A stretch of 64,000 nt of DNA, taken from positions 124,001 to 188,000 of the forward strand of contig NC_011297.1 of the NCBI RefSeq assembly GCF_000020965.1. Reading direction: 5' to 3'. Under the pieces are notes generated by a model. It was not told the DNA's origin, did not search any database, and worked only from the letters and a program-made list of their open reading frames with translations. The translations under genes were made by a program, and so were the position numbers. This DNA comes from Dictyoglomus thermophilum H-6-12. GTDB lineage: Bacteria; Dictyoglomota; Dictyoglomia; Dictyoglomales; Dictyoglomaceae. This document shows, piece by piece, positions 1 to 64,000 of this stretch (the first letter of the stretch is position 1; each line of letters starts with the position of its first letter).

Positions 1-1
1 G

Positions 2-403
2 GTAGAGTATTTGAAGGAAAAGCTCAAAAAGGTTTTATCTTATAAGGGAGAATATAAACCTATTGAGAAAGAAAGAAATGTAGGAAAAAGACCTTCAAGA
101 GGTTTAGCAACACCAAAAGAAGAATATTATATCCCTATTCTTGAAAGTCTTTACGAGTTAGGTGGAAGGGGAACTATTGGAGAAGTTCTTGATAGAGTTG
201 GAGAAAAGATGAAATATGTCTTGAACGAATATGATTATGAGTTTCTGCAATCTGGTAATATTCGTTGGAGGAATCGTGCTCAATGGACAAGGCTTGAACT
301 TGTTCACCAAGGTTTGTTAAAGAATAACTCTCCTAATGGGGTCTGGGAGCTTTCTGAGAAAGGATATAAATTTTTAATGGAGAAAAAGAAGAGTGGTTCT
401 TAG
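2..403 (+). CDS. Mrr_N-like winged-helix protein, 5' end uncertain
   Basis: The frame is open from the window edge; a TTG at 11 could start a 130-residue protein, but the true start may lie upstream. Residues about 40-125 resemble the N-terminal winged-helix domain of Mrr-type restriction proteins: a helix bundle, then an N-R-x-x-W-x-R-x-x-L segment and a closing [12 protein letters not shown] strand-turn. No nuclease domain follows, so this is probably a stand-alone DNA-binding protein. Its stop lies 2 bp before the next start, so it is cotranscribed with the sigma-region-4-like gene. Function is unknown; the restriction link is family knowledge only. Confidence 0.6.
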
Positions 404-405
404 CC

Positions 406-921
406 ATGCCTGATTATGATTTTTATGAAGAGGAGCTTTTTAGCAGGGTAGAGGAGCTTTTAAAGGAATTAGAGGCCAAAGAGGAAGCTGATTTAGAGAA
501 AGCGTCGAGGAAGGGAGAGAAAAAAGATTATAGAGTAAGGATAAAGAAGTTTAAGTTTTCTCGTCGCTATACACCTTTAGAGGAATTGCATATAGAGGAG
601 AGCGAAGAAGTTTCTGATCATTATGAGTACTTTGAGGAAGAAAATATTTATGCTATTCAGGATTTAATTGAGGATCCAAGAAGCATAGAAGAGACAATAG
701 AGCAAATAGATATTAGAAGAGAGATTGAGAGGGCACTTGATGCCCTCTCAGAAAGGGAAAGAGAGATATTAAAATGGAGATATGGTTTTAAAGATGGGAA
801 GCCAAGAACTTTAGAAGAAGTTGGTAAATTATTTAATATAACAAGGGAGAGAGTTAGACAAATTGAAGAGAGAGCCCTACGTAAGTTAAGACACATTTTA
901 CAGCAAAGAGATGTATGGTAA
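406..921 (+). CDS. Sigma-70 region 4-like protein
   Basis: 171 residues. The C-terminal third (about 105-165) closely resembles region 4 of primary sigma factors: [15 protein letters not shown], then the helix-turn-helix TLEEVGKLF...[18 protein letters not shown] that reads -35 elements. The N-terminal part is highly charged (Lys/Glu rich) and I see no region 1.2, 2 or 3, so it cannot melt a promoter alone. It could be a partial sigma that works with a separate region-2 protein, as SigO/RsoA do in Bacillus, or a transcription factor that uses the sigma-4 fold. It starts 2 bp after the Mrr_N-like gene; the two probably act together. Convergent with the next operon, with only 5 bp between. Confidence 0.75.
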
Positions 922-926
922 GAAAA

Positions 927-2177
927 TTAACTATAAAACTTTTCTCTCATCTCATCCATATTTATTACTTTATTATTTAATCTTGCTTCCTCAGAGGCAA
1001 AAGCCATAAGATGACTTTCTATAGATTCTTCAATATTTGAAAGAGTTTCTTCTTTTTCTCCCTTGAGTACTTTTACGAATTCTTCCATTATTCCTTCGTC
1101 GCCTCCTGCATGCCCTACTAAGTCTTTAAAGGGTAGGCTAAGATTAATCAATTCTTCTCCCTTTCCAAACTTTTGGATATGAATTTTATTCTCGTCAAGA
1201 TCTCCATAAATTTCTCCATGGGTTCCATAAAGATATATTTTTCTTGTAATTTTATTGGTAAAGGCAGTCATTATGAAGGAAGCATATACATTATTTTTAA
1301 ATTTTATTGAAACTATTTGATGATCTACCACATTGTTATCAGAGTAATAAACACATCTTCCATAAGGGCCCTCTCTTAGGGCTTTTAATCTCCCTTCTAA
1401 AGATAGGTCCTCAGAGATTACAGATACAGGCCATCCTGTATAATCTCCTAAATAGATTCTTTTTGCATCATAAGGGCAATCTATATTACAGTCAAGACAT
1501 CTTTCCTTTGCTCCCTCTGGAGCATTTTCTTTTTTAAAGTATCGTAATTCTCCAAAGGATGATAAGGTTTGAGATTTTTCTCCTGTAAGGAAGGTTAAAA
1601 TATCAAGATCATGGCAACTTTTGGCAAGAATTGAAGGGGCGGATGTTTCTGAATTTCTCCAATTCCCCCTTACAAAGCTGTGGGCAAAATGGAAAAATCC
1701 AATATTTTCCACAAGGTTTATACCAATAAGATCTCCTATCTCTTTTTTATCTAAAAGCTCTTTTAGCTTTTGGAAAAACATAGTGTATCTTAATACGTGA
1801 GCTACTGTTATGTTTGCTTTATTTTCTTTTGCTACTTTGTATAATTCCTTTATTTCTTCAAGATTTACTCCTATAGGTTTTTCTAAGAGTATATTATATC
1901 CTTTTTTAATGGCTGCAATAGCAGGTTTCACATGCATTCTATCCATGGTAGTTATGATTACTCCATCGGCAAATTTTTCTCTTTCAAAGACTTCTTCCCA
2001 AGTTTTAAACTGTCTTTCAGGAGGTATATTATGTTCTTTTGCAAATCTTTCTCTTTTTACATCATTAGGCTCTGCTACAGCAACTGCCTTTATATCAGGT
2101 CTCTTTAATATTATCTTTCCATAGGCTTCATACCCTCTATTTCCTGCGCCAATAACTATGACTTCAACGTGTCTCAT
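927..2177 (-). CDS. Gfo/Idh/MocA family NAD(P)-dependent oxidoreductase
   Basis: 416 residues. The N-terminal Rossmann fold has VIGAGNRG at about 8-15 and the family EKP motif at 99-101; the C-terminal domain carries the CHDLDIL segment with the probable catalytic His-Asp. A cysteine cluster (RCLDCNIDCPYDAKR, plus a later RCVYY) about residues 230-285 is typical of one subfamily and could bind a metal or be structural. Its start overlaps the kinase stop by 4 bp, so it is translationally coupled as the last gene of the DeoR-SIS-kinase operon. It probably oxidises or epimerises a sugar or amino sugar; the substrate is not determinable from sequence. Confidence 0.8.
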   Translation of the reverse strand: MRHVEVIVIGAGNRGYEAYGKIILKRPDIKAVAVAEPNDVKRERFAKEHNIPPERQFKTWEEVFEREKFADGVIITTMDRMHVKPAIAAIKKGYNILLEKPIGVNLEEIKELYKVAKENKANITVAHVLRYTMFFQKLKELLDKKEIGDLIGINLVENIGFFHFAHSFVRGNWRNSETSAPSILAKSCHDLDILTFLTGEKSQTLSSFGELRYFKKENAPEGAKERCLDCNIDCPYDAKRIYLGDYTGWPVSVISEDLSLEGRLKALREGPYGRCVYYSDNNVVDHQIVSIKFKNNVYASFIMTAFTNKITRKIYLYGTHGEIYGDLDENKIHIQKFGKGEELINLSLPFKDLVGHAGGDEGIMEEFVKVLKGEKEETLSNIEESIESHLMAFASEEARLNNKVINMDEMREKFYS

Positions 2178-3157
2178 TGTTTTTCCTCCTCCTTATAAAT
2201 TTTTAAAAGTTTATTTATAAAATCTTCTCTCTTTTGGCCATTATTTTCGTAATTTAGAAAAGCAAGAAGCACAGCACCGAGTACAGGGGAAAGTTTTGGG
2301 GGTTTTACCTCATATCCTCCTTTTGCCAATAGCTTTATAAACTCTTCTCTTACAATCTCATTTTTTTCTAAAACACTTCCGCTATAGGTTACAGTAATTG
2401 GTTTTTCGATTTTTAAAAATTTGTTTGCTGTGGTTACAGTAAGGGCTAACTCTTTTGCTGATTCTTTTAATATCTTTAAAGCCTTTTTATCACCTATTTT
2501 AGCAATCTCGTAGGTAATCTTAGCTACAGAAGCAATATTTGATCTTCTATCTTTTTGAGGATCGTAGATAAATTCAATAAAATCTAAGTGATCTCTTAAA
2601 TTTAGTTTTTTAAAGATTAGTTTTGTAAGATCTGTTCTTCTTTTCCTACCATCAAGTTCTCTGCTTACTTCATTCAGTGTCCTATAGCCTATATAATATG
2701 CGCTTCCTTCATCTCCAATGATACTACCCCATCCTGAAACTCTTATATCTTTATTCCCTTTTCTTCCGTAGGTTATAGTTCCTGTTCCTGCTACTACATG
2801 AATTCCATCTCTTGCTAAATTCCCTCCAGCCCATCCTATAACTACATCGTTTACAATGGTGTCTGCTTCTATATTCAATTCTTCTTTTATTATTTTTCTT
2901 AAAATTTTTATATCTTCTCTGAATTCTCCTACTGCAGGAAGCCCAAAGCAGGATTTAATATCTTTAGGATTTATATTCTTTAGTACAGGATAGAGAAGTT
3001 CTCTTAGATTTTTTCTAAAAACTTCTTCACCATTTTCTAAGATATTAGTAGGACCCGATGTATTTTTAAAGATAAGATTACTCTCTTCATCTAGAAGATA
3101 AGCAATAGTCTTTGTTCCTCCACCATCTACACCTAAAAAGTACATTTTAATCACCAA
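2174..3157 (-). CDS. BadF/BadG-type N-acetylhexosamine kinase
   Basis: About 327 residues from a GTG; an ATG four codons in (3145) is better placed after the purine-rich site and gives MYFLGVDGGGTKT, so that start is preferred. The GVDGGGTKT phosphate-1 loop, the VVAGTGTITYG segment and the GSVLEKN region match the ASKHA fold of GlcNAc kinase-like ATPases. It probably phosphorylates an amino sugar (GlcNAc, GalNAc or glucosamine) in the cytoplasm. It lies between a SIS-domain isomerase and a Gfo/Idh/MocA oxidoreductase and overlaps the latter by 4 bp, fitting an amino-sugar catabolic operon under the DeoR regulator. Confidence 0.75.
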   Translation of the reverse strand: MVIKMYFLGVDGGGTKTIAYLLDEESNLIFKNTSGPTNILENGEEVFRKNLRELLYPVLKNINPKDIKSCFGLPAVGEFREDIKILRKIIKEELNIEADTIVNDVVIGWAGGNLARDGIHVVAGTGTITYGRKGNKDIRVSGWGSIIGDEGSAYYIGYRTLNEVSRELDGRKRRTDLTKLIFKKLNLRDHLDFIEFIYDPQKDRRSNIASVAKITYEIAKIGDKKALKILKESAKELALTVTTANKFLKIEKPITVTYSGSVLEKNEIVREEFIKLLAKGGYEVKPPKLSPVLGAVLLAFLNYENNGQKREDFINKLLKIYKEEEKQ

Positions 3158-3182
3158 ATTTTTTAATTTTTAGATTTAAAAT

Positions 3183-4172
3183 CTAGAACTTTACTACCTT
3201 GGTCAGATTTCTTGGATTTTCTACATCTATGTTTTTACTCTTTGCGATGTTTAGTCCTAATATTTGACCCCATATAACCTTTAAAAATAGGCTTTCAGGA
3301 AGGTCAGATATATATAAATCTGTATCTTTTCCGCCTATGGTTATCACATCTGCCCCATAGTTTTTGAGTTCATTAACTAAGGGTTTTTCTTCCTCTATTC
3401 CCTTGGTATATATGGAAACTAAAAAGCCTTCCTCAAGTAGGGATTTTGGACCATGCCTGTATTCAAAAGTAGAGTAAGCTTCTATTTTAGATAAGGACAT
3501 TTCTTCTAATTTTAATGCAGATTCTCTGGCAATACCCTCTTCTGCTCCAAGTCCTAAGAACACATAATGTTTATAGGATGTATGGTTTAAGGATAAATCA
3601 TTAGCACTATTTATTATCCTTTCGGTTTCTTTTACTAAGTCCTTATATATATTTATATCTTCTCCTTTGATAAAGCTTGCTATTAACTGTAGGGTAAGAA
3701 GCATAGAAGAGAAGGACTTTGTCATAACAATAGCCTCTTCTTTTATTGGTAATATAATTGAACTTTGAGATATTTTAACTAATGAGCTGTCTTCTTCTAA
3801 AGTAATACCAAGAGTTGGAATTCCTATTTCTTTGAATTTTTCTCCCGCTTTAATCACTTCTGTAGATTCTCCTGAACGAGATATCAATATGGCAGATTTT
3901 TTTATATTTTTAGAAGTCCCTAAATTTTCATCTATAGCAAACCATACTTCTCCTCCTGGTAGAGCTTTGGTTTCTATTTGAGTTTTATGGGTAAAGAATC
4001 TGCTTCCAGAAAGGCTTAGATATAAAGAAGTCCCACACCCTATAAAATAGATTATATCGGAGTTTAAAATGAATTTAGGAAGATTATTGTTTTTTAAGTA
4101 ATTTTCAACATATGCAAAAACTTTAGGAAGTTCTGTAATTTGCTCTTTAATTTCTTTCTCTACAATATACAT
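3183..4172 (-). CDS. SIS-domain sugar isomerase/deaminase (AgaS/GlmS-C like)
   Basis: 329 residues with two SIS domains like the isomerase half of GlmS but no glutaminase domain. SRSGEST (about residue 99) is the phosphosugar-binding loop, followed by a Thr-Lys-Ser-Phe (TKSF) motif; ESALKLEEMS and EYRHGPKS are family signatures of AgaS/FrlB-type deaminases. It probably converts an amino-sugar phosphate to a ketose phosphate with release of ammonia. A GGAGG site precedes the ATG. Second gene of the minus-strand operon, 11 bp downstream of the DeoR gene. Exact substrate is unknown; GalN6P or GlcN6P are the obvious candidates. Confidence 0.8.
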   Translation of the reverse strand: MYIVEKEIKEQITELPKVFAYVENYLKNNNLPKFILNSDIIYFIGCGTSLYLSLSGSRFFTHKTQIETKALPGGEVWFAIDENLGTSKNIKKSAILISRSGESTEVIKAGEKFKEIGIPTLGITLEEDSSLVKISQSSIILPIKEEAIVMTKSFSSMLLTLQLIASFIKGEDINIYKDLVKETERIINSANDLSLNHTSYKHYVFLGLGAEEGIARESALKLEEMSLSKIEAYSTFEYRHGPKSLLEEGFLVSIYTKGIEEEKPLVNELKNYGADVITIGGKDTDLYISDLPESLFLKVIWGQILGLNIAKSKNIDVENPRNLTKVVKF

Positions 4173-4184
4173 AATATTAACCTC

Positions 4185-4943
4185 CTACAAGATAAATTTT
4201 TGACTCCATTCAGGAATTTTTTTGAACTCTTCAGGTATAGAGTCTGAGACTATATAATCTAAATCGTCTAAGTCACATACTTTAAAGGGTGCTGAATTGT
4301 TAAACTTTGAACTATCTACAATAAGTACTTTTTTCTCTGCTTTTGAGATTATTGTTTTTGCTACTTCCGCCTCTTCCATATCAAAGAAAGTGATGCCATT
4401 TTTTATATCTACACCATTAGCGCCAAAAAAATAATAGTCTATTTTTCCTATTTCCTGGAAAAATTTAATTACATGTCCTCCAATACATTCAAAGGATCTT
4501 TCCTTTGCTGTTCCTCCCGAGTGGATCAATCTAAAATTTTTTCTTAAATTTATTACTGCCCATGCAGTAGTGATGGAGTTAGTTAAAATGGTTAAATCAG
4601 TGATAGGACTTTGATCTAAAGCTTGTACCATGTAATATATAGTAGTTCCCCCACTCATGGCAATGACAGAATTATCTTTTAAGAGAGATATGGCCTTTTT
4701 GCCTATTTCTTTTTTAATTTCTTTATTCTCTTCGAGTCTTAAGAAGAAAGAGTTTTCTGAAGATATACTCGTTGCTGTTGCCCCACCTCTTACTCTCTTT
4801 ATTAATCCTTGCTTTTCTAAAAATTTTAAATCTCTTCTCACAGTTATTTCTGAGATGGAAAGTTCTTTTGCTATCTCTTGGACAGTAAGAAAGCCCCTTT
4901 CTCTTATTAGTTTTAAAATCTTTTCAAATCTATATTCTTTCAT
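4185..4943 (-). CDS. DeoR-family transcriptional regulator
   Basis: 252 residues. An N-terminal winged helix (about 5-58) contains TVQEIAKELSISEITVRRDL and RVRGGA, the DeoR signature; the rest is the sugar-phosphate-sensing DeoR C-terminal domain (SGGTTIYYM..., FFGANGVD). It heads the minus-strand SIS-kinase-oxidoreductase operon and is divergent from a decayed sugar ABC transporter, so it probably represses one or both transcripts until a sugar phosphate accumulates. AAGGTG lies ahead of the ATG. Confidence 0.9.
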   Translation of the reverse strand: MKEYRFEKILKLIRERGFLTVQEIAKELSISEITVRRDLKFLEKQGLIKRVRGGATATSISSENSFFLRLEENKEIKKEIGKKAISLLKDNSVIAMSGGTTIYYMVQALDQSPITDLTILTNSITTAWAVINLRKNFRLIHSGGTAKERSFECIGGHVIKFFQEIGKIDYYFFGANGVDIKNGITFFDMEEAEVAKTIISKAEKKVLIVDSSKFNNSAPFKVCDLDDLDYIVSDSIPEEFKKIPEWSQKFIL

Positions 4944-4980
4944 TTTTGTTCACCTTAGATCTTTATGTGAATTTTTTATT

Positions 4981-5008
4981 ATTATAATAGATTATTATGG
5001 ATTGTCAA
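4981..5008 (-). promoter_or_regulatory. Promoter of the deoR operon
   Basis: On the minus strand TTGACA (complement of 5003-5008) and TATAAT (complement of 4981-4986) are separated by 16 bp and lie about 40 bp upstream of the DeoR start. Confidence 0.6.
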
Positions 5009-5087
5009 AGATCAGAATCTCTATGTAAATTTTTATTTTTCTTTATTGATCTAAGGCGATAATAGATTTATCTATTAAGAATCAAAA

Positions 5088-5139
5088 TTAATCATATATA
5101 ATCTACTTAATTGTAAATTTTGATTATAAATGATATAAT
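5088..5139 (+). promoter_or_regulatory. Promoter and inverted repeat before the broken transporter
   Basis: TTGTAA (5111-5116) and TATAAT (5134-5139) with a 17-bp spacer. A TCAAAATT / AATTTTGA inverted pair (about 5086 and 5117) brackets the -35 box and may be the operator for the divergent DeoR protein. The GGGAGG ribosome site follows at about 5155-5160. The promoter looks intact even though all three downstream transporter genes are broken. Confidence 0.45.
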
Positions 5140-5168
5140 ACGTAAAAAAAGTAAGGGAGGTGTCTTAA

Positions 5169-6434
5169 TTGAGAAGGATTTTTACTCTTTTAGCTATTTC
5201 CCTTTTAATTTTGCTTATGATTGCTTTGGGGCAGAAAACAGTAACTATTAGATATGGTGTATAGATGAGTGAACAGTTAGATGGTATAAAAGCTCAAATT
5301 GCTGCTTTTGAAAAGAAATATCCCAATATAAAGGTGAAACTTGAGCATGTGCCTTGGGAGGATTATTGGACGAAACTTCAGACTATGATGGCTGGTGGAG
5401 ATTGCTGGGATGTGTTTACAATGGATACAGGTTTTTATTTACCCGATTATGTGGCAAGGAATGCATTAATTGATATTACGCCATATATAAACAGGGATAA
5501 GGTAGATTTAAGTGTATATCCAGCGGGTGTTTTAAAGTTACACAATTTTCAAGGGAAGTATTATTCTTTGCCAAGGGATTACGATACTATTGGGATGTTT
5601 TACAACAAGAAAGCCTTTGATGAGTTGAAGTTAAAATATCCTGATGGGAATTGGACCTGGGAAGATTTAAAGAATGCAGTTGCCAAGTTAACCAAGAAAG
5701 ATGCAAAGGGTAATATATTAAGGTATGGAATTACTGTAGATGGTGGTCCTCTTTCCGTATCACAGGCTTTTCTATTTCCAATGATTTTATCTCTTGGAGG
5801 AGATTTAGTAAAGGATGGCAAAGTAGTTTTTGACAGTGCTCAAGCAAAGGAAGCATTAAGTTTTGCCAGGGAGTTAACTGAGAAGGGTTATGCTCCAAAG
5901 CCTGGAGTAACTAGTGGAGACTTATTTATAGCAGGGAAGAGTGCTATAAACTTTAGTGGTTCATGGATGATGGGTTACTATGCTGAGAATATTAAGTCTT
6001 TTGACTTTGGAGTTGTGATGATTCCAAAATCAAAAACAGGTAAGAGAGCAAATATTTCTGATTCCTTAGGTAATGTTATCTGGAGTAAGACTAAGAATTT
6101 AGATGCTGCATGGACTTTTGTTAAGTGGATGGCGAGCAAAGAGGCGGCAGAGATTCTTGGTAAATCTGGTACTGTGATTCCTGCATATAAAGGTACGGAT
6201 AATTTGTGGGTACAAAGTTTCAAGAAGTTTAAGAAGGAGAAAGATGCACAAGTATTTATAGACTCTGTGAAGTATACAAATCCGTGGCCACAGACAAGAG
6301 GTTCTAGTGAGTGGTTTGATAGATGGGAGACCTACTACATAGTAGAGATCATAGCGGGAAGGTTAGGGGTAGATGAAGGGTTAAAGCAAGCTACAGAAGA
6401 GATAAATGGTATTATTGAGAAGGCATCGCAATAA
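5169..6434 (+). pseudogene. Sugar ABC transporter substrate-binding protein, amber-interrupted
   Basis: A TTG at 5169 behind GGGAGG opens a signal peptide (LRRIFTLLAISLLILLMIALGQ) followed by KTVTIRYGV, and then TAG at 5262-5264. The same frame continues for 389 codons as a family-1 extracellular binding protein (LDGIKAQIAAFEKKYPNIKV, then FTMDTGFY...). Family members usually have Trp near this position (TIRYGxW), so TGG to TAG is the simplest lesion. Translation restarting at ATG 5265 would give a protein without a signal peptide, with no good ribosome site. It would have delivered sugar to the permeases that follow, which are broken too. Confidence 0.8.
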
Positions 6435-6445
6435 GTTGAGTTTGA

Positions 6446-6475
6446 GGGGAGAGATCAGCTAATCTCTCCCCTTTT
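6446..6475 (+). terminator. Hairpin between binding protein and permease
   Basis: GGGGAGAGAT (6446-6455), 6-nt loop, ATCTCTCCCC (6462-6471), then TTTT. Such hairpins after binding-protein genes commonly stabilise or attenuate the message so that the binding protein is made in excess. Confidence 0.7.
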
Positions 6476-6495
6476 AAGATGGAGGTTTTAGAATT

Positions 6496-7354
6496 ATGAG
6501 GGTTCTTGGAGGAATTCCAAAATATAGGCAGGCAATTTATTTTTTTGCCTTCTTATTATATTCCTTTTGGAATTTCTTTTAAGCTTGCTCTTTCTAAATA
6601 TGATGCCGTTTCTGAGCCTCAATATATAGGTTTAGAAAATTTTAGAAAGATCTTTCAAGACAAGATTTTCTGGATTTCTTTAAAGAACTCTTTTTTATAT
6701 GCTCTGTATGTGGTACCAACAGTAGTAATTTTAAGTTTTCTTATTGCGGTTGGACTAAATAAGGATACTAAGTTTTTTAGATTTTTAAGAGTTTTTTACT
6801 TTATTCCTACAGTAACTTCTTCTGTTGCTATTAACTTTGTATGGCTTTGGTTTTTTAATCCTGAATACGGACTTTTAAATACTATATTAGGATTTTTGTG
6901 GATTAAAAAGATATATTGGTTGACAGATTCTAAGATTGCTTTATTTTCTCTTGCTCTTGTAGGCATGTGGGGAAGTTTGAGTTATAATATTATTCTTTTT
7001 CTGGCAGGGTTGCAAAATATTCCATCAACTTATTATGAGGCCGCATCTCTTGATGGTGCAACTAAGAAGGATATTCTATTTCATATTGCTCTTCCGCTTA
7101 TGACTCCCATCATCTTTTTTGTACTTATTATGCAAATTATTAGCTCAGTGCAAATGTTTGAAAGTGTTTTTATTATGACAAGGGGAGGTCCTGGATATTC
7201 TACTTATACTCTAGTATATTACATCTATCGTAATGGTTTTAATTGATTCCGCATGGGATATGGAACAGCCTTATCTTGGATCCTTTACTTTATTCTTTTA
7301 ATCTTAACAATAATTCAGTTTAATCTTCAAAGGAGATGGGTCTATTATGAGTAA
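6496..7354 (+). pseudogene. Sugar ABC permease (MalF type), two frame lesions
   Basis: ATG 6496 behind GGAGG begins MRVLGGIPKYRQAIYFFAFLL, a normal permease N-terminus. The rest of the protein (PFGISFKLALSKYD onward) is in another frame, so there is a frameshift with probable small deletion near 6555-6565. That second frame carries the EAASLDGATKKDILFHIALPLMTP coupling loop but meets TGA at 7244-7246, after which it resumes in frame as FRMGYGTALSWILYFILLI... to a stop at 7352. A TGG to TGA change would explain this. The product cannot be full length. Confidence 0.8.
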
Positions 7355-8030
7355 TAAAATTATAGCCTTTTTACTTATAATTGGTGCTCTGATTATATTT
7401 CTTCCTTACTGGTTCATGTTAATTGTTTCTTTTGAGACTATTGAAGAGGCTTTTGCGGTACCTCCTCATTTTTTTCCCTTTAAATCCTATAATTAATAAC
7501 TACAAAGAAATATTTGTAAAACTTGATTTTGGAAGGTATTTTTTAAATTCTTTAATTGTTACTTTGAGTCTTGTTTTTTCTCAAATTGTGCTTTGTTCTC
7601 TTGCAGGTTATGCCTTTGCAAGGCTTTATTTCCCATTTAAAAATGTAATTTTCTTAATTTTTCTATCGGTGATAATGCTTCCTGGAATTGTTCTATTAAT
7701 TCCCAGATATTTAATTTTGAAGAATTTAGGTCTTGTAAATACTCTAACGGGAGTAATAATCCTGAAGATATTTAGTGAATTTAGTATTTTTCTTTATAGG
7801 CAACATTTTCTATCCATGCCTATTGAAATGGAAGAGGCTGCTATAGTAGCTGGTGCTAATATGTGGAATATATTTTGGAAAATTATGATGCCTCTCTTCA
7901 AGGACAATATTTTAGTAATTGGGGAGTAATTATGGCAGGTGGTGTTATCGCTTCGCTTCCTCCTATCATTCTTTTCCTCTTAACTCAAAAGAGTTTTGTG
8001 GAAGTTATAGCTTTTAGTGGACTTAAATAA
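7347..8030 (+). pseudogene. Sugar ABC permease (MalG type), frameshift plus internal deletion
   Basis: ATG 7347 overlaps the end of the preceding permease. The first frame reads MSNKIIAFLLIIGALIIFLPYW...EEAFAVPPHFFPF and stops; the sequel LNPIINNYKEIF continues one frame over. The switch falls in a run of seven T at 7469-7475, where six would restore the frame. The second frame runs through EEAAIVAGANMWNIFWKIMMPL, then the reading returns to the first frame at QGQYFSNWGVIMAGG...FSGLK (stop 8028-8030). About 40 residues normally present between these parts (the WNDFLWPL region) are absent, so an internal deletion also occurred. Confidence 0.8.
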
Positions 8031-8055
8031 TACAGAAAAATAGAGGTGTTAGGAA

Positions 8056-9381
8056 ATGAAGATTAGTTTTATTGGAGCTGGAAGTGTGGTTTTTACAAGA
8101 AATCTCTTAAAGGATTTGGCATTATTTCCTGAGTCTGAGGGAATAGAGATAGCTCTTATGGATATTGATCCTGAGAGATTAGAAGTAGCAAGAAAAATAG
8201 CCGAAGAGATAAATGAAAAGAAAAATAAGCATTGGAAGATTAAAGGTTATATGGATTTAAAATCTGCTATTGAAAACTCTAATTATGTGATAAATACTGT
8301 TCAGATAGGCGGGAAAGAGGCTACTTATGTAGACTTTGATATACCTGAAAAATATGGATTAAAACAGACCATTGGAGACACTCACGGAATTGGTGGTATA
8401 ATGAGATTTTTAAGGACAGCCCCATTTTTAAAAGATCTTGTTAGGAATATAGAGGAATATGCTCCTTCAGCTTTACTTTTGAATTTTACAAATCCTATGT
8501 CTATGAATCAATGGTATATCAATGATATTTCTGAAATTGAAACCGTAGGTTTATGTCATTCTATTCCTTATACCATTGAGCAGATATCAAGTTATGTGGG
8601 GGTTCCTTCAAAGGAGGTAAACTACAAAGTAGCAGGCATCAATCATATGGCATGGGTTTTGACTTTTGAAAGAAATGGAGAGAATTTATATCCTCTTCTT
8701 TTTAAGGCTATGGAAAGAAAAGAAATATGGGAGAGAGATCCTGTAAGGTTTGAGATATTAAGAATGTTTCATTATTTTGTAACAGAATCTTCAGAACATA
8801 ATGCGGAATATGTTCCATATTTTATTAAAGATGAGGAGCTAATTAAGAAGCTAAATATTCCTATTAGAGAATACATAAGAAGAGTAGAAGAGAATGAAAA
8901 AGTTTTTAATACTTTTAAAGACTATTATTTGAAGGGAAATAAAGAAGCTTATGAGATAGTAAAAGAACATTATGGAGAAGAGGAAGAAGACACTTCTAAG
9001 GAGTATGCTATTCAAATTATTCATGGTATGGAAACTAATGATTCAAGGCTTGTTTATAGCATTGTTAGAAATGAGGGGATTATAGATAATTTACCTATGG
9101 ACTGTATGGTTGAAGTTCCATGTTATGTGGATAAGAATGGGGTTTCTCCTTTAAAAGTAGGGTATTTACCTGATCAGTTAGCAAGTTTAAATCTTCTTCA
9201 TATAAATGTACAAAGACTTGCAGTAAGAGGTGCTGTAGAAAGGGATAAGGATTATATTTATTATGCTGCACTTTTAGATCCTTTAGCTTCCTCCATGTTA
9301 TCTCCAGAAAAAATACATATGATGGTAGATGAACTGTTAAAAGCTCATAAGGAATATTTAAAAGATTTCTTTATAAAGTAG
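8056..9381 (+). CDS. GH4 family alpha-galactosidase (MelA-like)
   Basis: 441 residues, full family length. GH4 enzymes are NAD- and Mn-dependent, redox-assisted glycosidases. Visible marks: N-terminal Rossmann FIGAGSVVFTRN, LMDIDPERLE, TIGDTHGIGGIMRFLRT, NFTNPM, GLCHS (metal-ligand Cys) and AGINHM (metal-ligand His). The GIGGIMRFLRT and GLCHS forms favour alpha-galactosidase over 6-phospho-glucosidase, but related alpha-glucosidases and glucuronidases cannot be excluded. AGAGGTGTTAGG gives the ribosome site. It follows the broken transporter directly, so its substrate may now enter by another route. Confidence 0.8.
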   Translation: MKISFIGAGSVVFTRNLLKDLALFPESEGIEIALMDIDPERLEVARKIAEEINEKKNKHWKIKGYMDLKSAIENSNYVINTVQIGGKEATYVDFDIPEKYGLKQTIGDTHGIGGIMRFLRTAPFLKDLVRNIEEYAPSALLLNFTNPMSMNQWYINDISEIETVGLCHSIPYTIEQISSYVGVPSKEVNYKVAGINHMAWVLTFERNGENLYPLLFKAMERKEIWERDPVRFEILRMFHYFVTESSEHNAEYVPYFIKDEELIKKLNIPIREYIRRVEENEKVFNTFKDYYLKGNKEAYEIVKEHYGEEEEDTSKEYAIQIIHGMETNDSRLVYSIVRNEGIIDNLPMDCMVEVPCYVDKNGVSPLKVGYLPDQLASLNLLHINVQRLAVRGAVERDKDYIYYAALLDPLASSMLSPEKIHMMVDELLKAHKEYLKDFFIK

Positions 9382-9391
9382 GTGAGTGCTT

Positions 9392-10618
9392 ATGTGGCTT
9401 AGTAAAGATTATTTGAGAAAAAAGGGAGTTTATTCTATATGTAGCTCTAATCCATATGTGATTGAGGCAAGTGTTGAATTTGCTAAGGAGAAGAATGATT
9501 ATATTTTAATTGAGGCGACACCTCATCAGATAAACCAGTTTGGTGGATATTCAGGTATGACTCCCGAAGATTTTAAAAACTTTGTAATGGGAATAATAAA
9601 AGAAAAGGGAATAGAAGAGGATAGGGTGATTCTTGGAGGGGACCATTTAGGCCCTCTCCCTTGGCAAGATGAACCTTCTTCTTCTGCAATGAAAAAGGCA
9701 AAAGACCTTATAAGGGCCTTTGTGGAGAGTGGTTATAAGAAGATACACCTTGATTGTAGTATGTCTCTTTCTGATGATCCTGTAGTGCTCTCTCCCGAGA
9801 AGATAGCAGAAAGGGAGAGGGAACTTCTTGAGGTTGCAGAAGAGACTGCTAGAAAGTACAATTTTCAGCCTGTGTATGTGGTGGGAACTGATGTACCGGT
9901 AGCTGGAGGAGGCGAAGAGGAAGGTATTACCTCAGTGGAGGATTTTAGAGTAGCAATCTCCTCTTTAAAAAAATATTTTGAGGATGTTCCAAGGATATGG
10001 GATAGGATAATTGGTTTTGTAATAATGCTTGGTATAGGTTTTAATTATGAAAAAGTGTTTGAGTATGACAGGATTAAGGTGAGAAAAATTTTAGAGGAGG
10101 TAAAGAAAGAGAATCTTTTTGTTGAAGGTCACTCTACTGACTATCAGACAAAACGTGCATTGAGAGATATGGTAGAGGATGGAGTAAGAATTCTTAAGGT
10201 TGGTCCTGCTTTAACAGCAAGTTTTAGAAGGGGAGTATTTTTATTAAGTAGCATTGAGGATGAGCTTATATCGGAAGATAAAAGGTCTAATATTAAGAAA
10301 GTTGTGCTTGAGACTATGTTAAAAGATGATAAATATTGGAGAAAGTATTATAAGGATTCAGAAAGATTAGAATTAGATATTTGGTACAACTTACTTGATA
10401 GGATTAGATATTATTGGGAATATAAAGAGATAAAAATAGCTTTAAATAGGCTTTTTGAAAATTTTTCGGAAGGGGTTGATATTAGATACATCTATCAATA
10501 TTTTTATGATTCGTATTTTAAAGTAAGAGAAGGAAAAATAAGAAATGATCCAAGGGAGCTAATAAAGAATGAAATAAAGAAGGTCTTGGAGGACTATCAC
10601 TATGCTGTAAACTTATAA
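9392..10618 (+). CDS. Tagatose-bisphosphate aldolase accessory subunit (GatZ/KbaZ family)
   Basis: About 408 residues; ATG 9392 is preferred over the GTG at 9386 because AGGTGAG sits 6-8 bp before it. Signatures of the GatZ/KbaZ family: ICSSNPYVIEAS near the N-terminus, IEATPHQINQFGGY, GGDHLGPLPW and HSTDYQT. In enterobacteria the family is the non-catalytic partner of the class II aldolase GatY/KbaY; thermophilic members may be epimerases or kinase-like TIM barrels in tagatose metabolism. No GatY partner is visible nearby. It lies 10 bp after the GH4 gene. Confidence 0.8.
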   Translation: MWLSKDYLRKKGVYSICSSNPYVIEASVEFAKEKNDYILIEATPHQINQFGGYSGMTPEDFKNFVMGIIKEKGIEEDRVILGGDHLGPLPWQDEPSSSAMKKAKDLIRAFVESGYKKIHLDCSMSLSDDPVVLSPEKIAERERELLEVAEETARKYNFQPVYVVGTDVPVAGGGEEEGITSVEDFRVAISSLKKYFEDVPRIWDRIIGFVIMLGIGFNYEKVFEYDRIKVRKILEEVKKENLFVEGHSTDYQTKRALRDMVEDGVRILKVGPALTASFRRGVFLLSSIEDELISEDKRSNIKKVVLETMLKDDKYWRKYYKDSERLELDIWYNLLDRIRYYWEYKEIKIALNRLFENFSEGVDIRYIYQYFYDSYFKVREGKIRNDPRELIKNEIKKVLEDYHYAVNL

Positions 10619-10622
10619 AATT

Positions 10623-11413
10623 TTATTTAATAGTATTTTCCCATTTTTCTAATATGTTTTTATCAACCACACCTTCCATGGGACCTCTCTTGGTTACACT
10701 GAGAGCTCCTATTATATTTGCTCTTTTTAATGCTCTTTCAATATCATAACCTTGTAAAATACTAGTTACAAATCCGGCATCAAAGCAATCTCCTGCTCCG
10801 GTTGGATCAACCTCTTCTACCTTAATGGGATCAACTTTATATACTTTACCTTTGTAATATGCTTCTGCCCCATGTTTTCCTTTGATAGTCCAAGCTCTAC
10901 TCTTATATTTGGATCAAAGCTTATTAATTTACCATACTCATAAGATAGAGCTACAGCTTTTTCTATTGCTTCTCTTACATTATCCTTTATGGCAAGAGAG
11001 CATCCCATCACATGTAAAGCTTTTATGTTTTTTATTAAATCATCGGTGATATCTTCTGGGTATATATTGCTTGCTGCAGAATGTGGTAAATGAAAGATAA
11101 ATTTCCTTTCCCCATTAGAAAAATAAGTTACAAAGGCAATTCCAGTGATATATTGGTTGGTTTTCTTTATTAAGCTAGTTTCTACACCATCTCTTTTCAG
11201 TCTCTCAAATACATTTTTACCAAAGTCGTCCTCTCCTACGCACCCTAAGATTCCTCCTTTAAGTCCAAGTTTTACTACTTGGTCAATAAAGATTGCAGGA
11301 GCACCACTTGGATATGGTCCTAAAAATTCTCCAGGGCTTAGGAAGTCTTGATCAATATTTTTTGCCATTATTTCTAAAAGAATCTCACCTATAGTTAACA
11401 CATCAAGTTCCAT
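10623..11413 (-). pseudogene. PfkB-family sugar kinase with internal deletion and frameshift
   Basis: The 5' part (ATG at 11413, 4 bp after the dehydrogenase stop) encodes a normal ribokinase-fold N-terminus: MELDVLTIGEIL, YPSGAPAIF, GCVGEDDFG and FDPNIR. Near 10890-10900 the frame changes and, after about 65 missing residues, the C-terminal part KVDPIKVEEVDPTGAGDCFDAGF...EKWENTIK runs out of frame to a stop at 10623. The catalytic GAGD loop is in the lost frame, so the 206-residue product left is inactive. It probably phosphorylated a keto-sugar in the tagatose/galactitol branch. Confidence 0.85.
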
Positions 11414-11417
11414 TTTT

Positions 11418-12440
11418 CTACTCCCCTTTAATGTCAATTATCACTTTAAAATATTCTTCTTTATACTTTAGTATATCTTCAAAAGCCTCAGAGACTTTAT
11501 CAAAAGGATATAGGTGGGTAATCAAAGCTTCATAATTTAATTGGTTTTTTCTTAATAGGTCAATAGCAATGAGATAATCATCTTTTGTATACATTAAGGA
11601 TCCCTTTAGGTTCAATTCTCTATCCTGAATATAAATGAGTTTTGCTGTAGAAATCTCCTTTGGTACTCCCATAAGGATAATGTCAGTTCCCTTTCTTGCG
11701 TATTCAATGGCCATATTTATGGTTTGATCTACTCCTACACATTCAAATACTAAGTCAGGTCCTTCTTGGGTAAAGAGGTTTGAATTTAATTCTTCTGGTT
11801 TTATAGTAATTATTCCAGGGCATAAAGTTTTTGCAAGATGAAGCCTCTTATCAAGTACATCAACAAGAACTATTTTTTTAGCCGATGATAGATATAAAAC
11901 TATGGTGGTAAGGAGACCGATGGGACCACTTCCTATTACCAGTACTTCATCCCCTGGTTTGAAGGATGATCTTCTTACTCCATGTACTGCAACTGCAAGA
12001 GGCTCAGTTAATACGGCTCTTTTTAAAGGAATATCATTTATTTTATAAACTTTGTGGGCTGGAATTTTTATATACTTCTGAAATCCGCCGTTGGTTTTTG
12101 TACATCCTATTACATCAAGGTTTTTGCATATGTTATATCTTCCGTGGGTGCAGTTATAACAGGTCCCACAGGTTAAACTCGGCTCTACTACAACAAAATC
12201 ATTTACTTCTAAATTTTCTACATCCTTTCCCTTTTCAATTACTTTTCCTACAAACTCATGTCCTAAGACAATACCTGGTTTTACAAAAGGATGTTCTCCA
12301 AGATAGGCATGGAGGTCAGAGCCACAGATTCCCGCATAGATAACTTCAAGAAGAACCTCATTATCTTTAGGATGCTCTATAGGTGTTTCGATAAGTTCAA
12401 GTCTTCTTATATCTCTAAGAAGCCATCCCATATTTTTCAT
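11418..12440 (-). CDS. Zinc-dependent medium-chain alcohol/polyol dehydrogenase
   Basis: 340 residues. Catalytic-zinc ligands Cys39 (GICGSD) and His61-Glu62 (GHE), a structural-zinc quartet in CGTCYNCTHGRYNIC, and the NAD-binding GSGPIGLL loop followed by IVLVDVLDKR (Asp acceptor, hence NAD preference). It resembles sorbitol, galactitol-phosphate and threonine dehydrogenases; the neighbouring GatZ-like and kinase genes favour a polyol or hexose role such as GatD. AGGGGG lies 8 bp before the ATG. It forms a unit with the broken kinase downstream. Confidence 0.8.
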   Translation of the reverse strand: MKNMGWLLRDIRRLELIETPIEHPKDNEVLLEVIYAGICGSDLHAYLGEHPFVKPGIVLGHEFVGKVIEKGKDVENLEVNDFVVVEPSLTCGTCYNCTHGRYNICKNLDVIGCTKTNGGFQKYIKIPAHKVYKINDIPLKRAVLTEPLAVAVHGVRRSSFKPGDEVLVIGSGPIGLLTTIVLYLSSAKKIVLVDVLDKRLHLAKTLCPGIITIKPEELNSNLFTQEGPDLVFECVGVDQTINMAIEYARKGTDIILMGVPKEISTAKLIYIQDRELNLKGSLMYTKDDYLIAIDLLRKNQLNYEALITHLYPFDKVSEAFEDILKYKEEYFKVIIDIKGE

Positions 12441-12530
12441 GGTAGATCCCCCTAAAGTTATTTATTAACGTTATTAGTTAAAGGTTATTACAATTAAAAG
12501 CTTTTTTCAAGGCATAGAATCATTCTTATA

Positions 12531-12559
12531 TTGATCTTGTGACTGATTAGTCATATAAT
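12531..12559 (+). promoter_or_regulatory. Promoter with palindrome in the spacer (ABC exporter)
   Basis: TTGATC (12531-12536), 17-bp spacer, TATAAT (12554-12559). The spacer contains a perfect palindrome TGACT...AGTCA (12540-12553), so a repressor bound there would block polymerase. No local TetR/MarR gene is adjacent. Confidence 0.55.
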
Positions 12560-12588
12560 AGGTTAGATTTTAAGAAAGGGGGAATATT

Positions 12589-13287
12589 ATGTTTATTCAA
12601 ATCAAAGATCTCTCTAAGAGTTATCAGTTAGGACTAACTAAAATTAATGCTCTTAAAAGAGTTTCTATGGATCTTGAAAAGGGTAAAATCTATGTAATAC
12701 TTGGGCCTTCAGGCTCTGGAAAGACCACTCTTCTTAATATTCTTGGAGGAATTGATAAACCTGATGAAGGGAAAGTTATAGTTGAGGAAGAAGATATAAC
12801 TAATTACGGTGATAAAGAGTTAACTAACTATCGTAGAAGGAAACTTGGTTTTATCTTTCAATTTTATAATCTTGTGAATTCTCTAACGGTCTTAGAAAAT
12901 GTACTTTCTACAAAATATCTCTCAGAGGATGGTTTAGATCCTAAAGAAGTACTTGAGATTGTGGGAATGTGGGAACATAAGGATAAATTTCCCTTTGAGC
13001 TTTCTGGAGGTGAACAGCAAAGAGTAGCTATAGCAAGGGCAGTAGTGAAAAATCCGGCTATAATTCTTTGTGATGAGCCTACTGGTGCTCTTGATTTTGA
13101 AAATGCGAAAAGAGTACTTAAACTCCTTGAGGATATAAATAAAAGATATGGTACCACAATTATAATTGCTACTCATAATACTGCTATCGCTAAGATGTCT
13201 CACAAGATTATAAGGCTAAGAAGTGGTGAGTTAGTTGAATATCAAGATAATCCATCTCCTGTACCTGCTGAGGAGGTGGTTTGGTAA
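12589..13287 (+). CDS. ABC transporter ATP-binding protein (LolD/MacB type)
   Basis: 232 residues. Walker A GPSGSGKTT, Q-loop in FIFQFYNLV, signature LSGGEQQR, Walker B IILCDEPTGALD and the switch His in IATHN are all present. NLVNSLTVLENV is typical of the MacB/LolD/FtsE group, which drives FtsX-like permeases rather than import. GAAAGGGGG precedes the ATG. The next gene encodes the matching permease, and the stop overlaps its start. Confidence 0.92.
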   Translation: MFIQIKDLSKSYQLGLTKINALKRVSMDLEKGKIYVILGPSGSGKTTLLNILGGIDKPDEGKVIVEEEDITNYGDKELTNYRRRKLGFIFQFYNLVNSLTVLENVLSTKYLSEDGLDPKEVLEIVGMWEHKDKFPFELSGGEQQRVAIARAVVKNPAIILCDEPTGALDFENAKRVLKLLEDINKRYGTTIIIATHNTAIAKMSHKIIRLRSGELVEYQDNPSPVPAEEVVW

Positions 13288-15503
13288 TGCTTAAGAAAAT
13301 TCCCCTCAGAATAATGTGGAGGGATAAGTCTCATTTTTTAGGGATAATTTTTCTTGTGCTTTTTGCTTCTTTTGGCTATGCCCTATTTAGTATTCTTATT
13401 ACAAATATTGATACCAATTATCAAAATTTTGTTGAAAAGTATAATCAAGAGAATTTCCACTTTACAACCTTCTTTCCTATAGATATAGAGGCTCTTGAGA
13501 AAAAATATAATGTGCTTATTGAGGAGAAGTTTACATGGGATTTTCAATATGGTGATAAAGTAATAAGGTTTTTTAATGTAACAGAGAAAGTAAATAAGCC
13601 TTTGATTCTTGAGGGAAGCCTTCCTAAGATAGGAGAAATTGCTGTAGATCCTAATTTCGCAGAGACCAATAAACTAAAGATAGGTGATGTAATCAACATA
13701 AATGGTATGGATTTTCATATTTCAGGATATGTAGCTCTTCCCGATTACATATATATAACTAAAAATGAAACTGATCTTCTTCCTGATCCCTTGCATTTTG
13801 GAATTGGAATAATGAATTTTGAAGATATGAAAAAGTTTTTGAGCAGTGTTGCCTATAGATATTACATGGTAAGAGGAAGTATTTCTGATCTTGATTCTTT
13901 TAAGACAGAGTTAAATTCTAAGTATACTCTTCTTTCTTTTGTGGAGAAGGATGAAAACTTTAGAATTATAGTTACAGAGATGAAAATGAAGAGTGCAAGA
14001 CCTATGTCCTTTGTTATTGCTGGTACTATTTTGATTATTTCCTCAATTCTTCTTTTTATTGTTTTGAGAAGGCTTATAAACTCAATGCATGCTGAGATTG
14101 GTACTCTTTATGCCTTGGGATACAGTAGTAAAGAGATTGTAAGTGTATATATTCTTTTCCCCATATATATCTGGCTGATGGGGGCCATTCCAGGAAGTGC
14201 TCTTGGTTATGCCCTTTCTGGTCCTTTTACAGATTTCTATGTGTCCTTTATAAGTGTACCTGTAGTAGAAAAGTTTATCCCTGTGAAAGATCTTTTTATT
14301 GCTCTTTTTGTACCTGCTCTTTTTATGATTCCTTCTGGATACATAGCTATTAGAGACCTTCTTAAGAAAAGAGTTGTGGAGATAATAAGAGGAGAGTCGG
14401 AAAAGAGTTTTAAAACAAGATTTCGTATGAAATTTCTTGATAGATTTTCTTTTAAGAGAAGAATAATGTTAAAACAGGGACTTTTGCATCCTTCAAGAGA
14501 GCTTGTTTTGATAGTAGGAGTCGCTTTTGCTACTTTGATTATTCTCTATGGAGTCGTAGCAAAATCTGCCCTATCTTACCTTGTGGAAGATACATTCAAA
14601 AATATTTTTAAATATAACTACATGTACATCTTTAATTATTACGAAAAAGAGAATAAATATCCTAATGCAGAACCTTTTAATATGTTATCTTTCTATCTTA
14701 AGGGTACTAAATCGAAGGTAGTAATCTATGGAATTTTAAAAGACTCTCAGATGATAATTCTGAAAGATAATAAAGGAAATAAGATAAATTTAGAGGGTCT
14801 TGTAATTTCCCAATCTTTAGCAGATAAATTCAACCTCAAGGTTGGAGATGTTTTGACCCTGGTAAACAACATTAATGGTAAAGAATATAGTTTGAAGATT
14901 ACAGGTATTGCAGATCTTTATGTAGGAAATAGTGGCTATATGAATTTAGAAGAGTTTAATAAGACTTTTGATTTAGAAGAAGGCTCTTTTATAGGGCTTT
15001 ACTCTCTTGATAAACTTGATGTTCCAAAGGAAAATCTTGTTACTTATATGAGTAAAGAGGATGCAATAAAGGTATTTAGGGATTCTGCACAAAGTATAGA
15101 CCAAATGCTTCAGGTGATGTATCTTATATCCTTCTTCCTTGCTTTTACCATAATTTATGTTCTTGCCTCTCTTGTGATTACAGAAAATAGAAAACCTCTT
15201 GCTATCTTTAAGATTCTTGGATTTAGAGATGGAGAATTGAGTTCTATGTTTCTTGGTTTTAATAATTTCTCTTTTATGATTGGTTTTCTTTTAGGAATTC
15301 CTCTTTATAACATGCTTATAGGTTATCTCATAAAGGAAGTACTAAAAGATGTAGATTTCTCTTTTAAAATGCAAGCTCAATTTAAGGATGTAATCTTTTC
15401 CTTTGTATATCTTTTTGCAGCTTTTTTACTTTCAAGATATCTTGGGAGAAGAAAAATAAAGTCTATTTCTCCAGCCGTAATATTGAAAGAGCAATCCGAA
15501 TAA
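13287..15503 (+). CDS. FtsX-like ABC permease
   Basis: About 738 residues; ATG 13287 (TAATG overlap with the ATPase stop, AGGAGGTGG before it) is favoured over the TTG at 13281. One N-terminal membrane helix, a large extracytoplasmic domain (about 35-235), an FtsX core with three helices (about 240-365), a second extracytoplasmic region and a C-terminal FtsX core (about 610-730). This is the tandem-FtsX arrangement of bacteriocin/lipid/macrolide-type exporters. Cargo is unknown. A strong hairpin terminator follows. Confidence 0.85.
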   Translation: MLKKIPLRIMWRDKSHFLGIIFLVLFASFGYALFSILITNIDTNYQNFVEKYNQENFHFTTFFPIDIEALEKKYNVLIEEKFTWDFQYGDKVIRFFNVTEKVNKPLILEGSLPKIGEIAVDPNFAETNKLKIGDVININGMDFHISGYVALPDYIYITKNETDLLPDPLHFGIGIMNFEDMKKFLSSVAYRYYMVRGSISDLDSFKTELNSKYTLLSFVEKDENFRIIVTEMKMKSARPMSFVIAGTILIISSILLFIVLRRLINSMHAEIGTLYALGYSSKEIVSVYILFPIYIWLMGAIPGSALGYALSGPFTDFYVSFISVPVVEKFIPVKDLFIALFVPALFMIPSGYIAIRDLLKKRVVEIIRGESEKSFKTRFRMKFLDRFSFKRRIMLKQGLLHPSRELVLIVGVAFATLIILYGVVAKSALSYLVEDTFKNIFKYNYMYIFNYYEKENKYPNAEPFNMLSFYLKGTKSKVVIYGILKDSQMIILKDNKGNKINLEGLVISQSLADKFNLKVGDVLTLVNNINGKEYSLKITGIADLYVGNSGYMNLEEFNKTFDLEEGSFIGLYSLDKLDVPKENLVTYMSKEDAIKVFRDSAQSIDQMLQVMYLISFFLAFTIIYVLASLVITENRKPLAIFKILGFRDGELSSMFLGFNNFSFMIGFLLGIPLYNMLIGYLIKEVLKDVDFSFKMQAQFKDVIFSFVYLFAAFLLSRYLGRRKIKSISPAVILKEQSE

Positions 15504-15508
15504 AACAT

Positions 15509-15529
15509 GGGCTCCCCGAAGGGGAGCCC
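15509..15529. terminator. Shared terminator hairpin
   Basis: GGGCTCCCC, loop GAA, GGGGAGCCC. It sits between the convergent permease and DUF2202 genes; the minus-strand side is followed by a T-rich stretch (ATGTTTTATT), so it probably serves both. Confidence 0.8.
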
Positions 15530-15537
15530 CAATTTAA

Positions 15538-16086
15538 TTAATTTGTATAAGTTGGAGTATAGCTTTCTCCATATCTTTGTAGAACCTTTATAAAAGCTTC
15601 CTTATGATTTTGGGATCCTTTTAATAAATTTGTATAAACCCTTATTATGTCGGCTTTATTGGTTCTACTTATTGCCTCCTGTAAATCTTTTATGTCAAGT
15701 TCTTCAATTAAAATTCCAACTTTTAAGGCTTCAATTACTGATTTTTTGCCTCTTTCTATTAAATTATTGTAAAGTTCTGTGAATTTAGGATCTGAGAATT
15801 TTCCGACACTATCATCTGTTATTGGATCCTTTAGATTGTAGTAATTAATTAAAGTCTTTACAGCATTCATATGAGTTTGTTCTGATTTTGATATGTTATA
15901 AAAAGTAGGAATTTTGTAAAGGTTGTATAAAGTTGTATATACATCTCTTGCTAATTTTTCCTCCTCCCTCATATGAAGTATATCTTTAATTTCTTGGGAA
16001 CTAAGATTTACTGCAGAAATTCCTAAATTACTAAATAGAGTGAAGGACATAAGAAGAATTCCTAACATCAATACAAATCTTTTCAT
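15538..16086 (-). CDS. Secreted DUF2202 (ferritin-like) protein
   Basis: 182 residues. A signal peptide (MKRFVLMLGILLMSFTLFSNLGISA) precedes LSSQEIKDILHMREEEKLARDVYTTL, a helix with paired Glu residues, and KSEQTHMNAVKTLINYY, the DUF2202 hallmark. The pattern of E/H residues on helices suggests a ferritin-like di-metal bundle outside the cytoplasm (inference). Substrate unknown. GGAGGTGACC lies upstream of the ATG. Single-gene unit. Confidence 0.8.
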   Translation of the reverse strand: MKRFVLMLGILLMSFTLFSNLGISAVNLSSQEIKDILHMREEEKLARDVYTTLYNLYKIPTFYNISKSEQTHMNAVKTLINYYNLKDPITDDSVGKFSDPKFTELYNNLIERGKKSVIEALKVGILIEELDIKDLQEAISRTNKADIIRVYTNLLKGSQNHKEAFIKVLQRYGESYTPTYTN

Positions 16087-16246
16087 TTCTGGTCACCTCC
16101 AAGTTAAATTTTTATTTGCTTTAAATTATAGTCTTTGATACTTAAAGTTTTTTAAGAATTAGCTTAATTTTTACTTAAAAATTTTATTTTTTTAGTTATG
16201 GGGAATGTGGTGATATGGATTACCTATAACTCATTCTTCAAATCTT

Positions 16247-16283
16247 AGGGAGTCTGCCAAGAGAAATAGCAGACCTCTTTTTT
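16247..16283 (+). terminator. Orphan terminator-like hairpin
   Basis: GTCTGC (16252-16257) pairs with GCAGAC (16269-16274), followed by a seven-T run. No gene ends here on the plus strand; the divergent DUF2202 gene starts at 16086. It may end a short untranslated RNA from about 16130-16280, or shield the promoter just downstream. Confidence 0.45.
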
Positions 16284-16293
16284 GTGGTATAAT
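16284..16293 (+). promoter_or_regulatory. Extended -10 promoter
   Basis: TGGTATAAT (TATAAT at 16288-16293) has the TGn extension that dispenses with a good -35. It lies about 40 bp before the start of the small secreted protein. Confidence 0.45.
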
Positions 16294-16333
16294 ATTAAAA
16301 TCTTAAAAATTCTTGTATCGGAGGTGAAGGGGA

Positions 16334-16774
16334 TTGAAGAAGTTCATTTTTGTGCTTTTGGTTGTTTTATTATCTTTTTCCATCACTTATGCTGGTAATT
16401 TTGGAGTTGGCGTAGTTATAGGAGAACCTACAGGACTGTCTTTTAGGCTTTGGCAGGGTAAAGCTCAGGCTTTTGATTTTGGCTTAGCTTGGAGTTTGAA
16501 TGCTAATGTTCTTCATCTTTTTGCTGATATGGTGACTCATAATTATGGAATATTTAAACCTAGCTCAGGTTCAATGCCCTTTTACTATGGGGTAGGAGTA
16601 AGAATATTAGCAGCTGATAATACAAATTTTGGAATTAGGATTCCTCTTGGGGTCGTTTACATTCCTAAAGGAATGAATTTAGACTTTTTCTTTGAACTTG
16701 TTCCAACATTAGAATTGGTTCCTCAAACCAGTATTGACGTAGATGGAGCTTTTGGTTTTAGATATTACTTCTAA
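16334..16774 (+). CDS. Small secreted beta-barrel-like protein
   Basis: 146 residues from a TTG behind GGAGGTGAAGG. Signal peptide ending FSITYA, then alternating aromatic/small strands (NFGVGVVIGEPTGLSF, FYYGVGVRI, LGVVYIP) ending in GFRYYF, the C-terminal aromatic seen in outer-membrane barrels. It resembles uncharacterised periplasmic or outer-membrane proteins of thermophiles. Function unknown. Confidence 0.7.
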   Translation: MKKFIFVLLVVLLSFSITYAGNFGVGVVIGEPTGLSFRLWQGKAQAFDFGLAWSLNANVLHLFADMVTHNYGIFKPSSGSMPFYYGVGVRILAADNTNFGIRIPLGVVYIPKGMNLDFFFELVPTLELVPQTSIDVDGAFGFRYYF

Positions 16775-16786
16775 ATATAATTTAAT

Positions 16787-16826
16787 AACGCCACAGGCAA
16801 TGTTATTCTAGAAAGCCTGTGGCGTT
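16787..16826. terminator. Terminator hairpin between convergent genes
   Basis: AACGCCACAGGC (16787-16798) pairs with GCCTGTGGCGTT (16815-16826) around a 16-nt loop. It overlaps the stop codon of the Clp1-like gene on the other strand. Confidence 0.6.
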
Positions 16827-17688
16827 ACATTTCTCTTATCACTTTTAATTTGATACTTCCTATTTCAATTCTTTTTACTTTGTCTATCTCTTTTAAAGGG
16901 GTAAAAATTAGCAGGTTTCTCTTTTCTAAATTTACCTCCTGAATTATTCCAAGTTCTAATAGGTTTTCTTTTTCATCAATTAGCCCTACAAGTCTTCCTG
17001 TATAGTCCTCTTTTTGAAAGTCTATATACTTGTCTATAGAATGTACCAAGTATATAGGAAAAAGTAACGTTTTTGCATTTTGAAAGTACATCTCATATCT
17101 TTTTTCCCTAAACTCTCTTCTCTCTTCAGGAGGTCTTTCTCTTGCAAGAATGCTTTTGGGTATTTTATACACATTTTTAGAAAGTCTTCCTATGATTTTT
17201 AAAAGAGGGTCAAGCTCATTATCAGTCTGTATAGCAACTATATGGTCAGGATTTATTACAAAGGTTTTATAATATTTTAAGATTTTCCCTAATCTACCCT
17301 TTACAAGGCCACAGGTGTTTATGATTACTATGTCAGCCATTTTTTTAGCTTCATCAAGAAGTCTTCTTACTCCCGTAATTACTTGTAGAAATCTTCCTGT
17401 AGGAGTTATCTCTCCAATAAAATACCAGCTTTTTATAGGTAGGTTTTCAAAAGAGAAAAGTTCATTTTCTAAAAGGCTTAAAGATATGGTTCCTGGTACA
17501 CCAATATCTGCCTGTCCTAAGTCAGAATTAATGATGGCTACTTTTAAATTGTTTTTTACTCCATAACTTGCAAGAAATTTTACAAAGGTACTTTTTCCAG
17601 AATTGGGCAATCCTATAACAATAACGACTCCCTTTTTAAGCAGAATATCGTCTGCCGTTTGTTGCCATAAAGGAGGTATATCTATCAT
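16825..17688 (-). CDS. Clp1/Grc3-like polynucleotide 5'-kinase
   Basis: 287 residues. P-loop GLPNSGKST at about 26-34, DLGQADIG (Walker B-like, lid region), GEITPTGRF, then VIINTCGLVKG: the succession found in the CLP1_P domain of archaeal and eukaryotic RNA 5'-kinases. A C-terminal beta domain (about 220-287) matches the family layout. It probably phosphorylates 5'-OH RNA or DNA ends in RNA repair or processing; a GTPase-like role is possible. It lies 3 bp after rsfS in a unit with the LCP gene, all on the minus strand. Confidence 0.75.
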   Translation of the reverse strand: MIDIPPLWQQTADDILLKKGVVIVIGLPNSGKSTFVKFLASYGVKNNLKVAIINSDLGQADIGVPGTISLSLLENELFSFENLPIKSWYFIGEITPTGRFLQVITGVRRLLDEAKKMADIVIINTCGLVKGRLGKILKYYKTFVINPDHIVAIQTDNELDPLLKIIGRLSKNVYKIPKSILARERPPEERREFREKRYEMYFQNAKTLLFPIYLVHSIDKYIDFQKEDYTGRLVGLIDEKENLLELGIIQEVNLEKRNLLIFTPLKEIDKVKRIEIGSIKLKVIREM

Positions 17689-17691
17689 TTT

Positions 17692-18045
17692 TTAAAATTC
17701 AGTTATTTTAGGAACATTCTCGTAGAGAGATTCTATGTCGTAAAATTCTCTTGCTCTTGGTGAGAAGATATGTACTATTAGATCATAGTAATCAAGTAAA
17801 GTCCATCCAGTGCCTTCTCTTCCCTCGATACCTCTTGGAGTAAAACCTAATTTTTCCATTTCCTCTTCCACACTTCTTTGGATTGCTTTTCTTTGAGTGT
17901 TAGTAAGTCCTGTGCATATAACAAGGTAATCGGTAAGTCCTGATATTTGGGATACATCAATTATTATTACATTTTCTGCTTTCTTCTCCAACACAATACG
18001 GGCAACTCTTATGGCTTTTTCTCTACTCTCCAAGAAATTCATCAC
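17692..18045 (-). CDS. rsfS: Ribosomal silencing factor RsfS/YbeB (Iojap)
   Basis: 117 residues. The Iojap domain is complete: KAENVIIIDVSQISGLTDYLVICTG, EGREGTGWTLLDYYDLIVHIF and REFYDIESLY. It binds ribosomal protein L14 and blocks subunit joining when nutrients are scarce. Its start overlaps the stop of the LCP gene upstream by 4 bp, so the two are coupled; an LCP-rsfS pair is common in Firmicutes-like genomes. Confidence 0.92.
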   Translation of the reverse strand: MMNFLESREKAIRVARIVLEKKAENVIIIDVSQISGLTDYLVICTGLTNTQRKAIQRSVEEEMEKLGFTPRGIEGREGTGWTLLDYYDLIVHIFSPRAREFYDIESLYENVPKITEF

Positions 18046-18965
18046 CCCTCCTTTATATTATTAGGTTTAAAATATTGCTCTAAAATGTCTTTTAATTTAC
18101 TTTCATCAGGAATAACATAGCTTATGCCATTTATAGTCTCAGTAGTGCCTGGCATTATAAAAGTATGTATATCCTCTTCACTTATATCCATAAACTTTGA
18201 AGCTATTACAATACCTTCCATAAGGGATACATTGGTTTCAAAAATAGAGCCAGCCAAAGATATGTATTGGGGCATGTTTAGAAGATTTATTTTTTCTTTC
18301 ATTTGCTTAAAAAGAGCCATAAGGAATTTTTGCTGTCTTTCTACTCTTGCTAAATCTCCCATTGGATCATGTCTAAATCTCACATAACCAAGAGCTTCCC
18401 TACCGTTTAAATGATGTACCCCTGGGGTAAGATCTACAAGAAATTTATCAGTTTTGTCTCTATAATACATTCTCCTTTCTACTTCTATGTCTACACCTCC
18501 GATGGCATCAATAAACTTTTCAAATTGTTGAAAATTTACTTTTACATAGTAGTGTATAGGAATGTTTAAAAAACTTTCTAAAGTTTTTAGTGAAAGAGGT
18601 ACTCCTCCATAGGCATAAGCATGATTTATTTTGGTAAAACCATGGTCTTGTATATATACCCTTGTGTCTCTCGGAATAGAGAGAATATTGACCTTTTTAT
18701 TTTTAACATCTAAGGAGATAATTATAATAGTATCACTTCTTCCCGGATCCGTCTTTCGCTCGTCTACTCCTAAGAGAGCAACGTTTATTTTTTCGATTTT
18801 ATTAAAGGCTACATCTAAAAGCTCTACTTTTTCTAAAACAGGATAATTCTTTGTAGGAGTGTAATTGAAGCTATTTTGGATGTAGTAATATCCTCCTACT
18901 CCTACAGCTATTAAGACTATAAGGAGTACTAAAATTCCTATTACAACTGCCTTCCATTTTTTCAT
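18042..18965 (-). CDS. LytR-CpsA-Psr (LCP) family cell-wall glycopolymer ligase
   Basis: 307 residues. An N-terminal membrane helix (about 5-30) anchors an extracellular LCP domain: ALLGVDERKTDPGRSDTIII, NILSIPRDTRV, KINHAYAYGG, GGVDIEV, LNGREALGYVRFRHD and GDLARVERQQ. The Arg and Asp residues that bind polyprenyl pyrophosphate are all there. It attaches glycopolymers to peptidoglycan or another envelope acceptor. First gene of an LCP-rsfS-Clp1-like unit. Confidence 0.92.
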   Translation of the reverse strand: MKKWKAVVIGILVLLIVLIAVGVGGYYYIQNSFNYTPTKNYPVLEKVELLDVAFNKIEKINVALLGVDERKTDPGRSDTIIIISLDVKNKKVNILSIPRDTRVYIQDHGFTKINHAYAYGGVPLSLKTLESFLNIPIHYYVKVNFQQFEKFIDAIGGVDIEVERRMYYRDKTDKFLVDLTPGVHHLNGREALGYVRFRHDPMGDLARVERQQKFLMALFKQMKEKINLLNMPQYISLAGSIFETNVSLMEGIVIASKFMDISEEDIHTFIMPGTTETINGISYVIPDESKLKDILEQYFKPNNIKEG

Positions 18966-19024
18966 TTTTTTCTTCTTTTGCCTCCTTTAGTTTCATTTTT
19001 ACTAATTTTATTATATTACCAAAC

Positions 19025-19057
19025 AAAGAGGCCCCTCAAATTCAAAGGGGCCTCTTT
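19025..19057 (-). terminator. Terminator of the RRM gene
   Basis: AAAGAGGCCCC and GGGGCCTCTTT form an 11-bp stem with a loop of 11 nt; T-rich on the minus-strand exit (TTTGTTT). Confidence 0.8.
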
Positions 19058-19094
19058 TTATTCTCTAAATTTAATTTATTTTTGATTTCATAAA

Positions 19095-19373
19095 TTAACC
19101 ACGGTTTCTTCTCTCACGTGGTCTTTCTTCCCTTGGTTTTGCCTCGTTAACGATTATTCTTCTTCCCTTAACCTCTGTGTTATTAAGAGCAGAGATCATT
19201 TTCTCAGCTTCGCTTTCATCTACCTCTACAAAGCCAAATCCTTTAGATCTTCCTGTATTTCTGTCAGATATGATTCTTGCAGAATATACAGTACCGTGGC
19301 TTGCGAAGATATTTTTTAGTTCCTCTTCTGTTGTTGACCAAGGTAAATTACCTACATACAAAGTCTTGCTCAT
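19095..19373 (-). CDS. RRM-domain RNA-binding protein
   Basis: 92 residues, one RNA-recognition motif: RNP2 LYVGNLPW at about 4-11 and RNP1 KGFGFVEV near 44-51, with a short Arg-rich tail (PREERPRERRNRG). The form matches the cyanobacterial/bacterial Rbp group, whose members are cold- or stress-induced RNA chaperones. GAGGTG sits 5 bp before the ATG. A promoter-like pair lies about 235 bp upstream, so the message has a long leader that includes a strong hairpin and perhaps a short reading frame. Confidence 0.9.
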   Translation of the reverse strand: MSKTLYVGNLPWSTTEEELKNIFASHGTVYSARIISDRNTGRSKGFGFVEVDESEAEKMISALNNTEVKGRRIIVNEAKPREERPRERRNRG

Positions 19374-19594
19374 TTTTTCACCTCATGGAAATTTTTTAGA
19401 GTTTCTGGGGAAGCTTTTGGGGAGCATTCCGGAACCCTTGAAAAAAGAACACTCTTAGGATACTCTCGGTACACTTCACCTCTCTTTCTGGGAAAATAAA
19501 AATACTTGAGAGCTCTTTTAGGGGATTCCCAAGGAGTCTCAAGTATTTTCTTAACGAACTCAAAATTTCTTTTTAAAAACTCAAACATACTCAA
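19370..19594 (-). CDS. Possible 74-residue leader reading frame
   Basis: Opens at TTG 19594 (or ATG 19588) and its TGA overlaps the RRM start as ATGA. The translation (MFEFLKRNFEFVKKIL..., rich in K, R, P) matches no family I know, and the ribosome site is weak. The 19499-19549 hairpin lies inside it. It may be a leader that couples translation to the RRM gene, or just part of a structured untranslated leader. I favour the untranslated option slightly. Confidence 0.3.
   Translation of the reverse strand: MSMFEFLKRNFEFVKKILETPWESPKRALKYFYFPRKRGEVYREYPKSVLFSRVPECSPKASPETLKNFHEVKK
19499..19549 (-). promoter_or_regulatory. Long hairpin in the RRM leader
   Basis: AAAATACTTGAGA (19499-19511) pairs perfectly with TCTCAAGTATTTT (19537-19549); beyond a single bulged G, CTCTTT and AAGGAG extend the stem inward. 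It lies about 60-110 nt into the predicted transcript. No U-run follows directly, so it looks like a folded leader rather than a terminator. Confidence 0.6.
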
Positions 19595-19614
19595 ACAACC
19601 TTTTAGTGAAAGTT

Positions 19615-19642
19615 ATCATATCACAAAAGATTAGAGTTGTAA
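19615..19642 (-). promoter_or_regulatory. Probable RRM promoter
   Basis: Minus strand TTACAA (complement of 19637-19642) and TATGAT (complement of 19615-19620), 16-bp spacer. Confidence 0.4.
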
Positions 19643-19769
19643 ATATGGTAATTTAGAAATTTTTGGTCTTGCTGATTCTTATAAGGATTGATATAATCTA
19701 TCCATAGGGGGAAATTAAAGTGTATTTATTTTTCAAAGACAATATTTTTAAGGATAGGTTAAATTTTTT

Positions 19770-20642
19770 ATGGTTATAAAAGAAATAAATTGTAAGACGG
19801 CTATTTCTAAGTGTAAATTCCCTGATGGTGGATGGGCAATAAATCCATATATTGGGTGCTCTCATGGATGTATTTATTGTTATGCAAGGTTTATGAAAAA
19901 ATTTACAAAACATACTGAGAGATGGGGAGATTTTGTAGATGTAAAAATAAATATGCCTGAAATTCTCAGCAAAGAGATTAAAAAAGAAAGATACAAAAAT
20001 GGTAACATCTATGTAGGTACAGTTACGGATCCATATCAACCATTAGAGGAAAAGTATGAGATTACTAGAAAGGTTCTTGAGATTTTGTCAGAGTATCCTT
20101 ATCCTGTAAGCATACTTACAAAATCTGATCTTGTATTAAGGGATATTGATATTCTTAAGAGGTTTAAAAATGTTGATGTAAATTTCACATTAAATACCCT
20201 TGATGAAGATTGGAAAAATTTGGTAGAGCCAAACTCTCCTCCTATAGAAAATAGAATTTTAGCTATAAGTAAATTAAAAGAAGAGAATATAAAAGTATAT
20301 GCAATGATGGGGCCTTTTTGGCCCTTCTTTTCAGACGCAGAGGAATTAATTAAAACCTTTAAGGTTCTTGGAATAGAAGAGATATACACAGAAAGTTTCA
20401 ATACTATTGGTGGGACTTTTACCGAAGTAGAAGATAGGATGGCTCAGTATTATCCCAATATTCTTCCAAGAATGAAGGAGATTCTTTTTAATAAGGATAA
20501 CTTTAATAATTTTTATTCTCTCATAAGAGAAAACTTATTTGAACTGTCAAAGCAGTATGGAATAAAAATAAACATATATTTTGGCAGAGGTCACAGTAAA
20601 TTTAAAGAAACTACATTTACCTCATCTTCTTATGATGTTTAA
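19770..20642 (+). CDS. SplB-like radical SAM protein
   Basis: 290 residues. The 4Fe-4S/SAM-binding motif is Cys30-x3-Cys34-x2-Cys37 (GCSHGCIYCYAR), and GTVTDPYQPLEEKY with FTLNTLDE fits the spore photoproduct lyase-related (Rv2578c/SplB-like) group. Most members are uncharacterised radical SAM enzymes rather than true lyases. Promoter-like TTGCTG and TATAAT (17 bp apart) lie at about 19671-19699. Its 3' end overlaps the convergent deacetylase gene by 26 bp. Confidence 0.75.
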   Translation: MVIKEINCKTAISKCKFPDGGWAINPYIGCSHGCIYCYARFMKKFTKHTERWGDFVDVKINMPEILSKEIKKERYKNGNIYVGTVTDPYQPLEEKYEITRKVLEILSEYPYPVSILTKSDLVLRDIDILKRFKNVDVNFTLNTLDEDWKNLVEPNSPPIENRILAISKLKEENIKVYAMMGPFWPFFSDAEELIKTFKVLGIEEIYTESFNTIGGTFTEVEDRMAQYYPNILPRMKEILFNKDNFNNFYSLIRENLFELSKQYGIKINIYFGRGHSKFKETTFTSSSYDV

Positions 20643-21597
20643 ATGAATTCTTGATGAACTTATTTGTGTGAATTTGGGGATGGCTTAATATTATATATTT
20701 AAAAAGCATACTTTGAAACCTAGTTAGACTCATATTATAACTTCCTGCATTCAATCGCTTAATTATTATATATTTATCTTTTCCAGGTTTATTAATTCCC
20801 TTGTTAGTAGTATAGAAAACTTCGTATCCTAGTTCTTTAGCGATCTCTAACACAGTAGAATTATAAGCTCCATATGGGAAACAAAGATCTTTTACTTCAA
20901 TATTTAAGTTCTTTTCAAGAAGATATTTTGAGTACCATAAATCTCCAGAGATTCTTGATTTATATTCTTCATCACTTTCTCTGTAGAAAAGAGGTTTATA
21001 GATATGTCCTACAAGGGCTGGGGCTTGACTAAAGAGTCCTGTTCTCACAAGATGATGGGAATCATAAGTATGAGATCCAAAGTATATAAGATTGCTTTTT
21101 AGCATTTCTTTCATTTCATTCCAGGTAAGATGAGGAAAAGCACCAACTTTGCCTACCATGGATACAATAATAAAGTTTATTGCAGGTACTCTATATTTTT
21201 CCAGAATAGGGTAAGCAAGTTTATAAAAACTTTCATATCCGTCATCGAAAGTTATGAGTACTGCATTGTCAGGGATATCTGTTTTTCCTTCCATAAACTC
21301 TCTTAAAGTCTCTGGAGTTATTGGATGAAATCCCGCATTTTTTAAATATCTTATATGCTCTTCAAAAAGTTGGGGAGAAATACTAATAGGGCCTTTTACT
21401 TTTTTATCTAGTACATGATAAGTTAAAACTAAGACCTCATTGGAGTAATAGGGAATAAAACCAGGATTAATCTCATTATGAGAATTAATATCAGCTCTCA
21501 ACTCTACATAAGAATAGCTATAGGAAATGGAAAAGAAAATTAGGATTATAATAAAAATCATTTTATTAATAATATTTAATCTTTTCATATTCCTCAT
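20617..21597 (-). CDS. Secreted polysaccharide deacetylase (NodB domain)
   Basis: 326 residues. A signal anchor (residues 8-30) precedes a CE4 domain: VLTYHVL (motif before), TFDDGYES (catalytic Asp and metal Asp), GSHTYDSHH (metal His pair) and LCFPYGAYN. It probably deacetylates a cell-surface or peptidoglycan GlcNAc polymer. Monocistronic; its tail overlaps the convergent radical SAM gene. Confidence 0.88.
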   Translation of the reverse strand: MRNMKRLNIINKMIFIIILIFFSISYSYSYVELRADINSHNEINPGFIPYYSNEVLVLTYHVLDKKVKGPISISPQLFEEHIRYLKNAGFHPITPETLREFMEGKTDIPDNAVLITFDDGYESFYKLAYPILEKYRVPAINFIIVSMVGKVGAFPHLTWNEMKEMLKSNLIYFGSHTYDSHHLVRTGLFSQAPALVGHIYKPLFYRESDEEYKSRISGDLWYSKYLLEKNLNIEVKDLCFPYGAYNSTVLEIAKELGYEVFYTTNKGINKPGKDKYIIIKRLNAGSYNMSLTRFQSMLFKYIILSHPQIHTNKFIKNSFKHHKKMR

Positions 21598-21892
21598 TCT
21601 TTAATTACTCCTCTTTTATTATCTTTGTTTTTAAGTTGTACTAAGTTTATACCTTAAAAATTTTTTAAGTCAATTGATATCCAAGAAACTGTTTGAAATT
21701 AATTATGGATAGAGATGACGCTACTGAGGAATAAAGAAATCTTCATTAATGAAGTAAGAATAATTTTTAAGGAGAGCTTTAAGTTTTTCTGTTTATATAT
21801 TCTTCATACTGGTACCTATCTCCCTACCTATGCGGTTATGGAGTATGAATCCAAGTTGTAATATGTGTATTTTTTAGGTTATAATTAAAAAC
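21598..21892. other. Intergenic region between deacetylase and LacI genes
   Basis: About 295 bp of AT-rich DNA between divergent genes. I see no coding frame longer than a few codons. A TTATAATTA element at about 21880 could be the -10 for the LacI gene, which would place it on a nearly leaderless message. Confidence 0.3.
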
Positions 21893-22885
21893 ATGAAGAA
21901 AACAAAGTCAATTACAATGAAAGATATAGCTCAAAAAGTTGGGGTTTCTATAGCAACAGTTTCTAGGGTTTTGAATTATGATGAGAATTTTGCAGTTTCT
22001 GACGAAGTTAAAAGAAAGATTTTTGAGGCTGCAGAAGAAGTAAACTATTATCCTAAAAAATATAGGAGAACTAAAACCTATAAAAAGATATTAATTGTTA
22101 AAGCATACTCTGAAAAAGTCGAGCTAGAGGATACTTATTACTTATCTCTTCGTGTAACTATTGAGCGGTTGCTTAGAATGAACGAATTTTTTGCGGAGAT
22201 TAAAGATGATAATTTAAGTTTAGAAGAGCTTGAAAATTATCATGGGGTAATAATTTTAGGAAATTTAGAAGAAAAAAAACTTTATAGCTTTTTGTCTAAG
22301 AATCTAAATATTATTTTAGTAGATTTTTCTTGTGACAATCCATATGTGGATAGTGTTGTAGTAAACTATAAATTGGGAGTTAAGCAGGCTTTAGAATATT
22401 TACTAGTTTTAGGACATAAAAAAATTGGAATTATAAGCGGAAGAGAAAATACGGGGAACATGGATATGAGAGAGTTATACTTTCGCAAATTTTTGCAAGA
22501 GAAAAATTTATTAAATGAGAATTATATATTTTATGGAGATTTTACCCCTCATGGGGGATATATGGCTGCAAAGGAAATGCTAAATCTTCCTGATAAACCA
22601 ACTGCAATATTTGTTTCTAATGATTCTATGGCTATTGGATGTTATAAGGCAATTTATGAATTGGGATTGAAAATTCCTGAAGATATAAGTATTGTTGGTT
22701 TTAATAATATATCAATTTCGCGTTTTATGACACCTCCTTTAACTACAGTTAATGTTTCAGTTGAAGAAATGGCTGAGACATCTTTATATTTGCTTAAAGA
22801 TAGACTAAAGAGAAACCGTAAAATTGGCAAGAAAGTTACTATTTCAACAGAGCTTCTAGTGAGGGAAAGTTGTAAAGAAGTTTAA
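21893..22885 (+). CDS. LacI-family transcriptional regulator
   Basis: 330 residues. LacI helix-turn-helix TMKDIAQKVGVSIATVSRVLN at about 8-28 with the hinge region, then a periplasmic-binding-like sugar domain (VSNDSMAIGCYKAIYELGLKIPEDISIVGFNN). No ribosome site is obvious before the ATG. It is convergent with the EamA/LacZ operon and is the likely regulator of that beta-galactoside uptake operon by proximity. Confidence 0.9.
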   Translation: MKKTKSITMKDIAQKVGVSIATVSRVLNYDENFAVSDEVKRKIFEAAEEVNYYPKKYRRTKTYKKILIVKAYSEKVELEDTYYLSLRVTIERLLRMNEFFAEIKDDNLSLEELENYHGVIILGNLEEKKLYSFLSKNLNIILVDFSCDNPYVDSVVVNYKLGVKQALEYLLVLGHKKIGIISGRENTGNMDMRELYFRKFLQEKNLLNENYIFYGDFTPHGGYMAAKEMLNLPDKPTAIFVSNDSMAIGCYKAIYELGLKIPEDISIVGFNNISISRFMTPPLTTVNVSVEEMAETSLYLLKDRLKRNRKIGKKVTISTELLVRESCKEV

Positions 22886-22898
22886 TTGAAAAATAACT

Positions 22899-23803
22899 CT
22901 AATTTGTTTTAAGATCGATTAGAGATACGATAATAGCACTAGATAAAATGAGCCCACACCCAAGTATAGTAGGTAAGTTTATATCCTCTTTATATAAAAG
23001 GTAAGAAGCTAAATATCCCCAAATAGCTTCAGTACTTAGTATAATTGAAGTAATATAAGGTTTTATGAATTTTTGGGAGTAGGTTTGTAATATGTAGGCT
23101 AATAAGGTGCTGAATAAACAAATGTAGACCAAGCTAAATAAAAGTCTTTTGTTTTTTTCTCCTATAATAATAAATACAAGATTTTTAAACCAAACAAAAT
23201 TATATTTTATTAAGATAAGGAGCAAAGAGATTAAAGAAACAGTTAAAAATTGCCAAAAGGATAAATTTATCAGGTCATCATTTTTTATGAAAATATCAGT
23301 AAAAACTATGTGAAATCCAAAAAACAGAGCGCATAATAGGCTAAAAAAATCTCCTTTATTTAGATAAAAAGCATCTCCAGAATATGATAATAAAAAAACT
23401 CCTAGTACACATAATAAGGCTGAAACTATGTGAAAGAATTTTGGTTTTTTCCCTCTTATTAACCAATATAAAAATGGTACTATAACCACGTTAGTACTTG
23501 TAAGAAAGGCATTCTTTCCAGGAGTAGTATAGAATATACCTATAGTTTGAGTCCAAAAAGCAAGAAAAAGAAAAAAGCCTAATATAAATCCTCTTTTTAT
23601 TGTTTGTAATCTAGAACTCCTGATAGAGTTATAGTAAATAATAATAAGGAAAAAGGCAGAAGAGAAAAATCTGATAAACAATACTTGTATAGGGGTAATA
23701 TGTGTTACACTTTCTTTAACAGCTACAAAGCCAAATCCCCATATGGTCGTTGCTAAAATTAAGCTTATATACGAACTTATATACGAAAAAGACAAATTAT
23801 GCA

Positions 23804-23804
<1 letters not shown>
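22899..23804 (-). CDS. EamA/DMT family transporter
   Basis: 301 residues with about ten hydrophobic segments in two EamA repeats; ATTIWGFGFVAVK near the N-terminus and STEAIWGYLASYLLY in the second repeat are typical. Members export metabolites or amino acids, or import sugars; substrate unknown. Last gene of the lacZ operon; its start overlaps the lacZ stop by one base. Confidence 0.85.
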
Positions 23805-28543
<4,739 letters not shown>

Positions 28544-28547
<4 letters not shown>

Positions 28548-29365
28548 CCCTTTACACTAACACTTACAATTCCTTCGGTAATATATCTCTGGGCAAAAAT
28601 ATACAATACTAACGGTGGAATAGAAGCTATAGTTGTAATTGCCATAATTTTATTTATTTCAATATGATGTAAGCCTCTAAATTGAGCTACTCCTAGCATT
28701 AAAGTGTATTTTTGGGGATTGTTTATAAAAATCAGAGGACCTAAAAAATCATTCCAGCAAGTTAAGAAGTTAAATATGATTAGTACCATAATAGCTGGAA
28801 TTATTAAAGGAATAAATATTCTTAAGAATATTTGAAAATCATTTGCCCCATCTATTGCTGCGGCTTCTTCTAGTTCTTTAGGTATGGTAAGCAAGAATTG
28901 TCTTAAAAGGAATATATAAAATGGACTTCCAAACCATGCTGGAATAATAAAAGGTTTTAGAGTATCAATCCATTTTAGAGCTTTGAAAAGTACATATTGA
29001 GGAATCATAGTTACGTCCCAAGGAATCATCATGGTGGCGAGTAGAATAGTAAATAGAAGCTCTCGGCCTTTGAACTTATATCTTGCAAAACCATAAGCTA
29101 CAAGGGTACAGGAAAAAACCTGACCTAAGGTATTAAAGAGAACAATGATTAGTGAATTTTTTAAGTAGAGAGCAAATGGTTGAGCATTCCAAGCATCCAC
29201 AAAATTTTTAAAATTAATTTTTGACGGAAAAAATACTGGAGGGTATGTAAATATTTCATTTGGGGGTTTTATAGCACTTATTATCATCCAATAAATAGGA
29301 CCGATAAAATATATTGATAACACAATCATTACTAAATAGTAACCTATCTTTATTATCTTATTCAT
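28544..29365 (-). CDS. Sugar ABC transporter permease (MalG/UgpE type)
   Basis: 273 residues, six membrane helices. The coupling loop EEAAAIDGANDFQIFLRIFIPL is intact and the C-terminus (QRYITEGIVSVSVKG) is the standard MalG-like end. It pairs with the MalF-type permease upstream. The ATPase is not encoded in the operon, so a shared MsmK-like ATPase elsewhere is expected. Confidence 0.92.
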
Positions 29366-29379
29366 TTAAAATACACCTC

Positions 29380-30264
29380 CTATTTTTCCCCTTCGTAATA
29401 TACCCATCTGTTTGAACTCTTAAATAATATCAAAGTTAAGATTAGTATTATTAAAAACATTATCCAAGCATTAGCAGAAGCATAGCCTAGTTTTGAATAT
29501 CTAAAAGCATTGTGGTATACATACATAGCATAAACATATGAACTTCTAGCAGGGCCACCTCCAGTTAATAGTAATGCAAGTGTTAAAACCTGGAAGGCAC
29601 TTATAAGGGTAGTTATCAGATTAAATAATATGGTTGGAGAAAGCATTGGTATTGTAATTTTGATAAACCTAGGCCACCACGTAGCTCCATCAATATATGC
29701 TGCTTCGTATAATTCCTTGGGAATTCCTTTTAATCCTGCGAGAAAGATCAACATGGTATTACCCATAGTCCATAAACTTGCAATTACAAGAGAGAAAACG
29801 CTCCATCTAGTATCTCCAAGCCAATTGATGCCTTCTATTTTTAATAAAAGAGATAGAATATAATTTAGGATTCCATATTCTTTATCATATATCCAAGACC
29901 AAACTATTGCTATTGCAACTCCAGAGACAACGGTAGGAAGAAAGAATAATGCTTTAAATAAAGTGGTAAATTTATAATTAGTGTTAATTAATATTGCACA
30001 GAGCAAAGCGAATATAGTATTTAATGGTACATACCAGAGTACATATTTAAAGGTTACTTTCAAGGAATGATAGAAAAGGGGGTCTTTGAACATATCTGAG
30101 TAGTTTTTTAAACCAATGAAGACTGGTTTCCCCACAATGGGCCATTTATAGAAGCTCATCACTAAAGAAAAAAAGAGAGGGCCTATGGTAAATATTAAAA
30201 AACCTAAAATCCAGGGCATGAGAAATAGAAAAGGAATATATTCTTTTTTGTTTTTAATCCTCAT
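29380..30264 (-). CDS. Sugar ABC transporter permease (MalF/UgpA type)
   Basis: 294 residues with six helices; LYEAAYIDGATWWPRFIKITIPML is the coupling loop and LTGGGPARSSYVYAMYVY the next conserved segment. 14 bp before the MalG-type gene. It is separated from the binding-protein gene by a strong hairpin. Confidence 0.92.
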   Translation of the reverse strand: MRIKNKKEYIPFLFLMPWILGFLIFTIGPLFFSLVMSFYKWPIVGKPVFIGLKNYSDMFKDPLFYHSLKVTFKYVLWYVPLNTIFALLCAILINTNYKFTTLFKALFFLPTVVSGVAIAIVWSWIYDKEYGILNYILSLLLKIEGINWLGDTRWSVFSLVIASLWTMGNTMLIFLAGLKGIPKELYEAAYIDGATWWPRFIKITIPMLSPTILFNLITTLISAFQVLTLALLLTGGGPARSSYVYAMYVYHNAFRYSKLGYASANAWIMFLIILILTLILFKSSNRWVYYEGEK

Positions 30265-30373
30265 AAATATTCACCTCTTTTATTCTTATGAATAAGGTTG
30301 GAATTACTTATAAATTGCGAGATTTCATCTTTTTTAACTTTTTTAAATTTTTGATTTATTTTTCGATTTTATT

Positions 30374-30409
30374 AAGGGGGGAACAATAGTTTACTATTGT
30401 TCCCCCCTT
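30374..30409 (-). terminator. Hairpin between binding protein and permease genes
   Basis: A perfect 16-bp stem (arms 30374-30389 and 30394-30409; AAGGGGGGAACAATAG on the plus strand) with a 4-nt loop. On the minus strand it follows the binding-protein gene and is followed by TTAATAAAAT, so it probably causes partial termination and message stability that favour the binding protein. Confidence 0.8.
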
Positions 30410-30472
30410 TTAAAATATTGTTAAATATCTTAGTAATACTCCTGGCCTATATTAAACTTTAACTTATAAAAT

Positions 30473-31714
30473 TTAATCTTTTAACCAATCTTTAGTACGG
30501 TTGACGAGATTGTCAAGATATTCTTTTATCTTTTCCTCGTTAGCCTGTTCACTGAATATTTGTTCTATAGTAATTGCTAATTCATCATATATTCTTCTCA
30601 TGTTTTTATTCAAATAGAATGATGGAATCTTATCTGCAGAAACCTCAATCATTTTGTAAAAAGGCTTATAATAAGGATTAGAGTTTAATTTTAGCTCAGC
30701 AACAACGGTTTTCCTAGTAGGTAAATCTCCTTTTCTCATCTTTATAGCTTCTTTATTGTAACTATAATATTTAACGAATTCCCAAGCTTCTTTTAGATTC
30801 TTTGTGTCTTTTGCTATTGAGATAGCAGAAACATTTAATATACTTTTAACTGGTTTCCCTTTAAAGGCAGGAAGTATATGAACTCCAAAATTAAGTTTGG
30901 CTTCAATGAATTCAGGAAGTCTCCATATACCACTTTCAAGCATTCCAAGTTTCCCAGCCTTAAAGAGATCTCCTCCTGATTGTATTTGTTGAGTTCCTGT
31001 AAGAACTGCGATTTTTTCTTTCAACATCTTTGTAAAAAGACTCAAGACTTCTACCATTTCTCTGCTATTTAAATATCCGTTTATTTCTTTACCGTCCGGA
31101 CTACAGTATGATCCTCCATTGCTCCAAAGAAATTGTTCAAAGTCATAAGGATCTGGACTTACTGGGAATGCAAAGCCATATATTTTTTGGGATGGGTTTG
31201 TTAATTTTCTTGCTTTTTCTATAAATTCGTCCCAAGTCCAATTAGTAGATGGTGTTGTTATTTTTTGGGTCTTGAATAAGTCTTTGTTGTAGTATATTAC
31301 GTGGCTTGTAAATCCAACAGGAAGTCCATATAATTTACCTTCATATTTACAATAGTTAAATAATGCTGGGTAATAATCATTTAAATTTATACTTTTATCT
31401 TGTTTTAATAGGTCATCTAGAGGAATTAGAGATTCGTAGTAGGTAGGGAAATCCCACATATACATTACATCTGGTGGATTTTTGGCTCCGAAGGAGGCAG
31501 CTAATTTTTGATCAAAAGAATCTCCATAGCTTTCTACTTGTACTTTTATGTTGGGGTATTCCCTTTCGAATCTTTTGGCTATTTCTTGCTCTATTTTATA
31601 AAGCTCTCCAGTATCCCAAGTTGCAAATCTAATTGTGACAACTTTTTGTGAAAAGGAGATAGAAATACCTAAAAGTAGTAGGAACACTAAGAAAAAAGTG
31701 TTAAGTCTTCTCAT
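30473..31714 (-). CDS. Sugar ABC transporter substrate-binding protein
   Basis: 413 residues. Signal peptide (MRRLNTFFLVFLLLLGISISFS), no lipobox Cys. Family-1 solute-binding fold: FEREYPNIKVQVESYG, PDVMYMWDFP, YYNKDLF, WTWDEFIEKARKL. First gene of the lacZ operon; it captures the oligosaccharide outside the membrane. GGAGGGTG precedes ATG. Confidence 0.92.
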   Translation of the reverse strand: MRRLNTFFLVFLLLLGISISFSQKVVTIRFATWDTGELYKIEQEIAKRFEREYPNIKVQVESYGDSFDQKLAASFGAKNPPDVMYMWDFPTYYESLIPLDDLLKQDKSINLNDYYPALFNYCKYEGKLYGLPVGFTSHVIYYNKDLFKTQKITTPSTNWTWDEFIEKARKLTNPSQKIYGFAFPVSPDPYDFEQFLWSNGGSYCSPDGKEINGYLNSREMVEVLSLFTKMLKEKIAVLTGTQQIQSGGDLFKAGKLGMLESGIWRLPEFIEAKLNFGVHILPAFKGKPVKSILNVSAISIAKDTKNLKEAWEFVKYYSYNKEAIKMRKGDLPTRKTVVAELKLNSNPYYKPFYKMIEVSADKIPSFYLNKNMRRIYDELAITIEQIFSEQANEEKIKEYLDNLVNRTKDWLKD

Positions 31715-31746
31715 TATACACCCTCCTTTTTATAATTGTTAATGTT

Positions 31747-31775
31747 ATTTTAAAAAAATTTTACTTAAATGTCAA
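31747..31775 (-). promoter_or_regulatory. Promoter of the lacZ/ABC operon
   Basis: Minus strand TTGACA (complement of 31770-31775), 17-bp spacer, TAAAAT (complement of 31747-31752), about 35 bp before the binding-protein start. Confidence 0.65.
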
Positions 31776-32296
31776 TAATTTTAATAAAAATTTTTGATTT
31801 AGGTTTTCCTGTTTTGCCTTGTTGACTAATAAAATCTTCTTTTTTAAAGATTTTTGCTTTCAAGAAGCTAAATAAAGTTTAAAAGTCGGTTTAGTTTTTT
31901 ATTTAATTTATCCTTATTTTAGGAAACTAAGCACTGATTTTAATAAATAAGGAGATTTTTATTAAGGAAAAAGCATAGCTTTGAGGAGTTGGAAAACTTT
32001 AGCCTTATATTCTTTTAGTCTTACCTGTGTTCATACTTATACAGTTTAGGAATTTTTTGGTTTCTGAGACTGTTTAAAAAAATCAAAATTATAGTCAAGA
32101 GAGAAACTACAATAAGGATAAGAGGTTGCATACAACCTTGCTATATTCTATTTTGTTGTTATCTCATAATTTTCTTATCTTATAAAGATCTTCCCTCATA
32201 GAATATCTCTTCGCCTCTTTCCTTTGTTTACTTAAGTAGGGATTTTAATAGATTTACCCCACTGGTATAAGCTTTTCCCTCCTCTCTCAAACTATA
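31776..32296. other. Gene-free region, possible remnant
   Basis: About 520 bp with no convincing gene. A short minus-strand frame at 32021-32131 encodes MQPLILIVVSLLTIILIFLN..., a single membrane-helix-like stretch of 36 codons, and flanking frames are stop-ridden; it may be the debris of a membrane protein gene. GGTTGCATACAACC at about 32124 is a small palindrome. Confidence 0.25.
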
Positions 32297-32337
32297 CTGA
32301 CATGGAAATTTTTATTGGTATAATGACAATATACCAA
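32297..32337 (+). promoter_or_regulatory. Promoter and operator before the GntR remnant
   Basis: CTGACA (32297-32302), 16-bp spacer, TATAAT (32319-32324). TTGGTAT (32315-32321) and ATACCAA (32331-32337) form an inverted repeat over the -10 box, the geometry of a GntR-type operator. It is well preserved although the regulator gene is not. Confidence 0.55.
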
Positions 32338-32357
32338 CATTATACTGGTGGGATACG

Positions 32358-32489
32358 ATGAGTAGGGTAAATTTAACTAAGGAAGAAATTTATCAAAAGC
32401 TTAAATAGAAAGATTTTGAGAGAAGAACTCTCTCTAGGAGAATGGATTTTTGAGAGAAATTAGGTGCAGAGTATAGTCCATTGGAGTAA
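32358..32489 (+). pseudogene. GntR-family regulator fragment
   Basis: ATG 32358 behind GGTGGG begins MSRVNLTKEEIYQKLK and stops at TAG 32406. The next frame gives RKILREELSLGEWIFER and a third KLGAEYS, together the first half of a GntR winged helix (IYQKLKxKILRxELSLGEWIxExKLGAEY). The recognition helix and the effector domain are missing; the sequence runs straight into dehydrogenase DNA, so a deletion fused two genes. Confidence 0.6.
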
Positions 32490-32875
32490 TTTTTGCAAGA
32501 GTCAGACTTTATTTCCTTTCATGTACCTTTAATAGACGAGACCTATCACCTTCTTAGTGGAGAGGAATTAAAGTTAATGAAAAAAGAAGCATATCTTATA
32601 AATACCGCTCGAGGTCCCATTGTGGATAAAAAGGCTCTTTGCAAGGTATTAAAAGAGAATGGATAAGAAGTGCAGCTTTAGATGTATTTGAAAGAGAGCC
32701 AGAAATGGAACCAGAACTTCTTAAATTAGATAATGTAGTTCTTGCTCCTCATATAGCTTCTGCTTCTTTTGAGACTCATACAAAAATGTCTATTGTGGCA
32801 GCCGAAAATTTAGTAAAGGCGTCAAAAGGAGAAGTTCTACCTAGTCTTGTGAATCCTGAAGTTCTTCAAAAATAA
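32490..32875 (+). pseudogene. D-2-hydroxyacid dehydrogenase (hydroxypyruvate/glyoxylate reductase-like) fragment
   Basis: The first piece reads LQESDFISFHVPLIDETYHLL...LINTARGPIVDKKALCKVLKENG then TGA/TAA-blocked at about 32664; one frame over the protein continues REWIRSAALDVFEREPEMEP...HIASASFETHTKMS to the normal end at 32875. A one-base change near 32660 accounts for the shift. The N-terminal domain and NAD-binding GxGxxG are gone. In intact operons this enzyme supplies or consumes glycerate with the kinase that follows. Confidence 0.85.
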
Positions 32876-32904
32876 TAAAGGTAATTTAATAAGGAGGATT
32901 AAAA

Positions 32905-34215
32905 GTGAATCTTAGAGAAATTGCGTGGAAGATCATTAAATCATCTTTAGAGGTAGTTAATCCTAAATTGGCAGTAAAAAATTATCTTTCTTATGATGAA
33001 AAGGAGAGAAAGATAAAGGTAAAAGATAGGGAATTTGAGATAAAAGGAGATATATATCTTCTTTCTGTAGGAAAGGCTTCTTTTCCTATGACTGAAGGGG
33101 CATTGGAAATCTTAGGAGATTTAGTAAAAAAGGGATACGTAGTAGTTCCTTATGGATATGAAGGGAAGCTTACAGGAAACATAGAGATTCTTTATTCTTC
33201 TCATCCTATACCTGATAAAAATGGAGAAAGAGCAGCAAAGACAATTCTTAATTTTGTAGAAAGTCTAAAGGAAGATGATATATTAGTCTTTTTACTTTCG
33301 GGAGGAGGCTCAGCTCTTCTTCCTCTGCCAAAGGAAGAAATTACCCTTGAAGATAAAATAGAGACCACAAAACTTCTTTTGTCTTGTTCTGCAAGGATTC
33401 AGGAGATAAATGCAGTAAGGAAGCATTTAAGTAAAATTAAAGGGGGCCAGCTTGCAGAAAAGTGTAAAGGGACAATAATAACTTTGGTTGTTTCTGATGT
33501 TCTTGGGAATCCACTGGATAGTATTGCTTCAGGTCCTACAGTTCCAGATCCTACTACTTATCAAGATGTTTTTACTATATTAAAAAAATATGATTTATGG
33601 GAAAAAGTTCCAGAGAGGGTAAGGGAACTTGTGAAGAAAGGAATTTTAGGGGAAATTCCTGAGACACCCAAATTTATCAATGAAAGACATTTTACAGAGG
33701 TAATTTTATCCAATAGAAGTTGCATTGAAAGAGCCATAGAAAGAGCAAAGGAGCTGGGATTCAATACTCTCTTCCTTACAGGATTTTTAGAGGGAGAAGC
33801 AAGGGAGGTTGCAAAGGTTATTGCTGGAATTGTTAAGGAAATAAAATTTTCCCAAAATCCTATCTCACCACCTTGTGCCTTAATTTTTGGTGGAGAAACT
33901 ACTGTTACTTTAAAAGGTGATGGTTTGGGAGGACGAAATCAAGAGCTTGCCCTTTCTTTTGCTATAGAGATTCAGGGAATAGATGGTGTTGTTTTAGTAT
34001 CCTTTGCCACCGATGGAAGAGATGGACCCACAGATTCTGCAGGAGCTTTTGCTGATGGAAATACAGTGGAAAGGGCAGAAGAGTTAGGAATGGATCCAGT
34101 ATCTTATCTTTTAAATAATGATTCTTATCACTTTTTTGAAAAGATAAATAGTTTGATAAAGACAGGACCAACACACACTAATGTAAATGATATGGTTGTG
34201 GTTTTAGTAGAATGA
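32905..34215 (+). CDS. Glycerate 2-kinase (MOFRL family)
   Basis: 436 residues, complete. DUF4147 N-terminal domain (SVGKASFPMTEGAL, SSHPIPDKNGERAA, FLLSGGGSALLPLP, EINAVRKHLSKIKGGQLA) and the C-terminal MOFRL domain (GGETTVTLKGDGLGGRNQELAL, ATDGRDGPTDSAGAF, THTNVNDMVVVL). It makes 2-phosphoglycerate from glycerate with ATP, in serine or sugar-acid degradation. AAGGAGG precedes its GTG/ATG region (start GTG 32905). It is intact although the dehydrogenase and regulator upstream are wrecked; it may be read from the preserved GntR promoter. Confidence 0.9.
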   Translation: MNLREIAWKIIKSSLEVVNPKLAVKNYLSYDEKERKIKVKDREFEIKGDIYLLSVGKASFPMTEGALEILGDLVKKGYVVVPYGYEGKLTGNIEILYSSHPIPDKNGERAAKTILNFVESLKEDDILVFLLSGGGSALLPLPKEEITLEDKIETTKLLLSCSARIQEINAVRKHLSKIKGGQLAEKCKGTIITLVVSDVLGNPLDSIASGPTVPDPTTYQDVFTILKKYDLWEKVPERVRELVKKGILGEIPETPKFINERHFTEVILSNRSCIERAIERAKELGFNTLFLTGFLEGEAREVAKVIAGIVKEIKFSQNPISPPCALIFGGETTVTLKGDGLGGRNQELALSFAIEIQGIDGVVLVSFATDGRDGPTDSAGAFADGNTVERAEELGMDPVSYLLNNDSYHFFEKINSLIKTGPTHTNVNDMVVVLVE

Positions 34216-34401
34216 TGTTATATTTCTTCTATACTTAAAGGATTAACAATTTGAGATTATACGCTATTTAACTCTTTTATAGATTCTCTTATTATCAACT
34301 CTGGCTTTAGAATTATTTCTCGGTTTTACTTTTTGTCTTTGTTTATTCTCCCTACTTTGTCTAAATCTAATGTTGAAATTCTTTAATAGTCCACTTTATT
34401 C

Positions 34402-34447
34402 TTGACAGATATATTTTTTAGGTGTATATATGTAATAGACATATATA
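34402..34447 (+). promoter_or_regulatory. PadR promoter and operator
   Basis: TTGACA (34402-34407), 17-bp spacer, TATATA (34425-34430). Overlapping the -10, TATATATGT (34425-34433) and ACATATATA (34439-34447) form a perfect inverted repeat around 5 bp; ATGT/ACAT half-sites are characteristic of PadR operators, so the gene is probably autorepressed. Confidence 0.65.
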
Positions 34448-34461
34448 TGGAGGTGGATGGA

Positions 34462-34836
34462 TTGAGAGGATTTGGTAGATGGCAAAAAGGTATGGGATTT
34501 GCTCCAGGTTTTTGGCTTAGAGCTTTTGTGCTTGTTGCTCTTTCTAAAAAAGAGCTTCATGGATATGAGCTTTTAAATATGATTGATGAATATTTTCCAG
34601 AATTCTGTTTTTGTAAGGGTCTTTCTGGAATGGGTACTGGTTATAGGATTTTAAGAATGCTTGAAATGGAAGGACTAATAAAATCTCGTTGGGAGACTGG
34701 AGAAGGTCCAGCAAAGAGAGTTTACTCTTTAACTTCCGAGGGAGAGAAAGCTAAAGAAGAGATATTGGAATATGTGAAGGAAATGAAGGATAGAATTGAA
34801 AGATTTTTAGAATTTGCAGGAGGAAAGGAGGTGTAA
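34462..34836 (+). CDS. PadR-family transcriptional regulator
   Basis: About 125 residues from TTG 34462, which has GGAGGTGG 5 bp upstream; an in-frame ATG at 34447 is possible but lies inside the operator. The winged helix (LRAFVLVALSKKELHGYELLNMIDEYF, GTGYRILRMLEMEGLIKSRWETG, RVYSLTSEGE) and a C-terminal dimerisation helix are complete. A Phe-Cys-Phe-Cys (FCFC) segment could sense metal or redox. First gene of a PadR-DUF5320 unit. Confidence 0.88.
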   Translation: MRGFGRWQKGMGFAPGFWLRAFVLVALSKKELHGYELLNMIDEYFPEFCFCKGLSGMGTGYRILRMLEMEGLIKSRWETGEGPAKRVYSLTSEGEKAKEEILEYVKEMKDRIERFLEFAGGKEV

Positions 34837-34840
34837 AAAA

Positions 34841-35065
34841 ATGAGATGGTGGCATAGAGGATATGGATGGGGTTTTAGAGGATTTGGAGGTTATGGTGCT
34901 CCTTGGTGCCCATGGTCTTTTTGGGGACGTAGATGGTGGAGGGGTAGATTATATCCCTACTATGGAATTACAAAAGAGGAAGAAAAAGAAATTCTTGAAG
35001 CTTGGAAAAATGATCTTGAAGCTGAGCTAGAAGAGATAAAGAAGAGATTAGAAGAGCTTAAGTAA
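34841..35065 (+). CDS. DUF5320-like small Gly/Trp/Arg-rich protein
   Basis: About 74 residues from ATG 34841, behind AAGGAGGTG. The N-terminal half is rich in Arg, Gly, Trp and Tyr (RGFGGYGAPWCPWSFWGRRWW) and the C-terminal half is a charged coiled coil (KEEEKEILEAWKNDLEAELE). This is the DUF5320 form that commonly follows PadR and precedes Mrp-type genes. Function unknown. Confidence 0.7.
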   Translation: MRWWHRGYGWGFRGFGGYGAPWCPWSFWGRRWWRGRLYPYYGITKEEEKEILEAWKNDLEAELEEIKKRLEELK

Positions 35066-35071
35066 AGAAGT

Positions 35072-35093
35072 GGGGTGGATAAAAATCCACCCC
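35072..35093 (+). terminator. Hairpin after DUF5320 gene
   Basis: GGGGTGGAT, loop AAAA, ATCCACCCC; a T-run begins about 12 nt later, so termination may be partial. Confidence 0.5.
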
Positions 35094-35150
35094 GCATAAA
35101 TACTTTTTTTATTTTAATAAAGGTTTGATCAAAAGGAGGATTGTATTAAG

Positions 35151-35351
35151 ATGCATGTTCATGATCATGAACATAGTGGTTTAGGCCCTGAAGGTTATTG
35201 TATATGTCCAAAATGTGGATATAAAAAAGTACATACACCAGGTATTCCTTGTAAAGAAGAAAGATGTCCTAATTGTGGATCTGCTTTAATAAGAGAGGGA
35301 TCTTATCATCACAAATTAATAGAAGAAAGGAAGAGGAAAGATGAGAAATGA
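35151..35351 (+). CDS. Small zinc-ribbon protein
   Basis: 66 residues with a His-rich start (MHVHDHEHSG) and paired Cys motifs ICPKCGY and RCPNCGS, a zinc or iron ribbon. It overlaps the Mrp gene by 11 bp. Such proteins sit next to Mrp/NBP35 ATPases and may deliver metal; function inferred from context only. Confidence 0.7.
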   Translation: MHVHDHEHSGLGPEGYCICPKCGYKKVHTPGIPCKEERCPNCGSALIREGSYHHKLIEERKRKDEK

Positions 35352-36162
35352 TGATATTATTAAGCAGAGAGATAAAATTAAGGAAAGGATGAGCAGGATA
35401 AAAAATAAAATTGTGGTAATGAGTGGTAAAGGTGGAGTTGGTAAAAGTACTGTTGCAGTAAATCTTGCTCTTTCTTTTAACCTAAAGGGATATAAAGTAG
35501 GGCTTCTTGATGCAGATATAACAGGTTATAGTGTGCCAAAACTTTTAAATTTAAGTTCTGAAAAGCTTTATAATACTGACGAAGGAATACTTCCTGCAGA
35601 GACTACTATGGGAATTAAAGTGGCTTCAGCAGGTTTTCTCACTGAAAGTGAGGAAACTCCTATTATATGGCGTGGTCCCTTAAAGGCTTCTTTAATAAAG
35701 GAATTTCTATCGAGCATTATTTGGGGAGATCTTGACTATCTTATAATTGATCTTCCTCCTGGAACAGGAGATGAGCCGTTGAGTATAGCGCAAGATATAC
35801 CTGATATAAGTGGGGCTGTTATTGTGACTATACCTTCAGATCTTTCTCAGAGAGTGGTAAGAAGAGCTGTAAATTTTGCAAGATTATTAAACATGCGGAT
35901 TATAGGAATAATCGAAAATATGAGTGGATTTGTTTGTCCTCATTGCGGTGCAAGGGTTGACATATTTAATAGTGGCGGAGGAGAAAAGATTGCGAAAGAT
36001 TTAAATGTACCTCTTCTTGGGAAAATTCCTTTAGATCCAAGGGTAGCAGAAAGTGGAGATAATGGAATTCCTTTTATTCTTGCCCATAAGGATTCTGAGG
36101 TATCAAAATCATTTATGGAGATTGTGGAAAAAATTGAAGATTTTTTAAAAGGAGGTAAGTAA
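35341..36162 (+). CDS. Mrp/NBP35-family Fe-S carrier ATPase
   Basis: 273 residues. Deviant Walker A MSGKGGVGKST at about 22-32, GLLDADITG, IIDLPPGTGDEPLS, and the bridging CxxC in FVCPHCGARVDIF that holds a 4Fe-4S cluster between two subunits. It stores or transfers Fe-S clusters to apoproteins in the cytoplasm. Flanked by a zinc ribbon and a NifX-like gene. Confidence 0.9.
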   Translation: MRNDDIIKQRDKIKERMSRIKNKIVVMSGKGGVGKSTVAVNLALSFNLKGYKVGLLDADITGYSVPKLLNLSSEKLYNTDEGILPAETTMGIKVASAGFLTESEETPIIWRGPLKASLIKEFLSSIIWGDLDYLIIDLPPGTGDEPLSIAQDIPDISGAVIVTIPSDLSQRVVRRAVNFARLLNMRIIGIIENMSGFVCPHCGARVDIFNSGGGEKIAKDLNVPLLGKIPLDPRVAESGDNGIPFILAHKDSEVSKSFMEIVEKIEDFLKGGK

Positions 36163-36164
36163 AA

Positions 36165-36533
36165 ATGAAAGTTGCTGTTGCTTCAGATGATGGAAAGGTA
36201 ATCTCTTCTCACTTTGGGAGATCAAGAGGTTTTGTTATTTTTGAAATTGAAGATGGAGAGATAAAAAGTAGGGAATATATTTTAAATACTTTTACGGGAC
36301 ATGCAAGAGGACTACATCATACAGGACATCACCATTATGATAGTCATGCTACGATTATTGAAAATCTAAGGGACTGTAAAGCAGTAATTTCTCATGGAAT
36401 GGGAAGAAGACTTTATGAAGATTTAACCTCTGCAGGTATTGAAGTATATGTTACCGATGAAACCGATGTAGATAAGGCTATAGAACTTTACATCAAGGGA
36501 GAATTGAGGAATGTCTCAGAGCTACTTGACTAA
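36165..36533 (+). CDS. NifX/NifB-like (Fe-Mo cofactor biosynthesis type) protein
   Basis: 122 residues. KVAVASDDGKVISSHFGRSRGFVIFEI and CKAVISHGMGRRLYEDLTSAGIEVYVTDE are family marks; a His-rich insertion (HHTGHHHYDSHA) is likely a metal-binding loop. No nif genes are nearby; this stand-alone type probably handles iron or Fe-S clusters with the Mrp ATPase, 2 bp upstream. Confidence 0.85.
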   Translation: MKVAVASDDGKVISSHFGRSRGFVIFEIEDGEIKSREYILNTFTGHARGLHHTGHHHYDSHATIIENLRDCKAVISHGMGRRLYEDLTSAGIEVYVTDETDVDKAIELYIKGELRNVSELLD

Positions 36534-37287
36534 TATCACGATACTTTGTGATGATAGGCTTTCCTTTCCTCTTTTTTCAGAGCATGGATTTTCGGTTCTT
36601 ATTGAAAGAAGGGGAGAGGAAGCTTTACTCTTTGATACTGGAGGTAGTGATGTATTTATAAAAAATGCAAAAATTTTAGGAAAAGATTTAACAAAGGTTG
36701 AAAATATAGTTATAAGTCATGGACACTATGATCATGCGGGAGGTTTAAAGTACTTAGCTAAATTTGATAAAAAGTATAAAGTATATCTTAGGAGAGAGGC
36801 ACTTTTACCTAAGTATAGTGGAGATAGGTTTACAGGTATAGACTGGGATAGTATAAAAAAAGACTTTGATTTTATATTTGTTGAGAAAGACATAGAAGAG
36901 CTTGAAAAAGGGATTTATATTTTTGGCTCTTCACCTTTAAGGAGCGAATTTAACAGCATTGATCCTAATTTTTACGTAATAAATGAGAAGGGAGAGAAGG
37001 TAAAAGATAAATTTGAAGATGAGCTAAGTCTTGTTATAGATGAGGGCGAGGGAATAATACTAATTACAGGTTGTGCTCACAGAGGTATTGTAAATATTGT
37101 GGATGATACTCTGAACAAATTTAACAAGAGGATAAATCTTCTTATTGGAGGATTCCATTTATATAAATCTTCTGAGGAGAAAGTAAAGAAGGTAGTTGAT
37201 AGCTTAAAGGGCTTTAATATAGGGAAAATATTACCTTACCATTGTACGGGAGAGATAGCAATTAAACTTTTGGATTTACATAATTAA
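36511..37287 (+). CDS. Metallo-beta-lactamase fold hydrolase
   Basis: 258 residues. ISHGHYDHAGGLKYL is the HxHxDH metal site; later GCAHRGIVNIVD and IGGFHLYKS complete the pattern of the 7,8-dihydropterin-6-methyl aminobenzene-phosphate synthase-like subgroup. Overlaps the NifX-like gene by 23 bp. Function in the Fe-S/Mrp cluster is unknown. Confidence 0.82.
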   Translation: MSQSYLTNITILCDDRLSFPLFSEHGFSVLIERRGEEALLFDTGGSDVFIKNAKILGKDLTKVENIVISHGHYDHAGGLKYLAKFDKKYKVYLRREALLPKYSGDRFTGIDWDSIKKDFDFIFVEKDIEELEKGIYIFGSSPLRSEFNSIDPNFYVINEKGEKVKDKFEDELSLVIDEGEGIILITGCAHRGIVNIVDDTLNKFNKRINLLIGGFHLYKSSEEKVKKVVDSLKGFNIGKILPYHCTGEIAIKLLDLHN

Positions 37288-37337
37288 AAATTAACAGTTA
37301 TAATAAGAGGAAAAACTAATAATTGGGAAGAGATATT

Positions 37338-38063
37338 GTGAAGGGAGTAATTTTAGCAGGGGGAACAGGTTCTCGACTTAGGCCACTTACAAAGGTAACT
37401 AATAAACATCTTCTACCAGTAGGAAGATATCCTATGATTTTTTATCCCATATATAAACTTAAGCAGGCTGGTATATATGAGATATTAGTAGTTACAGGAA
37501 GAGAGCACATGGGAGATGTGATTGAGCTTCTTGGAAGTGGGAGAGATTTTGGAGTGGAATTTACCTATAAAGTGCAAGATGAAGCGGGAGGAATAGCTCA
37601 GGCTTTAGGACTTGCAAGGCATTTTGTAGGAGACGATAAGTGCGTAGTAATACTTGGAGATAATATTTTTGAAGATGATATAACTCCATACGTAAAGAAA
37701 TTTGAAGAACAAAAAGAAGGGGCTAAGATTTTACTCAAAGAAGTTCCCGATCCTCAAAGATTTGGAGTTCCCGTATTTGAGAATGGAAGAATAATTGCTA
37801 TAGAAGAGAAGCCAAAAGAGCCAAAAAGTAATTTTGCGGTAACAGGAATATATATGTATGATTCTTATGTTTTTGAGATTATAAAGACATTAAAGCCATC
37901 GGCAAGGGGAGAGCTGGAAATAACTGATGTAAACAATACATACTTAAAGATGGGGAAATTAACCTATGATATTTTAAAGGGATGGTGGACCGATGCAGGA
38001 ACTCCTGAATCTCTCTTTAGGGCGAACGAGCTTGCAAGAAATATAATTCTTGATTTTGAATAA
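37338..38063 (+). CDS. rfbA: Glucose-1-phosphate thymidylyltransferase (short form)
   Basis: About 241 residues from GTG 37338 (MKGVILAGGTGSRLRPLTK), preferred over TTG 37323 because it gives the canonical N-terminus. Nucleotide loop GGTGSRLRPLT, KHLLPVG, GDNIFED and EKPKEPKS are present. It makes dTDP-glucose; it is shorter than RmlA (about 290) as in the archaeal-type short forms. First gene of rfbACDB. Confidence 0.88.
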   Translation: MKGVILAGGTGSRLRPLTKVTNKHLLPVGRYPMIFYPIYKLKQAGIYEILVVTGREHMGDVIELLGSGRDFGVEFTYKVQDEAGGIAQALGLARHFVGDDKCVVILGDNIFEDDITPYVKKFEEQKEGAKILLKEVPDPQRFGVPVFENGRIIAIEEKPKEPKSNFAVTGIYMYDSYVFEIIKTLKPSARGELEITDVNNTYLKMGKLTYDILKGWWTDAGTPESLFRANELARNIILDFE

Positions 38064-38066
38064 AAC

Positions 38067-38651
38067 ATGGGAAAATTTAAAATTATAGAGACACCGATAA
38101 AAGATTTAGTTCTCATAGAGACAAAGATATTTAGAGACAATCGTGGATTTTTTATGGAGACATATAATCAAAAAGAATTTGAGGAGATAGGATTAAAACT
38201 TAACTTTGTACAAGACAATCTTTCACTTTCAAAGAAGGGAGTATTAAGAGGGCTTCACTTCCAATTCAAATATCCTCAAGGTAAATTAATAAGAGTTATA
38301 AAAGGTAAAGTTTATGATGTGGCCGTTGATCTCAGGATAAACTCTCCTACCTTTGGTAAATGGTATGGAGTAGAACTTACAGGAGAGAATGGCCTTGCCT
38401 TTTATATCCCTGAAGGATTTGCTCACGGTTTTCTCACTCTCGAAGATGATACCTATTTCTTCTACAAATGCACTGAGATTTATTATCCAGAGTATGACAG
38501 TGGAATAATATGGAACGATCCTGATATAGATATAAAATGGCCTTTAGAAAAAGTAGAAGAATTAATAATTTCAGAGAAGGATAAAAACCTTCCCAAATTG
38601 AAGGATATTATAGACAAACTAAAAGAAGAGGGAAATTGGATAAAGATATGA
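38067..38651 (+). CDS. rfbC: dTDP-4-dehydrorhamnose 3,5-epimerase
   Basis: 194 residues, cupin fold. DNRGFFMETYN, FVQDNLSLSKKGVLRGLHFQ (catalytic His), YIPEGFAHGFLTL and YYPEYDSGIIWNDPDI match RmlC. 3 bp after rfbA. Confidence 0.93.
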   Translation: MGKFKIIETPIKDLVLIETKIFRDNRGFFMETYNQKEFEEIGLKLNFVQDNLSLSKKGVLRGLHFQFKYPQGKLIRVIKGKVYDVAVDLRINSPTFGKWYGVELTGENGLAFYIPEGFAHGFLTLEDDTYFFYKCTEIYYPEYDSGIIWNDPDIDIKWPLEKVEELIISEKDKNLPKLKDIIDKLKEEGNWIKI

Positions 38652-39514
38652 AAATAGTAATTCTTGGAGGAAAAGGCCAATTAGGTACTGAAATTTATGA
38701 ATACTTAAAAGATAAAGAAGAGATATATTCTTTTTCTCATCAAGAATTAGATATATTAAATTATGACCTTTTAGAGAAGAAGCTTCAAGAGATTAAACCA
38801 GATGTGGTGATAAATTGTTCAGCCTATACAAAAGTGGACAAGGCAGAAGAAGAAAAAGATGAATGCATAAAAGTAAACACTATTGGTGCAAAATATGTCT
38901 CCTTTTTAGCCTATAAAGTAGGGGCTAAAATAGTATATTTTAGTACAGATTATATATTTGATGGTGAAAAGAGTACTCCATACACAGAATTTGATGATCC
39001 AAATCCATTATCAGTTTATGGACTTTCTAAGCTTTATGGGGAAAAATTAACAATAGAGCATAATCCTAATCACTTAATATTAAGAATATCATGGCTTTAT
39101 GGCATATATGGAAGAAATTTTGTAAAAACAATATTAAATCTTGCAAGAGAAAGGAAAAAACTAACTATTGTAAACGATCAGAAGGGATCTCCTACTTATA
39201 CTTTGGATGTAGCAAAACAAGTATATGAGCTTATAAAAAAAGATAAAGTAGGGATTTATCATTCCTCCAATCAAGGAGAAACTACATGGTATGATTTTGC
39301 GAAAAGAATTATTGAGATATTAAAAATAAAAGATGTAGAAGTTCTACCAATCAAGACAGAAGAATATCCAAGTATTGCAAAAAGGCCTAAATATTCTGTT
39401 CTTGATAATTTCCTTTTAAAGCTTGAAGGAATAAATATAATGAGAGATTGGGAAATTGCCCTTGAAGATTTTTTGAATACATACAAAGATATACTTTTAG
39501 GTGAAAAAGAATGA
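38648..39514 (+). CDS. rfbD: dTDP-4-dehydrorhamnose reductase
   Basis: About 288 residues from ATG 38648, which overlaps the rfbC stop as ATGA. SDR fold: GGKGQLGTE, NCSAYTKVDKAEEE, YFSTDYIFDG, YGLSKLYGE (Tyr-x3-Lys) and LRISWLYG. Final step of dTDP-L-rhamnose synthesis. Confidence 0.93.
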   Translation: MKIVILGGKGQLGTEIYEYLKDKEEIYSFSHQELDILNYDLLEKKLQEIKPDVVINCSAYTKVDKAEEEKDECIKVNTIGAKYVSFLAYKVGAKIVYFSTDYIFDGEKSTPYTEFDDPNPLSVYGLSKLYGEKLTIEHNPNHLILRISWLYGIYGRNFVKTILNLARERKKLTIVNDQKGSPTYTLDVAKQVYELIKKDKVGIYHSSNQGETTWYDFAKRIIEILKIKDVEVLPIKTEEYPSIAKRPKYSVLDNFLLKLEGINIMRDWEIALEDFLNTYKDILLGEKE

Positions 39515-40521
39515 AAAAGATAATACTCATTACAGGCGGTGCAGGTTTTATAGGCTCAAACTTTATTCACTACATGCTCAATAAATATCCAGAATATGAG
39601 ATAGTCAATCTCGACAAACTAACTTATGCAGGAAATTTAGAAAACCTAAAAGAGGTTGAGAACAATAAAAATTATCACTTTGTTAAAGGAGATATCACAA
39701 ACAGAGAGCTAGTAGAGCATATATTTGAAGAATTCAATCCCCAATATGTAGTAAATTTTGCAGCAGAATCTCACGTAGATAGAAGCATTGAGGGGCCTGA
39801 AATTTTTGTAAAGACCAATGTATATGGAACTCATGTGCTTCTTGATGTGGCAAAAGAATACTGGGAAAATAAAAAAATGGAAGATGTAAGATTTATACAG
39901 ATAAGTACTGATGAGGTATACGGATCATTACCTTTAGAAAGTAAAGAGAAATTTACAGAGGAATCTCCCTTAAGGCCTAACAGTCCTTACTCAGCGACAA
40001 AAGCAGGGGCAGACTTAATATGTAGATCGTATTTTATTACCTATAACTTTCCAGTAATAATTACGAGATCCTCAAATAATTTTGGTCCAAGACAATATCC
40101 AGAGAAATTAATACCTTTAACCATAAAAAGAGCCTTAGAAGGGAAGCCTATACCAGTCTATGGAGATGGACAAAATGTCAGGGATTGGCTTTATGTAGAG
40201 GACAATTGCAAGGGTATAGACTTAGTACTTCACAAAGGAAGGATAGGAGAGATCTATAATATAGGTGGAGGAAATGAATGGAAGAACATCGATCTTGTAA
40301 ATCTAATATGTGGGATAATAGCGGAAATAAAAGGAGAAGACGCAGAGAGATATAAAAGATTAATTACTTTTGTAAAGGATAGGCCAGGACATGACAGGAG
40401 ATATGCATTAAGTATTGAGAAGATAAAGAGTGAGCTTGGTTGGAAGCCTGAGAGTGATTTTTTAGAGGCTTTGAAATTTACTGTTAAGTGGTATATGGAA
40501 AGGTGGGAGGGGATAATTTGA
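39511..40521 (+). CDS. rfbB: dTDP-glucose 4,6-dehydratase
   Basis: 336 residues. GGAGFIGSNF nucleotide loop, AAESHVDRSI, STDEVYGSL (catalytic Asp-Glu), YSATKAGAD (Tyr-x3-Lys) and NNFGPRQYPEKLIP. Overlaps rfbD by 4 bp. Makes the 4-keto-6-deoxy intermediate. Confidence 0.95.
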   Translation: MKKIILITGGAGFIGSNFIHYMLNKYPEYEIVNLDKLTYAGNLENLKEVENNKNYHFVKGDITNRELVEHIFEEFNPQYVVNFAAESHVDRSIEGPEIFVKTNVYGTHVLLDVAKEYWENKKMEDVRFIQISTDEVYGSLPLESKEKFTEESPLRPNSPYSATKAGADLICRSYFITYNFPVIITRSSNNFGPRQYPEKLIPLTIKRALEGKPIPVYGDGQNVRDWLYVEDNCKGIDLVLHKGRIGEIYNIGGGNEWKNIDLVNLICGIIAEIKGEDAERYKRLITFVKDRPGHDRRYALSIEKIKSELGWKPESDFLEALKFTVKWYMERWEGII

Positions 40522-41192
40522 GTAAATTTTATGAAGAAAAAAATGTAGAATATTTTTTGAGAGTTCGTAAAGATATTATAGACTTGGTGAAAAAACTTAA
40601 CTTAGAAGAGCCTCTCTCTATTCTTGAGATAGGGGCAGGAGGTGGAAATACATTAATTGAATTAAAAAGGTTAGGTATAGCAAAAGAAGTTGTAGGGGTA
40701 GATATTGTAAGGTTAGTAAGTAGTTATCAAGATGATCCTTTAATGGATAATTTTATTGTAGGAAATATTGAAAAATTTGAGCTTCCCTATCCAGAGAATT
40801 ACTTTGATCTTATAATATGTGCCGACGTTTTAGAACATTTGTATGATCCTTGGAATGCTGTGAAAAAGCTATATAAATATTTAAAGCAAAATGGATATTT
40901 TATTGCAAGTATTCCTAACATTGGTCATTTCTCTGTCTTAAAAAAAATTTTTATGGATAAGGATTTTAGGTATGATAATGCTGGAATTCTTGATAAAACT
41001 CATATAAGATTTTTCTGTCGAAAGAATATTATTGATTTATTTGAAGCAAATAATTTAAAAGTTGTGAAAATGATATCTAATTTTGAACTTAATAAAAGGA
41101 GCAAGAGTAATATCCTAAACAAAATAAGTCTTGGTTATCTTTCTGATTTATTAACTGTGCAATACTTAGTGATTTCCCAAAAATATGGTTAA
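40518..41192 (+). CDS. SAM-dependent methyltransferase
   Basis: About 224 residues from TTG 40518, next to the rfbB stop with GGGAGGGG upstream. Class I fold: ILEIGAGGGNTLIELK (motif I), EVVGVDIV, PENYFDLIICADVLEHLYDPWNAV and a RFFCRKNIIDLFE segment. It probably methylates a sugar or lipid-linked glycan, given the rhamnose and glycosyltransferase neighbours. Confidence 0.85.
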   Translation: MSKFYEEKNVEYFLRVRKDIIDLVKKLNLEEPLSILEIGAGGGNTLIELKRLGIAKEVVGVDIVRLVSSYQDDPLMDNFIVGNIEKFELPYPENYFDLIICADVLEHLYDPWNAVKKLYKYLKQNGYFIASIPNIGHFSVLKKIFMDKDFRYDNAGILDKTHIRFFCRKNIIDLFEANNLKVVKMISNFELNKRSKSNILNKISLGYLSDLLTVQYLVISQKYG

Positions 41193-42258
41193 TGAAAAAG
41201 TTGCAATAGTAATATTAAATTATAACGGTTGGCAAGACACTATAGAGTGTTTAGAGTCGGTCTATCAGATTGACTATCCCAATTATGATGTTATATTGGT
41301 TGATAATGCATCATCTGAGGATTCTATAGTAAAGATAAAAGAGTATTGTGATGGAAAGATAAAAGTAGAATCAAAATTTTTTGAATACAATCCCAATAAT
41401 AAACCTATAATGGTAGCAGAATACGAAAAGAACGAGCTTGAGGATTGTTCTATAGATCCTGATTTTAGAAATTTACCTTCTAATAGAAAGTTGATCTTAA
41501 TTAAAAATGATGAGAATTACGGATTTGCTGGAGGTAATAATGTTGGTGTAAGGTTTGCAATGAAATATTTAAAGCCTGAATTCATTTTATTTTTAAACAA
41601 TGATACGGTCGTAGATGAAAAATTTTTAATGAGTCTTGTAGGAAAGATCAAGGATAATTCAATTATAGGAAGTGCGCAGTCTTTGCTTTTAAGAAAAGAT
41701 TGTGAGACTATAGACTCTTTAGGACAAGAATTGAAAATGAGGGGCCTTCAAATTAGTGATAAAGCTATGGGAGAAAAAATAAGTAATTACAAGGATATTA
41801 AAGATGCCGAAATTTTTGGTCCTTGCTGTGCGGCAGCTATTTATAGATCAGAGGTCCTAAATAAAATAGGATTTTTTGATGAGGACTTTTTTTATATATA
41901 TGAGGATGTTGATTTATCATTTAGAAATAGATTAGCAGGTTTTAAATCATATTTAATTGTAGATTCTATGGTATTTCACAAAAGAGGAATTTCTGGAGGA
42001 AAAGATAAGACGATATCAATGAAGTCTTACTTTTCGTTGAGAAATTACTTGTCTATTTTGATAAGATACTATCCTTCTAATCTCATAATTAGAAACTTAC
42101 CTAAAATTCTATATATTATTTCTAGACTTTTTGTTAGTAGTTTATATTTTAAAAAGTTAAATGAAACTATCATGTTTTTTTATAAATCTCTAAGATACAG
42201 ATATTCGATAGAGGATAAATTAAAACTAAGGATGATAATAAAGGAATGGGTTAGATGA
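41185..42258 (+). CDS. GT2 family glycosyltransferase
   Basis: 357 residues. GT-A fold: VAIVILNYNGWQDTIECLES, VDNASSED, ENYGFAGGNNVG, LFLNNDTVVDE (DxD-like metal site) and FFYIYEDVDLSFR. Resembles rhamnosyl/galactosyl transferases of the WbbL group. Overlaps the methyltransferase by 8 bp. Confidence 0.9.
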   Translation: MVNEKVAIVILNYNGWQDTIECLESVYQIDYPNYDVILVDNASSEDSIVKIKEYCDGKIKVESKFFEYNPNNKPIMVAEYEKNELEDCSIDPDFRNLPSNRKLILIKNDENYGFAGGNNVGVRFAMKYLKPEFILFLNNDTVVDEKFLMSLVGKIKDNSIIGSAQSLLLRKDCETIDSLGQELKMRGLQISDKAMGEKISNYKDIKDAEIFGPCCAAAIYRSEVLNKIGFFDEDFFYIYEDVDLSFRNRLAGFKSYLIVDSMVFHKRGISGGKDKTISMKSYFSLRNYLSILIRYYPSNLIIRNLPKILYIISRLFVSSLYFKKLNETIMFFYKSLRYRYSIEDKLKLRMIIKEWVR

Positions 42259-43235
42259 AAAATAACAAAGTTTACATCATTATTATTCATTATAAAGGTC
42301 TTGAAGATACTTTTAGTCTTCTTGATAATCTCTTATCATTAGACTATCAAGATTTTCAAGTGATTCTTGTAAATAATAATCCTGAAGAAAATTTATTTGG
42401 AAATTTGAAAAGTTTTATAATCACAAGGGGTTGGAATTTGCTTACCGAACAGGTAGAAGATAATTATATAACGTTAAGTATTGATAAGTTTAAATATCCT
42501 GTAGTTTTAATTAACCAAGAAAGAAATCTAGGGTATGCAGGTGGAGTTAATACTGGAATTAGATATACTTTAAAATATAATGATTTTTCTTATTTATGGA
42601 TTTTAAATAATGATCTTATTCTTGCTCCAGATTCATTAAGAGAGCTAATAAATTTTGCAGAAAAGCTAAAAAGTGAAGGTAAAAGGGTTGGTATAATTGG
42701 ATCGAAACTTCTTTACTATCATTCTCCTCAGATCTTACAAGGAATAGGAGGAAAATATAACAAGTATTTTGCACTTACTAAACATGTAGGAGGCTTTGAA
42801 GAAGATAAAGGTCAATATGATAGAGAAAATATAGAAATCGATTATGTAATAGGAGCATCAATGTTTGTGCCAAAAGAGTTTATTGAGGATGTGGGACTTA
42901 TGGATGAAAGATATTTTCTATATTTTGAGGATGTGGATTGGTGTGAAAGGGCGAGGAGAAAAGGATATGTAATTACCTGTTGTTATAAAAGTAAGGTTTA
43001 TCATAAGGAAGGGGCAAGTATAGGCTCAAGCTCTAAAGGGGAGAAAAAAAGTGAGCTTGCAGATTACTATGGAATAAGAAATAGAATTGTATTTACTAAA
43101 AAATTTTATCCTCAGTATTTATTCACAGTATATCTAAGCCTTTTGGGGGTTATTTTAAATAGAGTAAAGAGAAGACAGTTTAATAGGATAAAATTAGTTT
43201 TTGAGGCAATAAAAGATATACCAAAGGAGAATTAA
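42255..43235 (+). CDS. GT2 family glycosyltransferase
   Basis: 326 residues. VYIIIIHYKGLEDTFSLLDNL, QERNLGYAGGVNTGI, LWILNNDLIL and YFEDVDWCERARRKGY. A WbbL-like rhamnosyltransferase is plausible given the rfb genes directly upstream. Overlaps the preceding gene by 4 bp and ends against a convergent GT4 gene. Confidence 0.9.
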   Translation: MKNNKVYIIIIHYKGLEDTFSLLDNLLSLDYQDFQVILVNNNPEENLFGNLKSFIITRGWNLLTEQVEDNYITLSIDKFKYPVVLINQERNLGYAGGVNTGIRYTLKYNDFSYLWILNNDLILAPDSLRELINFAEKLKSEGKRVGIIGSKLLYYHSPQILQGIGGKYNKYFALTKHVGGFEEDKGQYDRENIEIDYVIGASMFVPKEFIEDVGLMDERYFLYFEDVDWCERARRKGYVITCCYKSKVYHKEGASIGSSSKGEKKSELADYYGIRNRIVFTKKFYPQYLFTVYLSLLGVILNRVKRRQFNRIKLVFEAIKDIPKEN

Positions 43236-44236
43236 CCAGAATAGTTATTTCTTAATATACTTTGATATAAAGAAATATGCTCTTCTGCAATTTTATCCCA
43301 AGTAAATTTTTCTGCGTATTTTCTACTTTTCTCTGAGAGGTATTTTATTAGATTATAATCATTCAATATTTTTTTAATAACCTCAAAAGCATCTTGCGGG
43401 TTGTTAGCAATTAAGACTGTATCTTTTATCTCTTCAGTGGTGTGTCTTCCTTCAGTTGTTATTGTAACTACGCCATTTCCAAGGGTTGCAAGTAGTGTAC
43501 CTCTTCTTTCTGAAGCACCGTCGGGAAAAGGAAGATAGGCAAATAATGTTTCTGAAAGGATTTCACATACTTCCTTCTCATTTAGATTTATGTTCCAAAT
43601 AATATTTAGATCTTTTGAAATGTACTTTAACTCTTGGTAGTACTTATTATCTTTTATCTTTCCGATTATTCTTAAATTTAAACTTAAGTTAGAGTTTTTA
43701 ATTAAGCTTGCAAGTTTTATAAAATCTTCTAAGTTCTTATTAGGGGCAATGAGACCAAAGTAAACAATTTCTTTTCTTCTTTCTTTGCTTTTATCGCAAA
43801 AAGGAATATTACTTCCAATGGGTATCACATATGTTTTGCTCTTTATGTATGGGTAAAATTTTTCAAAATATTCTTTTTCGTATTTAGAGGTAAAGATTAA
43901 CTTTTGAGAGTTTATAGTAAATGCAAAAAGAGAAATAAATCTTAGAATATGAGCTTGACTTGCTTCGTGTAAGGTGATCACCATAGGTTTTATGAGACTC
44001 AGAAAGTGAGGACCAATACTGTATCCATACCCTAAGGTAGGATATTGCATGTGAGTAATAGAGTAGTTTTTAAGCTCTTTATAAAGGTGGTAAATATCTT
44101 TTGGTTTCCATTTTTTGGGACATAAAACTGTTACATTTAATCCTTTTTTAATTAAGGCATTACTGAGGTTGTAGGTGTAATCTCCTACACCGCAAGGTTC
44201 GGGTGGTAATGAGCCTGTAATTAAAGCTATTTTCAT
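43232..44236 (-). CDS. GT4 family glycosyltransferase
   Basis: 334 residues. GT-B fold: ITGSLPPEPCGVGDYTYNL at the N-terminus, VYFGLIAPNKNLEDFI mid-protein, and SERRGTLLATLGNGVVTITTEGRHTTEE (donor-binding E-x7-E region). On the opposite strand, overlapping the end of the GT2 gene by 4 bp. Confidence 0.88.
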   Translation of the reverse strand: MKIALITGSLPPEPCGVGDYTYNLSNALIKKGLNVTVLCPKKWKPKDIYHLYKELKNYSITHMQYPTLGYGYSIGPHFLSLIKPMVITLHEASQAHILRFISLFAFTINSQKLIFTSKYEKEYFEKFYPYIKSKTYVIPIGSNIPFCDKSKERRKEIVYFGLIAPNKNLEDFIKLASLIKNSNLSLNLRIIGKIKDNKYYQELKYISKDLNIIWNINLNEKEVCEILSETLFAYLPFPDGASERRGTLLATLGNGVVTITTEGRHTTEEIKDTVLIANNPQDAFEVIKKILNDYNLIKYLSEKSRKYAEKFTWDKIAEEHISLYQSILRNNYSG

Positions 44237-44384
44237 AGTCTTTTTTTCATTTTATTCTAACATATTGAGGTGAATTGATGGACAGAAATAAAAGTTTATT
44301 TTGTTTATTTATTTTAAACTAATTATTTTTAAGATCTTTTGATATAATGTTAATAAGTCGAAAAATATATAAGAAAGTACTCAG

Positions 44385-45376
44385 ATGGGGAGAGATAAAA
44401 GGGGAAATAAAATTAATAGTCCTTCTGTCCTAGCTAAACTTTATAAACTCTATCTTCTTATAGAAAATGGTAGTTATCCTTCTATCTCTTATCTTCAAAA
44501 GAGTCTTGAGCTAAGTGAGAAAACTATAGACAGATATATATCTTATTAAGAGACTTCTTTAATATTCCAATAGAATACGATAGGGTAAAAAAGGGATATT
44601 ATTTAGCTGAAAAGGTAAGTTTTCCCATTCCAAAGCTTTCGGAAGGAGAATTATTATCCCTTTTAATATCTGCAAAGTTGGTAGAGGAATTTAGAAATAC
44701 TCCTTTAGAAGATTCTTTAAAAAAACTTGCTAAAAAGTTAGAAGCTCTTTTCCCTGAGGAGGTCACAATAGGAGGAAAAGAGTTGGAGATGATGCTTTCA
44801 GTCTCTCTTTCTCCTATAAAGATGAGGGTTGATATTAAGGATACCTTTGAGAAAATATTCTCTGCTATAAAGAATAGAAAAAGGATCATAATAAAATACT
44901 ACTCCATAGAAAGGGATGAATTAACTGAGAGAAAGGTAGATCCATATCATATATACAACTACGAAGGAGTATGGTATTTTTGTGGATTTTGCCATCTAAG
45001 AAAAGAGCTCAGAGATTTTGCTTTAGATAGAATTCAGAGCATAGATATCACCTCGGAGAAGTTTGAATTTCCCAAGGACTTCAATCCTAAAGAATATCTC
45101 TCTAAGCCTTTTAGGATATATAAGGGAAGTTTTATTAAGATGAAGGTCCTTTTTGATTCTTATCAAGCAAGATGGATAAAAGAGAGAATTTGGCATCCCA
45201 ATCAAAAAGTAGAAGAACTAGAAACAGGTGAGGTTATTCTGGAGATAGAAGGTAATTCTGAGGAGCTAAAACGTTGGATATTGAGCTATGGAAAGCATGC
45301 AAAGGTTTTAGAGCCTGAAGAGCTTAGAGAGGAGCTAAAAAAAGAATTGAAAGAGGTTTTAAAAAATTATGGATAA
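44385..45376 (+). pseudogene. WYL-domain transcriptional regulator, frameshifted
   Basis: ATG 44385 encodes an N-terminal winged helix (SVLAKLYKLYLLIENGSYPSISYLQKSLELSEKTIDRYIS) that stops at TAA 44547-44549. Two bases over, the frame continues LLRDFFNIPIEYDRVKKGYYLAEK and the WYL domain (RKRIIIKYYSIERDELTERKVDPYHIYNYEGVWYFCGFCHLR, ending 45376). The shift lies in an ATATATAT run at 44535-44541; removing one AT restores Asp-Arg-Tyr-Ile-Leu-Leu-Arg-Asp. WYL regulators often sit beside cas operons and can repress them. The C-terminal half alone could be made from an internal start at about 44678. Phase variation is possible. Confidence 0.75.
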
Positions 45377-45382
45377 AAATTT

Positions 45383-45405
45383 TGTAGGGTCTTATTTTGA
45401 CCCTA
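45383..45405 (+). terminator. Hairpin between regulator and cas6
   Basis: GTAGGGTC, 7-nt loop, GACCCTAC. No U-run, so it may be an attenuator or regulatory stem rather than a terminator. I see no strong promoter in the 72 bp before cas6. Confidence 0.4.
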
Positions 45406-45448
45406 CCAACTTGTATGCTAAGAGTAGGAGATAAAAAGGGGTGAATAA

Positions 45449-46231
45449 ATGAGGATAAAAATAGTTTACGAAACCCTAGATGGTAAAGATATAATTCTTC
45501 CATGCCATTATAATTATGCTATTCAGGGGTTGATATATCAGACCTTCTCTCCTGAGATAGCTAAATGGCTACATGATGTAGGCTTTTTATTGGGAAAAAG
45601 AAAATTTAAACTGTTTACTTTTTCCAGAATTCTTGAAAAAGGAAAGATTATTGTTAAGGATAATGATAACAAATACTTAAATTTTGGAAGGAAGATAACC
45701 TTTTATTTTTCCTCCCCCATAGATGATATTGTAGGAAATTTAGGAGAAAGATCCTTTAGGGAAAGAGAATTTTCCATAGGTAAAAATAAAGTTTATATAT
45801 CTCAATTAGAAATTCTTCTTCCTCCTAAGATTGAGGAGAAGGTTTATATAAAAATGTTATCCCCCCTTACTATATACAGCACATTCTTAAAAAATGGATC
45901 ACGGATTGTTCATTTTTATAGACCTTATGAAAACGAGTTTTCTAAGCTAATAGAAGAAAATGCAAAGAAAAAATTAAAGATTGTTCACCAGAATTCTTAT
46001 GATGGGGGTTCTTTGTCCATTAAACCTTATAAATTCTCTTTGGAGAAGAATAGAAAGGTGGTAATTTTCAAAAATACTCCTATAGAGGGGTGGACAGGTG
46101 TGTTTGAACTTTCAGGAGATCCTGCCTTAATAGCTATAACTTATGAGGCAGGTTTAGGAAATAAAAACTCAGAAGGGTTTGGAATGTGGGAGATCTGGAG
46201 AGAAAAGGAGGAGAGTAAAGATGCTGACTAA
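45449..46231 (+). CDS. cas6: Cas6 CRISPR pre-crRNA endoribonuclease
   Basis: 260 residues. Two ferredoxin-like folds; LPCHYNYAIQGLIYQTF near the N-terminus holds a candidate general-base His, and the C-terminal GLGNKNSEGFGMWEI is the glycine-rich loop of Cas6. It would cut within each repeat to leave an eight-base 5' handle ATTGAAAC on mature crRNA. First gene of the cas operon; its 3' end overlaps cas8b by 11 bp. Confidence 0.9.
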   Translation: MRIKIVYETLDGKDIILPCHYNYAIQGLIYQTFSPEIAKWLHDVGFLLGKRKFKLFTFSRILEKGKIIVKDNDNKYLNFGRKITFYFSSPIDDIVGNLGERSFREREFSIGKNKVYISQLEILLPPKIEEKVYIKMLSPLTIYSTFLKNGSRIVHFYRPYENEFSKLIEENAKKKLKIVHQNSYDGGSLSIKPYKFSLEKNRKVVIFKNTPIEGWTGVFELSGDPALIAITYEAGLGNKNSEGFGMWEIWREKEESKDAD

Positions 46232-48185
46232 TATTAAAGAAATAGGTAAAATGGTGAGAACCACTTCAGCGGAGGATTTTGTCTCTAATCTTGTGGAATA
46301 CGATGAGGACTTGATGGTTGATGAAAAGGAAAATAGAAAGTTCTTGGTTATAATGGATTTTGACTTAGAAAGTGAAAAGATAAACCTTTATAGGAGAGAG
46401 GTAGATAGGCAAGTATTAGAGGAATATCTTTGGGTAGGAAATGCAAAGGGAAATAATCCTCAGGATAGGTTAACAACAAATAATGTAAGCTATCTGATCT
46501 GTAGCGCTGGAGCTGGAAATGGTTCCTCTATTGTAAATCTTCTCAATAATCTGAAAGGTGGTACTCTGAAAAATCTTTTGGAAGAAGTAAAAAATAAGTT
46601 TTTTATGAGTTTGCCTTTAGAGAAAGTAAGATATTGTTTGGATTTGAGCAAGATTGGGAATGGTGAAATTATAGACATTAAACCCCCTGAGAGTAGTGAT
46701 GAGAAGAAATATCTAAAGGATATTGAAAACCTATGGAAGAAAAAATTTTTGGAAATTATTGAAGAAAAATTAGGCTTAAAAGAGAAGGAAATTTCTCTCT
46801 TTACAGTGACAATAAATGGAATGAAGCCCTCGGAGTTTAAAGATTACAAAGAATATATTGAGAATTCCCTTATAGAGGAAAGTTTTGAAGAAAGTTTTGA
46901 GGGCACATGTCATGTTTGTGGAGAGAGAAGCGAAATAACATATGACACTACAAAATTTCCTGTCAAGTTTTACATAACAAAGCTTATTACATTTTCTTCT
47001 GATTTTGAAGGAAAAGGCGTGAAAAAAGGTTTTTCTAAGAATTTTAGTTTATGTAGAGATTGTTATAAAGACATAATTTTGGGAATTAAATTTATACAGA
47101 ATAATTTAGACACTCGCCTTGGGAATAATGACCTTTGGATTATTCCTGGACTATTCTTCAATCCTCTCGGAAAGGAATTAAAAGAGAGTTGGATTAGGAC
47201 TTCTCGAGAGTTTGTAAAATCTACTTTCAATTTGCAGGAATTTTTAAGTTTTGAGGAACGGATTCAGAGAAACCTTGATGAATATAGAGAATTTGAAGAG
47301 ATTGCTGATTATGGTACTGTGGATTTACTTTTTTATGAGAGAAGTAAGGAGGCTTTTAAGATTAAAGAATATATAAAAGATGTACATTTAAGACGGGTAG
47401 AGAAGATTAGAAATAGTATAAGGGAGGTGGAGAATTTAGGACGAGAAATATTTGGAGAGGGAGAAAATTGGTTCTTAGGTTTGGAAGATATTTACTTTTT
47501 GATTCCAATAAGAAGGGGAAAGGTTTCGGAATACAAAAAGATGCTTGATCTTTATGAGGATATTTTCTTAGAGCATAGAATTGATAAGGATATCCTTATA
47601 GACTACTTTGTTGATCTTGCAAAAGTTTATAGGTTTGAAAAGTTTTCTCAATACAACATAAAGATGGTTAAGAATACGGATATGGGGATGTCTCTTTCTA
47701 TACTCAAAACTAACCTTCTCTTAAAACTCTTTGAGAAATTAAACCTTATTACAGGAGGTGATAGAATGCCTGAATTTGCAGATGATGTTCTAGACAAAGA
47801 TCTACAGGAATATATTTCAAAAATGCAATACAGCGAAGAAGAAGCTGCACTCTTTCTCTTAGGTTATCTTATTGGGGAGATTGGTTATGAACAAATAAGA
47901 GGTGCAGATTTAAGTGCCAAAAAGCCTATCCTTAATAAGATCAATTTTAATGGTATAAGTGCTAAAAACCTTATAAATCTTGCCAATGAAGTATTTGAAA
48001 AATTAGATCAATACAAAATAAGAGGATACAATGAGAAGACATTCTCGGTGATGAAATCCCTAATGGACAAACACATAAAGTCTTGGAAATTGAGTGAACA
48101 AGAGAATGTATATTATATCCTCTCAGGTTATGCTTTTAATACATATAAAAGAGTTAAAAGTGTAAAAGGAAAGGAGGATCAATAA
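46221..48185 (+). CDS. cas8b: Cas8b/Csh1 large subunit of type I-B Cascade
   Basis: About 654 residues from ATG 46221, behind AAAGGAGG. A zinc-finger pair CHVC (about residue 230) and CRDC (about 277) marks the Cas8b1/Csh1 group. The rest is divergent, as usual for large subunits. It recognises the PAM and helps recruit Cas3. Stop abuts cas7 with no gap. Confidence 0.85.
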   Translation: MLTNIKEIGKMVRTTSAEDFVSNLVEYDEDLMVDEKENRKFLVIMDFDLESEKINLYRREVDRQVLEEYLWVGNAKGNNPQDRLTTNNVSYLICSAGAGNGSSIVNLLNNLKGGTLKNLLEEVKNKFFMSLPLEKVRYCLDLSKIGNGEIIDIKPPESSDEKKYLKDIENLWKKKFLEIIEEKLGLKEKEISLFTVTINGMKPSEFKDYKEYIENSLIEESFEESFEGTCHVCGERSEITYDTTKFPVKFYITKLITFSSDFEGKGVKKGFSKNFSLCRDCYKDIILGIKFIQNNLDTRLGNNDLWIIPGLFFNPLGKELKESWIRTSREFVKSTFNLQEFLSFEERIQRNLDEYREFEEIADYGTVDLLFYERSKEAFKIKEYIKDVHLRRVEKIRNSIREVENLGREIFGEGENWFLGLEDIYFLIPIRRGKVSEYKKMLDLYEDIFLEHRIDKDILIDYFVDLAKVYRFEKFSQYNIKMVKNTDMGMSLSILKTNLLLKLFEKLNLITGGDRMPEFADDVLDKDLQEYISKMQYSEEEAALFLLGYLIGEIGYEQIRGADLSAKKPILNKINFNGISAKNLINLANEVFEKLDQYKIRGYNEKTFSVMKSLMDKHIKSWKLSEQENVYYILSGYAFNTYKRVKSVKGKEDQ

Positions 48186-49139
48186 ATGGGAGTCTATTCT
48201 AAAAATTCTGAAATCTTATTCCTTTATGATGCTAAATTAACAAATCCTAATGGGGATCCTGATGATGAAAATAAACCAAGAATAGACTATGAAAAAGAGA
48301 TAAACTTAGTAAGTGACGTAAGGTTAAAGAGATATATAAGAGATTACTTAGAAAGTATTGGATATGAAATTTTTGTGGCTAAGGTAGATGGGGAAATTGT
48401 TGATGCAACGGAAAGGTTAAGAAGATTCTTTGAGAAAGAGAATAAAAAAGTGAATTTGAATAAGCTAACCAAAGAAGATGTAGACTTTATACTTTCTAAA
48501 CTAATAGATGTGAGGCTTTTTGGAGCCACAATGCCTATTAAAGCTGGAGAAGAAGGAAAAGGAGCGAGTTCTAACTTTACAGGCCCTGTCCAATTTACTT
48601 GGGGTTATTCTTTGAATAAAGTAGAGCTTGTTACCTCTAATTCTATAACATCTACTTTTGCAGGAAGAGACGAAGCAGGAAAAGGGCAATATGGAACCTT
48701 TGGAAAAGATTGGAGACTCTATTATTCACTTATTGCTTTCTATGGTATAGTGAGTGGTTATAGGGCTAAATATACAAATCTTTCTGAAGAGGATGTTGCT
48801 CTTCTTGACAAAGCATTGTTAGAAGCTATTCCTCAGATGGCATCTACAAGAAGTAAGATTGGACAGAAGCCTCGTCTGTTACTAAGAATAGAATATTCAA
48901 AGCCCTATTTCTTAGGTGATCTCAGAAACAAAGTAAAAATAGATAAAGAGGAAGGGCTTAGGGATATTACTGATTATGAATTAGATATAACTAATCTTAA
49001 AGAAGTATTAGAGCAAAATAAAGATAGAATTGATAAAGTATATGTCTTTCAAGATCCCGAACTTAGAATTAAGGGAGGAAAACTTTTTGACCAATTGAAA
49101 GAGGTATTGGGGAATAAGGTTGTAGAACTTACTGTTTAG
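48186..49139 (+). CDS. cas7: Cas7/Csh2 backbone subunit
   Basis: 317 residues, RRM-like Cas7 fold: LYDAKLTNPNGDPDDENKPRID, VSDVRLKRYIRDYL, DVRLFGATMPIK and the FTGPVQFTWGYSLN segment are the Csh2 signatures of subtype I-B. Several copies coat the crRNA. Confidence 0.93.
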   Translation: MGVYSKNSEILFLYDAKLTNPNGDPDDENKPRIDYEKEINLVSDVRLKRYIRDYLESIGYEIFVAKVDGEIVDATERLRRFFEKENKKVNLNKLTKEDVDFILSKLIDVRLFGATMPIKAGEEGKGASSNFTGPVQFTWGYSLNKVELVTSNSITSTFAGRDEAGKGQYGTFGKDWRLYYSLIAFYGIVSGYRAKYTNLSEEDVALLDKALLEAIPQMASTRSKIGQKPRLLLRIEYSKPYFLGDLRNKVKIDKEEGLRDITDYELDITNLKEVLEQNKDRIDKVYVFQDPELRIKGGKLFDQLKEVLGNKVVELTV

Positions 49140-49155
49140 AAAGAATGGTGATAAT

Positions 49156-49908
49156 ATGAAAGTGATAGTATTTGATTTATTGGGAAAGATGGCGCACTTT
49201 AGGAAGTTTTATACAAACTCCTCTTCTCTCTCTTATCATTTTCCTCCTCGAACTACCATAGTTGGGTTGATTGCAGGGCTTCTTGGGTATGAAAGAGATA
49301 CCTATTATGAAATTTTTTCTACAGATAAGGCAAAAATAACCATAGGGGTCAAAAGTCCATTGAGAAAAATATTACAAGTAGTGAATTATGTGTGGGCAGA
49401 AAATGTTAAACAATTAAATCAAAGCAGAGGCCAGCATACTCAAATTCCACTGGAGATCATATTTCCTCAAGATATGAAGGAGGATATTTGTTATAGAATA
49501 TTTTTCCACCATAAAGATGAGAAGATTATGGAAGATCTTAAAAATAAGCTTGTAAATTTTGATTTCTGCTTTCCTCCGTATTTAGGAATTACAGAATTTG
49601 TAGGAAAAGTAGATTTTATTGGGGAGGGAATGGCAGAAATAAGTAGGGCAGATAAGGTATTAATTGATTCAGTGGTAAGCGTAGATTACATAAAGAAGAA
49701 TTCCTTAATCTTGGAGCCTCAAGTGGGGGCTCAATATGTAAAAGAGAAAATGCCACTTTCCTTCAACAAGGATAGGTTGTTAGAAGATCCACCCAAAGAA
49801 TTTATTGGAGAAATAAAGATTGGAAAAATTTCTTTAAAGGGGAATGTTGAATATTATAAAGTGGAAGTAAGGGATTTGGTTCAGAACGTTATCTTTATGG
49901 AGGATTAG
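49156..49908 (+). CDS. cas5: Cas5 subunit
   Basis: 250 residues. GKMAHFRKFYTNSSSLSYHFPPRTTIVGLIAGLLG is the classic Cas5 N-terminal motif. It binds the crRNA 5' handle. The next gene starts 1 bp after its stop. Confidence 0.92.
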   Translation: MKVIVFDLLGKMAHFRKFYTNSSSLSYHFPPRTTIVGLIAGLLGYERDTYYEIFSTDKAKITIGVKSPLRKILQVVNYVWAENVKQLNQSRGQHTQIPLEIIFPQDMKEDICYRIFFHHKDEKIMEDLKNKLVNFDFCFPPYLGITEFVGKVDFIGEGMAEISRADKVLIDSVVSVDYIKKNSLILEPQVGAQYVKEKMPLSFNKDRLLEDPPKEFIGEIKIGKISLKGNVEYYKVEVRDLVQNVIFMED

Positions 49909-49909
49909 T

Positions 49910-52315
49910 ATGGACAGGTTCTACTCCCATTTGGAGAGAAGAGGAGAAGAGGTTGATCTTGAAAGATCCATTTTGTTAAAAAATCACCTACGAGAGGTAG
50001 GTCTCAAAACAATAGAATATTTCTTCTTTGAGGGAGGAGATTTAAAAAATATAGGATATTACATTGGTATTACTCATGACTTTGGAAAATATACTACTTA
50101 CTTTCAGAAGAGACTTTTCGAAATTGAGCATTGTGGTGATCTTGCTAATCATGGTTTTATCTCCTCCCTATACTCTGCCTATTTGATTTCAAGGAAATTG
50201 GAAGAATTTAAAAATGTAGAAGATATAAAGGAATTTCTACCTCTCGTGGCATTCTTTGTTGTCTATCATCATCATTTAGATCTTTCTTCTCTTTCTAAAT
50301 TGAAATCTAATCTTGAGAGTTCTGACAAAAAGGAGCTCATATTAAAACAAATTGAGGACATGAAATCTAATTCTGAGATAATAAATAGAGACTTAAAAGA
50401 ATTAGAACTCCCACTGTTAGAGGAATTCGAAAGAGATTTAGATGATGTTATTAATCTACTACGGAAGAGAATTTATCAATTTGAAAATAAATTAGAAGAA
50501 AAGATAAAAGAGAAGATAGCAATATTTTGCTTAGTATTATTTTCTGCCCTTATAGATGCAGATAAAAAATCAGCAGGAAAGGTAAGGGATGTGGAGAGGA
50601 GAGATATTCCAGAGGATATAGTAGAGGTTTATAAGAGAGAAACATTTAAAGATAACTCCGATGAGATAAACCTTTTGAGAGAAGAGATATTTCAAAAGGT
50701 TATTAATAAGCTTAAAGAAATAGATATAAGTAAGAATAAGATCTTCACCTTTACTTCTCCTACAGGATCGGGAAAAACTCTCACTGGTTTTGCTTTTGCT
50801 GTAAAACTTAGAAAAAGGATTGAAAAGGAATTTGGTTACACTCCAAGAATTATATATTCTCTTCCTTTTATCTCAATAATTAATCAAAATTATGATGTGT
50901 TAAGAAATGTGCTGTCTAAACTGCCAGATTTCGAAGGAAACTCTTCTGCTTATATCATAAGCCATCATCATTTATCTAAGGTAGAATATGAAGAGGGAGA
51001 CGAATTAAGAGAAGTGGATGAATCTTTAGCTCTTATCGAATCGTGGGAGTCGGAGGTTATTGTTACAACTTTTGTCCAACTTCTCCACACTATTATAGGT
51101 TTTAAAAATAGCTTTCTTAAGAAATATCATAACATTGCAAGAAGCATTATTATTCTTGATGAGGTTCAGAATATTCCTGCAGAATATTGGAAATTGACCG
51201 AGAGAATATTCAAACTCATGAGCCAATATTTAAACTGTTACATAATTCTTATGACTGCCACAAAACCCTTAATTTTCTCTGATGGGGATACTTTAGAAAT
51301 TCTCGATAACAATGAGGTATATTTTGAAAAATTAAATAGAGTAGTACTTTATAGTAATGTAAAGGAGCAGAAGGGGCTTGACTCACTCCTTTCTTGGTTT
51401 ATTGATATATATGATCCCCAAAAATCTTATATGATAGTGCTAAATACCATAAAGTCCTCTATAGAATTTTATCGAATGTTAAAAGAACAATTATCCTTAA
51501 AAGAAAAAAGCATATACTACCTTTCTGCTAATATTATTCCTAAAGAAAGATTAGATAGGATACATAGAATAAAGCAAGATTTAGGGAACAATAAAAAACC
51601 AATTCTTGTTTCAACTCAAGTTGTGGAGGCTGGCGTAGATTTGGATTTTGATGTGGTGATAAGGGATTTAGGACCTTTGGATTCTGTAGTGCAGGTTGCT
51701 GGAAGATGTAATAGAAATTTCAAAAAAGAAAATGGCGAAATTTTTGTCTTCTTTTTGAAAGACGATAAAGGGAGATCTTATGCTAATATGGTTTATCAAA
51801 AGCTTACTCCAAGAATAACTTTTGAACTCTTTAGTGAGTTAGAGAGTGTAAAAGAAAGTGAATTTATAAAAATAATAAACAAATATTTCGAAAGATTAAG
51901 ATTTGAAAAATCTCAGGAAGAATCAGAGTTGATAATATCTGCATTGAATAATTTAAGATTTTATGAGGGTAAAGAGATCATATCAGTTAGCTCTTTTGAG
52001 CTCATCAAAGAGAAGGGAATTGTCTATCCAGTATTTATAGAAGTTGACGAAAAAGCTATGGAAACTTGGAGCAAATTTAAGAGCATCATTTCCGATGACT
52101 CTATAGATAGGTGGGAAAAGAAAAAACTGCTTCTTAATATAAAGTCTCAACTTGAAGAATATATTGTAAACGTTAGGGTAAATAAAAACGAACCATGGAT
52201 TTTTGATATAGCTTTCGACCAAAATATTGGGTACGTGGCTAATAAAGATATTCCTGAATATTATGATTCAGAAACAGGTTTTAAGAAAACTGAATTAAGC
52301 TCAGTAATTTTTTAA
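49910..52315 (+). CDS. cas3: Cas3 HD nuclease-helicase
   Basis: 801 residues, HD domain first. HD at residues 56-57 (GITHDFGKY), NHGFISS and VYHHHLDL contribute metal ligands. Superfamily 2 helicase motifs: SPTGSGKT (about 282), DEVQ (about 415, DExH box), MTATKP, STQVVEAGVDLDFD and QVAGRCNR (about 595). It unwinds and degrades DNA licensed by Cascade. All key motifs look intact. Confidence 0.95.
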   Translation: MDRFYSHLERRGEEVDLERSILLKNHLREVGLKTIEYFFFEGGDLKNIGYYIGITHDFGKYTTYFQKRLFEIEHCGDLANHGFISSLYSAYLISRKLEEFKNVEDIKEFLPLVAFFVVYHHHLDLSSLSKLKSNLESSDKKELILKQIEDMKSNSEIINRDLKELELPLLEEFERDLDDVINLLRKRIYQFENKLEEKIKEKIAIFCLVLFSALIDADKKSAGKVRDVERRDIPEDIVEVYKRETFKDNSDEINLLREEIFQKVINKLKEIDISKNKIFTFTSPTGSGKTLTGFAFAVKLRKRIEKEFGYTPRIIYSLPFISIINQNYDVLRNVLSKLPDFEGNSSAYIISHHHLSKVEYEEGDELREVDESLALIESWESEVIVTTFVQLLHTIIGFKNSFLKKYHNIARSIIILDEVQNIPAEYWKLTERIFKLMSQYLNCYIILMTATKPLIFSDGDTLEILDNNEVYFEKLNRVVLYSNVKEQKGLDSLLSWFIDIYDPQKSYMIVLNTIKSSIEFYRMLKEQLSLKEKSIYYLSANIIPKERLDRIHRIKQDLGNNKKPILVSTQVVEAGVDLDFDVVIRDLGPLDSVVQVAGRCNRNFKKENGEIFVFFLKDDKGRSYANMVYQKLTPRITFELFSELESVKESEFIKIINKYFERLRFEKSQEESELIISALNNLRFYEGKEIISVSSFELIKEKGIVYPVFIEVDEKAMETWSKFKSIISDDSIDRWEKKKLLLNIKSQLEEYIVNVRVNKNEPWIFDIAFDQNIGYVANKDIPEYYDSETGFKKTELSSVIF

Positions 52316-52331
52316 TATTTGAGAGGGGAAA

Positions 52332-52826
52332 ATGTCTTTTATAAATGGTACTTTAATAGCAAGTTATTTTATATGCAAAAGGGAGCTTTGGTTAATGGCT
52401 CATGAGTTGATTCCTGATCAGGAAAACTCATTTTTAGAGATGGGAAGATTTATAGAAGAGGAAGCTTATAGGGACGAAGAAAAGGGATTTTTAATTGGGG
52501 AGATGAAAATAGATATAGTAAAACAAGGAGACGAAAATATCATTATCGGAGAAATTAAAAAATCAAGTAGATCTGAATTGTCTGGAATAATGCAACTCTC
52601 ATATTATCTAATGAGGTTAAGAGAATATGGCATCGTAGCTAAAGGAGAAGTGTTAATCCCTAAGGAGAGAAAAAAGATTCCTGTTGAAATCAATGAGGAA
52701 ATTGAGGGAAGGCTAATTGAAGCTATAAAAGATATAAATATGATCATTTCAGAGCCTTATCCTCCAAAACCTGAAAAGATAAAGTATTGTAATCATTGTG
52801 CATATAAGGAGTTTTGTTGGGCATGA
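52332..52826 (+). CDS. cas4: Cas4 exonuclease
   Basis: 164 residues. A single N-terminal Cys (YFICKRELWL) and C-terminal KYCNHCAYKEFC give the four-Cys Fe-S cluster; IIGEIKKS carries the Glu-x-Lys of the RecB nuclease site. It trims prespacers with correct PAM ends for Cas1-Cas2. Confidence 0.93.
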   Translation: MSFINGTLIASYFICKRELWLMAHELIPDQENSFLEMGRFIEEEAYRDEEKGFLIGEMKIDIVKQGDENIIIGEIKKSSRSELSGIMQLSYYLMRLREYGIVAKGEVLIPKERKKIPVEINEEIEGRLIEAIKDINMIISEPYPPKPEKIKYCNHCAYKEFCWA

Positions 52827-53818
52827 GCGAGAGTATTTACATATTTTCTAGTGGAGAATTGAAAAGAAAGCATAATACAGTATACTTTGAGACTTCAGAT
52901 GGAGAACAGAAGTATCTTCCTATAGAAAACATAAGAGATATACATTTCTTTGGACAGGTTACTCTGAATAAGGAATTTTTAGAATTTGTTTCTCAGAAAA
53001 ATGTAATACTGCATTTTTATAACTACTATGACTATTATGTAGGAAGTTATTATCCACGGGAGCACTATAACTCAGGGTATATGATACTAAAACAAGCAGA
53101 ACATTATTTAGATTACGAGAAAAGACTTTTGCTTGCAAGAAAATTCGTGGTAGGAGCAATAGAAAATATCAAGAAAGTTTTAGGATATTATATTTCAAGA
53201 GGAAAAGAAAGCTTAAAAGAAAAATTAGAAAGAATAGAGTTTTTAGAAGAAAGTGCGTATGCCGAGGATCAGGTAGAAGGTTTAATGGGTATAGAGGGAA
53301 ATGTGAGAGATATTTATTATTCATGCTTTAATGAAATAACCGAAAGGGAAGAATTTTTCATAGATGAAAGGACCAAAAAGCCTCCTTCTAACAATATGAA
53401 TGCCTTAATAAGCTTTGGAAATTCTCTACTTTATACTGCTGTACTTTCAGAAATCTATAAAACCCATTTGGATCCGAGGATTGGTTATTTGCATACTACA
53501 AATTTTCGAAGGTTCACTTTAAATTTAGATATAGCTGAAATCTTTAAACCAGTAATTGTGGACAGAGTTATCTTTTCTTTAGTGAATAAAGGAGCAATAA
53601 CCCCAAGAGATTTCGAAGAAAAACTTGGAGGCATCTATTTGAAGGAAAAAGGAAGAAAATTATTTGTCCAAAATTTTGAAGAAAGAATGAAGGTTACTAT
53701 TCAATACAAGAATTTAGGTAAAGTCTCTTATAGAAGGTTAATAAGACTGGAACTTTATAAACTTGAAAAACATTTAATGGGAGAAGAAGAATACCAGCCT
53801 TATATTTCCCAGTGGTAG
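52823..53818 (+). CDS. cas1: Cas1 integrase
   Basis: About 331 residues from ATG 52823, overlapping the cas4 stop as ATGA. GIEGNVRDIYYSCFNE (active-site Glu), GYLHTTNFRRFTLNLDIAEIFKPVIVDR (active-site His and Asp/Glu). Subtype I-B form. Confidence 0.95.
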   Translation: MSESIYIFSSGELKRKHNTVYFETSDGEQKYLPIENIRDIHFFGQVTLNKEFLEFVSQKNVILHFYNYYDYYVGSYYPREHYNSGYMILKQAEHYLDYEKRLLLARKFVVGAIENIKKVLGYYISRGKESLKEKLERIEFLEESAYAEDQVEGLMGIEGNVRDIYYSCFNEITEREEFFIDERTKKPPSNNMNALISFGNSLLYTAVLSEIYKTHLDPRIGYLHTTNFRRFTLNLDIAEIFKPVIVDRVIFSLVNKGAITPRDFEEKLGGIYLKEKGRKLFVQNFEERMKVTIQYKNLGKVSYRRLIRLELYKLEKHLMGEEEYQPYISQW

Positions 53819-53819
53819 A

Positions 53820-54083
53820 ATGTATGTGATTATGGTTTATGATGTTAATCAGAAAAGAGTAGCAAAGGTACTAAACATAGCAAGAAAATATTTGGAATGG
53901 ATTCAAAATTCAGTGTTAGAAGGAGAGTTAACCGAAGCTAAATTTGAGCGTTTAAAAAGGGAAGTTGAACTTGTTATTGATGAAGAAGAGGATTCAGTCA
54001 TCTTTTACATAATGAGAACTATTAAATATAGTGAGAGACAAATACTTGGTATAGAAAAAAATAAGAGAGAACAGATACTGTAG
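53820..54083 (+). CDS. cas2: Cas2
   Basis: 87 residues, ferredoxin fold. VYDVNQKRVAKVLNIARKYLEWIQNSVLEGEL; first-strand Asp8 is the usual conserved Asp. Scaffold for spacer acquisition. Last gene of the operon; the leader begins after its stop. Confidence 0.95.
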   Translation: MYVIMVYDVNQKRVAKVLNIARKYLEWIQNSVLEGELTEAKFERLKREVELVIDEEEDSVIFYIMRTIKYSERQILGIEKNKREQIL

Positions 54084-54487
54084 TTTTTTATTCCTCCTCA
54101 TTTTACCCACCTCATTTTGTTACAATTGAAATCTATTAAATGCTGTATTTTACTATATTTTTTGAGGTCGACAGAAAATGTAACAAAAATTTTAAGGAAA
54201 AAACGGATAAAATGTAGGTAAATACTATTTTTCATTTAATTTTAACCCCTAAAATGTCATAAATTGTGTTGATATCTAACTTAGACTTTATTTTATCTTA
54301 TTCTTAAAAGTTTATTTTTCTGTCGACCTCCAATAACCCCAAAACCCCGGGGGATCGACAGAAAGGTAAATTTTTGCATGAAATCCTCTTTACTACTTAA
54401 TTTTTTTGTGATATATTATCCTTAAAATTGTAGCTTTCCTATGAGGGTATTAAAACAAATTTTGTAGCGTTTATGTAGTGTTAACGG
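54084..54487 (+). promoter_or_regulatory. CRISPR leader with repeated motifs
   Basis: About 400 bp of AT-rich DNA between cas2 and the first repeat. It holds three copies of TCGACAGAAA: in GAGGTCGACAGAAAA (54164-54178), its inverted copy TTTTCTGTCGACCTC (54316-54330) and GATCGACAGAAA (54353-54364). A second inverted pair is TTTTGTTACA (54115-54124) and TGTAACAAAA (54179-54188). Likely holds the pre-crRNA promoter and integration-anchoring sites; TATATTATCC (about 54412) is a weak -10 candidate. Confidence 0.7.
54426..54456 (+). repeat. Degenerate CRISPR repeat in the leader
   Basis: A 31-base element matches the array repeat with one insertion and about six changes (starts ATTGTAGC, centre CCTATGAGGG, ends TAAAAC). 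A further TTTGTAGCGT match lies at 54461-54470. The gap to the first canonical repeat is 31 bp, shorter than any real spacer. It may be a fossil repeat or a crRNA-like unit. Confidence 0.65.
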
Positions 54488-55453
54488 GTTTGTAGCGTGC
54501 CTATAAGGGATTGAAACCTGTGAGGTGAAAAGATGATAAATACAAAGCTTTTTAAGTTTGTAGCGTGCCTATAAGGGATTGAAACTTTGTCATTGCTATC
54601 CCTCCTTTCGATGAAATAATCGTTTGTAGCGTGCCTATAAGGGATTGAAACTATAAAATGAAATAATCAAGAATAGTTTCTGTTTCTTGTTTGTAGCGTG
54701 CCTATAAGGGATTGAAACATGTTGTCTATTTTTTGCTCTAGCTCGTCCAGCTTCCCGTTTGTAGCGTGCCTATAAGGGATTGAAACCAAAGTGAAACAGA
54801 GAAATATAAAGCTGAAAAAGAAGCGTTTGTAGCGTGCCTATAAGGGATTGAAACTCCTCTACACCTCTCTCCCCTACAAGAATGTCTGGAAGTTTGTAGC
54901 GTGCCTATAAGGGATTGAAACTTGTATCGCCTCCCATCCTTAGTTTTGCTCAGTTTTAGTTTGTAGCGTGCCTATAAGGGATTGAAACCCCCATCCTCTT
55001 CTACATCCACAACAAGTTTGCCAAGTTTGTAGCGTGCCTATAAGGGATTGAAACAACATTAGCATTAATAAAATCTTAGCCACTTGGCCCCGTTTGTAGC
55101 GTGCCTATAAGGGATTGAAACCTTCGAAGGTTTGTTGCAAAAAACTGAAGGAAGCTGGTTTGTAGCGTGCCTATAAGGGATTGAAACAGCTAAAATTTGA
55201 AGAAATAGTTGGAGAATTAATTAGTTTGTAGCGTGCCTATAAGGGATTGAAACGAATTCACCATTCTATTCACTGTTTTTCTCTACCTCCGTTTGTAGCG
55301 TGCCTATAAGGGATTGAAACATTGGAGGTAGAGTTTGAAGTAAGTAGAGACAAGGTGAGTTTGTAGCGTGCCTATAAGGGATTGAAACACTGATCCAATT
55401 CTCTCTCTCTTCTTACTATCATCGTTTGTAGCGTGCCTATAAGGGATTGAAAC

Positions 55454-55954
55454 TTGCGTCTGAGACAATTGGTAAAACATTCTGAGCAAGTTTGTAGCGT
55501 GCCTATAAGGGATTGAAACGGTACAGTTAGGAATGAATATGCAAGGCACTTTTAACGTTTGTAGCGTGCCTATAAGGGATTGAAACATTCTTCTTCCGTT
55601 ATCTGCTCGAATATTTTTTGTAGTTTGTAGCGTGCCTATAAGGGATTGAAACGGATGGATGCAGGTAAATTTCTAATTGTAGGCTTTAAAGTTTGTAGCG
55701 TGCCTATAAGGGATTGAAACTCCGTGTGTACAAAAGATTGTGTAGCCTATTCTTTTGTTTGTAGCGTGCCTATAAGGGATTGAAACTTTTGGAGAACCAA
55801 AAAGAGCTAAAACATATGATTGGTTTGTAGCGTGCCTATAAGGGATTGAAACCTTCTATAAGTTCTTTAATTGCTTCCTTAATCTCTTGTTTGTAGCGTG
55901 CCTATAAGGGATTGAAACTTGCGTCTGAGACAATTGGTAAAACATTCTGAGCAA
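55454..55954 (+). repeat. Duplicate spacer pair
   Basis: The 36-base spacer at 55454-55489 (starts TTGCGTCTGAGACAATTGG) is identical to that at 55919-55954, seven units apart. Confidence 0.9.
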
Positions 55955-56193
55955 GTTTGTAGCGTGCCTATAAGGGATTGAAACACCAAAAAGATGCAAA
56001 AAGCAAAAAAATGGCATGGAGCGTTTGTAGCGTGCCTATAAGGGATTGAAACAGTTTTTCGATACGATGTCTATGCCTTCAATATCAAGCTTAAACAGTT
56101 TGTAGCGTGCCTATAAGGGATTGAAACTTTTCCACTGACCAAACATTATATGTTAGTGGCATAGTTTGTAGCGTGCCTATAAGGGATTGAAAC

Positions 56194-56364
56194 CTGGTAG
56201 GACGTTAAGACTATATGAAAATCTCTTAAGGTTTGTAGCGTGCCTATAAGGGATTGAAACGTTTGTGGCGGATAATGACCAAATTTCCATATAATTTGTT
56301 TGTAGCGTGCCTATAAGGGATTGAAACTGCAATACAGCTTGCGAAATTAGAAGCAATTGCAAAG
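56194..56364 (+). repeat. Three-spacer block, first copy
   Basis: Three consecutive spacers (beginning CTGGTAGGAC, GTTTGTGGCG and TGCAATACAG) recur in the same order at 57529-57699, twenty units further on. Confidence 0.92.
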
Positions 56365-57528
56365 GTTTGTAGCGTGCCTATAAGGGATTGAAACAGCCCT
56401 CTCCATTCTCTATCCCATTCTCCAAAATCCAAGTTTGTAGCGTGCCTATAAGGGATTGAAACTCTCTCAGGCTGGTGGAAAAATCACAAGGAATTATCGT
56501 TTGTAGCGTGCCTATAAGGGATTGAAACACCTAATAGCAAACGAATATTTTGACACGCCAAGCGCTGTTTGTAGCGTGCCTATAAGGGATTGAAACGACA
56601 CTCCCAACTTTTTCCGAGTCTCAGACCTAAGAGGTTTGTAGCGTGCCTATAAGGGATTGAAACGAGCGTGCGGTCTTAAAGTCGTCGTATATTCTCTGCA
56701 GTTTGTAGCGTGCCTATAAGGGATTGAAACCAATACAGAAAAAGATAAACTTCAGGAGGGTAGTAAGTTTGTAGCGTGCCTATAAGGGATTGAAACCGTC
56801 TTGCCTGTTGCTGCGCAATTAGGAGTATCTTTGTTTGTAGCGTGCCTATAAGGGATTGAAACTTTCACACTTGGTTCTGGTGCAAGAGCGCTTTACCCAG
56901 TTTGTAGCGTGCCTATAAGGGATTGAAACGCAGCAGAGGCAACCGCAATAATGATAGACATCGTGAGTTTGTAGCGTGCCTATAAGGGATTGAAACGAAT
57001 CTTTCTTAAGCATCTCCTCAAGGCAAATAGAGTGTTTGTAGCGTGCCTATAAGGGATTGAAACAGTTTGAAGGAAGCTTCATCTTGTAGCCTTTTTATCT
57101 GTTTGTAGCGTGCCTATAAGGGATTGAAACGTTTTTTAATCGCTTTTTAGCTTTCAGGTTTTTGCTTGTTTGTAGCGTGCCTATAAGGGATTGAAACATA
57201 TTTCTATAGAAGCCCATGGATATCGCACCTCCGTTTGTAGCGTGCCTATAAGGGATTGAAACGTTTTTCTAGGAGTTCTACAACATCGTTTGCAAACTGT
57301 TTGTAGCGTGCCTATAAGGGATTGAAACCAGGCTCGATACTTACCCATGTTTTTATGCCTCTCTTGTTTGTAGCGTGCCTATAAGGGATTGAAACTTTAG
57401 CTGGCAATAATCTAAACAATTTTTAAAATCTGTTTGTAGCGTGCCTATAAGGGATTGAAACTTATCTCCCTCGCCACTGAGAATGATATCTTCCCCTCGT
57501 TTGTAGCGTGCCTATAAGGGATTGAAAC

Positions 57529-57699
57529 CTGGTAGGACGTTAAGACTATATGAAAATCTCTTAAGGTTTGTAGCGTGCCTATAAGGGATTGAAACGTTTG
57601 TGGCGGATAATGACCAAATTTCCATATAATTTGTTTGTAGCGTGCCTATAAGGGATTGAAACTGCAATACAGCTTGCGAAATTAGAAGCAATTGCAAAG
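57529..57699 (+). repeat. Three-spacer block, second copy
   Basis: Identical to 56194-56364, including the order of the three spacers. Confidence 0.92.
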
Positions 57700-58429
57700 G
57701 TTTGTAGCGTGCCTATAAGGGATTGAAACATTTTCTCTTTTCCAAAGCACGCTTTTCCAATTCACGCGTTTGTAGCGTGCCTATAAGGGATTGAAACATG
57801 GAAAAAAATGCAGAAGCCTCTCAAACATCTCAAGTTTGTAGCGTGCCTATAAGGGATTGAAACGAGGTAAATATGTATACATTCCATATTTTGCTCAAGG
57901 TTTGTAGCGTGCCTATAAGGGATTGAAACTCCTACAACGCTGTCTGCGTCCCATTCCAAAATCTCGTTTGTAGCGTGCCTATAAGGGATTGAAACCACCA
58001 CTCTATCAGTAGCTCCTTCTTGTTCTGTGGAGTTTGTAGCGTGCCTATAAGGGATTGAAACTCCTTATTTATTATTGTATTCTTTCTTTTTATAACTGTT
58101 TGTAGCGTGCCTATAAGGGATTGAAACATAACATAAAGTGAAACTGAGCGAGACATCCCTGAACGTTTGTAGCGTGCCTATAAGGGATTGAAACAGGAGT
58201 GGGAAGAGATAGAAGATGAGTACAATATAGTTTGTAGCGTGCCTATAAGGGATTGAAACTAGTAGAAAAGAAAGAATAAAAAGAAAGAATAAATAAGTTT
58301 GTAGCGTGCCTATAAGGGATTGAAACCTTGCTGGAAGTGTAATGAGTTTCCCCTTAAAAACTGTTTGTAGCGTGCCTATAAGGGATTGAAACAGGTTCCC
58401 ATTCCTTTGTCTTAGTTTCGTCTACAAAG

Positions 58430-58825
58430 GTTTGTAGCGTGCCTATAAGGGATTGAAACAAGGAAACGACGTAATAGAGCTAAGAAAATTTGAGAGTTTG
58501 TAGCGTGCCTATAAGGGATTGAAACAAGAATGGATGTAAGAAATTTGTTTTGGAGTTGCTTGTTTGTAGCGTGCCTATAAGGGATTGAAACAACTTACAG
58601 GAGCAAAGGGTTATAGAGGAGATGAAGGTTTGTAGCGTGCCTATAAGGGATTGAAACAAGGAAACGACGTAATAGAGCTAAGAAAATTTGAGAGTTTGTA
58701 GCGTGCCTATAAGGGATTGAAACAAGAATGGATGTAAGAAATTTGTTTTGGAGTTGCTTGTTTGTAGCGTGCCTATAAGGGATTGAAACAACTTACAGGA
58801 GCAAAGGGTTATAGAGGAGATGAAG
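58430..58825 (+). repeat. Tandem duplication of three repeat-spacer units
   Basis: Units at 58430-58627 (spacers starting AAGGAAACGA, AAGAATGGAT, AACTTACAGG) are directly followed by an exact copy at 58628-58825, 198 bp each. Confidence 0.95.
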
Positions 58826-58925
58826 GTTTGTAGCGTGCCTATAAGGGATTGAAACTCTCTTTCCAAGCTTCAAAAGTAATGAAATCTTTAAGATAGTTTG
58901 TAGCGTGCCTATAAGGGATTGAAAG

Positions 58926-59087
58926 AGATAAGATAAGCGTCTAGGCTTATTAAACCTGAAAAAGAGTCTATTTCATGCTTAGCTAAGTTCCTATAGATTG
59001 GTTGATCGGCAAAACTTATGTAAATGTGAAGGATAGATTGAGAAGCTCTTTCCCGGTTTTCCTAATCTTAAAAGGAGGTATCTAACT
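58926..59087. other. CRISPR trailer sequence
   Basis: No gene. Contains the last degenerate repeat edge and probably the upstream flank of the IS110 remnant. Confidence 0.4.
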
Positions 59088-59555
59088 TATTTTTTGAATT
59101 TTTTGTTGATGTTGATATATCTAAAAAATCCTTATTTATCTTATATTAAAGACTCTAAAATAAATATTCTCTTCCACAAATCTTTTCCTCAATCCTCTAA
59201 GGGTTTTCATCTTTTAACCTCTTCCTTAACCTCAGATCTTCTTCCAATGATAAAAAAATCTAAAAGTAGCATTGGTGATTATCTAACTCCTTTACTTTTC
59301 CTTCTGAGGATGTCCTATTTTTTCCTGAATTGGAATATTTTGTTAATCTTTTCACTAAGGGTATTTTTTATCTTCTTTCTTGGGAGGATGAGTAGGATAA
59401 GTTTGGTAAGTTCCTTCTCTCTTGCTGCTAAAAAGCTTATTGCTTTTGTTGGTATTGATCTAGCGATAAAGGAGTCTTGGAAGTACAAGAAGAGTTTGAA
59501 ATTTCTGAAAGAGAAAAATAGACATTTGAAATTGCATAAAAAATTATTTGACTAA
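59088..59555 (+). pseudogene. Decayed IS110-family transposase
   Basis: AAGGAGG at 59072 precedes FEFFVDVDISKKSLFILY (one frame), continuing one frame over as DSKINILFHKSFPQSSKGFHLL: the RuvC-like N-terminus of IS110 transposases (VGIDVSKxxL). Near the end, KKLIAFVGIDLAIKESWKYKKSLKF matches the IS116/IS110/IS902 C-terminal domain with its Ser-Gly changed to Ser-Trp. The middle is missing or scrambled. Frame changes and deletion make it inactive. I see no terminal repeats, as expected for IS110. Confidence 0.6.
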
Positions 59556-59730
59556 ATTTTGATTTAGATTAGGAAATATGTCAAAGGGGGAAGAAAGGTA
59601 TATTTATAAGCATTTTTTCATTTGAGTACTCATTGTAAAGTTTTCATCTTTATCATATCTGAATTAAGAATTAAATTATAGTTAATATTATCGGTAATGC
59701 TTTACCGTATTCCTTTTGTAAATATAGTAG

Positions 59731-59759
59731 TTGACAAGTTTTAATGTTTAAATTATAAT
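59731..59759 (+). promoter_or_regulatory. Consensus promoter of the glutamate synthase operon
   Basis: TTGACA (59731-59736), 17-bp spacer, TATAAT (59754-59759), a perfect vegetative match, about 65 bp before the gene. Confidence 0.8.
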
Positions 59760-59823
59760 TTACACACTATATATTATATTCCTTAAAACAAGGTTGTTCG
59801 GGAAAACAAAGGGAGGAGATATT

Positions 59824-60921
59824 ATGCTTAGAGAAGGTGAGATAAGAATCCCATCTGCCTGCGGACTAATAGGCTATATTAATAGAAAAAGGAAACTTAT
59901 CTCAGGATATCATATCGTTAGTGCTATGACTGTAATGAGAGAGCGAGGGAATGGTTTAGGAGCAGGTTTTGCAGGTTATGGAATATATCCAGACAGAGAG
60001 GATTATTATGCTTTTCATCTTTTCTATGAAGATACAAAGGCAAAAGAAGAAACTTCCAAATTTCTTTATGAATATTTTGATGTAGTTCAAGAAGAAAAAA
60101 TCCCCACAAGGAAAGTTAAAACTATTAAAAATCCGCCTATTATATGGAGATATTTTTTAAAACCTAAAGAGGAATATTTAGCAGAAGAGGAAATTTTGGA
60201 GGAGGATTTTGTAGTAGAAAAGGTTATGGAGATTAATACTAAGATTGATGGAGCATACGTCTTTTCCAGTGGGAAAAACATGGGGGTATTTAAAGGAGTA
60301 GGCTATCCTGAAGATATAGGAGAATTTTACAGATTAGAAGAATATAAAGGATATATTTGGACTGCTCATACCCGTTTCCCTACAAATACTCCAGGGTGGT
60401 GGGGCGGAGCACATCCTTTCTCCCTTTTAGACTGGAGTGTGGTCCATAATGGAGAGATTTCTTCTTATGGGACTAACGCAAGATATGTGGAAATGTTTGG
60501 ATACAAATGTACCTTAAGGACAGATACAGAGGTCATTACATATATTATTGACCTACTAATAAGAAAGCACAAATTACCATGGGATATTGTTGCGAAAATA
60601 CTTTCTGCTCCCTTTTACAGTGTTATTGAGAGGATGGATGAAGAAGAAAAGAAGAAGATGAAGGCTATGAGGGCTGTATATCAGAGTTGTCTTCTTAATG
60701 GGCCTTTTGCTATTATTGTAGGATTTTCTCAGGGAATAGTTGCCCTTAATGATCGAATTAAGTTGAGACCTTTGGTGGCAGCGGAAAAAGGGGAAGTTTT
60801 ATATGTGGCTTCTGAAGAAGCTGCCATAAGAGAAATTTGCAGTAATCCTGATAAAGTCTGGATGCCTAAGGGAGGAGAGCCAGTAATAGGACTTCTGGAA
60901 GAAGTGGGGGTTTTAGTATGA
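59824..60921 (+). CDS. Glutamate synthase amidotransferase subunit (GATase II domain)
   Basis: About 365 residues from ATG 59824 (GGGAGGAG upstream). Cys13 in PSACGLIGYI is the likely nucleophile after processing; TAHTRFPTNTPGWWGGAHPFSLLDWSVVHNGEISSYG and LRTDTEVITY are class II amidotransferase marks. It releases ammonia from glutamine for the synthase subunit next door. This stand-alone domain (GltB1) is the form found in archaea and Thermotoga-like bacteria. Confidence 0.88.
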   Translation: MLREGEIRIPSACGLIGYINRKRKLISGYHIVSAMTVMRERGNGLGAGFAGYGIYPDREDYYAFHLFYEDTKAKEETSKFLYEYFDVVQEEKIPTRKVKTIKNPPIIWRYFLKPKEEYLAEEEILEEDFVVEKVMEINTKIDGAYVFSSGKNMGVFKGVGYPEDIGEFYRLEEYKGYIWTAHTRFPTNTPGWWGGAHPFSLLDWSVVHNGEISSYGTNARYVEMFGYKCTLRTDTEVITYIIDLLIRKHKLPWDIVAKILSAPFYSVIERMDEEEKKKMKAMRAVYQSCLLNGPFAIIVGFSQGIVALNDRIKLRPLVAAEKGEVLYVASEEAAIREICSNPDKVWMPKGGEPVIGLLEEVGVLV

Positions 60922-62426
60922 AGACATTGTATGAATCTGATTTTATAGTAATAAGAGATGAAACTAAATGTATTAGGTGTAAGGTTTGTGTAAGACAATG
61001 TGCTAATGATGTTCATGAGTATGATGAAGAAGAAGATAGAATAATCTCTGATAATTCAAGATGTGTGGGATGCCATAGATGTGTAGCTTTGTGTCCTACA
61101 AAGGCAATAACAATAATGAGGAATCCATTGGAGTTTAGGGAGAATTATCAATGGAATGCAAGAGCTATAAAAGATATATATAAGCAGGCAGAAACCGGAG
61201 GTATTCTTCTCACAGGAATGGGAAATGATAAAGCTTATCCTATATATTGGGATAAGCTTTTGATAAATGCAAGTCAAGTGACAAATCCCTCCATTGATCC
61301 TCTAAGGGAACCTATGGAAATAAAGACCTTTATAGGTAGAAAACCTGAAAAATTAGAATTTGATGAGGAAGGAAGATTATTAACCAAGATGCCTCCTCAA
61401 TTGGAATTAGAAGTTCCTGTTATGTTTTCTGCCATGTCTTTTGGTTCTATTAGTCTCAATGCATGCGAGTCCTTGGCGAGGGCTGCAGTAGAAGTGGGAA
61501 CTTATTGGAATACAGGTGAAGGAGGACTTCATAAAAAGCTTTACCCATATAAACATCGTGCTATAGTTCAGTGTGCTTCAGGAAGATTTGGGGTAGATAT
61601 AGAATATCTCTATTCTGGAGCTGCTATTGAGATAAAGATTGGACAAGGAGCAAAGCCTGGAATAGGAGGACATCTTCCCGGAGAAAAGGTGGGAGAAGAG
61701 GTATCTGCTACACGTATGATTCCTATAGGGACTGATGCTTTATCTCCTGCTCCTCAGCATGATATCTATTCCATTGAGGATTTAAGGCAACTTATCTTTG
61801 CACTGAAGGAGGCAGTAAATTATGAAAAACCTGTAGGAGTAAAGATTGCTGCAGTTCATAATGTGGCAGCAATTGCTTCGGGAATTGCAAGGGCAGGAGC
61901 AGACTTTATAGCTATTGATGGATTTAGGGGGGGAACAGGAGCAGCTCCTACAAGAATAAGGGATAATGTAGGAATTCCTATTGAACTTGCTTTGGCAGCA
62001 GTAGATTCTCGTCTAAGAGAAGAGGGAATAAGAAATCAGGTATCCATAATAGTAGCAGGGTCTATAAGAAATAGCGCAGATGTGATTAAGGCAATTGCTT
62101 TAGGAGCAGATGCGGTTTACATTGGTACTGCCGCTCTTATATCCTTAGGTTGTCATCTTTGTCAAAATTGTCATACAGGGAAATGCAATTGGGGTATTGC
62201 GACTCAGGACCCTAAATTAGTAAAAAGGCTAAATCCAGAGATAGGAGCAAGAAGAGCAGCGAATCTTTTAAAAGCTTGGGCGCACGAGATAAAAGAGATG
62301 TTAGGTGGCATGGGGATTAATGCCATAGAAAGTTTAAGGGGAAATAGATTAATGCTTAGAGGAGTTGGTTTGACAGAAAAGGAGCTTTCCATATTGGGAG
62401 TAAAACATGCTGGGGAGGGAATGTAA
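60918..62426 (+). CDS. Glutamate synthase FMN subunit with N-terminal ferredoxin domain
   Basis: 502 residues, overlapping the previous gene by 4 bp. Two 4Fe-4S motifs (CIRCKVCVRQC, CVGCHRCVALC) at about 15-65; then the GltB2 TIM barrel (VMFSAMSFGSISLNA, GGLHKKLYPYKHRAI, GGHLPGEKVGEEVS, IDGFRGGTGAAPT) and the 3Fe-4S loop CHLCQNCHTGKCNWG. It reduces 2-oxoglutarate plus ammonia to glutamate. Confidence 0.93.
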   Translation: MKTLYESDFIVIRDETKCIRCKVCVRQCANDVHEYDEEEDRIISDNSRCVGCHRCVALCPTKAITIMRNPLEFRENYQWNARAIKDIYKQAETGGILLTGMGNDKAYPIYWDKLLINASQVTNPSIDPLREPMEIKTFIGRKPEKLEFDEEGRLLTKMPPQLELEVPVMFSAMSFGSISLNACESLARAAVEVGTYWNTGEGGLHKKLYPYKHRAIVQCASGRFGVDIEYLYSGAAIEIKIGQGAKPGIGGHLPGEKVGEEVSATRMIPIGTDALSPAPQHDIYSIEDLRQLIFALKEAVNYEKPVGVKIAAVHNVAAIASGIARAGADFIAIDGFRGGTGAAPTRIRDNVGIPIELALAAVDSRLREEGIRNQVSIIVAGSIRNSADVIKAIALGADAVYIGTAALISLGCHLCQNCHTGKCNWGIATQDPKLVKRLNPEIGARRAANLLKAWAHEIKEMLGGMGINAIESLRGNRLMLRGVGLTEKELSILGVKHAGEGM

Positions 62427-62429
62427 AAA

Positions 62430-62885
62430 ATGTTAGTTAAAACTAAAAAGAGAATATATCCTAAGGAAGAAGTATGTATTGGATGCCATCTTTGTGAGAT
62501 ATATTGTGTTCTTGCTCATTCTGGGACTCGAGATTTAATTAAGGCTTTTAAAAAGAAAGATAGACCTTCTCCTAGGGTTATTGTAGAAGAAAAAGAGGGA
62601 GTACATGTGACTTTTGCATTACAATGTCGCCATTGCGATGATCCTTTATGTATTAAAGCCTGTATTACGGGTGCCATGCATAGAGATGAAAACACAGGAG
62701 CCATCTTATGTGATGAAGAAAAATGTGTAGGGTGTTGGTCTTGTATTTTGGTATGTCCCTATGGAGCAATAAGAAGAGGAGAGAATAAGAAAGTAGCGTC
62801 AAAATGTGATCTTTGTATTGAGAAAGGAGATCCTATTTGTGTTCAAAATTGCCCTAACTCTGCATTGGAACTAGTTGAAGTTTAA
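62430..62885 (+). CDS. 4Fe-4S ferredoxin subunit
   Basis: 151 residues. Four Cys clusters: CIGCHLCEIYC, CRHCDDPLCIKAC, CVGCWSCILVC and CDLCIEKGDPICVQNC, the HycB-like four-cluster ferredoxin layout. It probably links the FAD oxidoreductase to the synthase. 3 bp after the previous gene. Confidence 0.9.
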   Translation: MLVKTKKRIYPKEEVCIGCHLCEIYCVLAHSGTRDLIKAFKKKDRPSPRVIVEEKEGVHVTFALQCRHCDDPLCIKACITGAMHRDENTGAILCDEEKCVGCWSCILVCPYGAIRRGENKKVASKCDLCIEKGDPICVQNCPNSALELVEV

Positions 62886-62898
62886 GGAGGGGATTGTT

Positions 62899-64000
62899 TT
62901 GAAATATGTAATAATAGGGAATTCCATTGCTGCTGCAGGTTGTATAGAAGGAATAAGAAAAATAGATAATGAGAATGAGATTATTGTGATTTCCCAAGAA
63001 CCATACCATATATATTCAAGACCTTTAATATCTTATTGGCTTTCAGGGAAGATAAATGAGGAGAAAATCTATTATCGTCCTTGGGATTATTATGAAAAAT
63101 ATAGAGTAAAGCCTATTTTGGGAAGGAAGGTAGAAAGGGTAGACTTTGATGAAAAGAAATTATATTTGGATAACAATGACGAAATTTATTATGACAAATT
63201 GTTAATAGCCACTGGTGGAAAACCGTTTATTCCTAATATTCTAGGACTTGCTAAGAAAAATGTTTTTACTTTTATAAAATTTGACGATGTGAAGGCAATA
63301 GATAAAGCGATCTGTCCTGGAGCGAAGGCAGTAGTAGTTGGTGGAGGGCTAAGTGGATTAAAGGCGGCAGAAGCATTAATAAAGAGAGGATGTGAAGTAA
63401 CTGTTATAGAGCTTGCAGAAAGAATTTTAGGTTCTATCTTAGATGATGAAGGGGCAAAATTGGTCCAGAATGAATTGGAGAAATATGGGATAAAATTTGT
63501 TTTAAAGAATTCTGTAATAGAAATACTTGGGGAGGAAAGAGTAGAAAAGATAAAACTTCAAACCCAAGAAGAGATTCCTGCCGATTTAGTTATCTTCTCC
63601 ATAGGAGTAGTTCCTAATGTGGATATTTTTAAAGATACACCTTTAAAGATTAACAGGGGAATAATTGTAAATACAAAGATGGAAACAAATATACCTGATG
63701 TTTATGCTGCAGGAGATGTTGTAGAGGCTTTTGACTTAATTTTGGGGGAAAAGAGAGTAATTCCCATTTTACCCAATGCATATATTCAGGGAGAAGTTGC
63801 AGGTATAAATATGGCAGGAGGAGATTTTGAGTATGAAGGGAGTTTTCCCATAAATTCCATAGGATTTTTTGACATTCATATGATGACAGGAGGAATAGTG
63901 AATCCAAAAGAAGATTGTGAGGTATTAAAAAGGTTAGAAAGGGATAGGAAGATATATAGAAAGATATGTTTAAAGGATGGAAGAATTTTGGGATTTATAT
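62899..64000 (+). CDS. FAD/NAD(P)-dependent oxidoreductase, runs off the window
   Basis: TTG 62899 (AAGGAGGGG upstream) opens a frame that stays open to the window end, 367 codons so far. FAD-binding YVIIGNSIAAAGCIEGI, PYHIYSRPLISYWLSG, ATGGKPFIP, NADH-binding VVVGGGLSGLKAAEALIKRG and VYAAGDVVEAF. It resembles NADH:rubredoxin/nitrite reductase-type oxidoreductases and probably feeds electrons to the glutamate synthase, in place of GltD. Confidence 0.88.
   Translation, partial: MKYVIIGNSIAAAGCIEGIRKIDNENEIIVISQEPYHIYSRPLISYWLSGKINEEKIYYRPWDYYEKYRVKPILGRKVERVDFDEKKLYLDNNDEIYYDKLLIATGGKPFIPNILGLAKKNVFTFIKFDDVKAIDKAICPGAKAVVVGGGLSGLKAAEALIKRGCEVTVIELAERILGSILDDEGAKLVQNELEKYGIKFVLKNSVIEILGEERVEKIKLQTQEEIPADLVIFSIGVVPNVDIFKDTPLKINRGIIVNTKMETNIPDVYAAGDVVEAFDLILGEKRVIPILPNAYIQGEVAGINMAGGDFEYEGSFPINSIGFFDIHMMTGGIVNPKEDCEVLKRLERDRKIYRKICLKDGRILGFI

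Follow-up and report, generated by a model that had tools for sequence, protein, structure and literature searches.

The stretch of DNA analysed here (the window, 64,000 nt) corresponds to positions 124001-188000 of the D. thermophilum H-6-12 genome, which is assembled as a single contig of 1,959,987 bp. It carries a complete type I-B cas operon, all of whose genes appear intact, located directly 3' of a WYL regulator gene that is split between two reading frames. The genes follow the order WYL, cas6, cas8b, cas7, cas5b, cas3, cas4, cas1b and cas2, and the operon is followed by a CRISPR array:

44385-44549, + strand: 5' fragment of the regulator gene, with 54 codons before a TAA (44547-44549), encoding the wHTH as far as the recognition helix extends
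44522-45376, + strand: 3' part of the regulator gene, encoding WYL (PF13280, E=7e-22) and WCX (PF25583, E=1e-19) domains, open in the -1 (= +2) frame
45449-46231, + strand: cas6 (TIGR01877, E=2.5e-44)
46227-48185, + strand: cas8b/csh1
48186-49139, + strand: cas7/csh2
49156-49908, + strand: cas5b
49910-52315, + strand: cas3 (HD and helicase)
52332-52826, + strand: cas4
52814-53818, + strand: cas1b
53820-54083, + strand: cas2
54488-58925, + strand: CRISPR array of about 67 units, with the 30-nt repeat GTTTGTAGCGTGCCTATAAGGGATTGAAAC

The array contains exact internal duplications, one dispersed (56164-56395 = 57499-57730) and one in tandem (58427-58624 = 58625-58822), and one spacer occurs twice, at 55454 and 55919. 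An Rfam scan of 44200-45600 returned nothing meaningful. The genomes compared are that of the strain itself (G000), two of the same genus (G001 and G002), one of the same family (G004) and the nearest relatives (G005 and G006); G001 is probably D. turgidum, partly because its cas gene order agrees with PMC5167688.

A cas-linked WYL regulator in two frames

The WYL and WCX domains encoded in the window both pass the gathering score, while the HTH_11 match to the 5' fragment (E=5e-4) falls below it; in intact homologues, HTH_11 scores above it. PADLOC models of cas-associated WYL proteins match the 3' part with E=3e-41 and 7e-38, and cas6 is the next gene, in agreement with the sequence-only reading, which had proposed a cas-linked WYL regulator with its HTH and WYL halves in different frames. 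In the structural model of the intact G005 homologue (mean pLDDT 72), the recognition helix comprises residues 43-55 and the wing strands residues 61-72, which places the frame break before the wing. The 54-residue product therefore lacks the wing, the WYL sensor and the WCX dimerisation domain, and the regulator would be dead. Since in this assembly the frame runs for 54 codons only, the gene is classed as a broken member of the cas-linked wHTH-WYL(-WCX) regulators and not as a working one.

The gene directly precedes cas6 at five further loci (G005, G006, L040, L041 and L042), and at L047 it lies just after cas6, between cas6 and cas8; this is the conserved position in cas loci expected of cas-linked WYL regulators. 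The linkage holds in G005 and several others despite identities to the window of about 23% for cas8 and about 30-42% for cas7-cas3. Judged by translations only, distant WYL copies also precede a probable cas operon (L044) and cmr1-3 (L048). In G001, G002 and G004, cas6 has no adjacent WYL gene.

The cas locus (44385-54083) is a mosaic. The window genes WYL-cas6-cas8b-cas7-cas5-cas3-cas4 resemble those of G006, with 63-81% identity, and cas1-cas2 show 80-89% identity to G001 and G005, versus 68-69% to G006; this puts a recombination breakpoint close to where cas4 and cas1 overlap. G005, for its part, has retained WYL-cas6 and cas1-cas2 alongside a different effector module. Gene identities of this kind suggest that the WYL regulator arrived with a transferred effector module, which is similar to that of another genus.

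The break in the reading frame

Homologues were gathered both within the family and among distant thermophiles, and 15 of them were aligned across the junction. All 15 share the spacing T-[IV]-x-R-x-[ILV]-x-x-L-[RK]; in the window, the HTH frame gives TIDRYISY before its stop codon, and LRDFFNIPIEYD (LRDFF) resumes one base back. Measured against the shared spacing, the net change at the junction is the loss of one base. Two features delimit the site:

44534-44541, + strand: ATATATAT tract, the tract noted in the sequence-only reading, consisting mostly of conserved R-Y-I codons
44536-44549, + strand: interval holding the missing base relative to homologues, from homologue spacing and HMM comparison, its exact position not being resolvable

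The frame shift had been described as coinciding with the AT tract, with the loss of one AT restoring the gene. The tract is present, but the base was lost near it and not necessarily in it. Removal of one AT does rejoin the frames; the protein would then read TIDRYILLRD, one residue short, and it scores 514.3 bits against the homologue HMM versus 520.8, i.e. 6.5 bits lower. On the homologue spacing and the HMM score, AT-tract slippage is rejected as the lesion. The 21-mer at the junction gave zero matches to viral contigs.

The WYL half contains no further stop or frameshift across 828 nt, and neutral divergence since the break is therefore bounded at about 0.01-0.04, assuming indel/substitution ratios of 0.03-0.2. 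Its dN/dS to G005 is 0.069, with synonymous sites near saturation. The dN values of this half (window-G005 0.135, window-G006 0.169, G005-G006 0.132) give a window branch about as long as the G006 branch, with no acceleration of change in the window. With no second lesion, no excess of amino-acid change and no frameshift signal, the break is therefore recent, or else it is a sequencing error absent from the living strain.

An error of sequencing or assembly, which would leave the gene intact and the regulator working normally in the living strain, is unlikely but deserves serious weight. The lack of any other lesion or relaxed selection and the perfect predicted operator described below are as expected of an intact gene, and the sequence comes from a single assembly of Sanger reads at about 9x, deposited in 2008 (PMC3931368). 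Against an error, finishing demanded double-clone, two-strand or two-chemistry coverage together with manual editing (PMC3931368), and only short runs occur near the break. Moreover, true gene decay occurs in this genome: a PfkB-type sugar kinase gene (10647-11413, - strand), the second pseudogene in the window, shows an internal deletion and a frame change relative to the intact G001 copy, and its deletion is inexplicable by base-call error. This kinase gene was the one other broken gene in 78 gene comparisons with G001, G005 and G006, a count that does not discriminate error from mutation. The view of the sequence-only reading that plain inactivation is simpler than a switch is supported.

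A bypass of the break is improbable, whether by ribosomal frameshifting or through a split protein composed of a short HTH peptide and a WYL-WCX part translated from an internal start. A candidate for such a start lies within the gene:

44770-44785, + strand: AGGAGG and, 7 nt later, an in-frame TTG (44783), a possible internal start for a WYL-WCX protein of about 197 aa

This Shine-Dalgarno-like arrangement and the unrelaxed WYL half are what a bypass would call for, but conservation of the AGGAGG does not extend to G005 or G006, and an HTH without its wing would be unlikely to bind DNA. Programmed -1 frameshifting is rejected, as no X-XXY-YYZ slippery heptamer precedes the stop (44500-44549), and the WYL genes of relatives need no frameshift.

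Very improbable is the ON/OFF switch that the sequence-only reading had raised, in which AT units gained and lost would reversibly turn the cas regulator off and on: a four-unit tract does sit at the frame change and dropping a unit restores the frame, but not the length of a helix that 15 of 15 homologues keep, the net change is one base, a tract of four dinucleotide units is short and is background in this genome ((AT/TA)>=4 tracts number 15 in 64 kb, and 22% of random 992-nt stretches hold one), G005 and G006 carry AGATATATT at the conserved R-Y-I codons, the tract is not extended in relatives, and all the other genomes that yielded close homologues of the gene have them open.

A palindrome between the WYL gene and cas6

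The 72-nt gap between the WYL gene and cas6 contains two features of interest:

45384-45406, + strand: perfect palindrome with 8-bp arms, GTAGGGTC-TTATTTT-GACCCTAC, a predicted operator
45397-45402, + strand: TTGACC, a weak -35-like hexamer in the right palindrome arm

A palindrome of this type, AGGGTC-N7-GACCCT or AnGGTC-N7-GACCnT, is present in all six gaps in which WYL directly precedes cas6. Its spacer is fixed at 7, six pairs are kept in 6/6 gaps, and one pair is symmetrically changed in G005 and G006; in a shuffling test, covariation across these six related sequences does not reach significance. Any 6-bp palindrome with a spacer of 7 arises in 1-6% of shuffled sequences per gap. The argument is built on presence, position and spacer length at a small number of mutually related loci. 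Among the four other cas6 loci examined, that of G004 lacks the palindrome, and those of G001, G002 and L047 have it broken on one arm; the G001 site keeps TTATTTTGACCC with a changed left arm. This distribution suggests that the palindrome is probably the operator of the WYL regulator, still perfect in the window.

Other roles of the palindrome were considered. A genome-wide regulon is rejected, since the GGTC-N7-GACC core occurs at 5 sites in the strain's own genome versus 8 for a control pattern, at or below background, and only the copy at 45384-45406 has 8-bp arms, the remaining sites having arms of 4 bp. An intrinsic terminator is likewise rejected, because the T-run is lacking on the + strand and only the - strand reading has one; no - strand gene was seen to end at the palindrome. 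In several relatives a -35-like hexamer falls on the right arm; a consensus promoter scan of the window reported no promoter at the palindrome or for cas6, and the overlap with a promoter is weak. As for an operator upstream of the WYL gene itself, the three closest genomes share nothing there beyond AT-rich repeats.

Two other sites were observed. The core GGTCTAATTTTGACC is shared by L067 1501 (G000:C1:58090) and G006:C10:88672, and the G000 copy, with arms of only 4 bp, is found upstream of a gene for an uncharacterised protein of 307 aa. At L053 18442 (G004), a long perfect inverted repeat, AGGGCGGTC-AAATATT-GACCGCCCT, stands just after a groES-like gene and is probably a terminator.

The genome also encodes an intact WYL paralogue (G000:C1:1722934), beside cinA-like and ABC-transporter genes and without a palindrome site. 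It is rejected as a backup for the split regulator on account of this non-cas context and the missing site; G001 and G002 have a comparable non-cas copy, yet their site is broken.

Proposed role and likeness to known WYL regulators

The explanation we regard as reasonably probable is that the split gene was a dedicated WYL regulator of the type I-B cas operon, silenced by the loss of a single base, and that the palindrome is its probable operator. A single base would have been lost at the end of the sequence encoding the recognition helix, and translation would stop after 54 residues. The intact regulator probably bound AGGGTC-N7-GACCCT as a dimer near the cas6 promoter, and its WYL domain, by sensing a nucleic-acid ligand, would have altered cas transcription. 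Loss of the regulator would leave the cas operon without local control and presumably constitutive (derepressed) in this strain. The broken frame, the net loss of one base, the conserved linkage and palindrome and the lack of other lesions are observed; we infer the operator role of the palindrome, the sign of the regulator, its ligand and constitutive cas expression. As to the sign, repression is slightly favoured over activation: the cas-linked WYL precedent Sll7009 and also BrxR repress, against which stand PafBC and DriD, WYL proteins that activate responses to DNA damage.

As a lesion the frameshift is ordinary, and the regulator belongs to a known kind; the palindrome is the new element. 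Its conservation makes it a directly testable predicted operator for a single family of type I-B systems. The series of intact regulator with site, broken regulator with site, and no linked regulator with decayed site constitutes a natural test of the function of such regulators. A bolder reading, which we hold only tentatively and with more doubt than belief, is that the strain has been caught rewiring its CRISPR control: a WYL regulator from a foreign effector module may just have been silenced while its operator is perfect, the relatives lacking the WYL gene may represent the following stage, that of the decayed operator, and a new WYL-operator pair would be defined for a type I-B family whose CRISPR system would here be always on.

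To our knowledge, WYL regulators are widespread beside cas genes, and few have a known binding site. In Synechocystis, the WYL protein Sll7009 is described as repressing the type I-D CRISPR-Cas system (Hein et al. 2013, cited by PMC4012209 and PMC10212523). A wHTH and WYL regulator gene adjoins a cas operon in both systems; the window differs in its type I-B operon, in the position directly before cas6 and in the frameshift, and the two are likened by gene type and position, not by sequence. BrxR and CapW are WYL regulators of BREX and CBASS, respectively (PMC9122601, PMC9122588), and share with the present family the order wHTH-WYL-C-terminal domain and a gene at a defence locus; they are distant, the WYL domain carrying their matches to the homologue profile (E=9e-9 to 1e-5). 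The binding site of BrxR is an inverted repeat close to its promoter (PMC9122601), whereas the operator predicted here is shorter and sits in front of cas6 instead of the regulator gene.

PafBC is the closest solved structure by profile (E=2e-29) and DriD the closest by fold (E=8.5e-16, with a low TM-score), both sharing the WYL and C-terminal domains. PafB and PafC act as a pair, and we know of no CRISPR link for PafBC or DriD. Sequence identity is 17-19%.
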